Of a DNA stretch of 64,000 nucleotides, positions 1 through 64,000 are shown one piece after another (position 1 is the stretch's first letter; every line of letters starts with the position of its first letter). Made by a program: the position numbers and the translations under genes. The notes under the pieces are model-generated. The model was not told the origin of the DNA and did not search any database. It was given only the letters and a program-made list of their open reading frames with translations. The DNA comes from Halorubrum cibi. GTDB taxonomy: Archaea > Halobacteriota > Halobacteria > Halobacteriales > Haloferacaceae. Where the stretch lies: contig NZ_FXTD01000001.1 in NCBI RefSeq assembly GCF_900182635.1, positions 372,001-436,000 of the forward strand. Direction: 5' to 3'.

Positions 1-110
1 TCGTCGGGATCGACCTCCTCGATGTCCACCTCGTCGGTTTCCGATCCCTCCGCGTCCTCGTCCCGCACGCGCTGCCGGTCGTGATCCCGTTGCCGGGTGG
101 GCCGTGTCAT
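1..110 (-). CDS. tfb: Transcription initiation factor IIB (TFB), N-terminal fragment
   Basis: Only the first 36 codons are inside the window; the gene runs off the left edge. The protein starts MTRPTRQRD and continues with a charged, acidic stretch (residues 9-36). This is the usual opening of haloarchaeal TFB before its zinc ribbon, which would lie outside. TFB bridges TBP-TATA complexes and RNA polymerase. The call rests on this short N-terminus and on the neighbouring rnhA gene, which I recall sits beside tfb in many haloarchaea. The zinc ribbon and cyclin folds cannot be checked here. Confidence 0.6.
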   Translation of the reverse strand, partial: MTRPTRQRDHDRQRVRDEDAEGSETDEVDIEEVDPD

Positions 111-139
111 CGCATTTATATATTACGTTGACCGACTAA

Positions 140-147
140 CTTAAAAG
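140..147 (-). promoter_or_regulatory. TATA-like element of the tfb gene
   Basis: On the minus strand CTTTTAAG lies about 30-37 nt upstream of the ATG at 110, the right spacing for a TATA box serving a transcript with a very short leader. A second A/T run (114-123) is too close to the ATG to serve this start. Confidence 0.4.
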
Positions 148-262
148 TTCGTGAGCGATCGGGGATCGCGGCCGGTCGACGGGCGGAGCGTCGGTCGATC
201 GCGTCGCGTCCGGGACCGTTCGCGTCCCCCCCGGAGCGTTGCTCTCGTCGCGTCCGCTGCCG

Positions 263-853
263 TCACCTCCGACGGGCCATCCACTCGTCGACCGCGCGCG
301 GGAAGAGCAGCGTCCCCGCTCCGCTGGCGACGATCGACCACAGGAGTCCGAGCGTCACCGCGCCCGTTCCGCTCGCGACGGCGCTGCCGCCGTGGATCGC
401 CACGAGGAGGGTGGCGTTGAAGTAGACGAGTCGGAGGAGGATCAGCGTCGGAAGCAGGCGGGCCCACCCCGGAGCGTCCGTGAGGAGCGGGGCGACCCGA
501 CCGTTCCTGACGAGGGTGCCGACGACGACCATCGTCGTCAGGCCCACGAGCCACGTCTCGAAGAGGGCGACGAGCGCCCAGCCCTGCGCGACGGAGAGAT
601 ACAGCATCACCGGAAGCGTGAGTGTCCCGACCTCGCCGACGATCCGACCGAGGTCGGAGAGCAGGGCGCCGATCGGGTCCTTCTCGGTGCCGGACCGACC
701 GCCGATCGCCAGGAACTCGCGGCGATACCCGGAGGTGGCCGCGCTCGTCTCCCGCCCCGGCGGACCCCGCCGCGGGCTGCGTCCCCCGCCCCGGTGTGCC
801 CGAGTCCTGTTCGGCAGGCCGTCGTCCCGGTCCGGCCGCGTCGAGTCGCTCAC
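263..853 (-). CDS. Hypothetical membrane protein, about four TM segments
   Basis: Encodes 196 aa from a GTG start at 853. Residues 1-65 are hydrophilic and Arg/Asp rich. After that come about four hydrophobic segments, for example TLTLPVMLYLSVAQGWALVAL, a GLTTMVVVGTLV stretch and a C-terminal TLGLLWSIVASGAGTLL. It ends with basic residues (WMARRR), so the C-terminus is probably cytosolic. No family was recognised. The start is uncertain because the first 50 codons look weakly conserved and a later start is possible. Confidence 0.55.
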   Translation of the reverse strand: MSDSTRPDRDDGLPNRTRAHRGGGRSPRRGPPGRETSAATSGYRREFLAIGGRSGTEKDPIGALLSDLGRIVGEVGTLTLPVMLYLSVAQGWALVALFETWLVGLTTMVVVGTLVRNGRVAPLLTDAPGWARLLPTLILLRLVYFNATLLVAIHGGSAVASGTGAVTLGLLWSIVASGAGTLLFPRAVDEWMARRR

Positions 854-988
854 CGTTTCGGCCTCTCGGAGGACGGGGTTAACTCTTCTCTCGAGAGCGC
901 CACCGCGGCGGGCGGCGGACCGACGCCGCGGGGCGCGATCCGACCCGGACGGACAGCCATATCCCCCGCGGACGCGGACCACCGAGAC

Positions 989-1585
989 ATGCCGACGATC
1001 GACTGCGATCCGGCCGAGGCGCGGGTCCGTCTGGAGGACGCCGGCGTCCGGATCGACGCCGGAAACACCGACCACGAGCGGTGGCGCGCCGAGCGCGACG
1101 GGGCGGTCGCGGTCGCCTACGACGACAAGGTGGTCGTCCAGGGGAGCGACCCGACCCGACTGAGTAACCTCCTCTCGGCGGGCGGCGGGCGCGCGCACGT
1201 CTACTTCGACGGCGCGTCCAGGGGAAATCCCGGCGCCGGCGCGGTCGGCTGGTGTCTCGTCACCGCCGACGGCGTCGTCGCCGAGGGGGGTGAGCGGATC
1301 GGCCGCGTCACCAACAACCAGGCGGAGTACGCCGCGCTGATCCGCGCGCTGGAGGCGGCCGACGAGTACGGCTTCGACGAGATCGACGTTCGAGGGGACT
1401 CCGAGCTGATCGTGAAACAGGTTCGCGGGGAGTGGAACGCGAACGACCCGGAACTGCGCGAGCGGCGCGTCCGGGCCCGCGAGCTGTTGGAGCGGTTCGA
1501 TCGGTGGTCGATCGCGCACGTTCCGCGGGAGATAAACGCGCGCGCCGACGATCTGGCGAACGAGGCACTCGATGACGCGAACTGA
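989..1585 (+). CDS. rnhA: Ribonuclease HI, archaeal type
   Basis: A 198-aa enzyme that cuts the RNA strand of RNA-DNA hybrids. The catalytic D-E-D-D set is visible: Asp74 (YFDGASRGNPG), Glu113 (TNNQAEYAAL), Asp137 (VRGDSELIVKQ) and Asp187 (ARADDLANEA). Residues 1-68 form an extra N-terminal region with a VVVQGSDP...L..LL pattern reminiscent of the substrate-binding domain of RNase HIII, which is an inference. Its 3' end overlaps the next gene by 14 nt, so the two are probably co-translated. Confidence 0.93.
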   Translation: MPTIDCDPAEARVRLEDAGVRIDAGNTDHERWRAERDGAVAVAYDDKVVVQGSDPTRLSNLLSAGGGRAHVYFDGASRGNPGAGAVGWCLVTADGVVAEGGERIGRVTNNQAEYAALIRALEAADEYGFDEIDVRGDSELIVKQVRGEWNANDPELRERRVRARELLERFDRWSIAHVPREINARADDLANEALDDAN

Positions 1586-2240
1586 CGACGAGCCACCGGA
1601 GTGGGCGAGAGAACGGGCGCGGGAGCTGATGGCGGCCGAAGACGACGCCGGCGGGGCCGACCCGAGCGACGGCGACGGGGGCGACCGGGTTCCGGACGTC
1701 CCCGTCGAGGTCGTCGACGAGGCCGAACGCCTCACCCGCCTCGCACGGGAGGCGACCGATCCCGCGGCCGCGGAGGGGTATCGCGACCGCCGTGACGAAC
1801 TGGTGACGAGCCACGAGTACGCCCCGCGAGTCCGCGAGGAGGACGACACCCTCGTGTTGTATCCGGAGGAGTGGATGGAGTCGGGGACGGTCCAGTTGGA
1901 CCGGATCGAGGAGACCGACCGGGCGGTGGAGGTGTCGCTTTCGGGACCCGGCGACCCCGACCGCTACCGCGAGGTCGCCGCCTACAACGACGCGGTCGTC
2001 GACGCGATCGCCGAGCGGGCGGACGACGTCCACGCCGAGACCGCTCGGAGCTTCGCGGCGTTCATGAGCAACCACTACGTGCGCGCGGTCGACGACGCGA
2101 CCCCGGAGATGCGCACGGAGTTCCGCGAGGAGTTCTTCCCGCGGAACGGCTGGCCGACCGACGAGCAGCGGTCGGCCCTCGAGGAGTCACTCGAGACGAT
2201 CGAGCGCGTCGCGGGCGAACTCGACGAGCCGGAACCGTAG
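1572..2240 (+). CDS. RnhA operon protein (DUF7108-like)
   Basis: A 222-aa acidic soluble protein, start MTRTDDEPPEWARERARELMA. The start codon lies inside the end of rnhA, so the two form an operon. From memory, haloarchaeal annotation calls this family 'rnhA operon protein'; its function is unknown. Visible features are an N-terminal amphipathic helix, an acidic linker (residues 24-45), a central EYAPRVREEDDTLVLYPEEWM segment and a helical C-terminus. No catalytic motif or membrane segment is present. Confidence 0.8.
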   Translation: MTRTDDEPPEWARERARELMAAEDDAGGADPSDGDGGDRVPDVPVEVVDEAERLTRLAREATDPAAAEGYRDRRDELVTSHEYAPRVREEDDTLVLYPEEWMESGTVQLDRIEETDRAVEVSLSGPGDPDRYREVAAYNDAVVDAIAERADDVHAETARSFAAFMSNHYVRAVDDATPEMRTEFREEFFPRNGWPTDEQRSALEESLETIERVAGELDEPEP

Positions 2241-2257
2241 CCGCGGCTCATCGGGGG

Positions 2258-2263
2258 AAAAAA
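2258..2263 (-). terminator. T-run between convergent genes
   Basis: Six consecutive Ts on the minus strand follow a GC-rich stretch about 40 nt beyond the padR stop codon. This fits an archaeal T-tract terminator for the minus-strand gene. Confidence 0.4.
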
Positions 2264-2300
2264 CGACGAGCCGATCCGGATCACTCTCCGAGTGACGTCC

Positions 2301-2654
2301 TCACTTCTCGAGGAGCGTCCGTACTTCGTCCGCGCGGGCCTCGTCGATGACGAAGCGGTCGAGTACCCACTCGAGCTGCCCGAGGACGATGTCGTGGCCG
2401 GCGTCGGTGAGCGCGTACTGGTTCGTGCGCTTGTCGAGTTCGCTCTTCTCGATGAACCCGTCCTCGACGAGGTCGTCGAGGTTCGGGTAGAGCCGACCGT
2501 GGTTCACTTCCGAGCCGTAGTACGCCTCGAGTTCGCGTTTGACCGCGAGCCCGTACATCGGCTCCTCGGCGAGGATCGTCAGGATGTTCTGTTGGAACGC
2601 GGTCAGGTCGTGTGCCGTCGTCGGTGCCTCGGGAACGGATCGTGCCTCTGACAT
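2301..2654 (-). CDS. PadR family transcriptional regulator
   Basis: A 117-aa winged helix-turn-helix protein. The PadR signature is clear: LTAFQQNILTILAEEPMYGL (about residues 16-35), then the wing and recognition region GRLYPNLDDLVEDGFIEKSE, then TNQYALTDAG. The C-terminal helix (about 85-117) would be the dimerisation arm. The ATG at 2654 is preferred over an upstream in-frame codon because a TATA box lies 26 nt before it. Ligand and targets are unknown; self-repression is common in the family. Confidence 0.88.
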   Translation of the reverse strand: MSEARSVPEAPTTAHDLTAFQQNILTILAEEPMYGLAVKRELEAYYGSEVNHGRLYPNLDDLVEDGFIEKSELDKRTNQYALTDAGHDIVLGQLEWVLDRFVIDEARADEVRTLLEK

Positions 2655-3068
2655 GCCTGAAAGAATGGTTCCCTGACTTATAACCTTTCTCAACGTTCAT
2701 AGAATTTATGCGCTTTCAGCGACCGAAATACGCCTGAATGAGGGATACAGTCGATCAGGACGCCGTTCTCGACGGATCCGGTACGACCGTCACGGACCGC
2801 GATCCGTCGCCGTCACTCCGCTCGATACGGTCGTCGTTCGGTGAGATCGGCGTTTCGGCGACGGATCCACAACGGTGGATCGAACGTGAGGCGGTCCGTT
2901 TCCGTCGCGTTCATCCCGGGCGCATCCCCCGTACGGCTCGAGAGAACCGTGAGCGAATCACACGGGAATACCGGATCCGAACCGTCGCGGAACTCGACGA
3001 CCTCACGGACTCGATTTGCGGTCCCGTCCCGAAAGGATTTTCCACGCGTTCGTCGCAGTATCCGGTAC
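2655..3068. other. 414-bp intergenic region between padR and ppa
   Basis: This region holds the padR promoter at its left end and the ppa promoter at its right end (GAAAGGATTTT at 3031-3041, about 32 nt before the ppa ATG). The A/T-rich segment 2690-2715 is a plausible operator area. An open frame from 2738 on the plus strand runs into ppa in the wrong frame and has no family features, so I do not call it a gene. Confidence 0.5.
2676..2685 (-). promoter_or_regulatory. TATA box of padR, leaderless
   Basis: GGTTATAAGT on the minus strand is centred 26 nt upstream of the padR ATG. This is the standard distance for a leaderless haloarchaeal transcript and supports the chosen start. Confidence 0.65.
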
Positions 3069-3605
3069 ATGGTGAACCTCTGGGAGGACCTCGAGACGGG
3101 GCCGGACGCCCCCGACGAGATCTACGCGATCGTGGAGTGTCTCAAGGGAGAGCGTAACAAGTACGAGTACGACAAGGACGTTCCGGGCGTCGTCCTCGAC
3201 CGGGTGCTTCACTCGAACGTCCACTACCCCTACGACTACGGGTTCATCCCGCAGTCGTACTACGACGACGAGGACCCCTTCGACGTGATGGTGCTCGTCG
3301 AGGACCAGACGTTCCCCGGCTGCGTGATCGAGGCCCGTCCCGTCGCGTTGATGAAGATGGACGACGACGGCGAGCAGGACGACAAGGTGATCGCGGTGCC
3401 GACCGAGGACCCGCGGTTCGACCACATCGAGGACCTCGAGGACATCCCCCAACAGATCCGCGACGAGATAGACGAGTTCTTCTCGACGTACAAGAACCTG
3501 GAGGAGGGAAAGGAAGTCGAGACGCTGGGCTGGGAGGACAGCGCCGCGGCGAAGGAGGCCATCGAGCACGCCCAGGACCTCTACGACGAGGAGTTCGGAG
3601 CCTGA
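3069..3605 (+). CDS. ppa: Inorganic pyrophosphatase (soluble, family I)
   Basis: A 178-aa enzyme that hydrolyses pyrophosphate to two phosphates, pulling biosynthetic reactions forward. The family signature DEDPFD is at residues 67-72. Further family sequence includes ERNKYEYD near residue 30, YPYDYGFIPQ before the signature and a C-terminal KNLEEGKEVETLGWED. Length matches other archaeal and bacterial family I enzymes. It stands alone with its own promoter. Confidence 0.96.
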   Translation: MVNLWEDLETGPDAPDEIYAIVECLKGERNKYEYDKDVPGVVLDRVLHSNVHYPYDYGFIPQSYYDDEDPFDVMVLVEDQTFPGCVIEARPVALMKMDDDGEQDDKVIAVPTEDPRFDHIEDLEDIPQQIRDEIDEFFSTYKNLEEGKEVETLGWEDSAAAKEAIEHAQDLYDEEFGA

Positions 3606-3753
3606 AGCTTCTCGGGATCTGAGGGTTCGGAACCGTCGAGACTCCGGTCGCCTCCGCGGCGTGATAACCGGCGCGTATGGCGCCCGTCTCTCTCGATGTG
3701 TTATGCGCATGGGTAATTTTTAGAGGGCGGAACGAGTAGGATCGGGTGGAACC

Positions 3754-3879
3754 ATGACGACCACCACCTCGTCGTTCGGCATGGATCACCCGACGGTCGT
3801 GCCGGTCAACTTCGACCCGGACGGTCGCGACGAGACGGGCGATCCGGAGTCGACACTCGCCGGGGCCGCCGAACGATAG
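3754..3879 (+). CDS. Small hypothetical protein, 41 aa
   Basis: Runs from an ATG (MTTTTSSFGMDHPTVVPVNF) to TAG. It is acidic towards the end and lacks a membrane segment. A TTTTTA element at 3716-3722 lies about 35 nt upstream. It converges on the HTH regulator gene, with 34 nt between their stops. No family recognised; kept because of the promoter-like element and haloarchaeal composition, but it could be chance. Confidence 0.4.
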   Translation: MTTTTSSFGMDHPTVVPVNFDPDGRDETGDPESTLAGAAER

Positions 3880-3913
3880 TCTCCCGTTGGAGGCGGATCG
3901 GGGTCGGTTTCCG

Positions 3914-4726
3914 TCACTCCGGAGTCGTTGACGACTCCTGGATCACCGCGGAGAGCGGAGCGGCTTCCGCCGAGAGCGTCTCGAACCGTTCATCGGCCCA
4001 CCGGACCACCGTCTCGTCCGTGGACTCGAACACGCAGCGCGGGTTGTTGTGCTCGTCGTAGGCGACCACGCAGGCGACGTCGTCGTACCGGAACAGCCCG
4101 TACTCGATGGGGTCGGGAGAGACGTACACCGTCGCGCCTTCGTCGGATATGGCTCGATCGGTCGCGGGTCCGAACTCCGTGACCGACGTCTCCAACACCT
4201 CCCGGTCGATGATCAACTCGATCTCCGAACCCTCGTCGATCGCGGCTCCGGCCGCCTCGTTGTACTGGGTCGTGACGATCGGCGAGACCGCCCGGACGTC
4301 CGAACCGCGGATCGTCCGGATCAGCTCCACCACTCGGTCGAGCGCGGCCAGCGGGTCGCGGTCGGTCGCCGCGGTGAGGTCGCCCGTCTCGAGTCCGTCG
4401 GCGGGGAAGCCCGCGCCTGCCCGCTCCAGATCGGCGGCGAAGCGCCCGTAGCGGTCGGCGCGATCGATCTCGGAGAGCAGCCCCTCGTAGGCGTCGTGGA
4501 CGCGCTCGCCCGTCGGCGTCACGTGGTAGGTGCTCCCGCGTTTGACGACCCACTGCCGCTCGCGGAACCCCGCCAGGATGCGTTGGACGGTGGTCCGCGT
4601 CGCGTCGACCGCGTCGGTCAATGAAGCCGGACGTCGCGGCTTCCGGCCGAGCGCTCGAAGGATCGCGATCCGTACCGGCGAGCCGGCGAGGTACTGTGCG
4701 TCGTCGTGTCCGCTGTCGGACGCCAT
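3914..4726 (-). CDS. Winged-HTH transcriptional regulator with C-terminal effector domain
   Basis: A 270-aa protein. The N-terminal 75 residues are an ArsR/TrmB-like winged helix: YLAGSPVRIAILRALGRKPRRP, then a recognition helix TRTTVQRILAGFRERQWV and a wing GSTYHVTPTG. Residues about 100-260 form a separate domain (SPIVTTQYNEAAGAAIDEGSEIELIIDREV...) like the FilR1 or 'methanogenesis regulator' C-terminal domain found in many haloarchaeal regulators. That resemblance is by eye. Targets unknown. Confidence 0.75.
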   Translation of the reverse strand: MASDSGHDDAQYLAGSPVRIAILRALGRKPRRPASLTDAVDATRTTVQRILAGFRERQWVVKRGSTYHVTPTGERVHDAYEGLLSEIDRADRYGRFAADLERAGAGFPADGLETGDLTAATDRDPLAALDRVVELIRTIRGSDVRAVSPIVTTQYNEAAGAAIDEGSEIELIIDREVLETSVTEFGPATDRAISDEGATVYVSPDPIEYGLFRYDDVACVVAYDEHNNPRCVFESTDETVVRWADERFETLSAEAAPLSAVIQESSTTPE

Positions 4727-4920
4727 CGTCTGTCACGGGCGTACGACCACCCGCGTCATAACCGTGTCGTCGAGGCGGAAGGCGCGGTCGGTGGCGACCT
4801 GGCTGTAGTCCCGTGGAGGCCGCCTCATTCACCAGCGGCGCCGAGGAATGGGGTAGCTACTTTCTTCCGCGTGTGATTTCATTTAAACATCCGGAACGTA
4901 CCACTTCGCATAAGACTAGA

Positions 4921-4928
4921 ACTTAATC
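4921..4928 (+). promoter_or_regulatory. TATA box of the 43-aa peptide gene
   Basis: ACTTAATC is centred about 25 nt before the ATG at 4950, giving a leaderless transcript. The surrounding 4875-4950 stretch is markedly A/T rich against its neighbours. Confidence 0.55.
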
Positions 4929-4949
4929 TCACGCGCATTTTGGTGTAAT

Positions 4950-5081
4950 ATGCCTGAAAGTGTTGCGGCATACCTGGCAGAGCACCCGAAGATGACCGGC
5001 GTCCTGTTCACCGCCATGCTGCTGTTGACGCAGGCGGCGCCCGCGGCGGCGAACGCGGCACAGGCGACGCCCGGCCCGTAG
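4950..5081 (+). CDS. 43-aa hydrophobic secreted or membrane peptide (DUF7503-like)
   Basis: The sequence opens MPESVAAYLAEHPKMTGVLF. A short amphipathic N-terminus (residues 1-14) is followed by a hydrophobic core (about 16-36) and an Ala-rich tail with a possible signal-peptidase site, APAAANA. I recall many small haloarchaeal proteins of this pattern (YLAEHP.M.GVLFT..LLL.QA), annotated as DUF7503, but cannot confirm it here. Its stop lies 13 nt from the stop of the CHAT protease gene on the other strand, and it has a clear TATA box. It may be a substrate, effector or signal for that protease; this is inference. Confidence 0.72.
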   Translation: MPESVAAYLAEHPKMTGVLFTAMLLLTQAAPAAANAAQATPGP

Positions 5082-5094
5082 AACCGAAGACGGA

Positions 5095-7242
5095 TCAAAG
5101 CGGCAGCAGTTCGTCGCTCCAGTGGAGTTCTCCGTCGTGAAACACGGGGAGGGTTTCGAGCTGGAGGAGATCGTTGAGCTGCTCGGAACTGACTCCTCCT
5201 ATTCTCGCGTCGGTCGGCACCGCGTAGTTGTCGGAAACGCCATCGATCGTCGGACTGTACATCGTACCCACCCCGTACGGTCCGTTCGGATACGCCGACA
5301 TCGTGAACTCCCACGCGGAGCCGTCCGGCTCGATGTCGACGACGATCGCGATCCCGCTCCGGCTCTGGCAGATCGTGGTCGCGCCGTCGCCGACGACGAT
5401 GTACTGGTGGCCGGTGAGCAGCTCCCGCTTCGCGACGTGGAGAGCGGTCCGGAGGTTGAATCCGCTGTTCATCAGCCGGGCGACGATCCGTCCGAGCTTC
5501 GTCGCCGGCGAGTTCGCGACGTCGCTGAGCGTGACGATCCCGCCGCGGCTCCCGCGGTGGATCAGCGCCTCCCCCTGCTCGTAGGACTGACACGCGTTGA
5601 GGAGGAACGCGCTGACGTCGACCCGGAGGTCCTCCTGTGTGAGATCGAGGTAGTCGTCGGTACACTGCATCCCGCGATCGTCGACGTGGCCGACGTAGTG
5701 GAGGAAGTCGACGCCGGAAGCGAGGACCTCCCGCATCTCCGCGCGGGTGAGGTCGTGGCGCACCTCGATGTCGAACTGGACCATGTCGCGGAGCCCATAG
5801 AGGTCCGAGACCTTCCCCTCCTCGCGCATCTGTTCGTCGTTACAGACGACGAGCACCGAGATGCGCGACTGCTCGACGGTCCCCGTCTCCAGCCGCCGCC
5901 GATAGGCGTCGAGCGTGGCCTTGTTCGCGTCGAGCGGAACGCCGTCACCGACCCAGGCGTGCTCGACCGTCTCGACCGGTTCGGGACGGATGAACTCGGC
6001 GGAGGCGAGCGCGGCTCCCGGTTCGCTCGGGGTGTCGGTCCCGCGTGAGTCCGCTCCGCGAGAGTCGGAGACGCCGCCGGTGTCCGCCGGTTCGGTGGAG
6101 ACCCCGCCCCCCGTCCCGCCGCGGACGAGGGTCCCCGGCTCCGGTTCCGGCGCGCGGAGGAACCCGATCCCGCCGCCGGGACCGGACTCCGCCGGCGTGG
6201 CCGTCTCCGGCGACCGGACGATGGAGAGCTCTCCGGCCACGAACGGAAGCGACTCGACGTTGCTCGGATCGGGCCGCACGTCGGTGGTGAGGGTCCACTG
6301 CGGGAGCTCCGGCTCGATCCGTTCGAACGGAACCTCGAGGTACGTCCCGAGCCGTTTGGCGAGCGGGGCCTCGTACAGCGCGGCCCAGTCGAGGTCGGCC
6401 GCGGTTATCCCCCGCTCGTACAGGTCGACGGGGTAGAACCCCTCCGTCCGGGCGATACAGTCGAAGTGGAACGACTGCCGGAGCACCTCCCCGGCCCGCC
6501 GCTCCACGTCCGGCTCGAGGGAGTGTGACCACCCGTCACCCTCGATCCGCGCGGCGGAGCCCGGAACCACCTCGGCCGCGAAGTAGTACGCGAGGGGAAC
6601 GACGGGGTAGAGATCCCGGTAGGCGGGCGGCACCACGATCCGAACGCCGCTTTCGGGGCGCTCGATCCGGTCCGGAACGCGGAGGTCTTCTCCCGGCTCG
6701 ATGAGGGGCGGGTGCCCGCGCAGCGTCGGGAACGAACGCTCCGGGCTCGTCGTCTGGAGCGCCGAACCCAGACACGAGACCGCCCTCATCAGCGGCTCGG
6801 GCTCCGTCGGCGTCGTGATCGTGCCGGCCGGCTGCTGGTGGAGCGACCGAAATCCGAGGGTCACGTCGGCAGCCGTCTCGAGGTCGATCCGGGTGGTTCG
6901 GTCCGTCGTCGCGACGGTGAAACCGGACTCGAAGTACAGGTACAGCTTCGTCGGCGCGGGATCGATCCCGAGGTGGTACTCGCCGGCGGGCATCGCGAGG
7001 TCGTCGCCGCGGGCGAGGAGCGCCCCGTCGCTGGATCGCGTCTCGACCACGGCGATCCGCGGGATCTCGATCGATCCGATCTCCACCGTCACGCTCGCGT
7101 CGACCGGGAAGTAGTGATCCTCGACCGCGGACGGTCGCGGATCGACCTGCCGATCGGTGTAGAGTTCGAACTGCGTGTTCTCGATGTGATCCGTGACCGT
7201 GAGACCGGGCGCGTCACACAGCGGGTCGATGTCGATGCTCAT
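5095..7242 (-). CDS. CHAT domain protein (caspase-like protease)
   Basis: A 715-aa soluble protein. Residues 1-342 form an N-terminal region with beta-rich parts and a conserved-looking SPERSFPTLRGHPPL segment near 166-180. Residues about 343-412 are a Gly/Pro/Ser/Glu linker. Residues about 435-640 are a CHAT (caspase HetF-associated) protease domain. The catalytic pair is visible: His519 in FLHYVGH and Cys551 in LLNACQS. No TPR repeats, signal peptide or TM segments are seen. ATG at 7242 is the first good start; the gene is divergent from the deacylase gene. Substrate unknown; the small peptide next door is a candidate. Confidence 0.85.
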   Translation of the reverse strand: MSIDIDPLCDAPGLTVTDHIENTQFELYTDRQVDPRPSAVEDHYFPVDASVTVEIGSIEIPRIAVVETRSSDGALLARGDDLAMPAGEYHLGIDPAPTKLYLYFESGFTVATTDRTTRIDLETAADVTLGFRSLHQQPAGTITTPTEPEPLMRAVSCLGSALQTTSPERSFPTLRGHPPLIEPGEDLRVPDRIERPESGVRIVVPPAYRDLYPVVPLAYYFAAEVVPGSAARIEGDGWSHSLEPDVERRAGEVLRQSFHFDCIARTEGFYPVDLYERGITAADLDWAALYEAPLAKRLGTYLEVPFERIEPELPQWTLTTDVRPDPSNVESLPFVAGELSIVRSPETATPAESGPGGGIGFLRAPEPEPGTLVRGGTGGGVSTEPADTGGVSDSRGADSRGTDTPSEPGAALASAEFIRPEPVETVEHAWVGDGVPLDANKATLDAYRRRLETGTVEQSRISVLVVCNDEQMREEGKVSDLYGLRDMVQFDIEVRHDLTRAEMREVLASGVDFLHYVGHVDDRGMQCTDDYLDLTQEDLRVDVSAFLLNACQSYEQGEALIHRGSRGGIVTLSDVANSPATKLGRIVARLMNSGFNLRTALHVAKRELLTGHQYIVVGDGATTICQSRSGIAIVVDIEPDGSAWEFTMSAYPNGPYGVGTMYSPTIDGVSDNYAVPTDARIGGVSSEQLNDLLQLETLPVFHDGELHWSDELLPL

Positions 7243-7345
7243 GTACGGTGGACCGCGATCGGCCGTCGGGACGGCACTGAATACCGCCCGTTCGGCGGAA
7301 GCCGGTGTAAACCTTGTGTCGGGCGGAAACCGCCGCCGACCGAAC

Positions 7346-7354
7346 GGATAAAGG
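7346..7354 (+). promoter_or_regulatory. TATA-like box of the deacylase operon
   Basis: GGATAAAGG is centred 28 nt before the ATG at 7378, consistent with a leaderless start for the three-gene operon that follows. Confidence 0.5.
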
Positions 7355-7377
7355 GGTCGCCGACCCACGTCCGCGTA

Positions 7378-8334
7378 ATGATCACGCTGGGTACGGCGCG
7401 AGCGTCCCCCGGTGAGACGGACACCGGCCGTCTCGAAGTGGGCGAGACGCGGGACGGGAGTCCGGTCCGACTGCCCGTCGCCGTCGTCAACGGAGCGGAC
7501 GGAGGGAAGACCCTCTACGTACAGGCGGTGAGCGACGGCGACGAGCTCAACGGGTTGGGCGTCGTGAACCGGTTCGTTCCCCGGGTCGACCCGACGGAGC
7601 TGTCGGGATCGATCCTCGTCGTCGGGGTCGTCAACTACTTCGCGTTTCAGGTGGCCGAACACCGGAACCCGATCGACGACCGGAAGATGAACCGCGGCTA
7701 TCCCGGCGACGCGGACGGCACGACGAGCGAGCGGATCGCCCACGCGACCTTCGAGGAGGCGAAACGCGCCGATCTGATCGTCGACCTCCACCAGGGCTCG
7801 ACGAGCCGCATGATAAACGAGACGCGGGTCCGCTGCGGGATCAGACACCACCTCCACGGGGACTGTCTGGAGCTCGCCAAGGTGTTCGGCTGCGGGCACG
7901 TCCTCGACATCAAAGGCCCCGACGGCCAGCTCGCTCGCGCCGGTCCCGACCAGGGAATCCCGACGATAGACCCCGAACTCGGCGGCTGCGTCGGCTGGGA
8001 CGAGGAGTCGATCCGGTACGGCGTCGAGGGGATTTTCAACGTGCTCCGTCACTACGGCTTCCTCGACGGAAGCGTCGAGATCGAACCGCAGGTCCGCGCC
8101 CGTGGGTTCGACCAGTACGGTTCCCCGGCGGGCGGGCTCGTCCGGTTCGAGGCCGAACTCGGCGACCGGGTGTCCGCGGGCGAGACGCTCTTCGAGGTGA
8201 CCGACACGTTCGGCGACCGGAAGGGACGCGTGACCGCAGACGCCGACGGGGTGTTCTGGCGGACTCGGCGGCTTCCGCAGGTCGCCGCCGGCGAGTACGT
8301 CTGCTCCGTCGGCACCAACGTCGACCGCTACTGA
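7378..8334 (+). CDS. Succinylglutamate desuccinylase/aspartoacylase family deacylase
   Basis: A 318-aa zinc-dependent deacylase of the AstE/AspA (M14-like) family, which removes acyl groups from amino acid derivatives. Visible features are NGLGVVNRFV, the R..NRGYPGD segment around residues 101-111 and the catalytic or metal region ADLIVDLHQGS (about 136-146). A C-terminal beta-barrel (SPAGGLVRFEAELGDRVSAGETLFEV) is typical. Its stop overlaps the next ATG by one base (TGATG), so it is translationally coupled to a threonine synthase-like enzyme. The true substrate is unknown. Confidence 0.82.
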   Translation: MITLGTARASPGETDTGRLEVGETRDGSPVRLPVAVVNGADGGKTLYVQAVSDGDELNGLGVVNRFVPRVDPTELSGSILVVGVVNYFAFQVAEHRNPIDDRKMNRGYPGDADGTTSERIAHATFEEAKRADLIVDLHQGSTSRMINETRVRCGIRHHLHGDCLELAKVFGCGHVLDIKGPDGQLARAGPDQGIPTIDPELGGCVGWDEESIRYGVEGIFNVLRHYGFLDGSVEIEPQVRARGFDQYGSPAGGLVRFEAELGDRVSAGETLFEVTDTFGDRKGRVTADADGVFWRTRRLPQVAAGEYVCSVGTNVDRY

Positions 8335-9560
8335 TGACGGGTCCGAACGCTCCGCCGGACGGCCCGGACTCGACCGACACCGCCTCCACGTCGAGATCCC
8401 TCGCGTGTCCCGACTGCGGGGCGACGTTTCCGGACCGCTGGCGCTGTACCTGCGGGAGCCCCCTCGAGTTCGCGGAGCCGCTCGTTCCGGGTCACGAACT
8501 CCCGACCTCGGAGCGCGGACCGCCGGACTCCGGCGCGTTCGACGCGCGAACCGGGCTGTGGGCCTTCGAGAAATTTCTGGCGGTCGGTAACGACCCGACG
8601 GATCGCGTGACTCTCGGCGAGGGGTCGACGCCGCTCGTCGACGCCGACGGAGCGGCGGGCGGTGCGAGCGGCGCGCCCACGGATCCCTGGAACGCCGAGT
8701 TCAAACTCGAGTACGTCTTCCCGACCGGCTCGTTCAAGGACCGCGGCGCGACGACGACGCTCACGCGCGCCCGAGAACTCGGTGTCGACCGCGTCGTCGA
8801 TGACTCCTCGGGCAACGCCGGGGCCGCGATCGCGACGTACGCCGCCCGCGCGGGGATCGACGCCGAGGTGTACGTCCCCGCGGACGTGAAGGAGGCGAAG
8901 ATCCGGGCGATCCGGCGGGCCGGCGCGACGCCGGTACGGGTGGAGGGATCGCGGGCGGACGTGACCGACGCGTGCGTCGCTGCGTTGGACGGAACCGACA
9001 CTCGCGACTCCGCCTGGTACGCGAGCCACGCCTGGAACCCCGCCTTCTTCGAGGGGACCGCCACCGTCGCCTACGAGATCGCCCATCAGCGCGACTGGCA
9101 GGCACCCGACGCTGTCGTGACCCCGCTCGGCCACGGCACCCTCTTTCTCGGCGCGTATCGGGGGTTCGAGCGGCTCCACGAGGCCGGCTGGATAGACTCG
9201 GTCCCGCGGCTCTACGGCGCGCAGGCGGCCGGAACCGCACCGATCGTCCGGGCGCTTCACGGCCCCGAGGCGGCCGATCCCGACGGGAAACGAAACGAGG
9301 CGGCGGACGGGATCCGAATCGCGGAGCCCGTTCGTCGGGAGGAGATCCTCGAGGCGATCCGCGAGACCGGCGGCGACGCGGTCGCGATAACCGAAGCGGC
9401 CGGCGAGCGGGAGCTGGACCGACTCCACGCCGCCGGCTTCTACACCGAGCCGACGTGTGCGGTCGCGCCGGCCGCCCTTCGCGAACTTCGGTCCTCGGGG
9501 GCCATCGACGAGGACGAGGACGTGGTCGTCCCGCTGACGGGAAGCGGGTTGAAGGGGTGA
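8334..9560 (+). CDS. Threonine synthase-like PLP enzyme
   Basis: A 408-aa fold-type II PLP enzyme. An N-terminal zinc ribbon has Cys25, Cys28, Cys38 and Cys40. The PLP lysine is Lys135 in TGSFKDRGA; SSGNAGAAIATYAARAG follows and binds the phosphate and substrate. It is a paralogue of the threonine synthase at 23197 but quite divergent, with an insertion near residues 104-118. Coupling to a deacylase suggests a role in amino acid derivative metabolism rather than housekeeping threonine synthesis. That role is inference. Confidence 0.8.
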   Translation: MTGPNAPPDGPDSTDTASTSRSLACPDCGATFPDRWRCTCGSPLEFAEPLVPGHELPTSERGPPDSGAFDARTGLWAFEKFLAVGNDPTDRVTLGEGSTPLVDADGAAGGASGAPTDPWNAEFKLEYVFPTGSFKDRGATTTLTRARELGVDRVVDDSSGNAGAAIATYAARAGIDAEVYVPADVKEAKIRAIRRAGATPVRVEGSRADVTDACVAALDGTDTRDSAWYASHAWNPAFFEGTATVAYEIAHQRDWQAPDAVVTPLGHGTLFLGAYRGFERLHEAGWIDSVPRLYGAQAAGTAPIVRALHGPEAADPDGKRNEAADGIRIAEPVRREEILEAIRETGGDAVAITEAAGERELDRLHAAGFYTEPTCAVAPAALRELRSSGAIDEDEDVVVPLTGSGLKG

Positions 9561-9640
9561 CCGGTTGGCGAGACGCTCACGCCGTCACCGACCTCCCCAT
9601 CACCGACATCCATTTTCCCCGGCGAGTCGTTCGGTCGCGC

Positions 9641-10543
9641 ATGGAGGTCCTCGTCTACGGCGCGGGCGCGCTGGGCAGTCTCGTCGGCGGGTTGCTCGCG
9701 CGCGCTCACGACGTGACGCTCGTCGGCCGGAACCCACACGTGCGGCAGGTCCGCGAGGAGGGTTTGCGGATCGTCGGCGAGATCGAGGCCCACGTCCGGC
9801 CGCGAGCGGTGACGGACGGTCGCGGACGGTCGGCCGACCTCGCGCTCGTGACCACGAAGGCGTACGACACCGACGCGGCGGCGCGGGCGCTGAGCACCGG
9901 CGAGTACGACGCGGTCTGCTCGCTCCAGAACGGGCTCACCGAGGAGCGGCTCGTCACGGCACTCGAATCCACCGTCCTCGCCGGAACGGCGAGCTACGGC
10001 GCGCGCCTCCTCGAGCCCGGTCGCGTGCGGTGTACCGGGATCGGGGAGATCGCGGTCGGGTTGCTCGCCGGCGGCGAAAGCCCGCTCGCCGACCGGGTCG
10101 CGCGGGCGTTCGACGACGCCGGGATCGAGGCGGTCGCCGCCGCGGACATGCCCCGGCGGCGGTACGAGAAGCTCGCGGTCAACGCCGGGATCAACGGCCC
10201 TTCGGCGCTGGCGCGCGTCACGAACGGGGAGGCGGTCGAGGGGCCCGCGGGAGGGACCGCCCGCGAGGCGGCGCGCGAGGTCGCCCGCGTCGCGGCGGCG
10301 GGGGGGGCGGATCTGACGGCCGCCGAGGCGGTCGACGCCCTCGAACGCGTCGCTCGAGAGACAGCCGCGAACCGCTCGTCGATGTGCGAAGACGTCGCGA
10401 CCGGTCGGCAGACCGAGGTCGAATCGATCTACGGGACCGTCCTCGACCGCGCCGATCGGCGGGGCGTCCCGGTGCCGACGTGCCGGACGCTGGCGTCCGT
10501 GATACGAGCGTGGGAAGGAGGGCGAGGACTTCGGGAGAACTGA
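9641..10543 (+). CDS. panE: Ketopantoate reductase family protein
   Basis: A 300-aa NADPH-dependent oxidoreductase of the ApbA/PanE family, which reduces 2-dehydropantoate to pantoate for coenzyme A. The N-terminal Rossmann motif is GAGALGS (about residues 7-13). The VTTKAYDTDAA segment and the catalytic lysine and Asn in RRRYEKLAVNAGINGPSAL are typical, as is the C-terminal helical domain with SMCEDVATGRQTE. It lies 80 nt after the previous gene, so it may share that operon. Confidence 0.85.
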   Translation: MEVLVYGAGALGSLVGGLLARAHDVTLVGRNPHVRQVREEGLRIVGEIEAHVRPRAVTDGRGRSADLALVTTKAYDTDAAARALSTGEYDAVCSLQNGLTEERLVTALESTVLAGTASYGARLLEPGRVRCTGIGEIAVGLLAGGESPLADRVARAFDDAGIEAVAAADMPRRRYEKLAVNAGINGPSALARVTNGEAVEGPAGGTAREAAREVARVAAAGGADLTAAEAVDALERVARETAANRSSMCEDVATGRQTEVESIYGTVLDRADRRGVPVPTCRTLASVIRAWEGGRGLREN

Positions 10544-10583
10544 ACGGGCGGACGATCGGAGGGAACCTAGCGGGACGCCGCGA

Positions 10584-10805
10584 TCAACACCACTCCTCGA
10601 GGACCGTCGCGTTACGCTCGTCGACGGAGAGCCACGCGTTCTCGCGGGAGACGTCGGCGATCACGAGTTCCGATCGCGACGACGAGGAGTCGATCGACGC
10701 CATCACGTCGGTCGAGGAGGAGGTCGTCGGCTCCGCGTCCGTCGGCAGCGCCGTCCGCCGGCGGTCGGGGTCCGGGTCGTCCCAGGGGGTGGAACTCCGT
10801 GACAT
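10584..10805 (-). CDS. Small haloarchaeal protein, 73 aa (DUF7556-like)
   Basis: Starts MSRSSTPWDDPDPDRRR and ends with a conserved-looking segment SELVIADVSRENAWLSVDE then TVLEEWC. I recall small haloarchaeal proteins ending in ELVIADISR..AWL, annotated as DUF7556. Function is unknown. The ATG is preceded by an A/T-rich promoter with TTTAAA at 10829-10834, about 26 nt upstream. No TM segment; the N-terminal half is low-complexity Ser/Thr/Asp. Confidence 0.65.
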   Translation of the reverse strand: MSRSSTPWDDPDPDRRRTALPTDAEPTTSSSTDVMASIDSSSSRSELVIADVSRENAWLSVDERNATVLEEWC

Positions 10806-11112
10806 GATTGTGATTAGTTCACAGTCATTTAAAACAGTTGCGAACCATACATACGGATCCGTCGATTGAAGCGGACGTACGTGCCGGAATCGACGACGGA
10901 GCGGACGGATATCCGTCGATCCGACGGTCGAGGATCTCGGTGCGGTGGGGTTGGAGCAGCGGCAGTACGGGTGGGGTTGGAGCAGCGACGGTACGGTGGA
11001 ATTGGAGATCGGTGAGACGGCGGGAGACCGTCGAAGCGCCGGCGTGCCGGCACCCCTCCGTCTTCGGCTGCCCTTCGGGGGATACAAGAGGAGCGACGCT
11101 GAAAGACGGGGC
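10806..11112. other. 307-bp divergent intergenic region
   Basis: Contains the A/T-rich promoter of the minus-strand small gene near 10806-10855 and a short tandem repeat at 10945-10996. The last 100 bp lead to the CBS gene. No small gene or RNA was recognised, although the frame upstream of the CBS start stays open. Confidence 0.5.
10945..10996 (+). repeat. 26-bp tandem repeat, two copies plus a degenerate third
   Basis: Two adjacent 26-bp units (10945-10970 and 10971-10996) share GTGGGGTTGGAGCAGCG and GTACGG and differ at two of 26 positions. A weaker third copy starts at 10997 (GTGGAATTGGAG). It lies upstream of the CBS-glyS pair and could be a regulator-binding array or a slippage product. 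Confidence 0.75.
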
Positions 11113-11961
11113 ATGAACGTAGCAGACGCCATGACGCCGCGGTCCGACCTCGTCGTCGTCGAGATCCCCGGCAGCCGGAACGACGTGTTGGAGTACCTCC
11201 AGGAGTACGGCTTCTCCTCGGTCCCCGTCGTCAAGAACGTCGACGGCGAGGAGGTGTACCGCGGGCTCGTCTCCCGCGACGACCTCATCGACCAGCCGGA
11301 CGAGGACCAGCTCGCGCTGTTGATGCGCGAGGTGCCGGCGACGAGTGCGGACGCGACGATCGAGGCGGCGGCCGAGACGATGATCACGGAGCGTTCCCGC
11401 CGGCTCCCGGTCGTCGACGGCGACGAGCTGGTCGGGATACTGACCGTCACCGACGTGGTGCGGGCGATCGCGCGCGGCGAGGTCGACGGCGACCGCGCGG
11501 TGGGCGAGCTCGCCACCCGCGAGGTCAACGCCACCCACGTCGAGACGCCGCTGCCGGTCGCCGAGCGCGAGATCGGGCTCGCGGGCGTTCCCTACGCGGT
11601 CGTCCTCGACGACGACGCCGACATGGCGGGGATCCTCACCGAGGTCGACGTGCTCGAGGTCGCGCGCGTCGTCGAGGGTGAGGCGAGCACGGGCGATTCG
11701 ATCGCCGAGCAGGACTCCGAGTGGTCCTGGGAGGGGATCAAGGCGACCGGCGCACGCTACCTCCCGACCCGCAACGTCGAGATCCCGGCGGGCGCGACCC
11801 GCCACTTCATGACGAACGAGGTCGTCACCGTGGCCGGCACCCGGACCGCGAAGGAGGTCGCCCAGGAGCTGATCTCCAACGACGTCGAGCAGGTCCCGCT
11901 CGTGAACGGGACGGAGCTGTCCGGCGTCGTCCGGGACATCGACCTCCTGGAGGGCATCTGA
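11113..11961 (+). CDS. CBS domain protein
   Basis: A 282-aa protein with four CBS-like repeats, which usually bind adenosine nucleotides. The first covers about residues 1-58 (NVADAMTPRSDLVVV...SSVPVVKN), the second about 65-125 (RRLPVVDGDELVGILTVTDVVRAI), the third about 130-190 (YAVVLDDDADMAGILTEVDVL) and the last about 225-282 (HFMTNEVVTVAGTRTAKEVAQEL). Its TGA overlaps the glyS ATG by one base, so it is co-translated with glycyl-tRNA synthetase. A role as an energy sensor linked to translation is an inference. Confidence 0.88.
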   Translation: MNVADAMTPRSDLVVVEIPGSRNDVLEYLQEYGFSSVPVVKNVDGEEVYRGLVSRDDLIDQPDEDQLALLMREVPATSADATIEAAAETMITERSRRLPVVDGDELVGILTVTDVVRAIARGEVDGDRAVGELATREVNATHVETPLPVAEREIGLAGVPYAVVLDDDADMAGILTEVDVLEVARVVEGEASTGDSIAEQDSEWSWEGIKATGARYLPTRNVEIPAGATRHFMTNEVVTVAGTRTAKEVAQELISNDVEQVPLVNGTELSGVVRDIDLLEGI

Positions 11962-13799
11962 TGGCCGGCGCGGACCTCGTCGAGCTCGCGAAGCGCCGCG
12001 GGTTCTTCTTCGGCGCGAACGGCGCGTACGGCGGGACCGCCGGCTTCTACACGTTCGGCCCGCAGGGCGCGGCGCTCAAGCGCAACCTCGAGGACGCTTG
12101 GCGCGACCGGTTCACGCTCCGGGAGGGAAACCGCGAGATCGAGGCCCCGACCGTGATGCCCGAGGCGGTCTTCGAGGCGTCGGGCCACCTCGAGGGGTTC
12201 GACGACATGCTCGTCGAGTGCGGCGAGTGCGGTGAGTCCCACCGAGCGGACCACCTCGTCGAGGACGCGACCGGGATCGAGGACGCGGAGGCGCTCTCCG
12301 GCGAGGCGGTCGAGGACCTGATCCGCGACCACGAGATCGCCTGCCCCTCCTGCGGCTCGCCGCTCGCGGGGCGCGACGTCGAGGACTTCAACCTCATGTT
12401 CGCGACCTCCATCGGCCCGGGCGACGGCCAGCCCGGCTATCTCCGCCCGGAGACCGCCCAGGGGATCTTCGTCGAGTTCCCCCGGCTGAAGGAGTACGCC
12501 CGCGGGAGCCTCCCGTTCGGGATCACCCAGATCGGCCCCGCCTACCGCAACGAGATCTCGCCGCGGGGCGGCCTCCTCCGTCTTCGGGAGTTCACGCAGG
12601 CGGAACTCGAACAGTTCATCGACCCCGAGGCGGACGAGCCGCCGCTCCACCGGGTCGAGGACGTCGCTGTCCGGCTCTACCCCGCGACCGAACAGGAGGA
12701 CGACGCGGGCGAGTACCTCGACACCACGGTCGGTGAGGCGGTCGAGGGGGGGGTCATCGGCTCCCCGTGGGTCGGCTACTACCTCGGCGTCGCCCAGGAG
12801 TGGTACGAGCGCGTCGGCGTCGACATGGACCGGTTCCGGTTCCGTCAGCACCTCGCGGGCGAGCGCGCCCACTACGCCGCCGACTGCTGGGACGCGGAGA
12901 GCGAGGTCGACGGCGACTGGATCGAGATCGCCGGCTTCGCGTACCGCGGCGACTACGACCTCTCGAAACACGACGCGTACGGCGACGACGCCTTCACGGT
13001 CTTCAAACGCTACGACGAGCCGAAGACCGTCGAGCGCGCGACCGTCGATCCGGACATGTCCGTTCTCGGCCCCGAGTTCGGCGGCGACGCCGCCGCGGTC
13101 GCGGAGGCGCTGGAGACGCTCGCCGGCCGCGACCCGGACGCCTTCGAGGGCGAGACCGTGACCGTCGAGATAGGCGACGATAGCGGGGACGGCGACGGTG
13201 GCGGGGACGGCAGCGACGGCGGGACCCGCGGGATCGAGGTCGACGCCGACGTCGCGAACTTCTCGGTCGAGGAGGTCACCGAGAACGGCGAGCACATCAC
13301 GCCGCACGTGGTCGAGCCGTCCTTCGGCGTCGGCCGGACGGTCCAGACGCTTTTGGCCCACGCCTACGAGACCGACGAGGTCGACGGCGAGGAGCGGACG
13401 TACCTCTCTTTGGCCCCCGAGATCGCCCCGCGCGACGCCGCCGTCTTCCCGCTCGTGACGAACGACGACCGGCTCACCGACCTCGCCGACCGGGTCGCCG
13501 CCGACCTCCGTGCGGCGGGGCTGGCGGTCGCGTACGACGACTCCGGCTCGATCGGGCGGCGGTACCGGAGACAGGACGAGGTCGGCACCCCGTTCTGTGT
13601 CACCGTCGACCGCGACGGCGTCGAGGGCGACGGTCCCGAGACCGTCACGGTCCGCGAGCGCGACTCGGCGGCGCAGGTCCGGGTCCCGGTCGCGGAGCTG
13701 GCGGACGAACTGGCGGCGCTCCGTTCCGGCGGGGCGTTCGCGGAACTGCTCGATCGGTACGAAGTCGTCGAGACGGCCGTCGAGACGACAGAGAACTGA
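11961..13799 (+). CDS. glyS: Glycyl-tRNA synthetase (class II, alpha2 type)
   Basis: A 612-aa enzyme that charges tRNA-Gly. Family hallmarks are the N-terminal RRGFFFGANGAYGGTAGFYTFGPQG (about residues 11-35), a zinc pair CGECG...CPSCGSP, the class II motif 2 region RPETAQGIFVEF and ITQIGPAYRNEISPR, and motif 3 near PSFGVGRTVQTLL. The C-terminal anticodon-binding domain begins with LAPEIAPRDAAVFPL. Residues about 405-425 hold an acidic Gly/Asp-rich insertion, normal for halophiles. Expression is tied to the CBS protein by overlapping codons. Confidence 0.95.
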   Translation: MAGADLVELAKRRGFFFGANGAYGGTAGFYTFGPQGAALKRNLEDAWRDRFTLREGNREIEAPTVMPEAVFEASGHLEGFDDMLVECGECGESHRADHLVEDATGIEDAEALSGEAVEDLIRDHEIACPSCGSPLAGRDVEDFNLMFATSIGPGDGQPGYLRPETAQGIFVEFPRLKEYARGSLPFGITQIGPAYRNEISPRGGLLRLREFTQAELEQFIDPEADEPPLHRVEDVAVRLYPATEQEDDAGEYLDTTVGEAVEGGVIGSPWVGYYLGVAQEWYERVGVDMDRFRFRQHLAGERAHYAADCWDAESEVDGDWIEIAGFAYRGDYDLSKHDAYGDDAFTVFKRYDEPKTVERATVDPDMSVLGPEFGGDAAAVAEALETLAGRDPDAFEGETVTVEIGDDSGDGDGGGDGSDGGTRGIEVDADVANFSVEEVTENGEHITPHVVEPSFGVGRTVQTLLAHAYETDEVDGEERTYLSLAPEIAPRDAAVFPLVTNDDRLTDLADRVAADLRAAGLAVAYDDSGSIGRRYRRQDEVGTPFCVTVDRDGVEGDGPETVTVRERDSAAQVRVPVAELADELAALRSGGAFAELLDRYEVVETAVETTEN

Positions 13800-13801
13800 C
13801 C

Positions 13802-14434
13802 GTGACGCTCCCGGCGGCGGCGTGGCGCGATCGCGTGGAGTTCGAGCGGCGACTGGTCCACGCGAGCGGCACCCTCTACCCGGTCCCGTACCTGCTCGGA
13901 TGGATCTCGTGGGCGGAGACCGCCGCGCTGCTCGTCGCCAGCGTCGTCGCCGTCGCGACCCTGGAGTTCCTCCGGATCGTCGTCGGGCTCGATCACGCGG
14001 TGTATCGCGCGTTGACTCGCGAGTACGAGACGGACGCGGTCGCCGGTTACGCGCTCTATCAGGTCAGTACCGCCGCGGTCGCGCTCGTCGCGACCACGCC
14101 GATCGCGACGCCGACGCTCGCGGTCCCGACGATGTGGATGCTCTCCGTGGGCGACCCGATAAGCGGCGCGCTCGGCGAGAACGGCCCGCGGGAGCCGAAG
14201 CGTCCCCTGGTGTGGGTAGTGATGTTCACCGTCTGTCTCGCGGTGACGCTCCCGTTCACGGTGCCCGCGTTCGGTCCGACGGTCGGCATCGCGGTCGCGG
14301 TCGCCGGCGCGGTCCCCGCCACGGTCGCCGACGGCGTCCCGCCGATCGTCTACGGGATCGCCCTCGACGACAACCTCACGATTCCGCCCGCCGCGCTCGC
14401 CGGGATGGCGGTCGCCGCCGCAGTGTTGGCGTGA
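13802..14434 (+). CDS. Dolichol kinase-like membrane protein
   Basis: A 210-aa polytopic protein starting with GTG two bases after the glyS stop. Motifs fit the phosphatidate cytidylyltransferase/dolichol kinase superfamily: FERRLVHASGTLYPVPYLLGW at residues 15-35, FLRIVVGLDHAVYRAL, VGDPISGALGENGPREPKRPL and a late ATVADGVPPIVYGIALDDNLTIP. About six TM segments. Archaeal members are thought to phosphorylate dolichol for N-glycosylation, but other polyprenol substrates are possible. Confidence 0.75.
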   Translation: MTLPAAAWRDRVEFERRLVHASGTLYPVPYLLGWISWAETAALLVASVVAVATLEFLRIVVGLDHAVYRALTREYETDAVAGYALYQVSTAAVALVATTPIATPTLAVPTMWMLSVGDPISGALGENGPREPKRPLVWVVMFTVCLAVTLPFTVPAFGPTVGIAVAVAGAVPATVADGVPPIVYGIALDDNLTIPPAALAGMAVAAAVLA

Positions 14435-14450
14435 ATCGAGAGTGATCGGG

Positions 14451-14479
14451 CCGGCTCGGCCCGAGCCAGCCCGAGCCGG
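14451..14479. repeat. Inverted repeat, 9-bp arms
   Basis: CCGGCTCGG at 14451-14459 is exactly complementary to CCGAGCCGG at 14471-14479, leaving an 11-nt loop. It sits just beyond the dolichol kinase-like stop and before the M20 hydrolase gene. It may be a processing or termination hairpin, or a chance product of high GC. Confidence 0.45.
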
Positions 14480-14545
14480 ATGGTCCCCTCAACCGCCTCG
14501 GGGGATAGGTTCAATGACTCCGCCCGTGTTGGGCGAGCCACCACG

Positions 14546-15964
14546 ATGAGCGCGAAGACGGTGTACGAGACGGTCGAATCGGAGCGGGAACTGCTGTACG
14601 ACCTCGCCGAGCGGCTCTGGGAGACCCCCGAGCTGGGCCTCCACGAACACGAGTCGGCGGAGGCGCTCGCGACGACGCTTCGCGAGGAGGGATTCGAGGT
14701 CGATATGGGCGTCGCCGGGATGCCGACCGCGTTCGTCGCGACCTACGGTGAGGGCGACCCGACGATCGGGATCCTCGGCGAGTACGACGCGCTTCCGGGG
14801 CTCTCACAGGAGGTGAAAGCCGAGCGCTCGCCGATAGAGCGGGGCGGGGCGGGCCACGGCTGCGGCCACAACCTCTTCGGGACCGCGACGCTCGGGGCCG
14901 CGGTCGCGGTGAAGCGGGCGATCGAGGACGGCGAGCTCGCGGGGACGATCCGCTACTACGGCTGCCCGGCCGAGGAGACGCTCGTCGGGAAGACGTACAT
15001 GGCTCGCGCGGGCGTCTTCGACGACCTCGACGCCGCGTTGACCTGGCACCCCGGCGACCTGAACACGCCGCGGGTCGGCAGTTCGAACGCGCTCAACTCG
15101 CTGCTCTTCGAGTTCGAAGGGGAAGCCGCCCACGCCGGCGGGTCGCCCGATTCCGGGCGAAGCGCGCTCGACGCGGTCGAGCTCACCAACGTCGGCGTCG
15201 AGTTCATGCGCGAGCACGTCTCCGACGACGCCCGGCTCCACTACTCGATCCCGGACGGCGGCGACGCCCCGAACGTCGTGCCCGCCGAGGCGTCGGTGTG
15301 GTACTTCGTGCGCGCGCCGAGCCGCGAGGAGGTGGAGCGAAACACGGACTGGCTGCGCGACATCGCACAGGGGGCGGCGACGATGACGCAGACCGAGGTC
15401 GAAGAACGGTTCCTCTCGGGGTGTCACGACTACCTTCCGAACGGCCCGGTCACGGACGTCATCTGGGAGAACATGGAGGCCGTGGGACCGATCGAGTTCG
15501 ACGACGCGGACCGTGAGTTCGCCCGCGACCTCCTCGAGACGGTCTCGGAGAGCAACCGCGAGTCGCGGCTCGAGGACCTGCCCGAGGACCTCCGCGAGAC
15601 GGTCGAGCCGCACGCGCTGTACCCGGACCCGGTCCCACCGTTCAACGAGGACGTGACCTCCGGCGGGTCGACCGAGGTCGGCGACGTGAGCTACATCGCG
15701 CCAACCGGGCAGTTCAACGCGGCGACCTGGCCGGTGGGCGCGCCGGGCCACTCCTGGCAGGTCGTCGCCGCGAACGGCGACTTCGGGAAGAAGGGGATGC
15801 TCTTCGCCGCGAAGGTGCTCGCCGGGGCGGCCCACGACCTCATGACCGACCCCGAGACGCTCGCGGCCGCGCGCGAGGAGTTCGAGGCGGCGACCGGTGG
15901 CGAGCCGTACGAGACGCCGCTGCCCCCGGAGGCGGAGCCGCCGTTCGACATGACTGCCGAGTAG
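14546..15964 (+). CDS. M20 family amidohydrolase, AbgB-like
   Basis: A 472-aa zinc peptidase or amidohydrolase. The metal region GHGCGHNLFGTATLGAA (about residues 103-119) and CPAEETLVGKTYM are typical of the AbgB/M20D branch, which cleaves aminobenzoyl-glutamate and other N-acyl amino acids. The EGEAAHAGGSPDSGRSALDA segment is the dimerisation-domain entry. The second half, with GSTEVGDVSYIAPTGQF and PGHSWQVVAANG, also matches AbgB, and length is close to AbgB. The substrate in this organism is unknown. Confidence 0.88.
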   Translation: MSAKTVYETVESERELLYDLAERLWETPELGLHEHESAEALATTLREEGFEVDMGVAGMPTAFVATYGEGDPTIGILGEYDALPGLSQEVKAERSPIERGGAGHGCGHNLFGTATLGAAVAVKRAIEDGELAGTIRYYGCPAEETLVGKTYMARAGVFDDLDAALTWHPGDLNTPRVGSSNALNSLLFEFEGEAAHAGGSPDSGRSALDAVELTNVGVEFMREHVSDDARLHYSIPDGGDAPNVVPAEASVWYFVRAPSREEVERNTDWLRDIAQGAATMTQTEVEERFLSGCHDYLPNGPVTDVIWENMEAVGPIEFDDADREFARDLLETVSESNRESRLEDLPEDLRETVEPHALYPDPVPPFNEDVTSGGSTEVGDVSYIAPTGQFNAATWPVGAPGHSWQVVAANGDFGKKGMLFAAKVLAGAAHDLMTDPETLAAAREEFEAATGGEPYETPLPPEAEPPFDMTAE

Positions 15965-16008
15965 GCTCGAGTGAGCCGGACCGAGGTCCGAGCGAGGCGG
16001 CCCCGCGA

Positions 16009-17250
16009 TCACTCGCCCGGCTTCGGATCCTCCCCGGCCGCCGTTCCCCCGCCGAGCCACGAGACGGCCGCCCGTTCGAACGGCTCCGAGTGTCCCATCA
16101 GCGTGGTCCCGAGTATCGCCATCACGAGGACGTAGCCGACGGCGAAGGCGTTGAGCGTCGCGGCCACCGCCGGGTCGAACGTGCCGGCCGCGGCCCCGTT
16201 GGCGGCGACCGTCGCGATGATGAGCGAGAACTCCCCGCGGGTGGTCATCCCGAGCCCGACGCGACTCGACCGCCAGGCGTCGAGGCCGAACGCGCGCCCG
16301 GCGAGGTAGCCCGTGACGAGCTTCGTCGGCGTAGTCACGACCACCGCGAGCGCGACGAGCGCGGCGACGCCGCCGAACAGCGCCGGGTCGGTGACCAGCC
16401 CGATCCAGAAGAAGAACACTCCGGCGAAGGTGTCGCGGACGGGCTCCAAGAGCGTCTCGACCTCGTGGACGTAGTCGGTCGCGGAGAAGGCCATCCCGAC
16501 GAAGAAGGCGGCGACGGCCTCGCTGACACCGAGCGCGAGCGCCGCGCCCGCGATGAACACGACGGTCGCGATCGACCGCAGCGTGACGAACTCCTTGTTG
16601 TCGGTCTCCACCAGCCGGTCGAACGCCGGCGTCCCGAACCGGACGAGCCCCAGCAACACGAGGATGAACCCGATCGCGATCCCGACGTCCGTCGCGGCGG
16701 CGGCGACGTCGCCGCCGCCGAGCACCAGCGCGGCCGCGACCGCGAGGTAGACGGCGATGAAGAGGTCCTCGTACACCAGGGTGCCGAGCATCGGTTCGGC
16801 CTCGTCGTTCGCGATCCAGCCGAGGTCGATGAGCGACTTCGTGATCACGGCCGACGAGGAGATGTAGACGATCCCCGCGAGCAGGAACGCCGGCAGGAAC
16901 GCGCCGAAGACGAGCCAGCCGAGGACGAGCCCGACGCCGAAGTTCGCGAGGTCGATCGTCCCTGCCGTCCCGATCTCCGAGCGCCGAGCGAGCAGGCGAT
17001 CGAGGTTGAACTCCAACCCCAGAAAGAAGAGGAGGAAGACGATCCCGAGCTCCGCCCCGAGCGCGATGAACTCCGTCTCCGGGACGTGGACGGTGCCGAA
17101 CCCGGGGATGGAGAGCCGGCCGAGGACGTGCTCGCCGAGTGCCATCCCGACGACGATGTAGAAGGGGATCACCGACTGTCCGAGCCGGTGTGCGACCGCG
17201 CCGGCGACCGCGATCGCGGCGAACATGACGCCGACGTCGAGAAGCGCCAC
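16009..17250 (-). CDS. Cation:proton antiporter (CPA2, KhtU/Kef-like)
   Basis: A 413-aa membrane protein with about 12 TM segments (Na_H_exchanger family). Diagnostic stretches are FYIVVGMALGEHVL, LFFLGLEFNLDRLL, the ion-site region YISSSAVITKSLIDLGW and GLGMTTRGEFSLIIA. It uses a GTG start at 17250; a downstream ATG at 17226 is an alternative. It lies 97 nt after the gene for a KhtT-like regulatory subunit, so the two probably form a K+(cation)/H+ antiporter gated by that subunit. Confidence 0.9.
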   Translation of the reverse strand: MALLDVGVMFAAIAVAGAVAHRLGQSVIPFYIVVGMALGEHVLGRLSIPGFGTVHVPETEFIALGAELGIVFLLFFLGLEFNLDRLLARRSEIGTAGTIDLANFGVGLVLGWLVFGAFLPAFLLAGIVYISSSAVITKSLIDLGWIANDEAEPMLGTLVYEDLFIAVYLAVAAALVLGGGDVAAAATDVGIAIGFILVLLGLVRFGTPAFDRLVETDNKEFVTLRSIATVVFIAGAALALGVSEAVAAFFVGMAFSATDYVHEVETLLEPVRDTFAGVFFFWIGLVTDPALFGGVAALVALAVVVTTPTKLVTGYLAGRAFGLDAWRSSRVGLGMTTRGEFSLIIATVAANGAAAGTFDPAVAATLNAFAVGYVLVMAILGTTLMGHSEPFERAAVSWLGGGTAAGEDPKPGE

Positions 17251-17347
17251 TACCGGTCACCTCCGCGGACGGATTCGTGAGAGTCGCCGGAGCGTGCGCG
17301 GCGGCTGAGATGCGCGTGACGCGCCGTCGTCGTCGCCGTCGCGTCCG

Positions 17348-17827
17348 TCATTCCGTCAGGAGCTCCTCGAAGGCCTCGCAGTTCTCGCGGGTGCCGACCC
17401 CGATCACGGTGTCGCCCTCGCGGAGGACCGTGCCGGCGTCGGGGCTGTCGATGACCTCGTCGCCGCGCTGGATGGCGACGACCGCGAGCCCGGTCCGGTT
17501 GCCGATGTCGGCGCTCTCCAGCGTCTCGTCGACGAGCGGGGAGCCCGGCGGAAGCTCGTACCACTCGAGGAGGATACCGCCCGGTAGGGTGGTCTCCTGG
17601 GTCGCTGGCTCCAGCGGCTGGAAGTGTGCGCCCTCGATGATCGACCCGATCGTGCGGGCGAGATCGTCGCCGAACTCGAAGGTCTTCTCGCTGTCCGCGC
17701 TCGGCTCAGGACGGTAGAACAGCTCCCGTTTGCCCGTGTTGTGGATGACGACGATCATCTCGCCGTCGTCGAGTTCGATCTCGAACTTCTTTCCGACGCC
17801 CGGAAGGTCGGATTCGGTGATCGTCAT
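17348..17827 (-). CDS. Cation:proton antiporter regulatory subunit (KhtT-like, TrkA-C domain)
   Basis: A 159-aa cytosolic protein. Residues 1-70 form a KhtT-like N-terminal domain (TESDLPGVGKKFEIELDDGEMIVVIHNTGKRELFY). Residues about 75-159 are a TrkA-C/RCK-C domain (SADIGNRTGLAVVAIQRGDEVIDSPDAGTVLREGDTVIGVGTREN) that binds small ligands; c-di-AMP is the known ligand in bacterial KhtT. The gene precedes the antiporter in the same direction. Confidence 0.9.
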   Translation of the reverse strand: MTITESDLPGVGKKFEIELDDGEMIVVIHNTGKRELFYRPEPSADSEKTFEFGDDLARTIGSIIEGAHFQPLEPATQETTLPGGILLEWYELPPGSPLVDETLESADIGNRTGLAVVAIQRGDEVIDSPDAGTVLREGDTVIGVGTRENCEAFEELLTE

Positions 17828-17968
17828 ACGAAACGTACGACCGCCCCCGGTAATAGTCCTGTACACTACGTCCGTACCCGACGCCGGGGCGGTCGCGGCG
17901 GACTCCCGTCCGACGGACGTCTGCCGCCGGCACCAAACGCTAAGTAGACCGGGTTCGAGAAGACACCT

Positions 17969-18265
17969 ATGTGGCGCTCCCCGAGGAGCCGGGACCGTCG
18001 GACCGTGGTCTGTATCGCGTGCGGGGAGTCGGTGTTGCGCGAGGACGCGCGCGAGTACGACAAGGAAGGGAACCGCTGGGACCGGCGGGACAAGGAGTTC
18101 GAGCACCTCTGTGTCGACTGCGACGACGAGCTCTGTCACCAGCCGCGGGACGGCCTCGAGTCGCTCGTGCTCTCCATCGAGTCCGACGGCCTCTCACAGG
18201 AGGAGTTCCTCGCCCGGTACGCCGACGCCGTCGCCGACTCCGCGAAGCACCTCGACGACGGTTAG
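17969..18265 (+). CDS. Small zinc-finger-like protein, 98 aa (DUF7562-like)
   Basis: Two cysteine pairs, CIACG (residues 15-19) and CVDCDDELC (about 48-56), suggest a zinc ribbon with a long spacer; a further helical part SLVLSIESDGLSQEEFLARYADAVADSAK follows. It resembles a small haloarchaeal family of unknown function annotated, as I recall, as DUF7562. It is divergent from the antiporter subunit gene and precedes the RNase R gene in the same direction. Confidence 0.7.
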   Translation: MWRSPRSRDRRTVVCIACGESVLREDAREYDKEGNRWDRRDKEFEHLCVDCDDELCHQPRDGLESLVLSIESDGLSQEEFLARYADAVADSAKHLDDG

Positions 18266-18353
18266 AACGAACGCGGGGTATCCGACGAACGCGATCGAGT
18301 CCCGGTCGAACCTCCCCGACAGGCCTTTCTAACGGACCCGCGTTGGTCCGCGT

Positions 18354-19652
18354 ATGTCAGACGACGAGCCGAAACAGGGCTCCGCCGAGGACCAAGGCCC
18401 CGTGACGGTCACCGAGGCGTTGGCCGAGCGGCTGGCCGACAAGCGCGAGGACCTGTTCGAGGAGTTCGGCATTCGCGACGAGTTCCCGCCGGCGGTCCTC
18501 CGCGAGGCCGAGGCCCGAACCGAGGGCGTCCCCGAGGAGATCCAAGCCGAGATCGACGAGCGGCGGGACCTCCGTGATCTCACCACCTGGACGACCGACC
18601 CGATCGACGCGCAGGACTTCGACGACGCCATCTCGATCGAGCGCGAGGAGGACGCCTACCGGCTGTGGGTCCACATCGCCGACGTGACCCACTACGTCAC
18701 GCCCGACACCGCGATGTGGGAGGAGGCGGTCGAGCGCGCCAACACGGTGTACCTGCCCGCCTACACGATCCACATGCTGCCGCCGGTGCTCGCCGAGACC
18801 GTCTGCTCTCTCGTCCCCAACGAGGACCGGCTCGCGCACACGGTGGAGATGGAGATCGACGACGAGACCCTCTCCTTCGAGGACGTCGAGATCTACAAGT
18901 CCGTGATCAACTCCGACGAGCGGCTCACCTACAACGAGTGTGAGAACCGACTGGAGGACCCCTCCCTGCCGCTCGGCGAGGAGAACGAGCTCGCCTACGA
19001 GCTGGCGGACCGCATGCACGAACAGCGCAAGGAGGACGGCTCGCTCGTCCTCAACCCGAGCCGCGACCGCGCACACACGATCATCGAGGAGTCGATGCTC
19101 AAGGCGAACAAGGCGGTGACGCACACCCTGATGTGGGACCGTGGCGTCGAGGCGATGTACCGCGTCCACCCGCAGCCGACGCCCGACCAGTGGAACGAGG
19201 CGTTAAAGGAGATCCAGGAGCTCGACGGCGTCTCGATCCCCGGCTCCGCGTGGGGCGACGACCCCCGGAAGGCGGTCAACGCGGCCTTGGAGGAGTCGCC
19301 CGACCGCCAGCTCAACAAGATCCAGCGGGCCGTGTTGAAGGTGATGCCGCGCGCGAAGTACATGAATGACCCGTTCGGCGGCCACCACGCGCTCAACTTC
19401 GACATCTACGGCCACTTCACCTCACCCATCCGCCGTCTCTCCGACATGATCAACCACTGGATCGTCCACGAGAACGACGTGCCCGAGAACCTGATCGAGC
19501 TCTGTGACCGCGCCAGCGACAAACAGAAGGACGGCGAGACGGCCGAACGCCTCTACAAGCAGTTCCTCCAGGAACAGGGACTCGACCCCTACGCCGTGAA
19601 CAACCGCGGGCTGGAGGTCGTCGAGGAGGAGGAGGCGAAACACACGGTCTAA
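18354..19652 (+). CDS. rnr: RNase R/RNB-domain exoribonuclease
   Basis: A 432-aa 3'-5' exoribonuclease of the RNase II/R family. The catalytic acidic cluster is Asp82, Asp88, Asp90 and Asp91 in TDPIDAQDFDDAI, matching the D-x5-D-x-DD spacing of RNase II. HIADVTHYV, TVYLPAYTIHMLP and the late FDIYGHFTSPIRRLSDMINH complete the RNB domain. It has only the RNB core with a 75-residue N-terminal stretch; cold-shock and S1 domains are absent, as expected for the haloarchaeal form. Role: RNA decay or processing. Confidence 0.92.
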   Translation: MSDDEPKQGSAEDQGPVTVTEALAERLADKREDLFEEFGIRDEFPPAVLREAEARTEGVPEEIQAEIDERRDLRDLTTWTTDPIDAQDFDDAISIEREEDAYRLWVHIADVTHYVTPDTAMWEEAVERANTVYLPAYTIHMLPPVLAETVCSLVPNEDRLAHTVEMEIDDETLSFEDVEIYKSVINSDERLTYNECENRLEDPSLPLGEENELAYELADRMHEQRKEDGSLVLNPSRDRAHTIIEESMLKANKAVTHTLMWDRGVEAMYRVHPQPTPDQWNEALKEIQELDGVSIPGSAWGDDPRKAVNAALEESPDRQLNKIQRAVLKVMPRAKYMNDPFGGHHALNFDIYGHFTSPIRRLSDMINHWIVHENDVPENLIELCDRASDKQKDGETAERLYKQFLQEQGLDPYAVNNRGLEVVEEEEAKHTV

Positions 19653-19748
19653 AGGGCCATACGACTGATCTACGCGATCGTGCCTGACCACGCGCGTCGA
19701 GAGTGATACCCCCGAAGGGTTTTGCTCCTTGACGAATTATCGCCACAC

Positions 19749-20024
19749 ATGGCACGAGCCGACCCGGGCGATGTGGACGCACCCGAGAGGGAAATCCGAT
19801 TGCTGAAGAACCCTGACGGGCAGTGGACGGCTCGTGACCTCCGTCTCGGGGTGACTGCCCAGGGTGACAGCCGGAGTGCCGCGCTCGACGCCCTCGACGA
19901 CGTCGTCGAGGCGGTAGCGGGCGACGGTGGTCACCCTCCAACCGACGAGGAGATCCGTGACCTCGGCGTCGATCCCGAAACGGGCCGGACGCAAGGCGAC
20001 GAACTCCCCGACGTGCTACAGTAG
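19749..20024 (+). CDS. hicB: HicB-like antitoxin
   Basis: A 91-aa protein. Residues 15-55 follow the HicB partial RNase H-like fold: REIRLLKNPDGQWTARDLRLGVTAQGDSRSAALDALDDVVEAV. The rest is an acidic tail. It precedes the toxin gene by two bases. GC content looks slightly lower than in the flanking rnr and leuS genes, in line with an acquired module. HicB normally blocks HicA and represses the operon; no DNA-binding domain is evident, so autoregulation is unclear. Confidence 0.85.
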   Translation: MARADPGDVDAPEREIRLLKNPDGQWTARDLRLGVTAQGDSRSAALDALDDVVEAVAGDGGHPPTDEEIRDLGVDPETGRTQGDELPDVLQ

Positions 20025-20026
20025 CG

Positions 20027-20284
20027 ATGGTGACGCGGGATTTCTCGGGTGAGGACGTGTACAAGGTACTGGTGAACATCGGCGGCTTTCGGCACGTCCG
20101 GACCACGGGGGATCACCTGATTCTGCGGTGGGATCCACCGAAACGTCACGACGACACGGACCCTCGCGTCGTGACCGTTCCGCTCCACGACTCGATCAGC
20201 ATCGGGACGCTCCACGACATCGCTGACGACGCCGGCGCGGAGAGTTTCGAAGCGTTCTGCGAATGGATCGACGAGCATCGGTAG
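20027..20284 (+). CDS. hicA: HicA-like toxin (mRNA interferase)
   Basis: An 85-aa double-stranded-RNA-binding-fold toxin. The family pattern is clear: FSGEDVYKVLVNIGGFRHVRTTGDHLILRW, with catalytic His30 in the GDH motif, then VVTVPLHDSISIGTLHDIADDAG. HicA cleaves mRNA when freed from HicB. The order is antitoxin then toxin, the reverse of the classical hicAB order but common in archaea. Confidence 0.87.
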   Translation: MVTRDFSGEDVYKVLVNIGGFRHVRTTGDHLILRWDPPKRHDDTDPRVVTVPLHDSISIGTLHDIADDAGAESFEAFCEWIDEHR

Positions 20285-20426
20285 CGTTCTATCTCGGCGG
20301 ACGGTACACGTCGTGAGCGCCCACTTCATCGGAAGAACGAACCTGAAAACGGACTCCTCTCGCTGATCCCCACGGATCGGTCGAAGCGGTATCGGGACGA
20401 CGTTGTAGGCTATCGAACCCGCTCGG

Positions 20427-23099
20427 TCACTCCGCGATGTCGATCGCGGGCCGTCCCGGCTCGGCGTGGCGGGCCGTCTCCGGGTCGGCGTCCGCGGCGC
20501 GCTCGACGACGACGGGGGCGTCGAACTCGCGTTCGATCAGCCACGCGGCCGCGCGCAGCGCGGCGTACTCCTCGTCGCCGGAGAGCGTCTCCGAGAGCGC
20601 CTCCCGCTCCGCCTGGAGGTCCTGCCCGTAGGACGCCGCCGCGTCTCCCTGATCGCGGATGTGGTCTTCGCTCATCAGCTCGCCGATCAGGTTGTCGGCG
20701 TCGCTGTCGATCGCGATCTCGAGCGCGTCGTACTTCCAGTCGGGCGCGACGACGACGTCGATCCGCTTCGGGTCCTGAATGTCGGCGACGTCGACGATGT
20801 CGCGGACGTCCTCGCGCGTGTTCGACACCAGCCGTCGGCGGCGCTCCACCGTCTCGCGGTCGGCGGTCGCGGCCGGCCAGTCGGCCTCGACGACGAAGCC
20901 GTCCCGTCCGAGCGTCTCCCACAACTCCTCGGCGAGGTGCGGCGCGACCGGCGCGAGCAGTCGGACCGCGGCGTCCAGCCCGCGCTCATAGACCGCGGGG
21001 TGCGGCTCCGCGTGCTCGCGGTAGCCCCGGAGCGTCCGGACGAGGTCCTGCACCTCGCGCAACGCGACGTTGAACGTGAGGTCGTCGTACTCGTCCCCGG
21101 CGATGGCGACGGCGGCGTCGACCTCGTCGGCGACGTACTCGTCGACCGTGCCGCGGTCGGCGTCCGGATCGGCGGTCGTCGCGTCGCCGGCGGCGTACCC
21201 CTCGACGAGGTCGGAGAGGCGGGCTAAGAATCGGTGCGTCGACTTGACGCCCTCCTCGGACCAGTCGAAGTCGCGCTCGGGCTGGGCCGCCTGCATCATG
21301 AACAGCCGCGCCGTGTCCGCGCCGTACTCCTCGACGATCCGCTGGGGTGAGACGACGTTCCCCTTCGATTTCGACATCTTCTCGCCCTCCAGTTGGACCA
21401 TCCCCTGTGCGAGCAGGTTCGTGAACGGCTCGCGGTGTTCGAGCCCCTCCTCGTCGGCCAGCACCTTCGTGAAGAAGCGCGAGTACAGCAGGTGCATCAC
21501 GGCGTGTTCGATCCCACCGACGTACTGGTCGACCGGCATCCAGTCGTTGGCGCGCTCCAAGTCGAAGGGCGCGTCGGCCAGATCGGGCGAGACGTACCGC
21601 AGGAAGTACCACGAGGAGTCGACGAACGTGTCCATCGTGTCGGTCTCGCGGGTCGCGGCCGCGCCGCACTCCGGGCACGTCGTCTCCTTCCACTCCTCGG
21701 CGGCGTCCAGCGGGTTTCCGGTCGTGTTGATGAACTCCGGCAGCTCCACCGGCAGGTCCTCGTCCGGCACCGAGACGGGGCCGCAGTCGTCGCAGTGGAC
21801 GACCGGGATCGGTGTCCCCCAGTAGCGCTGGCGGGAGATGCCCCAGTCGCGCAGCTGGTACTGGGTCGCCGCCTCCGCGCTCTCGACGTCCTCCGTCAGC
21901 CGCTCGCAGGCCGTCTCGCTGTCGAGACCGCCGTACTCGCCGGAGTTCACGAGAACGCCGTCGTCGGTGAACGCCGCCTCGCTGGCGTCCGGGGCGTCCG
22001 GGATCGTCTCCCCGTCCCACTCGTCCGGCTCCGGGGCGATCACGGGACGGATCTCGACGCCCTTCTTCGTCGCGAACGCGTGGTCGCGCTCGTCGTGAGC
22101 CGGCACGGCCATCAGCGCGCCCGTCCCCACGTCCGAGAGGACGAAGTCGGCGACGAAGACGGGGATCTCCTCGCCCGTGACCGGGTTCGTGGCGGTCAGC
22201 CCCGTCTCGACGCCGTTCGGCTCGTCGCCGTCTGGGTCGGCCTCGTGGTGGACGAACTCGTGGACCGCGTCGTCCTCCTCGGCCAGCTCCTGGCTGATCG
22301 GATGGTCGGGCGCGAGCGCGAAGAACGTCGCGCCGAAGACGGTGTCGACGCGGGTGGTGAACGCCGTGACGGTGCCGTACTCCTCAATTTCGAAGTCCAG
22401 TTCGGTCCCGTGCTGCCGGCCGATCCAGTTGCGCTGCATCTGACGCACGGAGTTCGGCCACCCCTCCAGATCGTCGATGGCCTCCAGGAGTTCGTCGGCG
22501 TACTCGGTTATCTTCAGGAACCACTGGTCCAGATCGCGGGTCTCGACGGGAGTGTCACACCGCCAGCACAGCTCCGCGTCGCCCTCGACCTGCTCGTCGG
22601 CGAGGACGGTCTCACAGGAGGGACACCAGTTGACCTCGGCGTCGCGGCGCTCGACGAGCCCGGCGTCGGAAAAGCGGGAGAAGAGCCACTGGTTCCACTC
22701 GTAGTACTCGGGGGTACAGGTGGTGATCTCGCGGTCCCAGTCGTAGCCGAACCCCATCGACTTCATCTGGCCGCGCATCGTGTCGATGCAGTCGAAGGTC
22801 CAGTCGCGGGGGTTGGTATCGCGCTCCTTGGCGGCGTTCTCGGCGGGGAGACCGAAGGCGTCCCACCCCATCGGGTGGAGTACGTCGTCGCCGCGCATCC
22901 GGCGGTATCGGGCGTACGCGTCCGTGATGGTGTAGTTGCGGACGTGGCCCATGTGGAGTTTTCCGGACGGGTACGGGTACATCCCGAGGACGTACGTCGG
23001 GTCGTCGACGTCGTCCGGCGTGCGGTACACGGAGGCGTCCGCCCACGCCTCCTGCCACCGACTCTCGACCGCGGTGTGGTCGTAAGCCTCCTGAGACAT
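20427..23099 (-). CDS. leuS: Leucyl-tRNA synthetase, bacterial-type
   Basis: An 890-aa class I synthetase charging tRNA-Leu. HIGH appears as HMGH at residues 49-52 within MYPYPSGKLHMGHVRNYTI. The CP1 editing domain shows TTRVDTVFGATF (248-259) and GTGALMAVPAHDERD (325-339), and KMSKS is at 574-578. Zinc-binding cysteines occur at CPSC (159-162) and CWRC (178-181). The motif wording and domain order are those of bacterial LeuRS rather than the archaeal/eukaryal type, suggesting ancient transfer. ATG at 23099 is favoured over longer frames because it matches the family N-terminus. Confidence 0.95.
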   Translation of the reverse strand: MSQEAYDHTAVESRWQEAWADASVYRTPDDVDDPTYVLGMYPYPSGKLHMGHVRNYTITDAYARYRRMRGDDVLHPMGWDAFGLPAENAAKERDTNPRDWTFDCIDTMRGQMKSMGFGYDWDREITTCTPEYYEWNQWLFSRFSDAGLVERRDAEVNWCPSCETVLADEQVEGDAELCWRCDTPVETRDLDQWFLKITEYADELLEAIDDLEGWPNSVRQMQRNWIGRQHGTELDFEIEEYGTVTAFTTRVDTVFGATFFALAPDHPISQELAEEDDAVHEFVHHEADPDGDEPNGVETGLTATNPVTGEEIPVFVADFVLSDVGTGALMAVPAHDERDHAFATKKGVEIRPVIAPEPDEWDGETIPDAPDASEAAFTDDGVLVNSGEYGGLDSETACERLTEDVESAEAATQYQLRDWGISRQRYWGTPIPVVHCDDCGPVSVPDEDLPVELPEFINTTGNPLDAAEEWKETTCPECGAAATRETDTMDTFVDSSWYFLRYVSPDLADAPFDLERANDWMPVDQYVGGIEHAVMHLLYSRFFTKVLADEEGLEHREPFTNLLAQGMVQLEGEKMSKSKGNVVSPQRIVEEYGADTARLFMMQAAQPERDFDWSEEGVKSTHRFLARLSDLVEGYAAGDATTADPDADRGTVDEYVADEVDAAVAIAGDEYDDLTFNVALREVQDLVRTLRGYREHAEPHPAVYERGLDAAVRLLAPVAPHLAEELWETLGRDGFVVEADWPAATADRETVERRRRLVSNTREDVRDIVDVADIQDPKRIDVVVAPDWKYDALEIAIDSDADNLIGELMSEDHIRDQGDAAASYGQDLQAEREALSETLSGDEEYAALRAAAWLIEREFDAPVVVERAADADPETARHAEPGRPAIDIAE

Positions 23100-23196
23100 C
23101 TGCTTATATACTCGTGGTGCGGTCGGCGTCGTATAGCTTTCCATCCACGGGTGCGACGACCAGTAGGTTCTCGTGGTCCCTCTCCGACGTCCGTCC

Positions 23197-24426
23197 ATGG
23201 ACCACGTCGAAACGCTGGAGTGTACCCTCTGTGGTGCCGAGTACGACCCCGACCAGGTGATCTACACGTGCTCCGAACATCCGGGCGTGAAGGGGATCCT
23301 CGAGGTGAGATACGACTACGACGAAGTTCTCGATCGGTTCGACGAATCCCTCGACGGAGACGTCCGCTCGCAGTGGAAGTACCGGGCGTTCCTACCGGTC
23401 GCGGACGACGTCGAGCCCGTGACGCTCGGCGAGGGAGGGACCCCGATCCTCGACGCGCCCAGACTCGGCACGGAACTCGGCGTCGACCTCCGGGTGAAGG
23501 ACGACGGTCGGAACCCGACGGGCGTGTTGAAGGACCGCGCGACCGCGGTCTCGCTGACGAAGGCGCGGGAGTTCGGCATCGACGTCGTCACCTGCGCCTC
23601 GACGGGGAACGCGGCCGCGTCGCTCGCGGGCTTTTCCGCCCGCGGAGGCTTCGACTGCCGCCTGTTCGTCCCCGGCGACGCCCCCGAAGGAAAGCTGGCA
23701 CAGCCGCTCGTCTACGGCGCGGACGTGCTCGGCGTCCGCGGGAGCTACGACGAGGCGTACGACCTCAGCATGGAAGTGACCGAGCGGTTCGGCTGGTACA
23801 ACCGCAACGCCGCGGTCAACCCCTTCCAGGTGGAGGGGAAACGCACCGTCGGCCACGAACTGGCCGAACAGACCCGCGGGGAGGTCCCGGACTGGCTGGT
23901 GTTCTCCATGGGCGACGGCTGTACGATCGCCGGCGGGTGGAAGGGGTTCCGCGAGTTCCACGACCTCGACCTCGTCGAGGAGACTCCGCGGATGCTCGGC
24001 GTTCAAGCCGAGGGTGCGAGCGCGATCCACGACGCGTTCCACGGCCACGACGACGCCGACGAGGTCGCCGACACCGTCGCCGACAGCATCTCGGTCGGTC
24101 GCCCGCGGAACACGGTGAAGGCCTGCTCGACGCTCGAGGAGAGCGGCGGCGAGTCGGTGCTCGTGAGCGACGAGGAGATCCTCGCCGCCGAGTCGCTCCT
24201 GGGGCGAACCGAGGGGATCTACGCCGAGCCCGCGGGGGCCGCCCCGGTGGCCGGCCTCCGGAAGGCCCGCGACGCGGGCATCGTCGACGAGGGAGAGTCG
24301 GTCGTCGTCGTCGTCACCGGAAACGGACTGAAGGACACGAAAAGCGGGATGCGGGCGGGTGGCGAGGTCGAACGCATCGACCCCGCCATCGGCGACGTGG
24401 TCGAGCGGTACGACGGGGGAGACTGA
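23197..24426 (+). CDS. thrC: Threonine synthase
   Basis: A 409-aa PLP enzyme converting O-phosphohomoserine to threonine. The N-terminus has cysteines in LECTLCGAEYD and YTCSEH. The PLP lysine is Lys112 in NPTGVLKDRATA; STGNAAASLAGFSARGG is the phosphate-binding region, and NPFQVEGKRTVGHELAEQ and VFSMGDGCTIAGGWKGFREF are typical of ThrC. It is divergent from leuS with 97 nt between starts. Confidence 0.92.
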   Translation: MDHVETLECTLCGAEYDPDQVIYTCSEHPGVKGILEVRYDYDEVLDRFDESLDGDVRSQWKYRAFLPVADDVEPVTLGEGGTPILDAPRLGTELGVDLRVKDDGRNPTGVLKDRATAVSLTKAREFGIDVVTCASTGNAAASLAGFSARGGFDCRLFVPGDAPEGKLAQPLVYGADVLGVRGSYDEAYDLSMEVTERFGWYNRNAAVNPFQVEGKRTVGHELAEQTRGEVPDWLVFSMGDGCTIAGGWKGFREFHDLDLVEETPRMLGVQAEGASAIHDAFHGHDDADEVADTVADSISVGRPRNTVKACSTLEESGGESVLVSDEEILAAESLLGRTEGIYAEPAGAAPVAGLRKARDAGIVDEGESVVVVVTGNGLKDTKSGMRAGGEVERIDPAIGDVVERYDGGD

Positions 24427-24463
24427 GCCGGAGGGGTCGGGTCGGTCGAACCGGCGGGGACGC

Positions 24464-26788
24464 CTACAGCTTCTCGGCGTTTCGCGCCTGCTCGACGCGT
24501 CGCGTCGCCTGCTCGACCCGCTTTCCCGTCGCGTTCGCGAGTCCGGGCGGAAGCCCCTCCCGTGCCGCCGCGAGCCGCTCTTCGATCCGGGCGATCCGGT
24601 CGAGCACGTTCGCCAGCTGGCGCTCCGTTCCCTCCCCGTCGCCTTCGCGGGCGCGCTCCTCGGCCCGCCGTGCGGCCGCGACCGCGGCTGCGAGGGCTCG
24701 CTCGAGCCCGTTCACCGCGTTCGACGGGCCGCCGGAGCTTCCACCGGCGGAGCCGCCACCGCTCCCGCCGCCGGAACCGTCGTCCTCGTCGTCGTCGTCC
24801 TTGTCGTCGTCGTCGTCCTTGTCGCCGTCGCCATCATCGTCACCGCTCCCCGCCGCGGCCGCGACCGCGGCGCGCGTTTCCTCCGCCACGTCGGCGACGT
24901 AGCCGGCGAGCGGGGCCGCCCCGGTCTCCGGACGCTCGATCCGGATCCCGTCGTCGGACTCCGGGTCCGGGTTGACCCGATACGCGCCGATCTCGTCGGC
25001 GGCGTCGCGCACCTCGGCCGTGTAGGCACCCCCGGCGTGGACGTACACGGCGTCGGTTCCGTCCGTCGACGACTCGTACATCCGGCCCGCGAAGTCGTCC
25101 TCGAGGGCCGTCCCGACCACGTCGATCTCGGCCTCCTCGTCCGTGACCTCCAGTTTCGTGGCGTCCTCGCGCGCGACGAGCGGGACCTCCCCGTCGACCC
25201 CGGCGACCGTCATCCGGTCGGTCGCGGTCCCGTCGGATCCGTTCCCGTCGGATCCGCTCCCGTCACCCTCGGTCCCGTCGGATCCGGCGTCCGGAACCGT
25301 CAGCCGCTCGCTGTGCGGGGCTCGTCCCGCGCCGTTGACCGTGAGTCGGTGGTCGCCGGGCTCGACGTCGCGGACGACGGCGACGCCGCCGAACGTCGGG
25401 ATCGCCTCCGGATCGCTCTCGAGCAGCGCGACCGCCTCGACGCCGACGTCCGTCGTCGTCAACCCTTCGTTCTTGGGGGCGTCGTCACTCGTGACCGCCT
25501 CCGTCACCCGCGTGACGACCGTGTTCACCGGCGCGGGCTCGCCGATCGCGTCATATCGGTCGGCGAGCTCCGCGCGGTGGTTCGGCGCGGTGATGTCCGC
25601 CGCCGGGGCGTCGTAGCGTGGCTGCTCCCAGGGCACCCCTGTCGTCGTGATGTGGCCAGCGACCGCGTCCTCGACGGCCTCCGGGACCGCGAACTCGAAG
25701 CTCAGTTGCGGCCCGACGAACGCGTCGATCCCCTCGAGCTCCGCGGTCTCGACGAGGTCGTAGGCGACGACGCCTCCACCGCCGCCCCGGTTTTCACCGT
25801 CGTCGTTGCCGCCGCCGTCGCCCTCGTCGGCTTCTCCGCCCGCCGTCTCGAGTCGCTCGGCGTGCTCGAAGGTGACTCCCGTCTCGCGGGTCGGGAGGTC
25901 CGTCGGCGGCGACGTCAGCGCGTCGAGCGACCGGATCGTGAGTGCGTCGTCGATCAGCGACTCACGGTCGACCGCCGGGAGCCGCTCGTGGTCGTACACC
26001 GGCTCGCCCTCGTACTCCGGGACGACGAACGGGAGCCGCGCTCCCTCGTCGCGGGGGAGCCCGTAGGCGAGCGGCACCTCCGCGAGGTCCTCGACCCCCT
26101 CGATCGCGGTGTTCGTGATGTCGGCGAGCAGCCCGTCAGCGCTCACGCGCTGGAACCGATCGGGGACCTCGTTGACCGACAGCGTCGAGGAGTGCGAGCC
26201 GAGCTCCGGAAGGATCCGGGGGACCACCTCCGGATCCGGATCGAGGAACTCGTTGTTCGGGACCCGCCTCGAGTGCGAGCTGGCGACGTACAGCTGCGGC
26301 TCGTCGGTCTCGCCGTCGACGAAGACGTGGAGGACCTCCCAGTCGTGCCAGTGGAAGTTGGTCGTGAACTGGTCGAACGCGGAGTAGAACCAGAACTGGA
26401 CGGCCTCGAGCGGGGAGTCCTCGTACTCGACGCCGTGGTAGAACACGGTCGGGTCGGGCGGTGCCGGCGTTCCCGCCGGATCGCCCGCGGTCCCCTTGAA
26501 CCGCTCGTGGTAGCCGTTCAGCGCGTCGAAGCCGTCGACGACCATCTCGCCGTCACGCTCGCTCGTGTAGGGCCGCGGGTCGGTCGGGAACCACGGCTCG
26601 TGTACGTCGAAGTACAGCGTCGGAGCGAACCGCTCGGCGAGTTCGGAGAGCCGATCCTCGTCCATTCCCGTCGTGTCGCCGTCGTCCTCCCGCCGGAGGG
26701 CGGAACACCCCGCGATCGAGGCGCTCCCGAGGCCGGCGACGGCGCCGAGGACCGTCCGGCGGTCGACCGTGGACGGGTTCCCCGTCAC
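24464..26788 (-). CDS. Tat-exported lipoprotein with Vps62-like domain
   Basis: A 774-aa surface protein. A GTG start gives a twin-arginine signal (DRRTVLGAVAGL, Arg10-Arg11) and a lipobox ending at Cys28 (SIAGC). Residues about 54-160 resemble the Vps62 domain: RFAPTLYFDVHEPWFP...VQFWFYSAFDQ and HWHDWEVLHVFVD. The middle part has beta-rich segments with acidic Gly-rich insertions. Residues about 665-700 are an Asp/Lys and Gly/Ser linker, followed by a long helical, Ala/Glu/Arg-rich C-terminus. Function unknown; a role at the cell surface is inference from the signal. Confidence 0.75.
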   Translation of the reverse strand: MTGNPSTVDRRTVLGAVAGLGSASIAGCSALRREDDGDTTGMDEDRLSELAERFAPTLYFDVHEPWFPTDPRPYTSERDGEMVVDGFDALNGYHERFKGTAGDPAGTPAPPDPTVFYHGVEYEDSPLEAVQFWFYSAFDQFTTNFHWHDWEVLHVFVDGETDEPQLYVASSHSRRVPNNEFLDPDPEVVPRILPELGSHSSTLSVNEVPDRFQRVSADGLLADITNTAIEGVEDLAEVPLAYGLPRDEGARLPFVVPEYEGEPVYDHERLPAVDRESLIDDALTIRSLDALTSPPTDLPTRETGVTFEHAERLETAGGEADEGDGGGNDDGENRGGGGGVVAYDLVETAELEGIDAFVGPQLSFEFAVPEAVEDAVAGHITTTGVPWEQPRYDAPAADITAPNHRAELADRYDAIGEPAPVNTVVTRVTEAVTSDDAPKNEGLTTTDVGVEAVALLESDPEAIPTFGGVAVVRDVEPGDHRLTVNGAGRAPHSERLTVPDAGSDGTEGDGSGSDGNGSDGTATDRMTVAGVDGEVPLVAREDATKLEVTDEEAEIDVVGTALEDDFAGRMYESSTDGTDAVYVHAGGAYTAEVRDAADEIGAYRVNPDPESDDGIRIERPETGAAPLAGYVADVAEETRAAVAAAAGSGDDDGDGDKDDDDDKDDDDEDDGSGGGSGGGSAGGSSGGPSNAVNGLERALAAAVAAARRAEERAREGDGEGTERQLANVLDRIARIEERLAAAREGLPPGLANATGKRVEQATRRVEQARNAEKL

Positions 26789-26993
26789 GAGCCGATCCCG
26801 TCCGGAGCGCACGTTCGCGCGTGGTTCGGGACGCTCTCGGAAGTCTTTCGGAACGCTCTCGAAGCCATTCGTTCGGAGAGGGACACAGAGCGGAATAAGC
26901 CTTCTGACGCCCGGATCGCAGCGTCGGGAGCGAACTCGCGAAGCGGCGACGATCGGGAGAACGTATTTGTGCGCGAAGCCGCCACGTCCGGTC

Positions 26994-27389
26994 ATGGACA
27001 CGAAGCGGGCCCTCTACTACGCCGCGATCGCGATCGGCGTTCTGATGGCGGTGAGCGTCGTGGTCTCGGTCGTCTCGGCGATCCTGAGTCTCGCGTGGGC
27101 GGTGATCTCCACGGCGGTGACTCTCGCCGTCCTGTTCGGGATCGTCTACGTCGCGTACCGGGCCGGATCGTGGCTGTCCGGCGACGGCGGCGGCGATCCG
27201 ACGTCGATCGACTCGGTCGGCGGATCGCGGTCCGAATCGACCGAGACCTCCACGGACCGGCAGGAGCGGCTCCGTCGGCGGTACGTCGAAGGCGAGATCG
27301 ACGAGGCGGAGTTCGAACGGCGGATCGCCCGGGAACTCGAATCGGAGGACCTCGACGAGATCGACCGGGAACTCGAGCGGGAGCGGTGA
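26994..27389 (+). CDS. SHOCT domain membrane protein
   Basis: A 131-aa protein. Residues 5-60 hold two hydrophobic segments (YYAAIAIGVLMAVSVVVSVV and TAVTLAVLFGIVYVAYRAG), then a Gly/Ser/Asp linker. A C-terminal SHOCT motif follows: RQERLRRRYVEGEIDEAEFERRIARELE (about residues 89-116). SHOCT motifs are short helices thought to mediate oligomerisation. It is divergent from the Vps62-like lipoprotein gene. A second SHOCT protein is at 50724-51167. Function unknown. Confidence 0.8.
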   Translation: MDTKRALYYAAIAIGVLMAVSVVVSVVSAILSLAWAVISTAVTLAVLFGIVYVAYRAGSWLSGDGGGDPTSIDSVGGSRSESTETSTDRQERLRRRYVEGEIDEAEFERRIARELESEDLDEIDRELERER

Positions 27390-27552
27390 CTCGCGGTCGA
27401 ACTCGACGGGAGGACATCGTCGAACGCCTACACGACAGTCCGTTTCACGGTTCGACGATAGGCTCGTCCGTGTGAATCCCGTTCGCGCATCGACGATCGT
27501 CCTCGGAACGGCACCGCCACGCTTTTTCCACTTCCCTCAATCAGTTTAACCG

Positions 27553-27837
27553 ATGCCCTCCAACAAGGCGACCGCAGCGGCTCCGTTGACGACTGGCGTT
27601 TTGCTCGCCGGGACGGCCGTACGAGAAGTGGTACGGCACGGACCCGAAACGTGGACCACGCTGGCACTCGCCGGCGGCCTCTCCGCCGTCGCAGTCGGAC
27701 TCGGCGTTCTAACTGGCTTCCGTGGGTTCGGCTCCGGTGAGGACGACTCTGACGGATCCCGCCGTCGGACGACGGTTGCTCTCGCCGGTCTCGCACTGAC
27801 GTGTTTCACCGTCGCTGCCGGGATCGCACTCGCGTAG
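27553..27837 (+). CDS. Small membrane protein, 94 aa
   Basis: Three hydrophobic segments: LTTGVLLAGTAVREVV, TLALAGGLSAVAVGLGVLTGF and a C-terminal VALAGLALTCFTVAAGIALA, with an acidic/basic loop GSGEDDSDGSRRR between the last two. No family recognised. Its codon use is less GC-extreme than its neighbours, and it stands alone between the SHOCT gene and hisE. Confidence 0.6.
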   Translation: MPSNKATAAAPLTTGVLLAGTAVREVVRHGPETWTTLALAGGLSAVAVGLGVLTGFRGFGSGEDDSDGSRRRTTVALAGLALTCFTVAAGIALA

Positions 27838-27870
27838 GCGACGCCCTCCGTGACACCCCGCTCGACGGGG

Positions 27871-28212
27871 CTAGAACCGGTCGCGGAGCTCCTCTCGGAG
27901 GTCCTCGAGGTCGAGGTCCTTCATCGAGAGCAACACCAGCAGGTGGTAGACCAGATCGGCGCTCTCGTAGGTGAGTTCCTCGATATCGTCGTCCTTCGCC
28001 GCGAGGATCGCCTCCGTCGACTCCTCGCCGATCTTCTCTAACACCGCGTTCTCGCCCTTTTCGTGGGTGAAAAGCGAGGCGGTGTAGGACCCCTCGGGTA
28101 ACTCCCGCTTTCGCGACTCGATGGTCGCGAACAGCTCGTCAAGGACCGCGTCGTCGTCGGCGGTCCCGTCGGGAGCGTCCACGTCTCCGCGTTCCGCCTC
28201 GTCGTCGGTCAC
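27871..28212 (-). CDS. hisE: Phosphoribosyl-ATP pyrophosphatase
   Basis: A 113-aa enzyme that hydrolyses phosphoribosyl-ATP to phosphoribosyl-AMP in histidine synthesis. The all-alpha MazG-like fold is visible: LDELFATIESRKRELPEGSYTASLF, KIGEESTEAILAAKDDD and ESADLVYHLLVLLSMKDLDLEDL. An acidic N-terminal extension (residues 1-20) is added. The GTG start overlaps the pdxT stop by four bases, so the two are co-translated. Confidence 0.93.
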   Translation of the reverse strand: MTDDEAERGDVDAPDGTADDDAVLDELFATIESRKRELPEGSYTASLFTHEKGENAVLEKIGEESTEAILAAKDDDIEELTYESADLVYHLLVLLSMKDLDLEDLREELRDRF

Positions 28213-28802
28213 GCCTCCACCTCGCTACCGGGGAAGAAGGCGAGGTCGTGGATCCGCGAGTCCTCGGTGAGCTCGGGGTGAAACGAGGTGGCCACCACCG
28301 GGCCGTCCCGCACCGCGACCGGGCGGTCGTCGACCGTCGCGAGCGTCTCGACGCCCTCACCGACCTCGTCGATGGCTGGCGCGCGGATGAAGACCGCGTG
28401 GAACGGCTCGGAGAGCCCCTCGACGGGGACCTTCGCCTCGAAGGAGTCCTTCTGTCTGCCGAACGCGTTGCGGTCGACGGAGACGTCGACGACCCCGAGC
28501 GCGTCGACCCGGTCGTCCTTCGCGTCCCGCGAGCACACGATGAGCCCGGCACAGGTCGCGAGCACGGGCTTTCCGGCCGCGACGTGCTCGCGGATCTCGG
28601 GAGCGATCCCCTCGCGGTGGATCAGCCGCGAGATGGTCGTCGACTCCCCGCCCGGCATGAGGAGGACGTCGCAGTCGGGGACGATACCCGAGTCCCTGAC
28701 CTCGACGACCTCCGCGGACTCGCCGTGTGCGGCCGCGGCGCGGCGGACCGCCTCGGCGTGTTCGGCCACGTCGCCCTGGACGGCGATGACGCCAGCTTTC
28801 AT
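28209..28802 (-). CDS. pdxT: Pyridoxal 5'-phosphate synthase glutaminase subunit PdxT
   Basis: A 197-aa class I glutamine amidotransferase that supplies ammonia to PdxS for PLP synthesis. The triad is visible: Cys84 (LATCAGLIV), His175 and Glu177 (TSFHPEL). The oxyanion segment MPGGEST is at 49-55. PdxS itself is not in the window. It is first in an operon with hisE. A T-rich element centred near 28828 (CCTTTTTGGAC on the minus strand) is a plausible TATA box 26 nt before the ATG. Confidence 0.94.
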   Translation of the reverse strand: MKAGVIAVQGDVAEHAEAVRRAAAAHGESAEVVEVRDSGIVPDCDVLLMPGGESTTISRLIHREGIAPEIREHVAAGKPVLATCAGLIVCSRDAKDDRVDALGVVDVSVDRNAFGRQKDSFEAKVPVEGLSEPFHAVFIRAPAIDEVGEGVETLATVDDRPVAVRDGPVVATSFHPELTEDSRIHDLAFFPGSEVEA

Positions 28803-28868
28803 ACCTCCGCTCGGCGGGGCACGTCCAAAAAGGGCGCGCTACGACGATCCAACACCGTGACGACCCGG

Positions 28869-29534
28869 TCAGTAGACGACGAGCGCGAGGTACAGCTGGC
28901 CGATCCCCGCAAGCACCATCACCACGCCGGCGACTCGCTTCAGTTTCCCCGAATGGGCCATGACTCGCCCGGCGTTCGTGAGCAGTCCCATCCCGGTCGC
29001 CACGGTCGTCGCGACCATCAGGACGGCGACGACGCCGGCGTAGACGCCGAGCAACAGCAGCGCGGCCTCGGCCGGGAGCGCGATCGCCCGGGCGATCACT
29101 GCGAGGAAGATCGGCGCGACACAGCCCGCGCCCGCCAGCGCGTAGCCCGCGCCGAAGACCCCGAACCCGAACACGCTCGCCCGGCGCTTCGGGAGCGGGA
29201 CCGATATCGACGGGGTCCGGCCGGCGAGCACTAACAGCCCGAAGACGACGAGCAGCCCCCCGACGAGCGACTCGAAGACGGTGATGTTCGAGAGCGTCGA
29301 GTGGCCGACCCGGACGGTCGCGCCCGCGAGGAGGGTGAAGGTCGCCAGCACGCCGAGCCCGGCGGCGATCCCGCGGGATCCGGCCCCCGCGATCGAGACC
29401 TCCTCAGCGTCGGTCTGGTTCACGTAGAACCCGACGTAGCCGGGTAAAAGCGGGTACGCACACGGCGAGAAGAACGTCGCCACGCCGGAGGCGACCGCGA
29501 ACGACAGGTCCGTCGCGAGGGCGGTCCCGGTCAT
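28869..29534 (-). CDS. ccdA: CcdA/DsbD-like thiol-disulfide transporter
   Basis: A 221-aa membrane protein with about six TM segments that passes electrons from cytosolic thioredoxin across the membrane. The two redox cysteines sit in the expected places: GVATFFSPCAYPLLPGYVGFY near residue 24 and GAGCVAPIFLAV in the fourth TM region. It lies 19 nt after the TlpA-like gene. Together with TlpA and SCO it forms an external redox and copper-insertion cluster. Confidence 0.88.
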   Translation of the reverse strand: MTGTALATDLSFAVASGVATFFSPCAYPLLPGYVGFYVNQTDAEEVSIAGAGSRGIAAGLGVLATFTLLAGATVRVGHSTLSNITVFESLVGGLLVVFGLLVLAGRTPSISVPLPKRRASVFGFGVFGAGYALAGAGCVAPIFLAVIARAIALPAEAALLLLGVYAGVVAVLMVATTVATGMGLLTNAGRVMAHSGKLKRVAGVVMVLAGIGQLYLALVVY

Positions 29535-29553
29535 CTGGCGGTGGCGTCGATCA

Positions 29554-30093
29554 TCAGTCGAGTACGTTCTCGATCTCCTCGACGATCCGATCCGCGGTGT
29601 GGACCTCTGAGTCCTTCCACGCGATGCGACGGTCGGCGTCGATGACGACTGCGGTGGGAAATCCCTGAACGGTAACTCGAGATGATAGTTCGGCGGTGAC
29701 GTCCGCCCCGACGAGCCAGTCGCCGTCGTGCTCGCGCCACCAGTCGACGACCGTCTCCTCGCTGACCGCGCCACCGACATCCTCCGTCGTCACCGAGACG
29801 AATAAGGCCTCGTCGCCGATCCGGTCGTGCGCCTCCGCAAGGGCAGGCATCTGCTCGGCGCAAGGAGGACACCACGTCCCGAAGAAATCGACGAACGTGA
29901 CTTGGTCCTCCGCCGGGATCGTCACCTCACCCTCACGGCTGCCAGGCGCGTCGATCGTCGGTATCGTCGTCAGCTCGACCGCCTCGGCCGACGAGCCGCC
30001 GAGTGCCTCCGGAACGGCACCCATCGCGACCGCGCCAGCTCCTCCCAACGCGCCGACGCTCGCGATCCCGGCGAGGAGGTGGCGGCGCTCCAT
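29554..30093 (-). CDS. TlpA-like exported thioredoxin
   Basis: A 179-aa protein. The N-terminus MERRHLLAGIASVGALGGAG is an export signal with twin arginines. The redox motif is Cys75-Cys78 in FFGTWCPPCAEQMP, and the cis-proline segment VQGFPTAVVIDADRRIAW follows. It probably reduces disulfides on extracytoplasmic proteins such as SCO or a cytochrome, receiving electrons from CcdA. It follows the SCO stop almost directly (1 nt). Confidence 0.88.
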   Translation of the reverse strand: MERRHLLAGIASVGALGGAGAVAMGAVPEALGGSSAEAVELTTIPTIDAPGSREGEVTIPAEDQVTFVDFFGTWCPPCAEQMPALAEAHDRIGDEALFVSVTTEDVGGAVSEETVVDWWREHDGDWLVGADVTAELSSRVTVQGFPTAVVIDADRRIAWKDSEVHTADRIVEEIENVLD

Positions 30094-30094
30094 C

Positions 30095-30778
30095 CTACGC
30101 GTTCACCACCCGTTCGAAGTCGCTCACGAGCCGTTCGATGTCCGTCTGTGGCCCCTTCGGGTACGCCCGCTCGACGATCCCGTCCTCGTTGGCGAGGAGG
30201 ATGAGCCCGTAGTGCGGGAACTGGTACTCCAGGTTCTCGTAGTCGTCCGCGGGGTCCTTCTCGATCACGAGTCCGAAGTCCTCGTCCAACAGCTCCTGAC
30301 CCGCCTCGTAGCTCTCCGGGCGGAGAAAGTGCCAGTTGCCGGCGTCGAGGTCGACGCCCTGCTGGCCGGCGTACTCGCGGAGGACGTCGGCGGTGTCGCG
30401 CTCGGGGTCGAACGTGAGCGCGAGGAACGCGGACTCGTCGGCGTACCCCTCCTCGGCGGCGACCGCCTGTGCGCGCCGGAGCCGGAGGATGAGCGCGGGA
30501 CAGACGCCGTCCGGGCAGTTGGTGTAGAAGGAGGTCCACAGGACGGCCCGCTCGCCCTCGAACTCCTCGGTCGCCACCGTCTCGCCGGTGATCGGGTCCG
30601 GGACGGTGAAGTGCGGCATCTCGTCGCCGTAGCTCGGGTGGGAGGCTTCGCTCAGGTCCTGCTCCGGCGGGCCGAGTATCGTCCCTTCGGCCCCGGAACT
30701 CCCCAACACGCCGAGACAGCCGGCGCTCCCGGCGACGGCTGGAACGGCGAGCGACCGCAGATAGTGGCGACGATCCAT
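30095..30778 (-). CDS. SCO1/SenC family copper chaperone (Tat lipoprotein)
   Basis: A 227-aa protein. Arg3-Arg4 and a lipobox ending at Cys21 (AGSAGC) mark a Tat lipoprotein. The SCO thioredoxin fold has cysteines in FYTNCPDGVCPALI (Cys88 and Cys93), and LALTFDPERDTADVLREYA is typical. QFPHYGLILLANEDG supplies the copper-ligand histidine. The cysteine spacing is C-x4-C instead of the usual C-x3-C. Function: delivery of copper to the CuA site of a terminal oxidase. First gene of the SCO-TlpA-CcdA cluster. Confidence 0.87.
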   Translation of the reverse strand: MDRRHYLRSLAVPAVAGSAGCLGVLGSSGAEGTILGPPEQDLSEASHPSYGDEMPHFTVPDPITGETVATEEFEGERAVLWTSFYTNCPDGVCPALILRLRRAQAVAAEEGYADESAFLALTFDPERDTADVLREYAGQQGVDLDAGNWHFLRPESYEAGQELLDEDFGLVIEKDPADDYENLEYQFPHYGLILLANEDGIVERAYPKGPQTDIERLVSDFERVVNA

Positions 30779-30848
30779 ACCGGAGGGCGGGGCCTCGCGA
30801 ATAAGTCCGTTTCGTCCAGTCCCGACGATTGACGGAGAACGAACGCGC

Positions 30849-31013
30849 CTACGCGACCGTCAGCGAGAGGATCTGGACGAAGACGCCGAAGAGGACACAG
30901 AACGCGAGGACGGTCTTGGGATTGATCGCGATGGCGTTGCGGTCCTGCGAGTCGAAGTACCGGACGAGGCCCGCACTGGACATCAGTCCGCCGGAGTTGC
31001 TGCCGCTGCTCAT
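30849..31013 (-). CDS. secG: Preprotein translocase subunit Sec61-beta
   Basis: A 54-aa tail-anchored protein: MSSGSNSGGLMSSAGLVRYF, then a short loop DSQDRNAIAINPKT and one TM helix TVLAFCVLFGVFVQILSLTV. This layout, including AGL.RYFD and a single C-terminal TM, is the archaeal Sec61-beta pattern. It associates with SecY and SecE. Methionine 11 is a possible alternative start. Confidence 0.9.
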   Translation of the reverse strand: MSSGSNSGGLMSSAGLVRYFDSQDRNAIAINPKTVLAFCVLFGVFVQILSLTVA

Positions 31014-31148
31014 GTCCCGACGTTCCGCGTCGTCGGGCGTAAGCGTTTCGTCTCGGGGATTCACCCGATCCGCCGGTCGTCGGTCACCCCATCTCCCCGC
31101 CGCGTGAGAAACCCTTATCGGCGAGCCGACGCTACGTGTCGGCGAACC

Positions 31149-31418
31149 ATGACCGTTCGAGTGCTGGATTTCTACGCCGACTGGTGCGGCCCGTGTAAGA
31201 CGCAGGACCCGATTCTGGAGGAGGTCCAAGAAGAGCTCGGCGACGCCTTCGAGCTACAGAAGGTCGACGTCGACCAGGAGCAGGACGTCGCCAATCAGTA
31301 CCAGGTCCGATCGCTTCCGACGCTCATCGTCGAGAACGACGACGGCGTCGTCGACCGGTTCGTCGGGGTCACTCAGAAGGAGGACATCACGGCCGCGATC
31401 TCGGAAGCCGGCGCGTAG
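31149..31418 (+). CDS. trxA: Thioredoxin
   Basis: An 89-aa cytosolic thioredoxin. The active site is Cys13-Cys16 in FYADWCGPCKTQDP, the cis-proline motif is VRSLPTLIV near residue 58, and the KVDVDQEQDVANQYQV segment is typical. The N-terminal beta-alpha part found in longer thioredoxins is missing, as in many archaeal forms. The thioredoxin reductase at 36371-37441 may reduce it. Confidence 0.93.
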   Translation: MTVRVLDFYADWCGPCKTQDPILEEVQEELGDAFELQKVDVDQEQDVANQYQVRSLPTLIVENDDGVVDRFVGVTQKEDITAAISEAGA

Positions 31419-31496
31419 TCGGCACGCAGGAGCGGACGGACCCCCGCGCCGACGCGTCTCGCAACCTTTTACAGCGCCCGCGTGCTCACGAGGAGT

Positions 31497-31646
31497 ATGG
31501 CCAGTTTCGACGCCGCGGAACGCCGCAACCTCGACCGACAGATCTGTATGCGCTGTAACGCCCGCAACGCGCCCGACGCCGGGCGCTGCCGCAAGTGCGG
31601 CTACACCAACCTCCGCCCGAAGGCGAAGGAACGCCGCGCGGCCTGA
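31497..31646 (+). CDS. rpl40e: 50S ribosomal protein L40e
   Basis: A 49-aa zinc protein. Four cysteines in the pattern CMRC (17-20) and CRKC (31-34) bind zinc, surrounded by basic residues ending KAKERRAA. Start [20 protein letters not shown]. Too short for many gene finders. AGGAG just before the ATG (31491-31495) is close but fits a ribosome binding site. Confidence 0.92.
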
Positions 31647-31735
31647 GCCGGTTCGGCCCGTTCCGACCGAGACGGCTCCTCCCGCCGTCCGAACCACCGT
31701 CCGTTCTCCGGACGCCGACAGGCCGAGCCGCCGCC

Positions 31736-33142
31736 CTAATCGCCGTCGCCCGCGGCCGCGCTCTCGCCGTTACCGCGTTCGGCCATCATCTCGGCCGCCC
31801 GCGTCGCCCACCCGGAGTACCGGAAGCCGACGGCGACGACGAGCGCCATCCAACTGTACGCGAGGAACACGCCGACGTACGCGCCCGGCGGGCCGAGGCC
31901 GGCGGTCCGGCCCAACACCCAGGAGGCGCCGAGGAAGAGTCCGAACATCCCCGTGAGCCGCGCCGCGAACGGGATCCGAGTCTCGCTCGCGCCTTGGAGC
32001 GCGCCGGACAGCGACGTGAAACAGGCGAGCGCGCCGCCCGCGAGGCCGTAGACTCGCGCGAAGTCGACGGCGTACTCGACGGTCGCCGGATCGGACGTGA
32101 AGAGCCGGACGACCGGCGGCGCGACCGCGACGAGCGCGAGCCCGACGCCCCCGACCGAGAGGAACCCGAGCGACGCGACGGCCCACCCGTCGAATCGGGC
32201 CTCCTCGGGGTCGCCCGCGCCGAGCGCCTGCCCGACCAGCACCGAGGCGGCGACGTTGTACCCGCGCGAGAGCGGGCCGGTCACCTGCTGGTAGACGCGG
32301 CGACCGATCTGGAAGCCGGCGTTGACCGCCTCGCCGAAGCCGAGGAGCAGCGCGTTGAAGGGGAACTCCGCGGCCTCGGAGCTGAACCCCTCCGCCACCC
32401 GCGGCGCGCTCACCCGGAGCAGCTGTCCCGCGATCGTCGGGTTCCGCGGACGGACGAACGCGGCGTCAGTCCACGGCCCCCGTATCGCAGCACACAGCAG
32501 CCCCGCCGTGAGGACGTTGGCGGCCCCGGTCGCGAGCCCGACGCCGACGATCTCCAGCCTGGGGAGTCCGAACAGCCCGAGGCCGAGGAGGACCGACCCG
32601 ACGATGTTGAGCGAGTTCGCGAGGACGTTCACGTACATCGGCGTCCTGGTGTCGCCGGTGCCCTGAAGCGCCCGTGCGGCCACGAGCGCGACGTGTCTCG
32701 CCGGGGCCGTCGCGAAGACGATCGCGAGGTACGCCGAGCCGAGCGAGACGACCTCCGGCGGGGTCTGCCGGCCGACGAGCCGACCGAACACGTCGATCGC
32801 GGCCTCGCCGAGGAAGAACCCGAAGAGGACGAAGGGGACCCCGGCGAGCGCGCCGAGCAGGATCGCCTGCGTGATCGCCTCGTCGCGGGTCGCCGTCTCG
32901 CCCGCGCCGGTGTCCTGCGAGGAGAGCGCGATCGCGCCGCCGCCGAGACCCAGTCCGATCCGGAGCGGGAACCGCGCGTACAGGTCGGCGAGGCCGATCG
33001 CGACCACCGCGGCCGGCGAGAACAGCGCGCTGACGACGACGTCCGTCGTCCGCATCGCGGTCCGGAACGTCTGTTCGGCCATCACCGGCCACGCGAGCGC
33101 GAACACGCGTCCCCAGACACGCCGGACACGCGGGAGATCCAT
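31736..33142 (-). CDS. MATE family efflux transporter
   Basis: A 468-aa membrane protein with 12 hydrophobic segments, arranged as two MatE repeats (about residues 12-170 and 240-400). Typical stretches are WPVMAEQTFRTAMRTTDVVVSALFSPAAVVAIGLADLY and ARALQGTGDTRTPMYVNVLANSLNIVGS; in the second half, YNVAASVLVGQALGAGDPEEA and FTSLSGALQGASETRIP. It exports drugs or metabolites using Na+ or H+; the substrate is unknown. Ends with a hydrophilic tail. Confidence 0.92.
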   Translation of the reverse strand: MDLPRVRRVWGRVFALAWPVMAEQTFRTAMRTTDVVVSALFSPAAVVAIGLADLYARFPLRIGLGLGGGAIALSSQDTGAGETATRDEAITQAILLGALAGVPFVLFGFFLGEAAIDVFGRLVGRQTPPEVVSLGSAYLAIVFATAPARHVALVAARALQGTGDTRTPMYVNVLANSLNIVGSVLLGLGLFGLPRLEIVGVGLATGAANVLTAGLLCAAIRGPWTDAAFVRPRNPTIAGQLLRVSAPRVAEGFSSEAAEFPFNALLLGFGEAVNAGFQIGRRVYQQVTGPLSRGYNVAASVLVGQALGAGDPEEARFDGWAVASLGFLSVGGVGLALVAVAPPVVRLFTSDPATVEYAVDFARVYGLAGGALACFTSLSGALQGASETRIPFAARLTGMFGLFLGASWVLGRTAGLGPPGAYVGVFLAYSWMALVVAVGFRYSGWATRAAEMMAERGNGESAAAGDGD

Positions 33143-33175
33143 TCGTCACCGAGGAGGGACCCCGTCGGGTTCTAG

Positions 33176-34414
33176 CTATCGGAGGCGCTCGAGTCCGCCG
33201 ACTGCTCCGGGTCGGGTGCGCGCCGGGACGTCGAAACGGCCGTCACTCGCTCGCGGGAACGTCACCTCGAACTGCGTCCCGCCGAGGTCGGCCTCCTCGA
33301 CCGAAACCGTGCCACCGTACTCCTCGACGAGGCTGCCGACGATGAACAGCCCACCCCTCTCGGAGCCGTCGCTGCGGTCGCCGTCGCTCCCGGCGGTCGT
33401 GTTGCCCGCGTCGTCGTTCCCAAACAGTGTGATCCGCTGTTCGGGCGGGATTCCGGGACCGTCGTCGCCGATCGACAACGTGACCGTACCGTCTCCCTCG
33501 CCGTCGCTGATGGCGACCCGGAGGGTGGCGTCGCCGCCCGCGTGCTCGACGGCGTTCTCGACGAGGTTGTCGACGACGGAGCGGAGGCCGTCGTTCGCCG
33601 TGACCGGGGCCGTCTCCGTGAGGTCGGTCTCGACGGTCACGTCGGTCCGCTGTGTGACTCCGTCGAGTATCTCCCGAGTGACCGCCGCGAGGTCGACCCG
33701 GTGGAGATCGGCGTCGCCCAAGAGGGCGTCGGCGACGGCGCTCGTCGTCTCGAGTCGATCGAGTCCCTCGTCTGCCTTGGCCGCGATCACCGTCGCGGCG
33801 TCGCGTCCGTCGGGACCGTCTCCGCGGTCAGAGCCGTGCTCGGTTCCGTCGTCGCCGTCGTCGCCGCGCGAGGCCTCTCCGGCGAGGTCGGCGTATCCGC
33901 GGATCGTCGAGAGGTCGTTCCGGAGGTCGTGACGAAGCAGGTGGTTCACGAACGAGACCGCCCGGTTGGCGTCGCGTGCGCGGCGGGCCTCCGCTTCCTG
34001 GAGCACGGCGAGATATCCCGAGATCGCGCCGCCGAGCGCTCCCGATCCGGCGGCGACCAACAGCGGAAAGGCGGGTTCGACGAGGGGGCGCCCCTCGATC
34101 GCCCGGACGAGGAGCGTCGCGCCGATCGCGCTCGATGCGAGAAACGTGCCTGCGGCGGTCCAGCGAGCGACGCGGCCCTCCTCGACGCGGGTAAAGCCGG
34201 CGTCTCGGACCCGAACCCCCGCATAGACGACGCCGAGGGTGATCCCGCCGTCGAGCGTCAGCGCGAGTGCCGGACCGAGTGCCCCCTCGACGGTCCCGAT
34301 CTCGGTTCCGTGGTGGATCGTCGCGGCGAGCAACAGGAGACTGCCGATCCCGACGACGACGGCGTAGCCCCGGGGTTTCCACACGATGTCGCGTTCTTCA
34401 GCGTCCTCCGACAA
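33176..34414 (-). CDS. Membrane sensor histidine kinase
   Basis: A 412-aa kinase. Four TM segments lie at about residues 17-35, 46-66, 87-104 and 113-136. The HisKA region has the phosphoacceptor His162 in NHLLRHDLRNDLSTIRGYAD, followed by an acidic Gly/Asp insertion near 180-205. The ATPase domain shows NLVENAVEHAG (N box), IGDDGPGIPPEQ (G1) and SERGGLFIVGSLVEEYGG (G2). The apparent start is TTG at 34414; GTG at residue 11 is an alternative. No response regulator is adjacent. Confidence 0.9.
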   Translation of the reverse strand: MSEDAEERDIVWKPRGYAVVVGIGSLLLLAATIHHGTEIGTVEGALGPALALTLDGGITLGVVYAGVRVRDAGFTRVEEGRVARWTAAGTFLASSAIGATLLVRAIEGRPLVEPAFPLLVAAGSGALGGAISGYLAVLQEAEARRARDANRAVSFVNHLLRHDLRNDLSTIRGYADLAGEASRGDDGDDGTEHGSDRGDGPDGRDAATVIAAKADEGLDRLETTSAVADALLGDADLHRVDLAAVTREILDGVTQRTDVTVETDLTETAPVTANDGLRSVVDNLVENAVEHAGGDATLRVAISDGEGDGTVTLSIGDDGPGIPPEQRITLFGNDDAGNTTAGSDGDRSDGSERGGLFIVGSLVEEYGGTVSVEEADLGGTQFEVTFPRASDGRFDVPARTRPGAVGGLERLR

Positions 34415-34496
34415 AAACCGTTGTGTGTCGCGGATCGATCGGCGGTAGCGTCCGTCGGCCCCGAACGTTCAAACGCCCGAACGACGCAGACGCCCC

Positions 34497-34904
34497 ATGG
34501 ACGTCTTCGTCTACGGGACCCTCACCGAGCCGGACCGGGTCGGGGAGCTGCTCGACTCGTTCGTCTTCGTCGGGTCGGCGACGCTCTCCGGGCTTCGACC
34601 CGTCGAGGGGCGCTACCCGACGCTCGCGCCGGGCGGGGAGACGGCGGGGCGGCTCCTCCGAACTGACGAGGTCGGCACGCTCGACGCGTACGAGGGCGTC
34701 GAAGACGGGCTTTACGTCCGGGTCACGGCCCCGCTCGACGCGCCCGACGGTTTCCCCGAGGAGGCGACCGTCTACGTCGGCGACCCGCGGCGGCTCGGCG
34801 CGGACGCGACGTGGCCGGGTCAGGGAGAGTTCCGCGAGCGGGTGAAGCGGTACCTCGACCGGACCGACGTCGCGGTGCGTCTCGACTCGTCTTCGCCCGT
34901 CTGA
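34497..34904 (+). CDS. Gamma-glutamylcyclotransferase family protein
   Basis: A 135-aa GGCT/AIG2-like protein. The substrate-binding loop VFVYGTLTEPDRV opens the sequence (VYGTL at residues 4-8), and LDAYEGVEDGLYVRVTAPL near residue 63 holds the likely catalytic glutamate. The family forms 5-oxoproline from gamma-glutamyl compounds. Haloarchaea use gamma-glutamylcysteine as their thiol, so a role in its turnover is plausible but inferred. CGTTCAAAC upstream is a possible TATA element 27 nt before the ATG. Confidence 0.82.
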   Translation: MDVFVYGTLTEPDRVGELLDSFVFVGSATLSGLRPVEGRYPTLAPGGETAGRLLRTDEVGTLDAYEGVEDGLYVRVTAPLDAPDGFPEEATVYVGDPRRLGADATWPGQGEFRERVKRYLDRTDVAVRLDSSSPV

Positions 34905-35138
34905 CACAGGTCTGACGACGGATCGAGGTCGACGCCGTCCCGCAGTTTCACTTTCACTCCGCCTGCCGGACCTTTTTGTATCGCGGCCCGCTGTGTTCAG
35001 TCGCACGTCACACGCGTGCATTCCCCCTTTCACACGTTCCAGCGCGAGCGACGCGGCGAAGGTTCCCCGAACCGCTCGTACGTCGGAGCGCGGACGACGA
35101 CCGGAACCGATTAGCCCGCGGCGTCGCCACGGGGCCGT

Positions 35139-36350
35139 ATGATATCGTTGGCCGACATCGAGGCCGCGCGCGAGCGAGTCGACGGCGTCGCCCGCCACAC
35201 GCCGCTCGAGCGCTCGCGGACGTTCTCGGAGATGACCGGCGCGGACGTCCACCTCAAGCTCGAGAACTTCCAGCGTACCGGGGCGTTCAAGATCCGTGGG
35301 GCGACGAACCGGATCGCGACGCTCCCGCCGGAGGCTCGCGAGGCCGGCGTCGTCACCGCCAGCGCCGGTAACCACGCGCAGGGCGTCGCGCTCGCCGCCG
35401 AGCGCGCCGGCGTCGACGCCACCGTCGTGATGCCGAAGTTCGCGCCCGTCTCGAAGGTGAAAGCCACCCGCGGGTACGGCGCGACCGTCAGGCTGGAGGG
35501 GATCGATTACGACGAGGCGCAGGCGGTCGCCCACGACCTGGAGCGCGAACAGGGGCTGACGTACGTCCACGCCTTCGACGACCCGGCAGTCATGGCCGGA
35601 CAGGGCACCCTCGGACTGGAGATCGCCGACGACCGCCCCGACCTCGACACCGTCGTCGTCCCGATCGGCGGGGGCGGGCTGATCTCGGGCGTCGCGGTCG
35701 CGGTCAAGGAGCGGCTCGAGGGCGTCCGCGTCATCGGGGTTCAAGCGGAGGGCGCGGCCTCGGCGGCCGCGTCGCTGTCGGCGGGCGAGATCCGCGAGAT
35801 CGAGGGCGTCGACACCATCGCCGACGGGATCGCCACCCGGTCGATCGGCGAGGAACCCTTCGCGGTCATGCGCGAGTACGTCGACGAGGTGGTTACCGTC
35901 GATGACCGAGAGATCGCCTTAGCGCTCACGCTGCTCTTAGAGCGCTCGAAGACGCTCGTCGAGGGAGCCGGCGCGGTCGCGCTGGCGGCGACGCTCTCGG
36001 AGGCGTTCGACTACGGCGACGACGAGACGATCGTCGCCGCGTTATGCGGCGGCAACATCGACCTCAACCGGCTCGGCACGGTGGTCCGCCGCGGGCTCGT
36101 CCAGATGGGTCGATACCTCAAGATCACCGTCGATCTGAAGGACCGGCCGGGCGAGCTCGAGCGCGTCTCGAGCATCGTGGCGCGCGCCGGCGCGAACGTG
36201 TACGCGGTCCACCACGACCGGACCTCGCGGGACGTGGCGGTCAACGCTGCGGAGCTCGAACTCGAGCTCGAGACCGACGACGCCGAACACGCCGCGAGCA
36301 TCGTCGAGGAACTCGAGGCCGACGGCTACGAGGTCGAGGTGCTGTCGTAG
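35139..36350 (+). CDS. ilvA: Threonine ammonia-lyase
   Basis: A 403-aa PLP enzyme turning threonine into 2-oxobutyrate. The PLP lysine is in KLENFQRTGAFKIRGATN (about residues 40-57), SAGNHAQGVALAAE binds the substrate, and PIGGGGLISGVAVAVKE binds the cofactor phosphate. Residues about 326-403 form an ACT-like domain (LKITVDLKDRPGELERVSSIVARAGANVYAVHHDR) likely to sense isoleucine or a similar amino acid. The length suits the short one-ACT type. Confidence 0.93.
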   Translation: MISLADIEAARERVDGVARHTPLERSRTFSEMTGADVHLKLENFQRTGAFKIRGATNRIATLPPEAREAGVVTASAGNHAQGVALAAERAGVDATVVMPKFAPVSKVKATRGYGATVRLEGIDYDEAQAVAHDLEREQGLTYVHAFDDPAVMAGQGTLGLEIADDRPDLDTVVVPIGGGGLISGVAVAVKERLEGVRVIGVQAEGAASAAASLSAGEIREIEGVDTIADGIATRSIGEEPFAVMREYVDEVVTVDDREIALALTLLLERSKTLVEGAGAVALAATLSEAFDYGDDETIVAALCGGNIDLNRLGTVVRRGLVQMGRYLKITVDLKDRPGELERVSSIVARAGANVYAVHHDRTSRDVAVNAAELELELETDDAEHAASIVEELEADGYEVEVLS

Positions 36351-36370
36351 AAGGCGCGTAAACGAAGCGC

Positions 36371-37441
36371 TCAGTCGTCGCCCTCGGCGGCGACGGGCTC
36401 GGGCTCGTGGAGTTCGCCGGCGCGCTCGCGGTCGGAGAGGTAGTCGTCGGCGTCGAGCGCGGCCTTCACGCCCATCCCGCCGGCGGTCACCGCCTGCTGG
36501 TAGTGGTGGTCGACCACGTCGCCCGCGCCGAAGATCCCCTCGACCGCGGTCGCGGTCTGTCCCCCGTCGCGACCCCCCTGCGTCAGGAGGTAGCCCGCGT
36601 CGTCGAGCTCGACGCCGGTCCCCTCCAGGTACGCCGTGTTCGGGGTGTGGCCGATGGCGTAGAACACCGCGCCCACGTCGAAGTCGTACTCGTCGACTTC
36701 CTCGGCGGTCGCGGGGTCCTCGAGCTTCTCCGTCGGGTGGCCGTCGGGGTGCTCGACGAGCGTGACGCCCGTGATCCCCTCCTCCGCGGTGCCGTGGATC
36801 TCGGTGAGCTCCGTGTTCTTCAGGATCTCTATCTCGCCGTCCTCCACCTTGTCCATCACGCGCTCGATCCAGACGTCCTCCGCGCGGAACTCCTCGCGCC
36901 GGTGCGCGATGTAGACGGTGTCGGCGAACTTCGTCAGGAAGTTGGCCTCCTCCATGGCGGCGTCGCCGCCGCCGACGACGAGCATGTCCTCGCCGCGGAA
37001 GAACGCCCCGTCACACGTCGCGCACGTCGAGAGCCCGTACCCCATCAGGTCGTCCTCACCGGGGACGCCGAGCGTCCGGGCGCTGGCACCGGAGGCGGCG
37101 ATCACGGCGTCGGCGGTGTAGACGTCGCCGTTCGTGAGCTCGACCCGGAAGTGTCCCTCCGGCCGTTTTTCCACGTCGTCGACGATCCCGCTCCGGAGCT
37201 CCGTCCCGAACTTCTCCGCCTGCGCGCGCATCTCGTTTATCAGCTCCGGACCGGAGATCCCCTCGGGGAAGCCCGGGTAGTTCTCCACGTCGGTCGTGAG
37301 CGTGAGCTGGCCGCCGGGCTCGTCGCCCTCGATCAACAGCGGGTCGTTGTTCGACCGGGCCGCGTAGATCGCCGCGCTCAACGCGGCGATCCCGCTCCCG
37401 GCGACGAGGAGCCGTCGGTGCTCGAGTATTTCATCGCTCAT
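36371..37441 (-). CDS. trxB: Thioredoxin-disulfide reductase
   Basis: A 356-aa flavoprotein. FAD-binding GSGIAALSAAIYAARS is at residues 15-30, the redox pair Cys140-Cys143 in LSTCATCDGAFF, and the NAD(P)H segment VVGGGDAAMEEANFL follows. GIFGAGDVVDHHYQQAVTAGGMGVKAALDA closes the FAD domain. The C-terminal 25 residues are an acidic extension. It converges on ilvA with 20 nt between stops. Likely partner: thioredoxin. Confidence 0.95.
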   Translation of the reverse strand: MSDEILEHRRLLVAGSGIAALSAAIYAARSNNDPLLIEGDEPGGQLTLTTDVENYPGFPEGISGPELINEMRAQAEKFGTELRSGIVDDVEKRPEGHFRVELTNGDVYTADAVIAASGASARTLGVPGEDDLMGYGLSTCATCDGAFFRGEDMLVVGGGDAAMEEANFLTKFADTVYIAHRREEFRAEDVWIERVMDKVEDGEIEILKNTELTEIHGTAEEGITGVTLVEHPDGHPTEKLEDPATAEEVDEYDFDVGAVFYAIGHTPNTAYLEGTGVELDDAGYLLTQGGRDGGQTATAVEGIFGAGDVVDHHYQQAVTAGGMGVKAALDADDYLSDRERAGELHEPEPVAAEGDD

Positions 37442-37526
37442 ACTATACTGTTCGTGACGCCGGGATATGTAGGTTGCGCCCGACGTTCGGCGTGCGGCGA
37501 CGGACGGGGGTCGAAGACGCCCGGCG

Positions 37527-39038
37527 TCACTCCGGGAAGTCCGCGTCGATCGCCTCCGGCGTCGTGCCCGTCGGCGGCGCGGACGATTCGGAAAGCGCCT
37601 CGAAGAACCGCCCCGCGACGAACTCCTCGACGACGTCGGCGAGCGACTCGTCCTCGGCGACGGTCTCCAAGATCCCGAACGGGACCTGTGCGCCCGCCAT
37701 GTTGGCGTGACCGCCCGCGGATCCCGCCTGTGCGAGCGCGTCCCGGAGCAGTTCGCCCACGTCGAGGTCGGTCCCGCGGGCGCGAGCCGACCCGTAGATC
37801 ACCCCGTCCATGTACCCGTACACGAACGTCACGGCGATCCCCTCGAGATCGAGCAGCCGGTCGGCCGCCTGTGCGAGCGCGTCACGGTCGGTGATCTCGC
37901 CGACGCAGCTGGCGACCGTCGAGCCGCGGACGTCACGCCGGCCGATCGCGGTCGCGAGCACGCGAAGCGTCTCCGGGCTCACGCTCGGGCTCTCGACCCG
38001 GTCGAGCGTCGACTCGTCGACGTGCGGCGTCAGCGACGCGGCGGCCTCGAAGTCGGGGATCGACACCTCGCGGGTGAAATCCCGCGTGTCGATCCGGATC
38101 CCGTACAGCAGCGCGGTCGCGAGCGCGCGGTCCGGATCGATCCCCAGCCGCGAGAGGTACTCCTCGATGAGCGTGCTCGTCGCGCCCGCGTCCGGTCGAA
38201 CGTCGACGAACGTCCCCTCGACCGGCCCGCGAGGCGGGTGGTGGTCGATCACCACGTCGACCGGCGTTCCCTCCGGCAGCGAGTCGTTGATCCCCGCTCG
38301 CGAGTGGTCCACGAGGGCGATCCCGCCGTACGACTCGAGATCGATCCCGTCGACGGTCGAGAGCGAGAGGTCCAGTAAGTTGACCATCGCGCGGTTCTCC
38401 TGATGGGCGATCTCCCCGCCGTAACAGGGATCCGCGGAAACGCCGACGCTCTCGGCGATCCGGGCCAGTCCGACCGCGCTCGCGATGGCGTCCGGGTCGG
38501 GGTTGTCGTGAGCGACGACGAGGAGCGGGCCGGAAAGTCCCCGTATCGTTCGGATCAGTCGCGGGGGGCGCTCCGTCGCTCCCGGCGGTCTCGTCGATAT
38601 GGCCGATCGGTCGAAGGCGTGGTCGGTCCCGGAGTCGAGTTCGTCGAGACCGACCGCGTCGCGGACGCGCGTCGCCACCGCCTCCACCGGGTCGACGACG
38701 CGGTCCGCGACCGACTCCAGGGCGTCGACCTGCTCCGCGGTCGGTGCGGTGCCGACGTGCGCGACGATCATGGCGTCGGGGTAGCGATCGCGAGCCGCGG
38801 ACGCGGCGGCGACGTTCCTGGCCGGGTCGTCGCTCGCGACCAACACGACCGCGGCGCGCTCGGGGAACGACGAGGGGTCGGTCGGATCGGCCTCCACGGT
38901 CGCCACGTTTCGATCGCGCAGCGTCGAGGCCCACCCGGCGTCGTCGGTCACGGCGAGGAGGTCCTCGGACCCCTCGGCGACGCGCTCGACGAGGGAGTTC
39001 CCGACCGCGCTACAGCCGAGCAGGAGGCGCCGGACCAT
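37527..39038 (-). CDS. TrkA-N/DHH phosphoesterase fusion protein
   Basis: A 503-aa cytosolic protein. Residues 1-130 form a TrkA-N Rossmann domain (RRLLLGCSAVGNSLVERVAE). Residues about 168-340 are a DHH phosphoesterase: VVAHDNPDPDAIASAVGL (174-191), ALVDHS and IDHHPPRG (264-271). Residues about 400-480 are DHHA1 (AGSAGGHANMAGAQVPF). DHH-DHHA1 proteins hydrolyse cyclic dinucleotides or nanoRNA; with an RCK-type domain attached, turnover of a nucleotide signal controlling ion transport is a reasonable guess. Family known in haloarchaea; substrate unproven. Confidence 0.88.
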   Translation of the reverse strand: MVRRLLLGCSAVGNSLVERVAEGSEDLLAVTDDAGWASTLRDRNVATVEADPTDPSSFPERAAVVLVASDDPARNVAAASAARDRYPDAMIVAHVGTAPTAEQVDALESVADRVVDPVEAVATRVRDAVGLDELDSGTDHAFDRSAISTRPPGATERPPRLIRTIRGLSGPLLVVAHDNPDPDAIASAVGLARIAESVGVSADPCYGGEIAHQENRAMVNLLDLSLSTVDGIDLESYGGIALVDHSRAGINDSLPEGTPVDVVIDHHPPRGPVEGTFVDVRPDAGATSTLIEEYLSRLGIDPDRALATALLYGIRIDTRDFTREVSIPDFEAAASLTPHVDESTLDRVESPSVSPETLRVLATAIGRRDVRGSTVASCVGEITDRDALAQAADRLLDLEGIAVTFVYGYMDGVIYGSARARGTDLDVGELLRDALAQAGSAGGHANMAGAQVPFGILETVAEDESLADVVEEFVAGRFFEALSESSAPPTGTTPEAIDADFPE

Positions 39039-39101
39039 GTATCCGCGTCGACGGGGCGGTGACGCAAAACGCTGCCGTCCGCGGTTCGGGATCTGGATCG
39101 A

Positions 39102-41741
39102 TCACTCGCCGTGTTCCGGGTCGGTCGCGGCCGCGACGACGTCCACCGCGGCGCGGTTCTCGGCGACGTCGTGGACGCGGACGACGTCCGCGCCGCGTTC
39201 CGCCGCGACCGCGGTCGCGGCGACGGTCGCGTGTTCGCGGTCCTCCGGTCCGAGGCCGACGGCGTCGTACAGCGACTTGTACGAGTGGCCGACGAGTACC
39301 GGGCAGCCGAGCGCCGTGAACTCGTCGATCCGCCCGAGGAGCTCGAAGTTCTCGCCGGCCGACTTGCCGAACCCGAGCCCGGGGTCGACGATCACTCGGT
39401 CGCGGTCGATCCCCGCCACTTCGGCCAGCGCCAGCCGCTCGCGGAGGTCGGCGATCACGTCGGCGACCACGTCGTCGTACTCCGGGTCGTTCTCGGGGTC
39501 GACGGGAGCGTCGACGCTGTGCATCACGACGACGGGACACTCGGCGTCCGCGACGACCTCCCGCATCCGGGGGTCCTCCAGCCCGGTCACGTCGTTTATC
39601 ACGTCCGCGCCCGCCTCGAGGGCCGCCTCCGCGACCGCCGGCTTCCGGGTGTCGACGGAGACGAGCACGTTGCCGTCGGCGACTGCGGGCACCTCCCGGA
39701 CCGCCTCGATCGTCGGGACGACGCGGGCGATCTCCTCGTCGGCCGGCACCCGCTCCGCACCCGGTCTGGTGGACTCGCCCCCGACGTCGATCACGTCGAC
39801 GCCGGCCTCGACCATGCGTTCGGCCCCCGCGATCGCGTCCGAAAGTCCCTCGTGACGGCCGCCGTCGTGGAAGGAGTCGGGCGTCACGTTGAGTATCCCC
39901 ATCACGGCGGTGCCGTCGGACCAGGGGTAGTCGTCGACGGGATCGGGCTCTTTCTCCTCGTTCCCGTCGATCCCGAGGCTCGTCCGGAGGTCGGCGGCGA
40001 CGCCGGCGAGGCCGTCGCCGCCGACCTCGAGGCGCTCGCACAGCTCGCGGAACTCGGCGAGGGAGCCGGCGAGCGTGACCGGCGAGAGCTCGCCGCCCAC
40101 GGAGCCGCCGCCGTCGACGTCGCTGCCGCGGCCGTCGGCGCCGACGCCGCCAACCGCGGCCTCGCCGCCGACCGTCCGGAGCGTGGCCGCGACACGGCGG
40201 GCGCGATCGCCGCGAAGCCGAAGGGTGCGGACGCGGTGGTCGACCCCGTCGCGAGTGCGGTTCACGCCGGCGGGCGGGACCCCCCCGCGCTCGAGCGCTC
40301 GTGCGGCGTCGGCCGGACCGTCGACCGACGTCGGCGTCACCGTTCGGTACAGCGCCGCGCGCGCCTCCGCGACCGCGAACAGCGATCCGGCGACGAGCAC
40401 GCAGTCGTCCTCGTCGGCTCGCCCGATCGCCGCCGCGACCGCGTCGGCGACGTCGTCGCCCTCGGTCACCTCGGCGACGTCGGCCGATCGGAGCGCCGCC
40501 GCGAGCACCGCGGGGTCCTCCGCGCGGTCGAGCGCGGGCCGGCAGGCGATCGCGCTCTCGACCGTCGGAAGGGCGGCGACCGCCCCGGCGTGGTCCTTGT
40601 CGTGCATCGCGGCGTACACGAGGTGGAGGTCCGCGTAGTCGTACTCCGCGAGCGTCTCCGCGAGCGTCCCGCAGGCCGCGGGGTTGTGCGCGCCGTCGAG
40701 GACCGTCAGCGGATCCGTCTCGACGACCTCGAACCGACCGGGCCACGTCGCCCGCGCGAGGCCGTCCGCGAGCGCCCGTTCGAAGGCCTCGGAGGGACCG
40801 TCTTCCCCGCCGTCCCCGTCCCCTCCGCCGACCGCCTCGAGCGTCCGGCGGGCCAACGCGGTCGCGACCGCCGCGTTCGTCGCCTGATGCTCCCCGACGA
40901 GCGGGATCCGATACGTCCCGGCCGACTCGCCGGCGAAGGTCACCGCGGCGTCAGTCGCGCTCACGCGACCCCCGTAGCTCGCGGCGATCGCGGGGTCGGA
41001 GCCGGCGTCGTCGTTCTCACCGCCGTTTTCGCCCGCGTCGTCGTCGCCCGCGTCGTCGACGTCGGCGTCACTCCCCGGCCCCGCGACTCGCGTCACCGGC
41101 GCGCCGGCCTCTCCGGCGACCTCGCGGACGACGCGGAGCGCCTCGCCCGAGCAGGCCGTGACCATCGGCGAGTCCGCGCTGGCGATCCGTGACTTCGTGC
41201 GGGCTATCTCCGCGATCGTGTCGCCGAGGACGGCGGTGTGCTCGAGCGAGACGTTCGTCACCGCGGTCGCGATCGGGTCGACCGCGCTCGTCGCGTCGTA
41301 CTCGCCGCCGAGGCCGACCTCGAGGACGACGACGTCGACGTCTCGGCGCGCGAAGTCGTGAAGCGCCATCGCGGTGATCACCTCGAAGAAGGTCAACGGC
41401 TCGCCGCCGGCGGCTCGCTCGACGAGCCACGGCTTCACCTCCTCGACGAAGTCGACGACGGCCGCGTCGGTCATGGGTCTGCCGTCGACGCGGATCCGCT
41501 CCGCGAGCGCGGAGAGGTGCGGCGAGGTGTAGAGTCCGACTGAGAGCCCGGCCTCCCGTAGGACCGACTCGACCATCCGGGACGTGCTCCCCTTGCCGTT
41601 CGAGCCCGCGACCTGGACGCAGGGGAGGTCGGATTCGGGGTTACCGAGCCGGTCGAGCAGCGCCTCGACGCGCTCGGTTCCGGGTTTGACCGAGAAGCGA
41701 CGGAGGTCGAACAGGAAGTTCGCCGCCTCGTGGTAGTGCAT
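39102..41741 (-). CDS. folCP: Dihydrofolate synthase/dihydropteroate synthase fusion (FolC-FolP)
   Basis: An 879-aa bifunctional folate enzyme. Residues 1-about 445 are FolC: an ATP loop VQVAGSNGKGSTS (about 43-55), YTSPHLSALAERIRVDG and VLDGAHNPAACGTLAE. Residues 614-879 are dihydropteroate synthase: MGILNVTPDSFHDGG, VIDVGGESTRPGAE, VINDVTGLEDP and DPGLGFGKSAGENFELL. The usual SRK of the pterin site reads SYK (GHSYKS). A region of about 165 residues links the two and is not obviously either enzyme. Fusion in this order is known in haloarchaea. Confidence 0.93.
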   Translation of the reverse strand: MHYHEAANFLFDLRRFSVKPGTERVEALLDRLGNPESDLPCVQVAGSNGKGSTSRMVESVLREAGLSVGLYTSPHLSALAERIRVDGRPMTDAAVVDFVEEVKPWLVERAAGGEPLTFFEVITAMALHDFARRDVDVVVLEVGLGGEYDATSAVDPIATAVTNVSLEHTAVLGDTIAEIARTKSRIASADSPMVTACSGEALRVVREVAGEAGAPVTRVAGPGSDADVDDAGDDDAGENGGENDDAGSDPAIAASYGGRVSATDAAVTFAGESAGTYRIPLVGEHQATNAAVATALARRTLEAVGGGDGDGGEDGPSEAFERALADGLARATWPGRFEVVETDPLTVLDGAHNPAACGTLAETLAEYDYADLHLVYAAMHDKDHAGAVAALPTVESAIACRPALDRAEDPAVLAAALRSADVAEVTEGDDVADAVAAAIGRADEDDCVLVAGSLFAVAEARAALYRTVTPTSVDGPADAARALERGGVPPAGVNRTRDGVDHRVRTLRLRGDRARRVAATLRTVGGEAAVGGVGADGRGSDVDGGGSVGGELSPVTLAGSLAEFRELCERLEVGGDGLAGVAADLRTSLGIDGNEEKEPDPVDDYPWSDGTAVMGILNVTPDSFHDGGRHEGLSDAIAGAERMVEAGVDVIDVGGESTRPGAERVPADEEIARVVPTIEAVREVPAVADGNVLVSVDTRKPAVAEAALEAGADVINDVTGLEDPRMREVVADAECPVVVMHSVDAPVDPENDPEYDDVVADVIADLRERLALAEVAGIDRDRVIVDPGLGFGKSAGENFELLGRIDEFTALGCPVLVGHSYKSLYDAVGLGPEDREHATVAATAVAAERGADVVRVHDVAENRAAVDVVAAATDPEHGE

Positions 41742-41870
41742 ACGCCGTGGGTCGTCTCCGGGTCGTTTAGGCGTACCGGACCCGGATCGAACGGGCGACG
41801 CGGAGGTCGTCGGCTCGCGGGGGACGACCGAACTGGTGCGCTTTTGAACGCGGGGGGCCTGCGTTCGGAC

Positions 41871-42992
41871 ATGACCGAGACCCTCACCCTCGCCACCCGC
41901 GGGTCGGAGTTGGCCCTTCGACAGGCCGAGACCGTCCGCGACGCGCTCGCGACCCGGAAGCGCGAGGTCGAGATCCGCCGCGTCGAGACTCGCGGCGACC
42001 AGATCCCCGACGAGCTGATCCACCGGCTCGGTCGGACCGGGGCGTTCGTCCGCGCGCTCGACGAGGAGGTGCTCGCCGGCGACGCCGACCTCGCCGTCCA
42101 CTCGATGAAGGACGTTCCCACGGAGGGCGGCGACGAGCTCGTCGTCGCCGGCGTCCCGGAGCGCGCCGCCGCCGGCGACCTCCTCGTCCACCCCGAGGGG
42201 AAAGCGCTCGCGGACCTCCCGTCCGGGGCCGTCGTCGGCACCGGGTCGCTCCGCCGAACCGCCCAGATCGGGGCCGCACGCCCGGACCTCGTCGTCGAAC
42301 CGATCCGCGGCAACGTCGACACCCGGATCGAGAAGCTGCTCGCGCCCGGTCTCCAGGCGGAACACGAACGCCGGCTGGTCGCCTCGGGGGAGGACGCCGC
42401 GTTGACCGCCGAGGGAGACGGTGAAAACGAGGCTGCCGACGCTTCCGACGAGACGTTCGACGAGAGCGTCGAGGAGTGGTTCGACTCGCTCTCGGACCTC
42501 GAGCGCTCGGCGATGGAACGGAAGGTCGACACCGAGTACGACGCGCTCGTGCTGGCGGAGGCGGGGCTCCGCCGGTCGGACCTGTTCTACGACGTCGAGA
42601 CGACCCGGCTCTCTCGCGAGGAGTTCGTCCCCGCGGCGGGACAGGGGGCCATCGCCGTGACCGCCGCGGACGACGAGGTCGTCGAGGCGGTTCGGTCGGC
42701 CGTCGATCACCCCCGAACGCGGGTCGCGACGACCGTTGAACGGACGGTGCTGGCCGAACTCAACGGCGGCTGTATCGCTCCGATCGGCGTCTCGGCGCTC
42801 GTCCAGGGCGAACACGTCCACACCCGCGTTCGCGTGCTCTCGACGGACGGCACCGAGGAGGTGGCGGGCACCCGCGACCTCCCGATCCGATCGCACGCGA
42901 CGGCGGCCGCGTCGTTCGCGGCCGACCTCGCCGACCGCGGCGCGGCCGAGCTGATCGCCGAGGCACGCGAGGAGGTCGACGCGGATGCCTGA
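41871..42992 (+). CDS. hemC: Hydroxymethylbilane synthase
   Basis: A 373-aa enzyme joining four porphobilinogens into hydroxymethylbilane for heme, siroheme and cobalamin. LATRGSELALRQA starts the protein, DLAVHSMKDVPT is at 73-84, and the dipyrromethane cofactor attaches at Cys301 (ELNGGCIAPIG). Residues about 160-218 are an acidic insertion absent from most homologues. It overlaps cobA by 8 nt, forming a tetrapyrrole operon. Confidence 0.95.
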   Translation: MTETLTLATRGSELALRQAETVRDALATRKREVEIRRVETRGDQIPDELIHRLGRTGAFVRALDEEVLAGDADLAVHSMKDVPTEGGDELVVAGVPERAAAGDLLVHPEGKALADLPSGAVVGTGSLRRTAQIGAARPDLVVEPIRGNVDTRIEKLLAPGLQAEHERRLVASGEDAALTAEGDGENEAADASDETFDESVEEWFDSLSDLERSAMERKVDTEYDALVLAEAGLRRSDLFYDVETTRLSREEFVPAAGQGAIAVTAADDEVVEAVRSAVDHPRTRVATTVERTVLAELNGGCIAPIGVSALVQGEHVHTRVRVLSTDGTEEVAGTRDLPIRSHATAAASFAADLADRGAAELIAEAREEVDADA

Positions 42993-43806
42993 GGACGCGG
43001 CGGGCTCGGCGGGAGACCGCGGAGCGGAGGTCGGCACGGTGTTTCTCGTCGGCTCCGGGCCGGGCGACCCGGACCTCCTGACGGTGAAGGCGGCCCGCCT
43101 GATCGAGGAGGCGGACGTGGTGCTCCACGACAAGCTCCCCGGCCCGGAGATCCTCGGCGAGATCCCTGAATCGAAACGCGAGGACGTGGGAAAGCGCGCC
43201 GGCGGCGAGTGGACGCCCCAGGAGTACACGAACCGCCGCATGGTCGAACTGGCCCGCGAGGGGAAGCGAGTCGTCCGGCTCAAGGGCGGCGACCCGTTCG
43301 TCTTCGGGCGCGGCGGCGAGGAGGCCGAACACCTCGCGGAGGCGGGTATCCCCTTCGAGATCGTCCCGGGGATCACGTCCGCGATCGCCGGCCCCGCGGT
43401 CGCCGGGATCCCCGTCACCCACCGCGATCACGCCTCCTCGGTGTCGTTCGTCACCGGCCACGAGGACCCGACGAAAGAGGAGTCCGCGGTCGACTGGGAC
43501 GCGCTCGCGGACACGGGAGGCACGATCGTCGTCCTGATGGGCGTCGGCAAGCTGCCCGCCTACGCCGCCGAACTCCGCGAGGCCGGGATGGCCCCTGACA
43601 CCCCGGTCGCGCTCGTTGAGCGCGCGACGTGGCCCGACATGCGCGTCGCGACCGGCACCCTGGAGACGATCGTCGAGGTCCGTGACGACGCCGGGATCGA
43701 GCCGCCCGCGATCACCGTGATCGGAGAGGTGGCCGCGACCCGCGAGCGCGTGATCGCGTTCCTGCGGAACGCCGACGGGGGCGACACCGGAGGTGACGGC
43801 GCGTGA
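42985..43806 (+). CDS. cobA: Uroporphyrinogen-III C-methyltransferase
   Basis: A 273-aa SAM-dependent enzyme making precorrin-2. Family features: VFLVGSGPGDPDLLTVKAARLIEEADVVLHDKL (about 14-46), VVRLKGGDPFVFGRGGEEAEHL and GITSAIAGPAVAGIPVTHR. It lacks the CysG oxidase part. The middle position between hemC and hemD, with overlaps on both sides, points to siroheme and cobalamin synthesis from a shared supply of uroporphyrinogen III. Confidence 0.95.
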   Translation: MPEDAAGSAGDRGAEVGTVFLVGSGPGDPDLLTVKAARLIEEADVVLHDKLPGPEILGEIPESKREDVGKRAGGEWTPQEYTNRRMVELAREGKRVVRLKGGDPFVFGRGGEEAEHLAEAGIPFEIVPGITSAIAGPAVAGIPVTHRDHASSVSFVTGHEDPTKEESAVDWDALADTGGTIVVLMGVGKLPAYAAELREAGMAPDTPVALVERATWPDMRVATGTLETIVEVRDDAGIEPPAITVIGEVAATRERVIAFLRNADGGDTGGDGA

Positions 43807-44666
43807 GCGACGGCGCCGACCGCGCCAGCGGCGACGCCTCCCGCGCGAACGACGACGGCGGTGACGACGACCTCCGCGCGGGCGACGATGACGGCCCGCG
43901 CGTCGCCGTCTTCCGCCCGGACGACGAGCGGATCGACGAGGCGGTCGACCTCCTCGCGTCGCTCGGGGCGCGTCCCGTTCCGGACCCGATGCTCGCGGTC
44001 GAACCGACGGACGCGGTCCCGGGAGATGACGCCGCGTTCGTCGTGCTCACGAGCAAGACGGGCGTCGAGCTCGCCGCGTCGGCGGGGTGGACCCCCGGCG
44101 ACGCGCTCCTCGTCGCCATCGGACCGTCGACGGCTGCCGCGGCCCGTGAGGCCGGCTGGACCGTCGATCTCGTTCCCGAGGAATACACCTCCGCGGGGCT
44201 CGTGGCGGCGCTTCGCGACCGGGTCGACGGCGTGCGGATCGAGGTCGCGCGCTCGGATCACGGGAGCGACGTGCTCCTCGCCGGGCTCCGAGACGCGGGC
44301 GCGACCGTCACCGAGACGGTCCTCTACCGGCTGACGCGGCCGGTCGACGCGGGTGAATCCGCTGAACTCGCCGCCGCCGGCGACCTCGACGCGCTCGCGT
44401 TCACCTCCTCGCTCACGGTCGAGCACTTCCTCGCAGCTGCCGCCGACCGAGGGATCCGGGAGGCGGCGCTGGCCGGGGCGAACGCCGCGCTCGTCGCCGC
44501 GATCGGCCCGCCGACCGCCGAAACGGCGACCGAGCTCGGGCTCGACGTCGACGTGGTTCCCGACGCGGCCGACTTCGAGGCGCTCGCCGAGGACGTCGTC
44601 GAGGCGGTCGAGAACCGATCGAACGGACGCGGCGCCCCCGGAGCAGCCGAGGACGGAGACGACTGA
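43803..44666 (+). CDS. hemD: Uroporphyrinogen-III synthase
   Basis: A 287-aa enzyme that closes and inverts ring D of hydroxymethylbilane. HemD is weakly conserved; the support is RVAVFRPDDERIDEAVDLLASLGARPVPDPML, FVVLTSKTGVELAA, VAIGPSTAAAAREAGWTVDLVPEEYTSAGLVAAL and LDALAFTSSLTVEHFL, plus position after hemC and cobA. A GTG start overlaps the cobA stop by four bases. An acidic 30-residue N-terminal extension is present. Confidence 0.88.
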   Translation: MSDGADRASGDASRANDDGGDDDLRAGDDDGPRVAVFRPDDERIDEAVDLLASLGARPVPDPMLAVEPTDAVPGDDAAFVVLTSKTGVELAASAGWTPGDALLVAIGPSTAAAAREAGWTVDLVPEEYTSAGLVAALRDRVDGVRIEVARSDHGSDVLLAGLRDAGATVTETVLYRLTRPVDAGESAELAAAGDLDALAFTSSLTVEHFLAAAADRGIREAALAGANAALVAAIGPPTAETATELGLDVDVVPDAADFEALAEDVVEAVENRSNGRGAPGAAEDGDD

Positions 44667-44850
44667 TCGGCGGGCGCCTCGAAGCGTGCGACGCGCCGGA
44701 CGCCGAACCGTCGATCTCGAGAGCCGAGAACCGGAGGTCGTCTCCAATCGACTTTGTGTATTCACCGACAGCCGCGAACCGACGGATCGACTCTCTTACG
44801 CCGCGATCGCGTTCTCTGTCGATATCAATTCTGATACTTTCATACGAGCG

Positions 44851-44857
44851 TTTATTT
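44851..44857 (+). promoter_or_regulatory. TATA box of the STAS-like gene
   Basis: TTTATTT, within a strongly A/T-rich stretch (44815-44865), is centred about 26 nt before the ATG at 44881, so the transcript is probably leaderless. Confidence 0.6.
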
Positions 44858-44880
44858 CGATCGAACTGATAGCCGGTGAC

Positions 44881-45282
44881 ATGGAACCGGGCGAACGATG
44901 GTCGATGCGGGTCGACGATGGCGTTCTCGTCGTCGAGTTTCCACACGGAACGGGGATCAGCCCCGCGGCCGGCGAGGCGCTCCTCGATCGGTGGCGGAAC
45001 CTCATCGCCGACCGCGACGTCGACGCCGTCGTGATCGCCGTGCGGACGAGTCGGCCGTGCTCGGACGCGGGTCGGCGGGTGCTCCGCGAATCCGCGCAGA
45101 TCGCGGTCGCCCGCGGCATCGACCGCTTCGCCGTCGTCGGGGAGCGATCGAAACGGCGGTACCTCCAGCGGACGATCGCCATCGAGGACATCGCGGTCGA
45201 GGCGTTCAACGACCCCGCGACCGCGATCCGGTGGGCGCAGTCGTCGCCCGACTCGCCGACCTCGCTCAGATCATCTCCGTAA
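44881..45282 (+). CDS. STAS/SpoIIAA-like protein, 133 aa
   Basis: A soluble protein whose order of strands and helices resembles a STAS-like domain: WSMRVDDGVLVVEFPHG, LLDRWRNLIADRDVDAVVIAVRTS, a helix RRVLRESAQIAVARGIDRFAVVGERSKRRYL and AIEDIAVEAFNDPATAIRWAQ. No phosphorylatable Ser is obvious in the usual place, so antisigma-type control cannot be claimed. It has its own strong promoter. The function in haloarchaea is unknown. Confidence 0.6.
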   Translation: MEPGERWSMRVDDGVLVVEFPHGTGISPAAGEALLDRWRNLIADRDVDAVVIAVRTSRPCSDAGRRVLRESAQIAVARGIDRFAVVGERSKRRYLQRTIAIEDIAVEAFNDPATAIRWAQSSPDSPTSLRSSP

Positions 45283-45339
45283 GCCTCGAGCGTTCTCTCC
45301 GCCGCCTTCCCGTGCCCTCGCCGGCCTGAGCGACCGGAC

Positions 45340-46329
45340 TCAATCGGCGGTCGCCGACTCGGCCCCCGACGCAGCGTCCGCGGGCGGGTTCGCCGAGAAG
45401 TAGCTCGCCAGCGCCGGCCCCGAGACGTTGTGCCAGACCGAGAACAGCGCCGGGATCAGCGCCGCCTCCGGGCTGAAAAAGGACGTCGCGAGCGCGACCG
45501 CGAGCCCGCTGTTCTGAAGCCCGACCTCGAACGCGCAGGCGCGGGCGCGGTCCTCGGACATCGAGGTCAGCTTCCCGATCCCGTACCCGGAGCCGAGCCC
45601 GACCGCGTTGTGGATCACGACGGCCGCGAACGCCAGTGCCGCGGCTGTCAGGATGTTCTCGACGTTGAGGCCGACGACGGCGGCGACGATAGCGACGATA
45701 GCCGCGACGCTCACCGCCGGGAACACGTCGAGACCGACCTCGGCCACGCGCGGGGCCCGCCGGTCGAGGACGTACCGGATCGCGAACCCGAGCACGACCG
45801 GGATCAAGACGATCTGGACGATCGTGACGAACATCTCCATGAACGTCACCTGAAGGCTCTCGCCGAGGATGAACACGACCCATGCGGGCATGACGACCGG
45901 CGCGGCGAGCGTCGTGACGGTCGTGATCGCCACCGAGAGCGCCACGTCGCCCTTCCCGAGGTACGTCATCACGTTCGAGGCGGTGCCGCCGGGCGCGGCC
46001 CCGACTAAGATCAGCCCCACTGCGAGCGCGTCCGGGAGGTCGAAGGCGGCGACGAGTCCCCACGCCGCGAGCGGCATCACGAGCCACTGGGCGACCGCGC
46101 CGATCGCCACGTCGCGGGGGCGCTCGACGAGCCGTCTGAAGTCCGCGGGCTCGAGCGTGAGCCCCATCCCGAGCATGATGACCCCGAGGAGCGGCGTGAT
46201 GTACGGCGCGATCGGCGTGAACGTCCCCGGCGAGTACAGCGCCAACGCCGAGGCGACGAGCACCCAGACGACGAAGTACTTGCTCGCGACCCGGCTCGCC
46301 CGCCGGATCCCGTCGGTTCCGATGCTCAC
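45340..46329 (-). CDS. Bile acid:sodium symporter family transporter
   Basis: A 329-aa membrane protein with about 9-10 TM segments (SBF/NTCP family). Visible marks are LLGVIMLGMGLTLEPADFRRL (about residues 47-67), GLILVGAAPGGTASNVMTYLGKGDVALSVAITTVTTLAAP and RACAFEVGLQNSGLAVALA, which are the Na+-site regions. It starts with GTG. Archaeal members probably move organic anions other than bile acids. Confidence 0.9.
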   Translation of the reverse strand: MSIGTDGIRRASRVASKYFVVWVLVASALALYSPGTFTPIAPYITPLLGVIMLGMGLTLEPADFRRLVERPRDVAIGAVAQWLVMPLAAWGLVAAFDLPDALAVGLILVGAAPGGTASNVMTYLGKGDVALSVAITTVTTLAAPVVMPAWVVFILGESLQVTFMEMFVTIVQIVLIPVVLGFAIRYVLDRRAPRVAEVGLDVFPAVSVAAIVAIVAAVVGLNVENILTAAALAFAAVVIHNAVGLGSGYGIGKLTSMSEDRARACAFEVGLQNSGLAVALATSFFSPEAALIPALFSVWHNVSGPALASYFSANPPADAASGAESATAD

Positions 46330-46416
46330 GAAACGACCCTCCGTTTTCGTGTCATACTGGACGTTCGTGGGATCTGCTTTTTGACTCCGTCGCTTCCGGC
46401 GACCCGCTCGTCCGAG

Positions 46417-47733
46417 TCAGCCCTCGATCCCGGCCGCCTCGACGACCCGCTCGGCCTGGCGGGTCGCGCGCTCGCGGACCGCGTCGGCGTCGATCCCGAC
46501 GTGCTCGCCGCCGTCGTACCGAACCGTGCCGTCGACCATGGTGAAGACCACGTCGTCGCCGTGGGCGGCGTACACGAGGTGCGAGAGCGGGTCGTGGACG
46601 GGCGTCGCCCGCGTCTTCTCGGTCGTGAGCCCGATCACGTCGGCGGCGTACCCCGGCGTGAGCCGGCCGATCCGGTCGAACCCCGCGGCGCGCGCGCCGT
46701 TCTCCGTCGCCATCCGGAGGACCGTCTCCGCCGGGAGCCTGGTGGGGTCGCGGGCGTCCACCTTCCCGAGCAGGCTCGCCTGACGCATCTCCGTGAAGGG
46801 GTCGAGCGTGTTGTTACACGGCGGCCCGTCGTTGCCGAGCGCGACCGCGACCCCGCGGTCGAGGTAGTCGTGTATCGGGGCGATCCCCGAGGCGAGCTTC
46901 ATGTTCGAGGAGGGGCAGTGCGTGACGACGGTGTCCGTCTCGGCGAGCACCTCGCGCTCGCTCTCGTCGGTGTGAACGCAGTGCGCGAGCGTCACGTCCG
47001 GCCCGGTGAGCCCGACCTCGTCGAGCCAGTGGACGTTCCGTCGCCCCGTGGCGGCCTCGACCGCCTCGATCTCCTCCTCGTTCTCGCTGGCGTGGGTGTG
47101 GATCGTCACCCCGTCGTGGCGGTCGGCCAGATCGCGGCAGCCGCGCAGGCACGCCTCGCTACAGGTGACGGCGAACCGTGGCGTGACCGCGTATCGCACC
47201 CGCCCGCCGGCCGCGCCGTGGTACTTCCGTATCAGTTCCTCGCTCTCCGCGAGCGCCTCGTCGGTCTCCTCGAGCAGGCCGTCCGGCGACTCCTTGTCCA
47301 TCAGCACCTTCCCCAGTCGCCCGCGGATTCCCGTCTCGATCGCCGCCTCGAACGCCTCCGCGGCGTGGTTCACGGAGAGGTGGTCGACGACCGTCGTCGT
47401 CCCCGACTCAAGACACTCGAGGTAGCCGAGCTCGGCGGCGGCGCGCGTCGCTTCCGCGTCCATCGCCGCCTCCATCGGCAACACGGCCTCGAAGAGCCAG
47501 TCGAGCAGCGCGTCGTCGTCGGCGATGCCCCGCCCGAGCGACTGGACGGAGTGGACGTGGCCGCCGACCAGTCCGGGCGTGACGATGTCGAAGCGCCGTC
47601 GCTCGTGGTCGGGATACGTCTCGCGGAGGGTCGCCGCCTCGCCGACCGCGGCGATCGCGTCGCCCTCGATCGCGACCGCGCCGTCCTCGATGACGGTGTC
47701 GGCGTCGGCGACGACGGTTCCGGTTACCAACAT
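46417..47733 (-). CDS. Aminohydrolase, 5'-deoxyadenosine/MTA deaminase-like
   Basis: A 438-aa metal-dependent hydrolase of the AtzF/TrzA (MtaD/DadD) group. The metal site shows His59 and His61 in LVGGHVHSVQ, HTHASENEEEIE, LAHCVHTDESE and GNDGPPCNNTLD. The ATG at 47733 fits the family start (MLVTGTVVADADTVIEDGAVAI); a TTG ten codons upstream is unlikely. Such enzymes deaminate S-adenosylhomocysteine, MTA or 5'-deoxyadenosine; the exact substrate cannot be read from sequence alone. Confidence 0.85.
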   Translation of the reverse strand: MLVTGTVVADADTVIEDGAVAIEGDAIAAVGEAATLRETYPDHERRRFDIVTPGLVGGHVHSVQSLGRGIADDDALLDWLFEAVLPMEAAMDAEATRAAAELGYLECLESGTTTVVDHLSVNHAAEAFEAAIETGIRGRLGKVLMDKESPDGLLEETDEALAESEELIRKYHGAAGGRVRYAVTPRFAVTCSEACLRGCRDLADRHDGVTIHTHASENEEEIEAVEAATGRRNVHWLDEVGLTGPDVTLAHCVHTDESEREVLAETDTVVTHCPSSNMKLASGIAPIHDYLDRGVAVALGNDGPPCNNTLDPFTEMRQASLLGKVDARDPTRLPAETVLRMATENGARAAGFDRIGRLTPGYAADVIGLTTEKTRATPVHDPLSHLVYAAHGDDVVFTMVDGTVRYDGGEHVGIDADAVRERATRQAERVVEAAGIEG

Positions 47734-47864
47734 GTCCGTCCGTTCCTGGCGGGTGACGCTCAAGAGTCTTGTCCATCGGTTTCGGACGTTCCGGGTCGAT
47801 CGCGTCCGATCCGCCCCCGCCTCTTATCTATCGCGGCGTCCAATCGCCGGCGAACAGGCCGCCC

Positions 47865-50633
47865 ATGAGCGCATCCTCGGACGCGATCCGTGTCCTCCAC
47901 GTCGACGACGAGCCGGAGCTCGCGGAGGTGGTCGCGACCTTCCTCGAACGTGAGGACGACCGGATCGACGTCGAGACCGCGTCGAACGCGAGCGAGGGGT
48001 TAGAGCGCCTCGCCGACGGCGACGTCGACTGCGTGGTCTCCGACTACGACATGCCCGGCCGGAACGGCATCGAGTTCCTCGAGGCGGTCCGCGAGGAGCG
48101 CCCGGACCTCCCCTTCGTTCTCTACACGGGCAAGGGCAGCGAGGAGGTCGCGAGCGAGGCGATCGCCGCCGGCGTCACGGACTACCTCCAGAAGGAGCGC
48201 GGAACCAGCCAGTACGCCGTCCTCGCGAACCGCGTCGCCAACGCGGTCGAGCAGTACCGGACCGGCCAGCGGGCCGCCGAACTCGACCGCATCCGCACGC
48301 TCGCCAGCGACGTCAACCAGGCGATCGTGCGCGCGGACTCGCGGGCGGCGGTGGAGGCCCGCGTCTGCGAGATACTCAGCGACTCCGACCCCTACCTGTT
48401 CGCGTGGATCGGCGAGATCGACCCCGAGACGAACCGCGTCGAACCGCGAACGTCCGCGGGCACGGAGCGCGGCTACCTCGACGGGATAACCATCACTACC
48501 GACGAGCGTCCCACCGGACGGGGTCCCACGGGCACCGCGATCCGGGAACGGCGGGTCGCCGTCTCACAGGACGTCACCGAGGACCCAGAGTTTGAACCGT
48601 GGAAAGCGGAAGCCGTCGAACGCGGGTTTCGATCGGTGGCCGCCCTCCCGCTCGAGTATCGGGACACGCTGTACGGCGTGTTGACGGTCTACGCCGACCG
48701 GCCGAACGCGCTCGACGCGAACGAGCGCGACCTCCTGGCCGAACTCGGAAACGACGTCGCTCACGTCCTCCACTCCTTCGAGGTGCGGGAGAGTCTCCGC
48801 GAGGAGCGTGACTTCGTCGATCAGGCCCTCGATTCGCTCACCGACGTCTTCTACGTCGTCAACGCCGACGGGACGTTCCGCCGGTGGAATGACCACCTCA
48901 CGGCGGTCACCGGCCACACGGACGAGGCGATCGGGCGGATGCGGGCGACCGACCTCTTCCCCGAGGACGACCGGGAACGGGTCGCCGACGCACTCAACGA
49001 GGCGCTCGCCGCCGGAGAGACGACCGTCGAGTCCGCGCTTCTGACGGCGGCCGGTCACCGGGTCCCCTACGAGTTCACCGCGTCACGCCTGACCGACCTC
49101 GACGGGGATCTGATCGGGCTCATCGGGATCGGCCGGGACCTCACGGAGCGGAAGCGACGCGAGCGGCAACTCGAACGGCTCGTCGACAACCTGCCGGGGA
49201 TGATCTACCGGTGTGTGAACGAGCCCGGGTGGCCGATGGAGGACGTTCGCGGGGAAGTGACCGACCTGACGGGGTACCGTCCGAGCGAGTTGACGGACGG
49301 GACCGAGATCTACGGCGAGCGGATCATCCACCCCGACGATCGAGCGGAGGTCTGGCGTTCGATACAGGCCGCGCTCAACGAGCGGGAGTCGTTCGAGATC
49401 ACCTACCGGATCCACACCAAGGAGGGGGACCTCAAGTGGGTGTGGGAACGCGGGCGGGCGATCCGCACCGACGACGGCCGGGTGGAGGCGCTCGAGGGGT
49501 TCATCACGGACGTCACCGGACAGGAACGGTACACGCGAGTCATCGGCGCGCTACACGAGACCGCGCAGTCGGTCATGCGGGCCGACACGGCGGAGCGCGC
49601 GGCCGAGATCGCCGTAGAGGCCGTTCACGACGTCCTCGACATGCCGGCGAGCGCCATACACCTCCACGACGAGGAGGACGGGACGCTGGTGCCGGTCGCG
49701 TGGACGGACGTGACCGAGGAGATCGTCGGGGAACCCCCGGTCTTCGGCCTCGGGGAGGGACTCGCGGGAAAGGCGTTCGAGACGGGTCGGCCGCTGATCT
49801 ACGACGACATCTCGACGGTCCCCGAACGGTTCAACCCCGATACGCCCGTTCGGAGCGAGATCGTCCTCCCGATCGACGACCACGGCGTGCTCCTCATCGG
49901 GTCGACCGCTCCCGAGGCGTTCGATGACACGGACGTCTCGCTCGCCGAGACCGTCGCAGCGCACACGACGACCGCGCTCGATCGGATCGAGCACCACCGG
50001 GATCTCGAACGACAGAACGAACGGCTGTCGGAGTTCGCGAACATCGTCTCTCACGACCTGCGGAACCCGTTGAACGTGGCCTCGGGGAATCTCGAACTCT
50101 CCCGGGCGGAGTGTGACAGCGAACACCTCGACGCGGTGGCGAAGGCGCACGACCGGATCGGAGTGTTGATCGACGACCTACTCGAGTTGGCGCGCGAGGG
50201 AAACGGCGCGACCGACTCGACGCCGGTCGATCTCGCCGATCTCGTCCGGGACTGCTGGGAGAACGTGGACACCGGCGCGGCGACGCTCGACGTCGCCGCC
50301 GATCGCACGATCCGAGCCGATCGGAACCGACTCACGCAGCTCTTGGAGAACCTGATCCGGAACGGGGTCGAACACGGCGGCGACGACGTGACGATCTCGG
50401 TCGGCGATCTGGACGACGGGTTCTACCTCGCCGACGACGGCACCGGGATCCCGCCGGACGAGCGCGATCGGGTCTTCGAGTCCGGCTACTCGACGCGCGC
50501 GGACGGAACCGGGTTCGGCCTCGCGATCGTCGAGGAGGTCGTCGACGCACACGGCTGGGACGTGCGGGTGACCGAGAGCGAGACCGGCGGGGCGCGCTTC
50601 GAGATCACCGGTCTCGAACTCGACGCGGCGTAG
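47865..50633 (+). CDS. Hybrid sensor kinase REC-GAF-PAS-PAS-GAF-HisKA-HATPase
   Basis: A 922-aa cytosolic signalling protein. A receiver domain (residues 8-120) has phosphoacceptor Asp60 (CVVSDYDMPG). GAF covers about 150-295, PAS about 305-430 (DVFYVVNADGTFRRWNDHLTAVTGH), a second PAS about 437-560 (GMIYRCVNEPGWPMEDVRGEVTDLTGY) and a second GAF about 565-710. His730 is the kinase histidine in FANIVSHDLRNPLN; the ATPase has NLIRNGVEHGG and ADDGTGIPPDERDR and ends with ADGTGFGLAIVEEVVDAHGW. No TM segments. The input signal is unknown. Confidence 0.93.
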   Translation: MSASSDAIRVLHVDDEPELAEVVATFLEREDDRIDVETASNASEGLERLADGDVDCVVSDYDMPGRNGIEFLEAVREERPDLPFVLYTGKGSEEVASEAIAAGVTDYLQKERGTSQYAVLANRVANAVEQYRTGQRAAELDRIRTLASDVNQAIVRADSRAAVEARVCEILSDSDPYLFAWIGEIDPETNRVEPRTSAGTERGYLDGITITTDERPTGRGPTGTAIRERRVAVSQDVTEDPEFEPWKAEAVERGFRSVAALPLEYRDTLYGVLTVYADRPNALDANERDLLAELGNDVAHVLHSFEVRESLREERDFVDQALDSLTDVFYVVNADGTFRRWNDHLTAVTGHTDEAIGRMRATDLFPEDDRERVADALNEALAAGETTVESALLTAAGHRVPYEFTASRLTDLDGDLIGLIGIGRDLTERKRRERQLERLVDNLPGMIYRCVNEPGWPMEDVRGEVTDLTGYRPSELTDGTEIYGERIIHPDDRAEVWRSIQAALNERESFEITYRIHTKEGDLKWVWERGRAIRTDDGRVEALEGFITDVTGQERYTRVIGALHETAQSVMRADTAERAAEIAVEAVHDVLDMPASAIHLHDEEDGTLVPVAWTDVTEEIVGEPPVFGLGEGLAGKAFETGRPLIYDDISTVPERFNPDTPVRSEIVLPIDDHGVLLIGSTAPEAFDDTDVSLAETVAAHTTTALDRIEHHRDLERQNERLSEFANIVSHDLRNPLNVASGNLELSRAECDSEHLDAVAKAHDRIGVLIDDLLELAREGNGATDSTPVDLADLVRDCWENVDTGAATLDVAADRTIRADRNRLTQLLENLIRNGVEHGGDDVTISVGDLDDGFYLADDGTGIPPDERDRVFESGYSTRADGTGFGLAIVEEVVDAHGWDVRVTESETGGARFEITGLELDAA

Positions 50634-50723
50634 CTCTCCGAGTCCCGTCCCGATCCCCGTCGGGAGGCGATCCGATCCGGCTCCGATCCCCCGCGGGACG
50701 CTTCCGAGCCGCCCCGTCGAATT

Positions 50724-51167
50724 TCACGGGGACGCGGAGTCCGACTCCAGCGCCGTCTCGATCTCCGTCATCCCTTCTTCTCGTCCTCGAGATCCGTCTC
50801 GATCGACCGTTCCCTCGAGCTCCTCGGTCTCGAGGAGTCGGTCGAGCCGGCGCTCGAACTCCTCCTCACCGATCTCGCCGGTCGCGTACCGCCGCCGGAG
50901 CGTCGCGACCGGGTTAGCGGCGTGACTCTCCGATCGCCCGGCGTCCGCGCTCGCCGCCGTCTCCGTCGTCGCGTCCGCGGGCTCGACGAGCGGGAAGTCC
51001 TCGCCGAGGACCGCCACGAGCGGGAGCAGGATCAGGAAGCCGACCACGAACGTCGCGGGGACGAGCACGCCGAGCTCGAGGACCGTGAAGAGCGAGGTCA
51101 GGCCGAACGAGAGCACCGCGATCAGTCCCATAAGTCGCTTCTTCTCGAGCGTGGGGAGGGCGGCCAT
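50724..51167 (-). CDS. SHOCT domain membrane protein
   Basis: A 147-aa protein. Two TM segments lie at about residues 13-32 and 35-56 (LIAVLSFGLTSLFTVLE, LVPATFVVGFLILLPLVAVL). After an Ala/Thr/Glu linker comes a SHOCT motif: TLRRRYATGEIGEEEFERRLDRLLETEE (about 88-115). An acidic tail follows. ATG at 51167 is preferred to an upstream TTG. Same layout as the protein at 26994-27389, with little identity outside the SHOCT motif. Function unknown. Confidence 0.8.
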   Translation of the reverse strand: MAALPTLEKKRLMGLIAVLSFGLTSLFTVLELGVLVPATFVVGFLILLPLVAVLGEDFPLVEPADATTETAASADAGRSESHAANPVATLRRRYATGEIGEEEFERRLDRLLETEELEGTVDRDGSRGREEGMTEIETALESDSASP

Positions 51168-51313
51168 GGCTGGACATAGCTCGGCCAATTGAAAAAAGCG
51201 TGTCGCCGTCGGTCTCCGACCGTCTCCGGACCGTCACACGTCGTCGACGCACCATCGACGCGCCACCGAGCGCCATCGACGGCTATTCCCGTCGTCCCCG
51301 CGCAGCGATCCCC

Positions 51314-51985
51314 ATGTTGCGGTACGTGACGACGAACCCGGGCAAGGTCCGCGAGGCGGAGAGCTACCTGGCGGACGGCTCGGTCAGCCAGCTGGACTTC
51401 GATTACGCGGAGATACAGGCCGCCGAGCTCGCGCCGATCGCGGCGCGCGGCGCGCGTGAGGCGTACCGGGAGGCGGGCGGGCCCGTCCTCGTCGACGACG
51501 CGGGGCTGTTCGTCGAGACGCTTGACGGCTTCCCCGGCCCCTACTCCTCGTACGTGGAGGACACCCTCGGGATCGACCGCGTCTGGGAGATCGCCCGCGA
51601 CCTCGAGGACCGCCGGGCCGCGTTCCGGTGTACCCTCGCGTACTGCGACGGCGCGGGGTTCGCCGCCAGCCCGGACCCGGTCGACCGGGGCGACCGCGTC
51701 GCCGCCGCGGCCGCGGGACCCGACGATGCGGGGTCGGATGGGACTCCCGGGCCCGACGGAACCGGCTCCGAGACCGAACGCGCCGAGCCGCTCCCCGTCA
51801 AGCTCTTCGAGGGGTACGTGCCCGGCCGGATCGTCGCCCCGCGCGGCGACGGCGGGTTCGGCTACGACCCGATCTTCGAACACGACGGCGAGACGTTCGC
51901 GGAGATGGACACCGAGCGGAAGAACGCGGTCTCACACCGCGGCCGGGCGCTGGAGAAGTTCGCGGAGTGGTACGCGGACCGCTGA
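51314..51985 (+). CDS. rdgB: XTP/dITP diphosphatase (RdgB/HAM1 family)
   Basis: A 223-aa nucleotide sanitiser that removes dITP and XTP. Marks are TTNPGKVREAESYL (residues 6-19), VLVDDAGLFVETLDGFPGPYSSYV, GGFGYDPIFEHDGETFAEM and KNAVSHRGRALEKF. An acidic Gly/Asp/Thr insertion occurs at about residues 128-158, a haloarchaeal addition in the middle of the domain. It is divergent from the SHOCT gene. Confidence 0.93.
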   Translation: MLRYVTTNPGKVREAESYLADGSVSQLDFDYAEIQAAELAPIAARGAREAYREAGGPVLVDDAGLFVETLDGFPGPYSSYVEDTLGIDRVWEIARDLEDRRAAFRCTLAYCDGAGFAASPDPVDRGDRVAAAAAGPDDAGSDGTPGPDGTGSETERAEPLPVKLFEGYVPGRIVAPRGDGGFGYDPIFEHDGETFAEMDTERKNAVSHRGRALEKFAEWYADR

Positions 51986-52007
51986 CGCGACGCGCGGTCG
52001 ATCCGAC

Positions 52008-52619
52008 TCACCACTCCCGCGCGTCCCGGTCCGGGCCGGGATACTCGCCGCCGACGACCTCGGGATAGAGCCGCTCGGGCGAGAACACGCTCGCGAACGC
52101 GCGCGGCTCTCGCACGCTCACGGGGAACCGACTCGTGAGTCCCGCGGCCGCGACCGCGCTTGTCAGCGCCGGATCGAGGCTGATGACCTGCATCGCGCCG
52201 CCGCGGTACGCCGACGCTAACGCCGGGTGGTCGCCCGCGGGATGGGTCGCGGGCTCGCGCCACGCCGACACGTGCTCGCGCCAGTCGCGGGCGAGTTCCG
52301 GGTCGGCGAGCGACGCCACGACCGCCTCGGCGTCTGCGAGGAGGGCGTCGCTGGCGACGAGCGTCGTCCAGGCGTGTCCCCTGAGGCGATCGAGCGCGTC
52401 GCGGGCGGGCCCGCCGACGAGGAGATCCGCCGCCAACACGTCAGCGTCGGCGACGACCCTGGCGGGGCTCGGGTCGGGTCGGGCGTCGGTGCCGGCGTCG
52501 CTCATGTCTTCGTCCCCCTCCGTGTCCCGTTCCGCGCGCCGCTCCGCGAGCATCCGCGAGATCGCCTCCTCGTCGACGTCGTAGTCGGTCGCGCGCTTGA
52601 ACAGGTCGCCGAAGGTCAT
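52008..52619 (-). CDS. PIN-like hypothetical protein (DUF7384-like)
   Basis: A 203-aa soluble protein. Residues 1-52 are a charged helical N-terminus (MTFGDLFKRATDYDVDEEAI). From residue 55 a PIN-like pattern appears: VVADADVLAADLLVG with Asp58 and Asp60, a helical middle (ASDALLADAEAVVASLADPELARDW) and AMQVISLDPAL near residue 150 in place of the usual ITGD strand. PIN domains are often RNases; whether this one keeps a full active site is unclear. It converges on rdgB with 22 nt between stops. Confidence 0.65.
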   Translation of the reverse strand: MTFGDLFKRATDYDVDEEAISRMLAERRAERDTEGDEDMSDAGTDARPDPSPARVVADADVLAADLLVGGPARDALDRLRGHAWTTLVASDALLADAEAVVASLADPELARDWREHVSAWREPATHPAGDHPALASAYRGGAMQVISLDPALTSAVAAAGLTSRFPVSVREPRAFASVFSPERLYPEVVGGEYPGPDRDAREW

Positions 52620-52931
52620 ATCGGTCCCTCGCTCGCCGCACGTATCGACCTTCCGGACCGGATGCCGGATCGTCGAATCGGTCGTGTGACGCGGACCGCC
52701 GCCCGCGACGTGGGACGCCCGTCGGACGGCGGGCACACGTCTGACGCGGATATAAGTCCATTCAGTCGGTCGATCTCGTCAGGCGCGTCGCTCCGATCGA
52801 CCTCGGAGTGGAGTGCCGATTCCCCCGGTTTTCCCGACGCCGCCGTGACTCCTCGTCTCCGACGCCGTTCGATCGCCGATCCATGCGCCATCATACCAAA
52901 CAACGATGTGGGAGGGGTCCGTATTCGGGGT
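52620..52931. other. 312-bp divergent intergenic region
   Basis: Separates the PIN-like gene from a small membrane protein gene. Apart from weak A/T-rich stretches near 52747-52756 (ATATAAGTCC) and 52896-52905, nothing is recognised: no convincing small gene, hairpin or RNA. Confidence 0.4.
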
Positions 52932-53351
52932 ATGGTAGACGACACGTCCGCGACCGCCACCGCGGGTCGAATCGGGTCGCTCACTTCGACACACTGGGTC
53001 GGCGTCGCGGCCGCGGTCGCGAGCGCGCTCGTCCATCTCGTGTTGGGGATGGGGTTCCTCGGCGACTTCCTCGAGACCGGGCTCACCGTCTCGCTGGCGA
53101 TGGGCGTCTCCTTCCTCGTCGCGTTCGCGGGGTTCCTGATCGGCGTCTGGTTCGTCCTCACCGATCGCTTCCGTCCGACCGTCTACCTGCTCGGGATCCC
53201 CTTCACCGCCGGACAGATCGTCCTCTGGTACGCCTTCAACAGCCCTGGCCTCCCCGCGCCGCCCGCGATAAACCCGCTTTCGGCGGCCGACAAGCTCGCG
53301 CAGGTCGTCCTGATCGGGGTGCTCGTGGTCCTGTACCGCCGGGAATCGTAG
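52932..53351 (+). CDS. Four-TM hypothetical membrane protein (DUF7475-like)
   Basis: A 139-aa protein with four TM segments: WVGVAAAVASALVHLVLGMGFL, TVSLAMGVSFLVAFAGFLIGVWFVL, VYLLGIPFTAGQIVLWYAF and KLAQVVLIGVLVVLYR. Conserved-looking loop residues (NSPGLPAPPAINPLSAADK) precede the last segment. It resembles a haloarchaeal family of unknown function. It ends 45 nt from the convergent phosphatidyltransferase gene. Confidence 0.75.
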   Translation: MVDDTSATATAGRIGSLTSTHWVGVAAAVASALVHLVLGMGFLGDFLETGLTVSLAMGVSFLVAFAGFLIGVWFVLTDRFRPTVYLLGIPFTAGQIVLWYAFNSPGLPAPPAINPLSAADKLAQVVLIGVLVVLYRRES

Positions 53352-53396
53352 CCGGGGTAAGCCGGAGGTCCTCACGCGATCGGACTCACGGCCTAC

Positions 53397-54152
53397 TCAC
53401 AGCCGACCGCTGGCGACGAGCCAGTCGCGCACGAAGGAGGCGACGACCGGCACCGCCACGGCGGTCGTGAGAACCCGCGAGAAGCCCTGACCGGGAACCG
53501 GCGACAGCGCGAGCCACGTCGCGAGCATCGTCGCCGCGCCGATCGGCCGCCGGAGTCGGCTCGGTCGAAGGTCGTGCGTCGCGAGCCCCAATCGTCGTCG
53601 GCGGCGGAGCCCGTAAGCGAAGAGCGGCCGGGCGAGTCCGACAGCGAGGAACGCCACCGGAGCCGCGCCGGCGACGACGGCGACGGTCGCGGCCACGAGG
53701 ACGGTCGCGCCGTCGACCTCCACGTCGAGTTCCGCGCCGAGTTCGGTCACCGCGTCGGTCGCGCGCGCGAGCGCGCCGTCGACCGCGTCACCGCCGGCGG
53801 CGATCGCGAACAGCCCGGCGGCGAGCCAGTCGATCGCACTCCCGCCCGCGGTCGGATCGACCACGAGGTACGCGCCGAGCAACGCGAGCGCGGACGCGCG
53901 GAGAGTCGTCACGACGGTCGCCGCCGTCACCGGCTCGGTGCCGGCCGCCTCGCGTGCTCTCCCTGCCGCGACCCGGATCGCCGCGACCGCGACCACGCCG
54001 CCGAGCCCGACGCCGGCGAGCGCGACGAACGGGAGTCCGGCGGCGAGCAATCCCGCCGCGCCGATCCCGGTCGGGACCGCCCACAGCGCGACGAGGGGAC
54101 GCCAGCCGCCGTCGATCGGGAGCCGGCGAACGACGCGGTCCGTCGGGGCCAT
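53397..54152 (-). CDS. CDP-alcohol phosphatidyltransferase family protein
   Basis: A 251-aa membrane enzyme joining a CDP-activated lipid to an alcohol. The full family motif D-x2-DG-x2-AR-x8-G-x3-D-x3-D is present from Asp122 to Asp147 (DAVDGALARATDAVTELG, then D143 and D147). About six TM segments. ATG at 54152 is chosen because the upstream frame is arginine rich and unlike the family. The alcohol (inositol phosphate, glycerol phosphate or serine) cannot be told from the sequence. Confidence 0.85.
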   Translation of the reverse strand: MAPTDRVVRRLPIDGGWRPLVALWAVPTGIGAAGLLAAGLPFVALAGVGLGGVVAVAAIRVAAGRAREAAGTEPVTAATVVTTLRASALALLGAYLVVDPTAGGSAIDWLAAGLFAIAAGGDAVDGALARATDAVTELGAELDVEVDGATVLVAATVAVVAGAAPVAFLAVGLARPLFAYGLRRRRRLGLATHDLRPSRLRRPIGAATMLATWLALSPVPGQGFSRVLTTAVAVPVVASFVRDWLVASGRL

Positions 54153-54226
54153 CGTGTCCACCAGGGGACCGTCGCGAAAACCACTTTCGGCGGGCGGGGA
54201 GGGAAGCGACGGGACCCCTCGTCCCG

Positions 54227-55339
54227 TCACTCGAATCGGTTCGGAGACAGGTACGCCGCGATCTCCGGGTCGACCGACTCGCCGGCGATCCGCTTCGAGA
54301 GGAACTCGCCGACCGCGGGTGCGAGCGTGACGCCGAGTCCGCTCATGCCGCCGGCGAGATAGAAGCCGTCGACCGCCGATTCGCCGACCACCGGAACGCC
54401 GTCGGGCGTGAGCGTCCGGACGCCGACCCAATCGGCGACCACTTCGGCCCCCTCGAGCCGCGGGATCGCCGCCTCGATCCGATCGCCGATCTCGAGGTAG
54501 AAGTCGTGGTCGACCGATCGGGCGTCGGTCGGGTCGAGGCGCTCAGCGTCCTCGTAGCTCGCGCCGAAGCTCCCGCCGAACGCCTGAGTTCGTCCCTCGC
54601 CGCGGACGTAGATGCCGTCGCCGAACTGAACGAAGGGAAGCGAGAACGGGTCCTCCTTCCCGAGGACGACGACCGGCCCTCTGTTGTGTCTGAGGGGCAG
54701 CGAGACGCCGGCCACGTCGTTCACCGCCGGTGCCCACGGCCCCGCCGCGTTCACCACGGCGGCCGCGGGTCGCGTTCCCTCCGCGGTCTCGACGCCGACG
54801 ACTGCCCCCTCCTCGACGCGGACGTCCGTCACTGCGGTGCCGGTCTCGACGGTCACGCCGCCGTCGGCCTCGGTCGCCTCGCGGACGTAGTACCGGACGA
54901 TCTCCGCGGGGTCGAGGTAGCCGTCGTTCGGCGTCCACATCGCGCCGGCGACCGCGTCGGGGTCGAGCCCGTGGTCGGCGAGCGCGGCCGGCTCCAGCAG
55001 CGACGCCTCGACGCCGAGGTCCGCGAGCGCCTCCGTGGCCTCGCGGAGATCGGCCAGCTCCCGGTCGCTTCGGGCGACGTCGAGCGTCCCGATCCGCTCG
55101 AAGTCGAGGGTGCCGTCCTCGATCAGCGGCTCGTAGTGCTCCCACGCGCGCTCGCGAAGCTCGTGGCTCAGCGGGTCCGGACTCGACTGGTGGCGGACGA
55201 ATATCGCGACGGAGTCGCCGGTGGTCCCGGAGCCGAGCGCGTCGCGCTCGTAGAGGACGACGGGTCGCGGGTGATCGCGCAGGTGATACGCGAGGCTCGC
55301 GCCGACGATGCCGCCGCCGACGATGACGATCGGATCCAT
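54227..55339 (-). CDS. FAD-dependent amino acid oxidase family protein
   Basis: A 370-aa flavoprotein of the D-amino acid oxidase/glycine oxidase/sarcosine oxidase (DAO) family. The FAD loop VIVGGGIVGASLAYHL opens the protein (residues 5-20), VVNAAGPWAPAVNDVAG is in the middle, and GVRTLTPDGVPVVGESAVDGFYLAGGMSGLGVTLAPAVGEFLSKRI closes the FAD domain. The substrate is unknown; the family oxidises secondary or primary amines and sometimes glycerol-3-phosphate. Single gene beside a repeat element. Confidence 0.88.
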   Translation of the reverse strand: MDPIVIVGGGIVGASLAYHLRDHPRPVVLYERDALGSGTTGDSVAIFVRHQSSPDPLSHELRERAWEHYEPLIEDGTLDFERIGTLDVARSDRELADLREATEALADLGVEASLLEPAALADHGLDPDAVAGAMWTPNDGYLDPAEIVRYYVREATEADGGVTVETGTAVTDVRVEEGAVVGVETAEGTRPAAAVVNAAGPWAPAVNDVAGVSLPLRHNRGPVVVLGKEDPFSLPFVQFGDGIYVRGEGRTQAFGGSFGASYEDAERLDPTDARSVDHDFYLEIGDRIEAAIPRLEGAEVVADWVGVRTLTPDGVPVVGESAVDGFYLAGGMSGLGVTLAPAVGEFLSKRIAGESVDPEIAAYLSPNRFE

Positions 55340-55433
55340 CGAATTCTCGGTCTCCGCAGTCCGGTAAAAACCTCGTGTTCGGCTCGAGGAAGCCGGCGGT
55401 CGCTCGAATGGTAGAGGGACCAGCGACGGAATC

Positions 55434-55669
55434 GCGGTGGCGCGTGCCTGCGAGGCCGCTTCGCGGCCGAGCAGCACCGCGCGAGGGACGCGGCGAGCGG
55501 AGCGAGCCGAGAGGCTGGGGAGGCGTGAGGCGCGGGGCTGTGCGGGCGGGGCGGGACTCAAAGGGGCAGTCACGAGGGCGAAGCACACCGACGCAAGGAC
55601 CACAGGAGCGAGCAACGCGAGCGACGAGAACCGCAGCGAGGTGCGCGAGCCCTCGTGACTGGGGCTTTG
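55434..55669 (+). repeat. Structured GC-rich repeat, copy A
   Basis: The first member of an inverted pair. It starts with GCGGTGGCGCGTGCCTGCGA and includes a hairpin GGCCGC-TTC-GCGGCC (55454-55468). A block GAGGCTGGGGAGG...GGGACTCAAAGGGGCAG follows, then a long stem closed by CAAAG (55559-55563) and CTTTG (55665-55669). Within that stem CAGTCACGAGGGC (55567-55579) pairs exactly with GCCCTCGTGACTG (55649-55661), separated from the closing pairs by GGG on both sides. A minus-to-plus comparison shows the same order of parts in copy B. It lies in the 462-bp gap between the FAD oxidoreductase and PTPS genes. Confidence 0.88.
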
Positions 55670-55801
55670 GAGATGTTCGTCGCGATCGCGTCCCTCGATC
55701 AGTACGACGGAGCCATGAGAGTCCCTTCAAGACGGTGTATACTCGAATCATCTCCGTATGAGCGGGGACACGCTTTTGATCGCTCGGTCCGTGGTGATCC
55801 C

Positions 55802-56185
55802 GTGTACTCGGTTCGCGTCTCCCGGCGGTTCATCGCCCAGCACTTCCTGACCGTGCCGGACGCCGGCCCGGAGAACGAACTCCACTCCCACCGCTTCGAG
55901 GTCGACGTGGAGGTGGCCGGTCCGGAGCTGAACGAGCACGACTACCTCGTCGACATCGACGACCTCGCCGGGCGGATCGACGCGCTCGTCGACGAGTACG
56001 CCGACGCGACGCTCAACGACCGCCCGCGGTTTGAGGGGAACAACCCGAGCGTCGAGCGGTTCGCCCGCGTCTTCTGTGACCGCCTGCTCGAGGGGATCGA
56101 GACCGAGGGGATCGAGACGGCGACCGTCACGATGTGGGAGGACGAAACCGCGGCCGCGAGTTACGAGACGGTAGTCGGGGAGTAG
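55802..56185 (+). CDS. 6-pyruvoyl-tetrahydropterin synthase family protein (PTPS-III-like)
   Basis: A 127-aa T-fold enzyme from a GTG start (VYSVRVSRRFIAQHFLTVPD). Zinc histidines are His14, His28 and His30 (ELHSHRF). The residue in the usual catalytic Cys position is Glu24 (ENELHSH), the PTPS-III signature, whose members make 6-hydroxymethyl-dihydropterin and can replace FolB in folate synthesis. DYLVDIDDLAGRIDALVDEYADATLND and NPSVERFARVF are typical. It stands between two inverted repeat copies. An archaeosine QueD role is possible but less likely given the Glu. Confidence 0.85.
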   Translation: MYSVRVSRRFIAQHFLTVPDAGPENELHSHRFEVDVEVAGPELNEHDYLVDIDDLAGRIDALVDEYADATLNDRPRFEGNNPSVERFARVFCDRLLEGIETEGIETATVTMWEDETAAASYETVVGE

Positions 56186-56250
56186 ATCGGTCGATACGAG
56201 ATCGGTCGATACGGAATACTCGGTGGTGCGTAGTTGCTGGCGCGTGAACA

Positions 56251-56320
56251 TCATCAAAGCCCCAGCCGCTCGGCTGTACTGATCAACGAATACGACCGCA
56301 GAGAAGACTACCAAAGCCCC
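56251..56320 (-). repeat. Solo terminal fragment of the repeat family
   Basis: Next to copy B on the plus strand, ATCAAAGCCCCAGCCG is followed by CT and CGGCTG, giving a 6-bp hairpin. It repeats the copy B end (CCAAAGCCCCAGCC at 56311-56324) about 58 nt away. After it, in element orientation, comes GATGTTC, which also follows copy A (55672-55678). It looks like a terminal remnant or a nested insertion site. Confidence 0.6.
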
Positions 56321-56665
56321 AGCCACGAGGAGGCCGTACGCTCGCTGTCGTTCGAGACGGCGAAGCCGTCTCGTGATGACGAGAGAGCTCCGCTCTCTCG
56401 AACCACGCTCCTCACTCGGTCGCTCACTTCGTTCGCTTCCTCGTTGCGGTGCTTGCGTCACCTACGGCCTCCTCGTGGCTGCCCCTTTGAGTCCCACCCC
56501 GCCCAGCACCGCCCCACCCAGCACCTCACACCTCCCCAGCCTCGTCGCCGGACTACGTCCGGCTGCCAGAGGCGCGGAGCGCCTCGCTGCGGCTCCTTCC
56601 AGTCGCCGCGTCCCTCGCGCAGTGCTGCTCGGCCGCGAAGCGGCCTCGCAGGCACGCGCCACCGC
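56312..56665 (-). repeat. Structured GC-rich repeat, copy B (inverted)
   Basis: Minus-strand copy of the element at 55434-55669. The first 70 bp of the element (56596-56665) are nearly identical to copy A. Copy B has extra hairpins where copy A is short: GAGGCGC-GGA-GCGCCTC (56570-56586) and GCCGGAC-TAC-GTCCGGC (56548-56564). The main stem pairs 56320-56338 with 56463-56481 over 19 perfect base pairs, flanked by GGG/GGG and closed by CAAAG/CTTTG. Its loop carries two more 9-bp hairpins with 3-nt loops (56353-56373 and 56380-56400). It fills the 532-bp gap between the PTPS gene and the MDR dehydrogenase. Confidence 0.88.
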
Positions 56666-56717
56666 CTACAAACCGGGAATCGCGGTCGTGGGAATCCGCA
56701 ATCTCCTGCGATCTCGG

Positions 56718-57725
56718 TCAGTACGTCAACAGCACGCCGACCGCCTCCTCGGGTCGCTCCTCGAGCAGTTCGTACGCGTCGGCGGCCTCCGCGAACGGGA
56801 TCCGGTGGGTGAGTATCGGGTCGAGATCCAGTCCCGTGAGCCGCTCCCAGGCGACCTCCCGGCGTCGCTCCAGCGACCAGCGACCACGGAGCGCCGGCTC
56901 GATCGTCGACACCTGGCTGCTCTCGACGGCGATCCGGTCGCGGTGGAAGCTCCGTCCGAGGTCGAGCTCGGCGGATTTCGTCCCGTACCACGAGCCGACG
57001 ACGACCCGCCCGTCGTACCCGGTGGCCGCGATCGCGTCGTCGAGGGCGTCGGGCGCGCCGCTCAGCTCGTAGGTGAGGTCCCGTCCGGGGGGGTCGCCCT
57101 CGCGGAGGCGCTCGACCGCGTCCGCTCCGGGGGGCAGGCTCCGGTCCGCGCCGATCCGCTCGGATCGCTCTCGACGGGTGGGACAGGCGTCGACGGTGGC
57201 GAGCTCCGCGATCGACGAGTCGGCGAGCAGCGCCGCCGTCGCGAGGCCGATCATCCCCTGGCCGAACACGCCGACGCGCTCGCCGATCCGGGGGTTCCCG
57301 TCCATGAGGAAGTTGACCGCGGTCTCCACGGTCGGGAACAGCGCGGCCTGCGCGTCGGTGACCCCGTCGGGGACGGGCTGGAGCTCGTCCGGCGACGCCG
57401 TGAACGCGCTCGCGTGCGGCTCGAACGCGAACGCCCGCCGTCCGCGCCAATCGGGATCGACGTCCTCGCCGACCGCGTCGACCTCGCCGACTGCGGCGTA
57501 GCCGTACGACAGCGGGAACGAGAGGTCGCCGTCGAGCGACTCCAGCGCCGGGTCCGCCGGGAGGTCCGTCGGCGCCTCTCCCCGGTAGACGAGCCGCTCC
57601 GTGCCGGAGCTGATCGCCGAGACCGTCGTCCGAACACGGACCTCGTCGCTCTCCGGAACCGGGTCCGCGACCGACTCCACCTCGACCGTCCGCGGCGCAG
57701 TGAACCGCAGTCGGCGTGCGGTCAT
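56718..57725 (-). CDS. Zinc-type alcohol dehydrogenase-like (MDR) protein
   Basis: A 335-aa medium-chain dehydrogenase/reductase. The N-terminal domain has EVRVRTTVSAISSGTERLVYRGEAP and FPLSYGYAAVGEVDAVGEDV; the nucleotide region is GVFGQGMIGLATAALLA (about residues 153-169). The classical zinc ligands (Cys and His of the GHE motif) are not evident, so it may be a zinc-free reductase. I recall such genes near PTPS-family genes in haloarchaea, so a link to pterin or a related pathway is possible. Substrate unknown. Confidence 0.82.
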   Translation of the reverse strand: MTARRLRFTAPRTVEVESVADPVPESDEVRVRTTVSAISSGTERLVYRGEAPTDLPADPALESLDGDLSFPLSYGYAAVGEVDAVGEDVDPDWRGRRAFAFEPHASAFTASPDELQPVPDGVTDAQAALFPTVETAVNFLMDGNPRIGERVGVFGQGMIGLATAALLADSSIAELATVDACPTRRERSERIGADRSLPPGADAVERLREGDPPGRDLTYELSGAPDALDDAIAATGYDGRVVVGSWYGTKSAELDLGRSFHRDRIAVESSQVSTIEPALRGRWSLERRREVAWERLTGLDLDPILTHRIPFAEAADAYELLEERPEEAVGVLLTY

Positions 57726-57922
57726 CGTCGCGACCGACTCCGAGAGACGGGGTCGGTGCGATCGATCGCCCGGTGTCGAGGCCGATCCGTCCGCGAGAGC
57801 GGACGGATTCGCGGGTGCGGCGGGCGGGTGCGTGGGTACATACGTCTCCCACGGGTGTGAGAACCGTAAACGTTGGCCGTGACGGCGGTCGCGTCGATCG
57901 ACCGGAGTCGGGCGCCGGTGAA

Positions 57923-59233
57923 CTACTCGGGTCCGTCCGCGAGCGTCTCGCTCTCCTCGTCGAACCCGTCGTCGTACCGGAGACAGGCGATCCCGTGGCC
58001 CGTGTCGAGTTCGTACTCCGCGGGGTGGTGTCGCTCGCACGGCGAGGTGAACGCCGAGTCGAGCAGCGCCGCGGCCGCCTCGACTCGGCCGTCGTGGAGC
58101 GTCGCGATCGCCTCCGCGAGCGCCCCCTCCGCGTCGGCGTCCGGAAGCGTTCCCGGGAGGCCGAACTCCTCGCGAACCGACCCGTCGAACGTCTCCCACG
58201 GCGTCTCGGTCGGATCGGCTCGGGTGGCCGTCACCGACGCCGCGTCGTCGGTCTCTCGCGCCCGGAGCGTCAGGTCCGTCACGCCCCGCCAGACCTCCGA
58301 GGAGAGGTCGTAGTCGGCGTCGGGAACGATTCGCGGACACCGGGTGTGAAACCGACACCCCGAGGGCGGATCGATCGGTGACGGGACCGTCCCGTCGAGG
58401 CGGACCCCGTCGCGCTCCCACTGCGGATCGGGCTCGGGGATAGCCGAGAGCAGCGCCTCGGTGTACGGGTGGTACGGCGGTTCGAACACGGTCTCCGTCG
58501 GTCCGCGCTCGACGAACTCCCCGAGGTACATCACGGCCACTCGGTCGGCGACGTGTTCGATCACGCGCAGGTCGTGCGCGATGAACACGTACGAGAGTCC
58601 GAACTCCGCCTGGAGCTCCGAGAGGAGGTTGAGGATCTGCGCTTGAACGCTGGCGTCGAGTGCACTCACCGGCTCGTCACAGACGATCACCTCGGGATCG
58701 ACCGCGAGCGCGCGGGCGATCCCGAGTCGCTGCCGCTGTCCGCCGGAGAACTCGTGTGGATAGCGGTTCGCGTGACTCCGCTTCAAGCCAACCGTCTCCA
58801 ACAGCTCGCGGACACGCTCGTCGCGCTCCGCGCCCGTCGCGAGCCCGTGGACCTCGAGCGGCTCGCCGACGACGTCGCCGGCGGTAAGTCGCGGGTTCAG
58901 ACTCGAGAGCGGGTCCTGAAAGACGTACTGGAGATCCCTCCGGTGGTCCCGAAGATCGGGGCTCGACAGCGCCGTCAGGTCCTCGCCCCGGTGATACACC
59001 GACCCGGCGGTCGGCTCGATCAGCCGGAGCGCGCTCCGGGCGAGCGTCGTCTTCCCGCAGCCGGACTCGCCGACGATCCCGAGCGTCTCGCCCTCCCGTA
59101 ACTCGAAGTCCACGCCGTCGACGGCCCGCACCGTCCGCGACCGTCCGAGAAGCCGGTCGAGGAACCCGTCCGTCGAGTCGTAGTGCGCCTTCAGTCCCTC
59201 GACGCGGAGGACCGATTCGGTCGAATCACCCAT
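57923..59233 (-). CDS. dppF: Dipeptide/oligopeptide ABC transporter ATP-binding protein (DppF-like)
   Basis: A 436-aa ATPase. Walker A is GESGCGKT (55-62), Q-loop [13 protein letters not shown], signature [15 protein letters not shown] and Walker [13 protein letters not shown]. The peptide-transporter C-terminus starts with [16 protein letters not shown] and CRFHTRCP. About 100 extra residues lie between that and the closing SPCERHHP...ACLRYDD, including a helical Ala/Glu-rich part. The ATG overlaps the dppD stop by 8 nt. Last gene of the operon. Confidence 0.93.
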
Positions 59234-60299
59234 CGCAGTCGCCTCCTCTCTCGGCGTGTTCACCCGTCGCTCCGTCGATCTCCACCGAGTAGTCCAGCCC
59301 GCCCTCGAGGCCGTCGGTGTACTCGAGACAGGCGGCCGCCCGATCGGTCCCGATCGTCGCCGGCTCGCCGGTCTCCGGGTCGACGAGCGACGGGTTCCTT
59401 CGAGTACACGCCTCCTCGGCGAAGGGACACCGGGGGTGGAAGCGACAGCCCGAGGGTACGTCGATCGGGTCAGGCGTCGTCCCCGGGATCGTCGGCAGCC
59501 GATCGCGGCCGTCGCCGACGCGCGGAATCGCGCTCATCAGCCCCGCCGTGTACGGGTGTTTGGGGTCGTAGTACAGCTCCTCGATCGCCGCCGTCTCGAC
59601 CGCTTCGCCCGCGTACATAACCATCGCTCGGTCACACGTTCCGGCGATCACGCCGAGATCGTGGGAGACGAGCTGAACCGCGACGCCGAACTCGTCGGTC
59701 AGGTCGGCGAGCAGATCGAGGATCCGGGCCTCGACGGTGACGTCGAGGGCGCTCGTCGGCTCGTCGGCGACGATCAGGTCCGGCTCACACGACAGCGCCA
59801 TCGCGATCGTCGCTCGCTGGCACATGCCCCCGGAGAGCTCGTGGGGATAGTCCGAGTACCGGGCGTCGGCGTCGGGTATCCCGACGCGGTCGAGAAGCCG
59901 GATCGTCCGGTCGCGAGCGACTTCCGGATCGCATTCCAGGTGGTGTTCGACGGTCTCGGCGATCTGCTCGCCGACGGTGTAGACGGGGTTCAACGCGGCG
60001 CGAGCGTCCTGAAAGACCAGCGCGATCCGATCGCCGCGGACCGACCGGAGTTCGGACTCGTCCATCGACAGGAGGTCTTCTCCCTTGAATCGGACCTCCC
60101 CCCGCTCGATCCGTCCGGGATCGTCGATCAGGCCGAGCACCGCGCGCGCCGCCACGCTCTTTCCCGCGCCGCTCTCGCCGACGACACCGAACGTCTCGCC
60201 CGCCTCGACCCGATAGGAGAGGCCGTCGACGGCGGTGACGATCCCCTCGTCGGTGTCGAACCGGGCCGTCAGGTCCTCGACCTCGAGGAGGGCCGTCAC
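59226..60299 (-). CDS. dppD: Dipeptide/oligopeptide ABC transporter ATP-binding protein (DppD-like)
   Basis: A 357-aa ATPase. Walker A is GESGAGKS (41-48), with [20 protein letters not shown], signature [16 protein letters not shown] and Walker [13 protein letters not shown]. The C-terminus has [15 protein letters not shown] and [19 protein letters not shown], the cysteine-bearing tail of peptide transporters. A GTG start overlaps the dppC stop by four bases. With DppF it forms the heterodimeric motor for the two permeases. Confidence 0.94.
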
Positions 60300-61528
60300 G
60301 GCTCGTCACCTCGGCTCTCGTGGTTTCCTCCGCCGTCGCGCGCGTCTCCGCGTCCCTCGAGTCCCCCACGTCCCCCGCGATCCACGCCGATCGCGCGCGC
60401 GTCGAGCGCGTCGTTGATCCCGTCGCCGATCACGTTCACCGCCAGCACGAAGACGAAGATCGCCCCGCCGGGGTACACCGTCGCCCACCACGGGATCGCC
60501 CCGCCCGGCCCCCGGATCAGCGTCTCGCGCGTCGCGTCGAGCATCGTGCCCCACTCGGCGGTACTCGGGTCCATCCCGAGCCCGAGGAAGCCGAGCGCGG
60601 CGACGCCGATCACGACGCTGCCGACGTTGAGTGACGCCAACACGACGAGCGACGACAGCGCGTTCGGCGCGACGTGTCGGCGGATGACGCCACGGTCGCG
60701 CGCGCCGACCGCCTTCGCCGCCAACACGTAGTCGCGCTCCGCGATCGACAGCACCTCCCCGCGGACGAGGCGGGCGTACCCGGCCCACCCGAAGAGGCTG
60801 AACGCGAGCACCAGCTGCCAGTAGCCGCCCCCGAGCGTGGCGACGACGACGAGCGCCAACACGAGACCGGGGAACGCGAAGACCACGTCGACGATCCGCA
60901 TCATGGCCTCGTCCACCCGCCCACCGTAGTACCCCGATATCGCCCCGTAGAACAGCCCGAACGCCGCCGTCAGCCCGACGACCACGAACCCGATCGAGAT
61001 GCTGTAGCGACCCCCGACGAGGACTCGCGAGAACAGGTCGCGACCGGCCCCGTCGACGCCCATCGGGAACCGCGCGGACGGCGGGTCGTACGGGCTCACG
61101 CTCGGGTCCACGGACAGGTAGAGGATCGTCGTCGGGTCGTAGGGCGCGAGCGCGAACGGCTGGACGACCACGCCGAAGACCTCGACGGGCCGCGCGAGAA
61201 GCGAGACGAGCGCCATCGCGACGACGACTCCGAGGGCGACCATCGCCGAGCGGTTCCGTCGGAACCGCCGGAATCCCCGCCGCCACCGCCCGACCGTCGT
61301 GCCGTTCGTCACCCTCTCGCCGTTCTCGCGGCCGTCGCTCCCGGCGTTCGCGCCGTCGTCGCGTTCGCCGGTCGGCTCGTCGCCCGCCTCGCTCCACTCG
61401 GAGAGCGGGTCGCGCTCGCGGACGCGGTCCGCGTCGAACCCGACGATCCGGATCCGCCCTCGTTCGGCGGTTCGGCGGCGCATTCGGTTCCCTTTCGAAT
61501 CGGTCGCCCCGTCGTCGCTCTCAGTCAT
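60296..61528 (-). CDS. dppC: Dipeptide/oligopeptide ABC transporter permease (DppC-like)
   Basis: A 410-aa inner permease. A hydrophilic N-terminal extension of about 85 residues (charged, Gly/Asp/Arg rich) precedes the usual RRFRRNRSAMVALGVVVAMAL. The periplasmic-type loop with PMGVDGAGRDLFSRVLVGGRYSI and the EAA motif AAKAVGARDRGVIRRHVAPNALSSL identify the family. About six TM segments; a hydrophilic Gly/Arg/Asp tail ends it. Overlaps dppB by 8 nt. Confidence 0.93.
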   Translation of the reverse strand: MTESDDGATDSKGNRMRRRTAERGRIRIVGFDADRVRERDPLSEWSEAGDEPTGERDDGANAGSDGRENGERVTNGTTVGRWRRGFRRFRRNRSAMVALGVVVAMALVSLLARPVEVFGVVVQPFALAPYDPTTILYLSVDPSVSPYDPPSARFPMGVDGAGRDLFSRVLVGGRYSISIGFVVVGLTAAFGLFYGAISGYYGGRVDEAMMRIVDVVFAFPGLVLALVVVATLGGGYWQLVLAFSLFGWAGYARLVRGEVLSIAERDYVLAAKAVGARDRGVIRRHVAPNALSSLVVLASLNVGSVVIGVAALGFLGLGMDPSTAEWGTMLDATRETLIRGPGGAIPWWATVYPGGAIFVFVLAVNVIGDGINDALDARAIGVDRGGRGGLEGRGDARDGGGNHESRGDEP

Positions 61529-62477
61529 ACCTGATCCTCGGGTCGAGCACGGCGTACAGGACGTCCGCGAGGAAGTTCGCGAGGACGACGCATACGGCGG
61601 TCACGAGCGTGATCGCCATCACGACGTTGATCTCCCGTCGGTCGATCGCCTGAACGAACTCGGAACCGAGCCCGGGCCAGTTGAACACGCTCTCGACGAC
61701 GACCGAACCGGCGACGATGCCGGCCGTCAGCGCGGCCGCGAGCGTGACGACGGAGACGAGCGAGTTCCGCAGGACGTGTTTGAACACGACCGTTCGCTCG
61801 GGCAGTCCCCTCGCGCGCGCGGCGGTGACGTACTCCTCGTTCAGCTCCTCGGCCATCGACGTCCGCATCACGCGGGTGAGGGTCGCGGCCGCCGCGGTCC
61901 CGATCGTCACTCCCGGTAACAGGAGGTACCGGAGCGTCTCCGGGTGATACAGCGGCAGCCGCGAGGGCGGTAACACGGGGAACAACCCGAGGCGCAGCGA
62001 AAAGACGAGGATCAACAGCAGGCCGAGCCAGAAGTTCGGGATCGAGACGCCGGACAGCGCCAACACGCGACTCGCGAGGTCGCCGATCTCTCCCTTGTTC
62101 ACCGCCGCGTAGATCCCCGTCGGGATCGCGATCGCGACCGCGAAGACCCAGCCGAAGAGCCCCAAGACGAGGGTTTCCGGGACACGCCGCCACACGACGG
62201 CCGAGACCGCCCGTCCCGTCCGGATCTCCCGGCCGAAATCGCCGACGAGCACGTTCGAGAGCCACTCGAGGTACTGCCGCCACACCGGCCCCGAGAGCCC
62301 CCACCGCTCGCGGAGCCGCGCCTCCTCGGCGGCGCTCACGTCCGGGTTCAACGCGACCACCTGCGAGACGGGGTCTCCGGGCGTCAGGTGGAACAGTCCG
62401 AAGGTGACCGCCGACACGCCGAACAGGACCGGGACCACGGCGAGCCCGCGCCGGAGAACGAACCGTCTGAGACTCAT
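61521..62477 (-). CDS. dppB: Dipeptide/oligopeptide ABC transporter permease (DppB-like)
   Basis: A 318-aa permease starting MSLRRFVLRRGLAVVPVLFG, followed by VSAVTFGLFHLTPGDPVSQ. Six TM segments and the EAA motif TAARARGLPERTVVFKHVLRNSLVSVVT are present. It ends with NFLADVLYAVLDPRIRYD, the standard DppB C-terminus. Overlaps dppC; 16 nt downstream of the substrate-binding protein gene. Forms the channel with DppC. Confidence 0.95.
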   Translation of the reverse strand: MSLRRFVLRRGLAVVPVLFGVSAVTFGLFHLTPGDPVSQVVALNPDVSAAEEARLRERWGLSGPVWRQYLEWLSNVLVGDFGREIRTGRAVSAVVWRRVPETLVLGLFGWVFAVAIAIPTGIYAAVNKGEIGDLASRVLALSGVSIPNFWLGLLLILVFSLRLGLFPVLPPSRLPLYHPETLRYLLLPGVTIGTAAAATLTRVMRTSMAEELNEEYVTAARARGLPERTVVFKHVLRNSLVSVVTLAAALTAGIVAGSVVVESVFNWPGLGSEFVQAIDRREINVVMAITLVTAVCVVLANFLADVLYAVLDPRIRYD

Positions 62478-62493
62478 CGAACTGGCTCCGCGG

Positions 62494-64000
62494 TCACGAC
62501 GACTCGCCGTACTCGGCGGCCATCTCCTCGAGCAACTCCTCCGCGCGGTCGACGTCGTACTCGTTCAGCGGTCGAATCGCCTCCTCGAGCGCGTCGTAAT
62601 CGGTCGTCCCCGCCCCGCGAGCGATCCGCGGGATCGGCGTCCAAGCGGGTTCCGCCCAGCCGTTCAACACGTTGTCCACGATCCGTTGACGGGGGATCAG
62701 GTGATTGACCGCCTCCCGGAGCCGGGGGTCGTCCCACGGCTCGACGTTCACCGGATACTGGAGGTAGTCGTACCCTCCGGCCTCGACGACGTGAACGAGG
62801 AACCCCTCGGCGTCGTCGAAGTCCGCGAGCGTCCCGCTCGCGACGTCGTACGTGAGATCTATCTCGCCGCTCCGGAGCGCACCCGCCCGCGTCGCGTCGT
62901 CGGGGACGACCTCCACTTCCACGCCGTCGACGACGGGGCCGTCCGGGAACGCGTCGGGGCCGTCGAACCACTCGAACGCCGCCTCGACGCCCCGCGATCC
63001 GACCCAGTAGTCGTCGAACCTCGCGACCTCGAGGTACTCCTCGTCGACGAACTCGCCGAACTCGTACGGGCCGGTTCCGATCGGCGTGACCCCCTCGCGA
63101 GGGTCGATCCCGCCCTTCTCGACGGCGGCGATCTGGTCCGAGCTGAGGACGTAGATCCCCGGCAGTTCACGCTCCGCCTCGGCGTCGGGGACCTGCGCGT
63201 ACACGTCGACGACGTACTCGTCGACCGCGACCGCGGCGAGCACGGAGTCGAACGTCTGCGGGGCGGTCGCCGAGTTCTCGTAGTACTCGTAGCTCGCGAC
63301 GACGTCCTCGGCGGTCAGCTCGCTCCCGTCGTGGAACTCGACGCCCTCCCGGAGCTCGTAGCGGAACCGCATCCCGTACGTCCCGTCCGCGGCCGCTTCG
63401 CGGGCGTCCTCGGGGAGCAGAACGCGAACCTCGTCGGCGGTCGCGGGGTCGTCTTCGGGGTGACGAACGATCACCTGTTCGTCGACGTCGACCGCGCCCT
63501 CCGCCGTGGTCCCCGCGGTCCGCATGTACTCCTCGTAGGCCGTGCGGTCGACGTTCCGAACGTCGCGAAGCTCGTAGCGCTCGGCGAGCCACGGGTAGAC
63601 GTTTCCCTCGGCGTCGTTGACGACGAGCCCCTCGAAGAGGAGGTTCTGGAGCATCGTCGACGTCGTGTCGCTGCTGTGGGGCGGATCGAACGAGTTCGGG
63701 TTCGTCGAGACCGCACCCGTGAGCGTCCCGCCCTCGACGAGGTCCGCGAGGTCCGAATCGCCGGCCCGGCGATCCCGGTTGATCCAAACGACCTGCTCGT
63801 CCTGTGGCGCGTACAGGGCGTAGCCGAACAGTCCCTCCTGGAACGGCCACATCCCGAACCCGTGGACGTCCGCGTTCGACACGGCGGTCTCCACGCCGAA
63901 GTGGGTGAAGGAGGTGTACCGCTCGTCGGCGAGGGTCCGCCAGATCTCGTCGTACGTCTCCGCGCGGAACTGCGGGTCCTCGACGACCTCGATCCCGTAC
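62494..64000 (-). CDS. dppA: ABC transporter substrate-binding protein, family 5 (partial, N-terminus outside)
   Basis: At least 502 residues of an extracellular peptide-binding protein; the reading frame is open through the right edge (YGIEVVEDPQFRAETYDEIW), so the signal peptide lies beyond. The SBP_bac_5 pattern is visible: NSFDPPHSSDTTSTMLQNLLFEGLVVNDAEGNVYPWLAERYEL, FRYELREGVEFHDGSELTAEDVVASYEYY, GTGPYEFGEFVDEEYLEVARFDDYW and REAVNHLIPRQRIVDNVLNGWAEPAWTPIP. It heads the operon and would deliver peptides to DppBC. Confidence 0.93.
   Translation of the reverse strand, partial: YGIEVVEDPQFRAETYDEIWRTLADERYTSFTHFGVETAVSNADVHGFGMWPFQEGLFGYALYAPQDEQVVWINRDRRAGDSDLADLVEGGTLTGAVSTNPNSFDPPHSSDTTSTMLQNLLFEGLVVNDAEGNVYPWLAERYELRDVRNVDRTAYEEYMRTAGTTAEGAVDVDEQVIVRHPEDDPATADEVRVLLPEDAREAAADGTYGMRFRYELREGVEFHDGSELTAEDVVASYEYYENSATAPQTFDSVLAAVAVDEYVVDVYAQVPDAEAERELPGIYVLSSDQIAAVEKGGIDPREGVTPIGTGPYEFGEFVDEEYLEVARFDDYWVGSRGVEAAFEWFDGPDAFPDGPVVDGVEVEVVPDDATRAGALRSGEIDLTYDVASGTLADFDDAEGFLVHVVEAGGYDYLQYPVNVEPWDDPRLREAVNHLIPRQRIVDNVLNGWAEPAWTPIPRIARGAGTTDYDALEEAIRPLNEYDVDRAEELLEEMAAEYGESS

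Follow-up and report, generated by a model that had tools for sequence, protein, structure and literature searches.

In integrons, the attC site is a hairpin formed by a folded single strand; its stem varies, and its two boxes are separated by a central spacer that stays unpaired. In bacteria, TnpA-REP binds one strand of the REP sequences and needs a conserved mismatch and a 5′ motif, and the REPs occur in inverted pairs (PMC8266576, PMC3116915). Among the small repeats of haloarchaea, SMR-A of Haloquadratum walsbyi is about 110 bp long and produces no target duplication; its copies, which are commonly more than 95% alike, have PATEs and IS605-type elements as their targets, the PATEs being tied to IS605 ends (PMC3119063). 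The hairpins considered here share with PATEs and SMRs a small size, the absence of a transposase and the presence of palindromes or inverted repeats; compared on the basis of the published descriptions, however, their copies differ widely from one another (PMC3119063).

The window, i.e., the whole 64-kb stretch of DNA that was analyzed, contains two hairpins, copy A on the plus strand and copy B on the minus strand, with a common frame of a 5-bp outer helix (CAAAG/CTTTG) and a GGG/GGG internal loop. In the main hairpin of copy A (55559–55669, +), the 5′ arm CAAAG-GGG-CAGTCACGAGGGC (55559–55579) is paired with the 3′ arm GCCCTCGTGACTG-GGG-CTTTG (55649–55669), the inner stem has 13 bp and the apical region carries GA-type mismatches. 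The main hairpin of copy B (56312–56489, −) has an inner stem of 19 bp and a longer apical region, and exceeds that of copy A by 67 nt. This stem form had been reported in the preliminary description, together with a T-A step of copy A that is C-G in copy B and the retention of GGG/GGG in both copies, and all of these details were found again. Scanning the window for an outer helix of 5 bp, a 3 × 3 mismatch and an inner stem of at least 11 bp gave two matches, namely copies A and B, and the same anatomy did not occur in any of 40 shuffles of the window.

The element is larger than had been described, since further hairpins lie at approximately 55434–55547 and 56490–56665; these are smaller and form a module 5′ of each main hairpin. 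The upstream module of copy A (55434–55547, +) consists of two small hairpins with tandem GA/GA mismatches followed by GAGGCTGGGGAGGCGTGAGG and a G-rich linker, and contains a 76-nt inverted match to the module of copy B, which together with the 5′ foot of that copy occupies positions 56490–56665 (−). The folds of the upstream module and the covariation of the foot were examined in 32 copies. The 5′ foot of copy A (55548–55558, +) has the consensus GGGYGGGAYT, which was found across genera with a per-position conservation of mostly 79–98%, and a 3′ foot of the GGnGGTGTTC type (55670–55690, +) is kept downstream of the hairpin in the copies. An extra short tandem unit GATCAGTACAGCCGAGCGGCTGGGGCTTTG was located 3′ of copy B (56255–56284, −) and is present after other copies too. 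The two copies face each other, and between them, outside the element, lies a PTPS-family gene (55802–56185, +; PF01242, 91.1 bits).

Both hairpins are members of a large, dispersed family of non-coding intergenic hairpin repeats, which is apparently undescribed. At least about 50 copies were listed in the window's genome (3.18 Mb), and in two congeneric relatives the counts were 129 and at least 150. A covariance model derived from 40 copies matched copy A at 55548–55677 (131.7 bits) and copy B at 56304–56500 (79.9 bits), and gave matches in 165 of the 243 genomes and 59 of the 78 genera of the order, with 112, 71, 37 and 33 copies in some of the other genera. In a phylum-wide sample of 148 genomes, the matches were confined to the haloarchaeal order and none was obtained in the other orders sampled. 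The motif GGGYGGGAMTGAAAGGGGC was also sought in one genome per species for 84,980 species, and the matches listed came from haloarchaea only, e.g., Haloarcula, Haladaptatus, Natrinema, Halorussus, Halosimplex, Halobaculum and Natronococcus. No family match was found in phage and viral collections, while plasmids gave a few, mostly without annotated features beneath them. A search of the open literature by sequence motif and by topic did not reveal a description of the hairpin family.

Selection on a folded form, as had been proposed for the two copies, is well supported in the family. In an alignment of 40 copies, 98.5% of the stem cells were paired and changes on both sides were found in 23 of the 30 pairs; none of 500 shuffles gave pairing as good, and no slid register came close. 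Because the structure had been derived from this alignment, it was retested on 155 distinct copies that were picked by conserved motifs alone, with no pairing criterion. At ten stem positions, pairing in these copies was Watson–Crick in 90% of cases, against 21–25% when the arms were slid by one or two bases; stem-breaking changes, which the preliminary description had considered as evidence against a selected fold if they were as common as stem-keeping ones, were not that common. Note that paralogous copies are related, which makes the p-values optimistic. Folding z-scores reached −6.6. The outer 5-bp helix, although identical in copies A and B, covaries between genera (GAAAG/CTTTC, 120; CAAAG/CTTTG, 68; GGAAG/CTTCC, 11; CGAAG/CTTCG, 5). 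Among 248 candidates selected by loose criteria, 210 had the GGG/GGG loop, a count that includes some false matches and leans towards GGG, since one mismatch was allowed per anchor. The conserved parts are the 5′ foot, the outer helix with its adjoining GGG/GGG loop and, in the apical region, the motif CGACGYAAGCACCG...GAGGAGCGCAGCGAG, whereas the sequence of the stem is nearly free and differs in almost every copy with pairing kept.

Genes are avoided by the copies, since among 207 of them 3 share more than 20 nt with a called gene. Among those examined, no consistent orientation to neighbouring genes was found; in the window's genus there is a weak excess of copies in convergent gaps. When orientation relative to replication was judged by eye in two relatives, no obvious trend was seen. 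Close pairs of copies in other genera were mostly arranged head-to-head (26 of 29), with a centre of mostly 38–48 bp, the left half having the layout AACAnCnn-GAAAGCCC...CCCTTTC-AGTCCCACCC-N and the right half, after N, the layout GGGTGGGACT-GAAAGGG...GGGCTTTC-nnGnTGTT. With regard to the terminal inverted repeats and target duplications of MITEs, these dyads end in AACA..TGTT and no target duplication was seen. The window's own genus gave no head-to-head pair, and the multi-hairpin module precedes the hairpin there; at loci L212 and L213 a similar module lies between two hairpins. The pair centres have a GC content of 61% and contain no A/T run of six, which makes divergent promoters within them unlikely.

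The mismatches of the stem indicate which strand folds. Upkeep of a cruciform or of a mere palindrome predicts equal numbers of G.T and A.C mismatches, but on the GGG strand the mismatched cells of the inner stem comprised 80 G.T and 25 A.C (p = 7e-8), and 58 and 19 in the other genera alone (p = 1e-5), although these counts are not fully independent. In addition, the GGG/GGG and tandem GA/GA mismatches are purine–purine on the GGG strand and C/C or T/C on its complement. Both characteristics allow us to conclude that the functional fold is very likely that of one single strand, namely the GGG strand. An intramolecular G-quadruplex built from GGGYGGG and the GGG/GGG loop would be a further conceivable structure. 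The folded strand could be a structured non-coding RNA, in which case the GGG strand would be transcribed and the transcript, with three hairpins and tandem GA in the window's genus, would bind a protein or regulate genes. A one-strand fold with an excess of G.U, the low folding z-scores and the tandem GA/GA mismatches are consistent with it; tandem GA/GA is a known stable internal loop of RNA. However, a similar excess of G.T is expected from single-stranded DNA, the copies have no preferred orientation relative to genes, the GC-rich pair centres leave no evident TATA promoter between the hairpins, and an Rfam scan of the locus gave nothing near a gathering score. An RNA role is regarded as the main alternative, possible but rather doubtful, and the folded GGG strand more likely acts as single-stranded DNA than as a transcript.

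A comparison of matching loci in close relatives revealed that hairpin modules have been swapped and that corresponding copies at the PTPS locus are different in both arms of their stems. The main hairpin is precisely absent at L078 (1970–2090) and at L236 (near 1179). Both loci have retained the GGGGCTTTG foot as well as the upstream module. Empty sites were also found at L080 and, relative to L007, at L261 and L254, with much diverged flanks. In the ortholog at L248, the left GGG is replaced by CCC, giving a perfect palindrome arm. The swaps, the losses and the CCC/GGG case indicate that the stems are subject to arm-templated correction and to exchange between copies, and such correction, not two independent compensated mutations, probably accounts for some of the change in the stems. 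In the extreme form of this explanation, the palindromes would have no function and their perfection would be due solely to template switching at replication, by which one arm is corrected from the other; with this, the L248 ortholog and the double-sided differences at the PTPS locus agree. Correction alone would nevertheless erase the GGG/GGG and GA mismatches, yet both persist across genera, and it predicts G.T and A.C in equal numbers; we consider it very improbable as the whole explanation. Selection has to account for the excess of G.T and for the persistence of GGG/GGG and of the GA mismatches. None of the sites examined showed a clean insertion that had exact ends or a target duplication, and querying the window's genome with joined left and right flanks did not reveal an empty element without its core. 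Most of the examined sites are common to close relatives, which points to slow mobility.

Recognition by an IS200/IS605 TnpA, suggested in the preliminary description, did not gain support. The Y1_Tnp domain (PF01797) was found neither in the window's genome nor in 15 other high-copy genomes, the E. coli control of this search being positive. Haloarchaea have many IS605-type elements and PATEs bearing near-terminal palindromes (PMC3119063), and Y1_Tnp is present in 151 of the 243 genomes of the order; both would agree with a non-autonomous, PATE-like IS200/IS605 derivative moved by a Y1 TnpA. But across these 243 genomes Y1_Tnp was not associated with the hairpin family (Fisher p = 0.16 and 0.84), no family match lay in the neighbourhoods of four sampled Y1_Tnp genes, and the paired hairpins are inverted, whereas IS200/IS605 ends carry hairpins on the same strand. 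Such an origin is judged very improbable. All-against-all clustering of the proteins near 151 copies in the named genomes revealed no shared protein family, the largest cluster covering 4 of 106 loci.

With REP/BIME/REPIN sequences, the nearest model among the known systems, the hairpins share an intergenic location, a high copy number, an imperfect palindrome whose internal mismatch is conserved, a conserved 5′ motif, a strand-specific fold and inverted pairs with a short centre (PMC8266576, PMC3116915); the inverted pairs were observed outside the window's genus (26 of the 29 close pairs) and not within it. They differ in length (about 110 nt against 20–50 nt for REP), in the foot (GGGYGGGAYT against the GTAG/CGTC type), in the almost free stem sequence and in conservation over a whole archaeal order. 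REPs also have an associated RAYT (Y1) transposase, while none was found in the window's genome and the 15 other high-copy genomes. The family was not classed with REP or with IS200/IS605, because some of the defining features of these groups were looked for and not found. With attC, the hairpin shares a folded single strand, an unpaired central part and a variable stem, as far as the general anatomy of attC is concerned; the attC boxes differ in sequence from CAAAG/GAAAG, and no protein family is linked to the hairpin copies (151 copies in the named genomes).

The REP-like anatomy, combined with the lack of Y1_Tnp in the window's genome and 15 other high-copy genomes and of a protein family shared near the 151 clustered copies, led us to propose a trans-acting factor. 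Such a factor, encoded elsewhere, would bind the folded single GGG strand and would read the 5′ foot and the GGG/GGG mismatch; through it and through recombination between copies, the copies may persist, spread and swap hairpin modules, while the stem arms would co-evolve by selection for folding together with arm-templated correction. We give about an even chance to the general reading that these dispersed, non-coding and strand-specific hairpin repeats form a family extending over the whole order and work like bacterial REP/BIME/REPIN, more likely as single-stranded DNA than as a transcript. The more specific assumption of an undescribed haloarchaeal counterpart of REPIN, order-wide and with its own non-Y1 recognition factor that would read GGG/GGG in a nearly free stem of single-stranded DNA or RNA, is held somewhat more tentatively. 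The family reaches 150 or more copies in a genome, occurs in most genera of the order and covaries very strongly, yet it is apparently unannotated. It can serve as a test system for the upkeep of a folded strand in DNA, in which the retained GGG/GGG loop and the imbalance of G.T and A.C separate selection from arm-templated correction, and it points to a putative hairpin-reading factor in haloarchaea.

Several minor features were observed around individual copies. In the forward copy at L175, the apical part stands in inverted orientation within the stem of this copy, as though recombination across the palindrome had turned it around. A tandem unit of 51–57 bp (CAGTACAGCCGAGCGGCTGGGGCTTTGGnGGTGTTCACCGC..CAGCAAC) is located downstream of several copies (window 56255–56284; L010, L013, L028, L031 and L079), and in the window's genus a module CCACCTTTTTCrTCGTCGGGT...CCTGGAGGGAAAAAGCCGACTCC often lies 5′ of the element (left flanks of L014, L017, L024, L032 and L041). 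In addition, locus L091 of genome G029, which belongs to a different family, contains at 1882–2105 a copy between the same pair of PTPS and dehydrogenase genes as copy B; its stem differs from that of copy B, and this may be a shared position or a coincidence.
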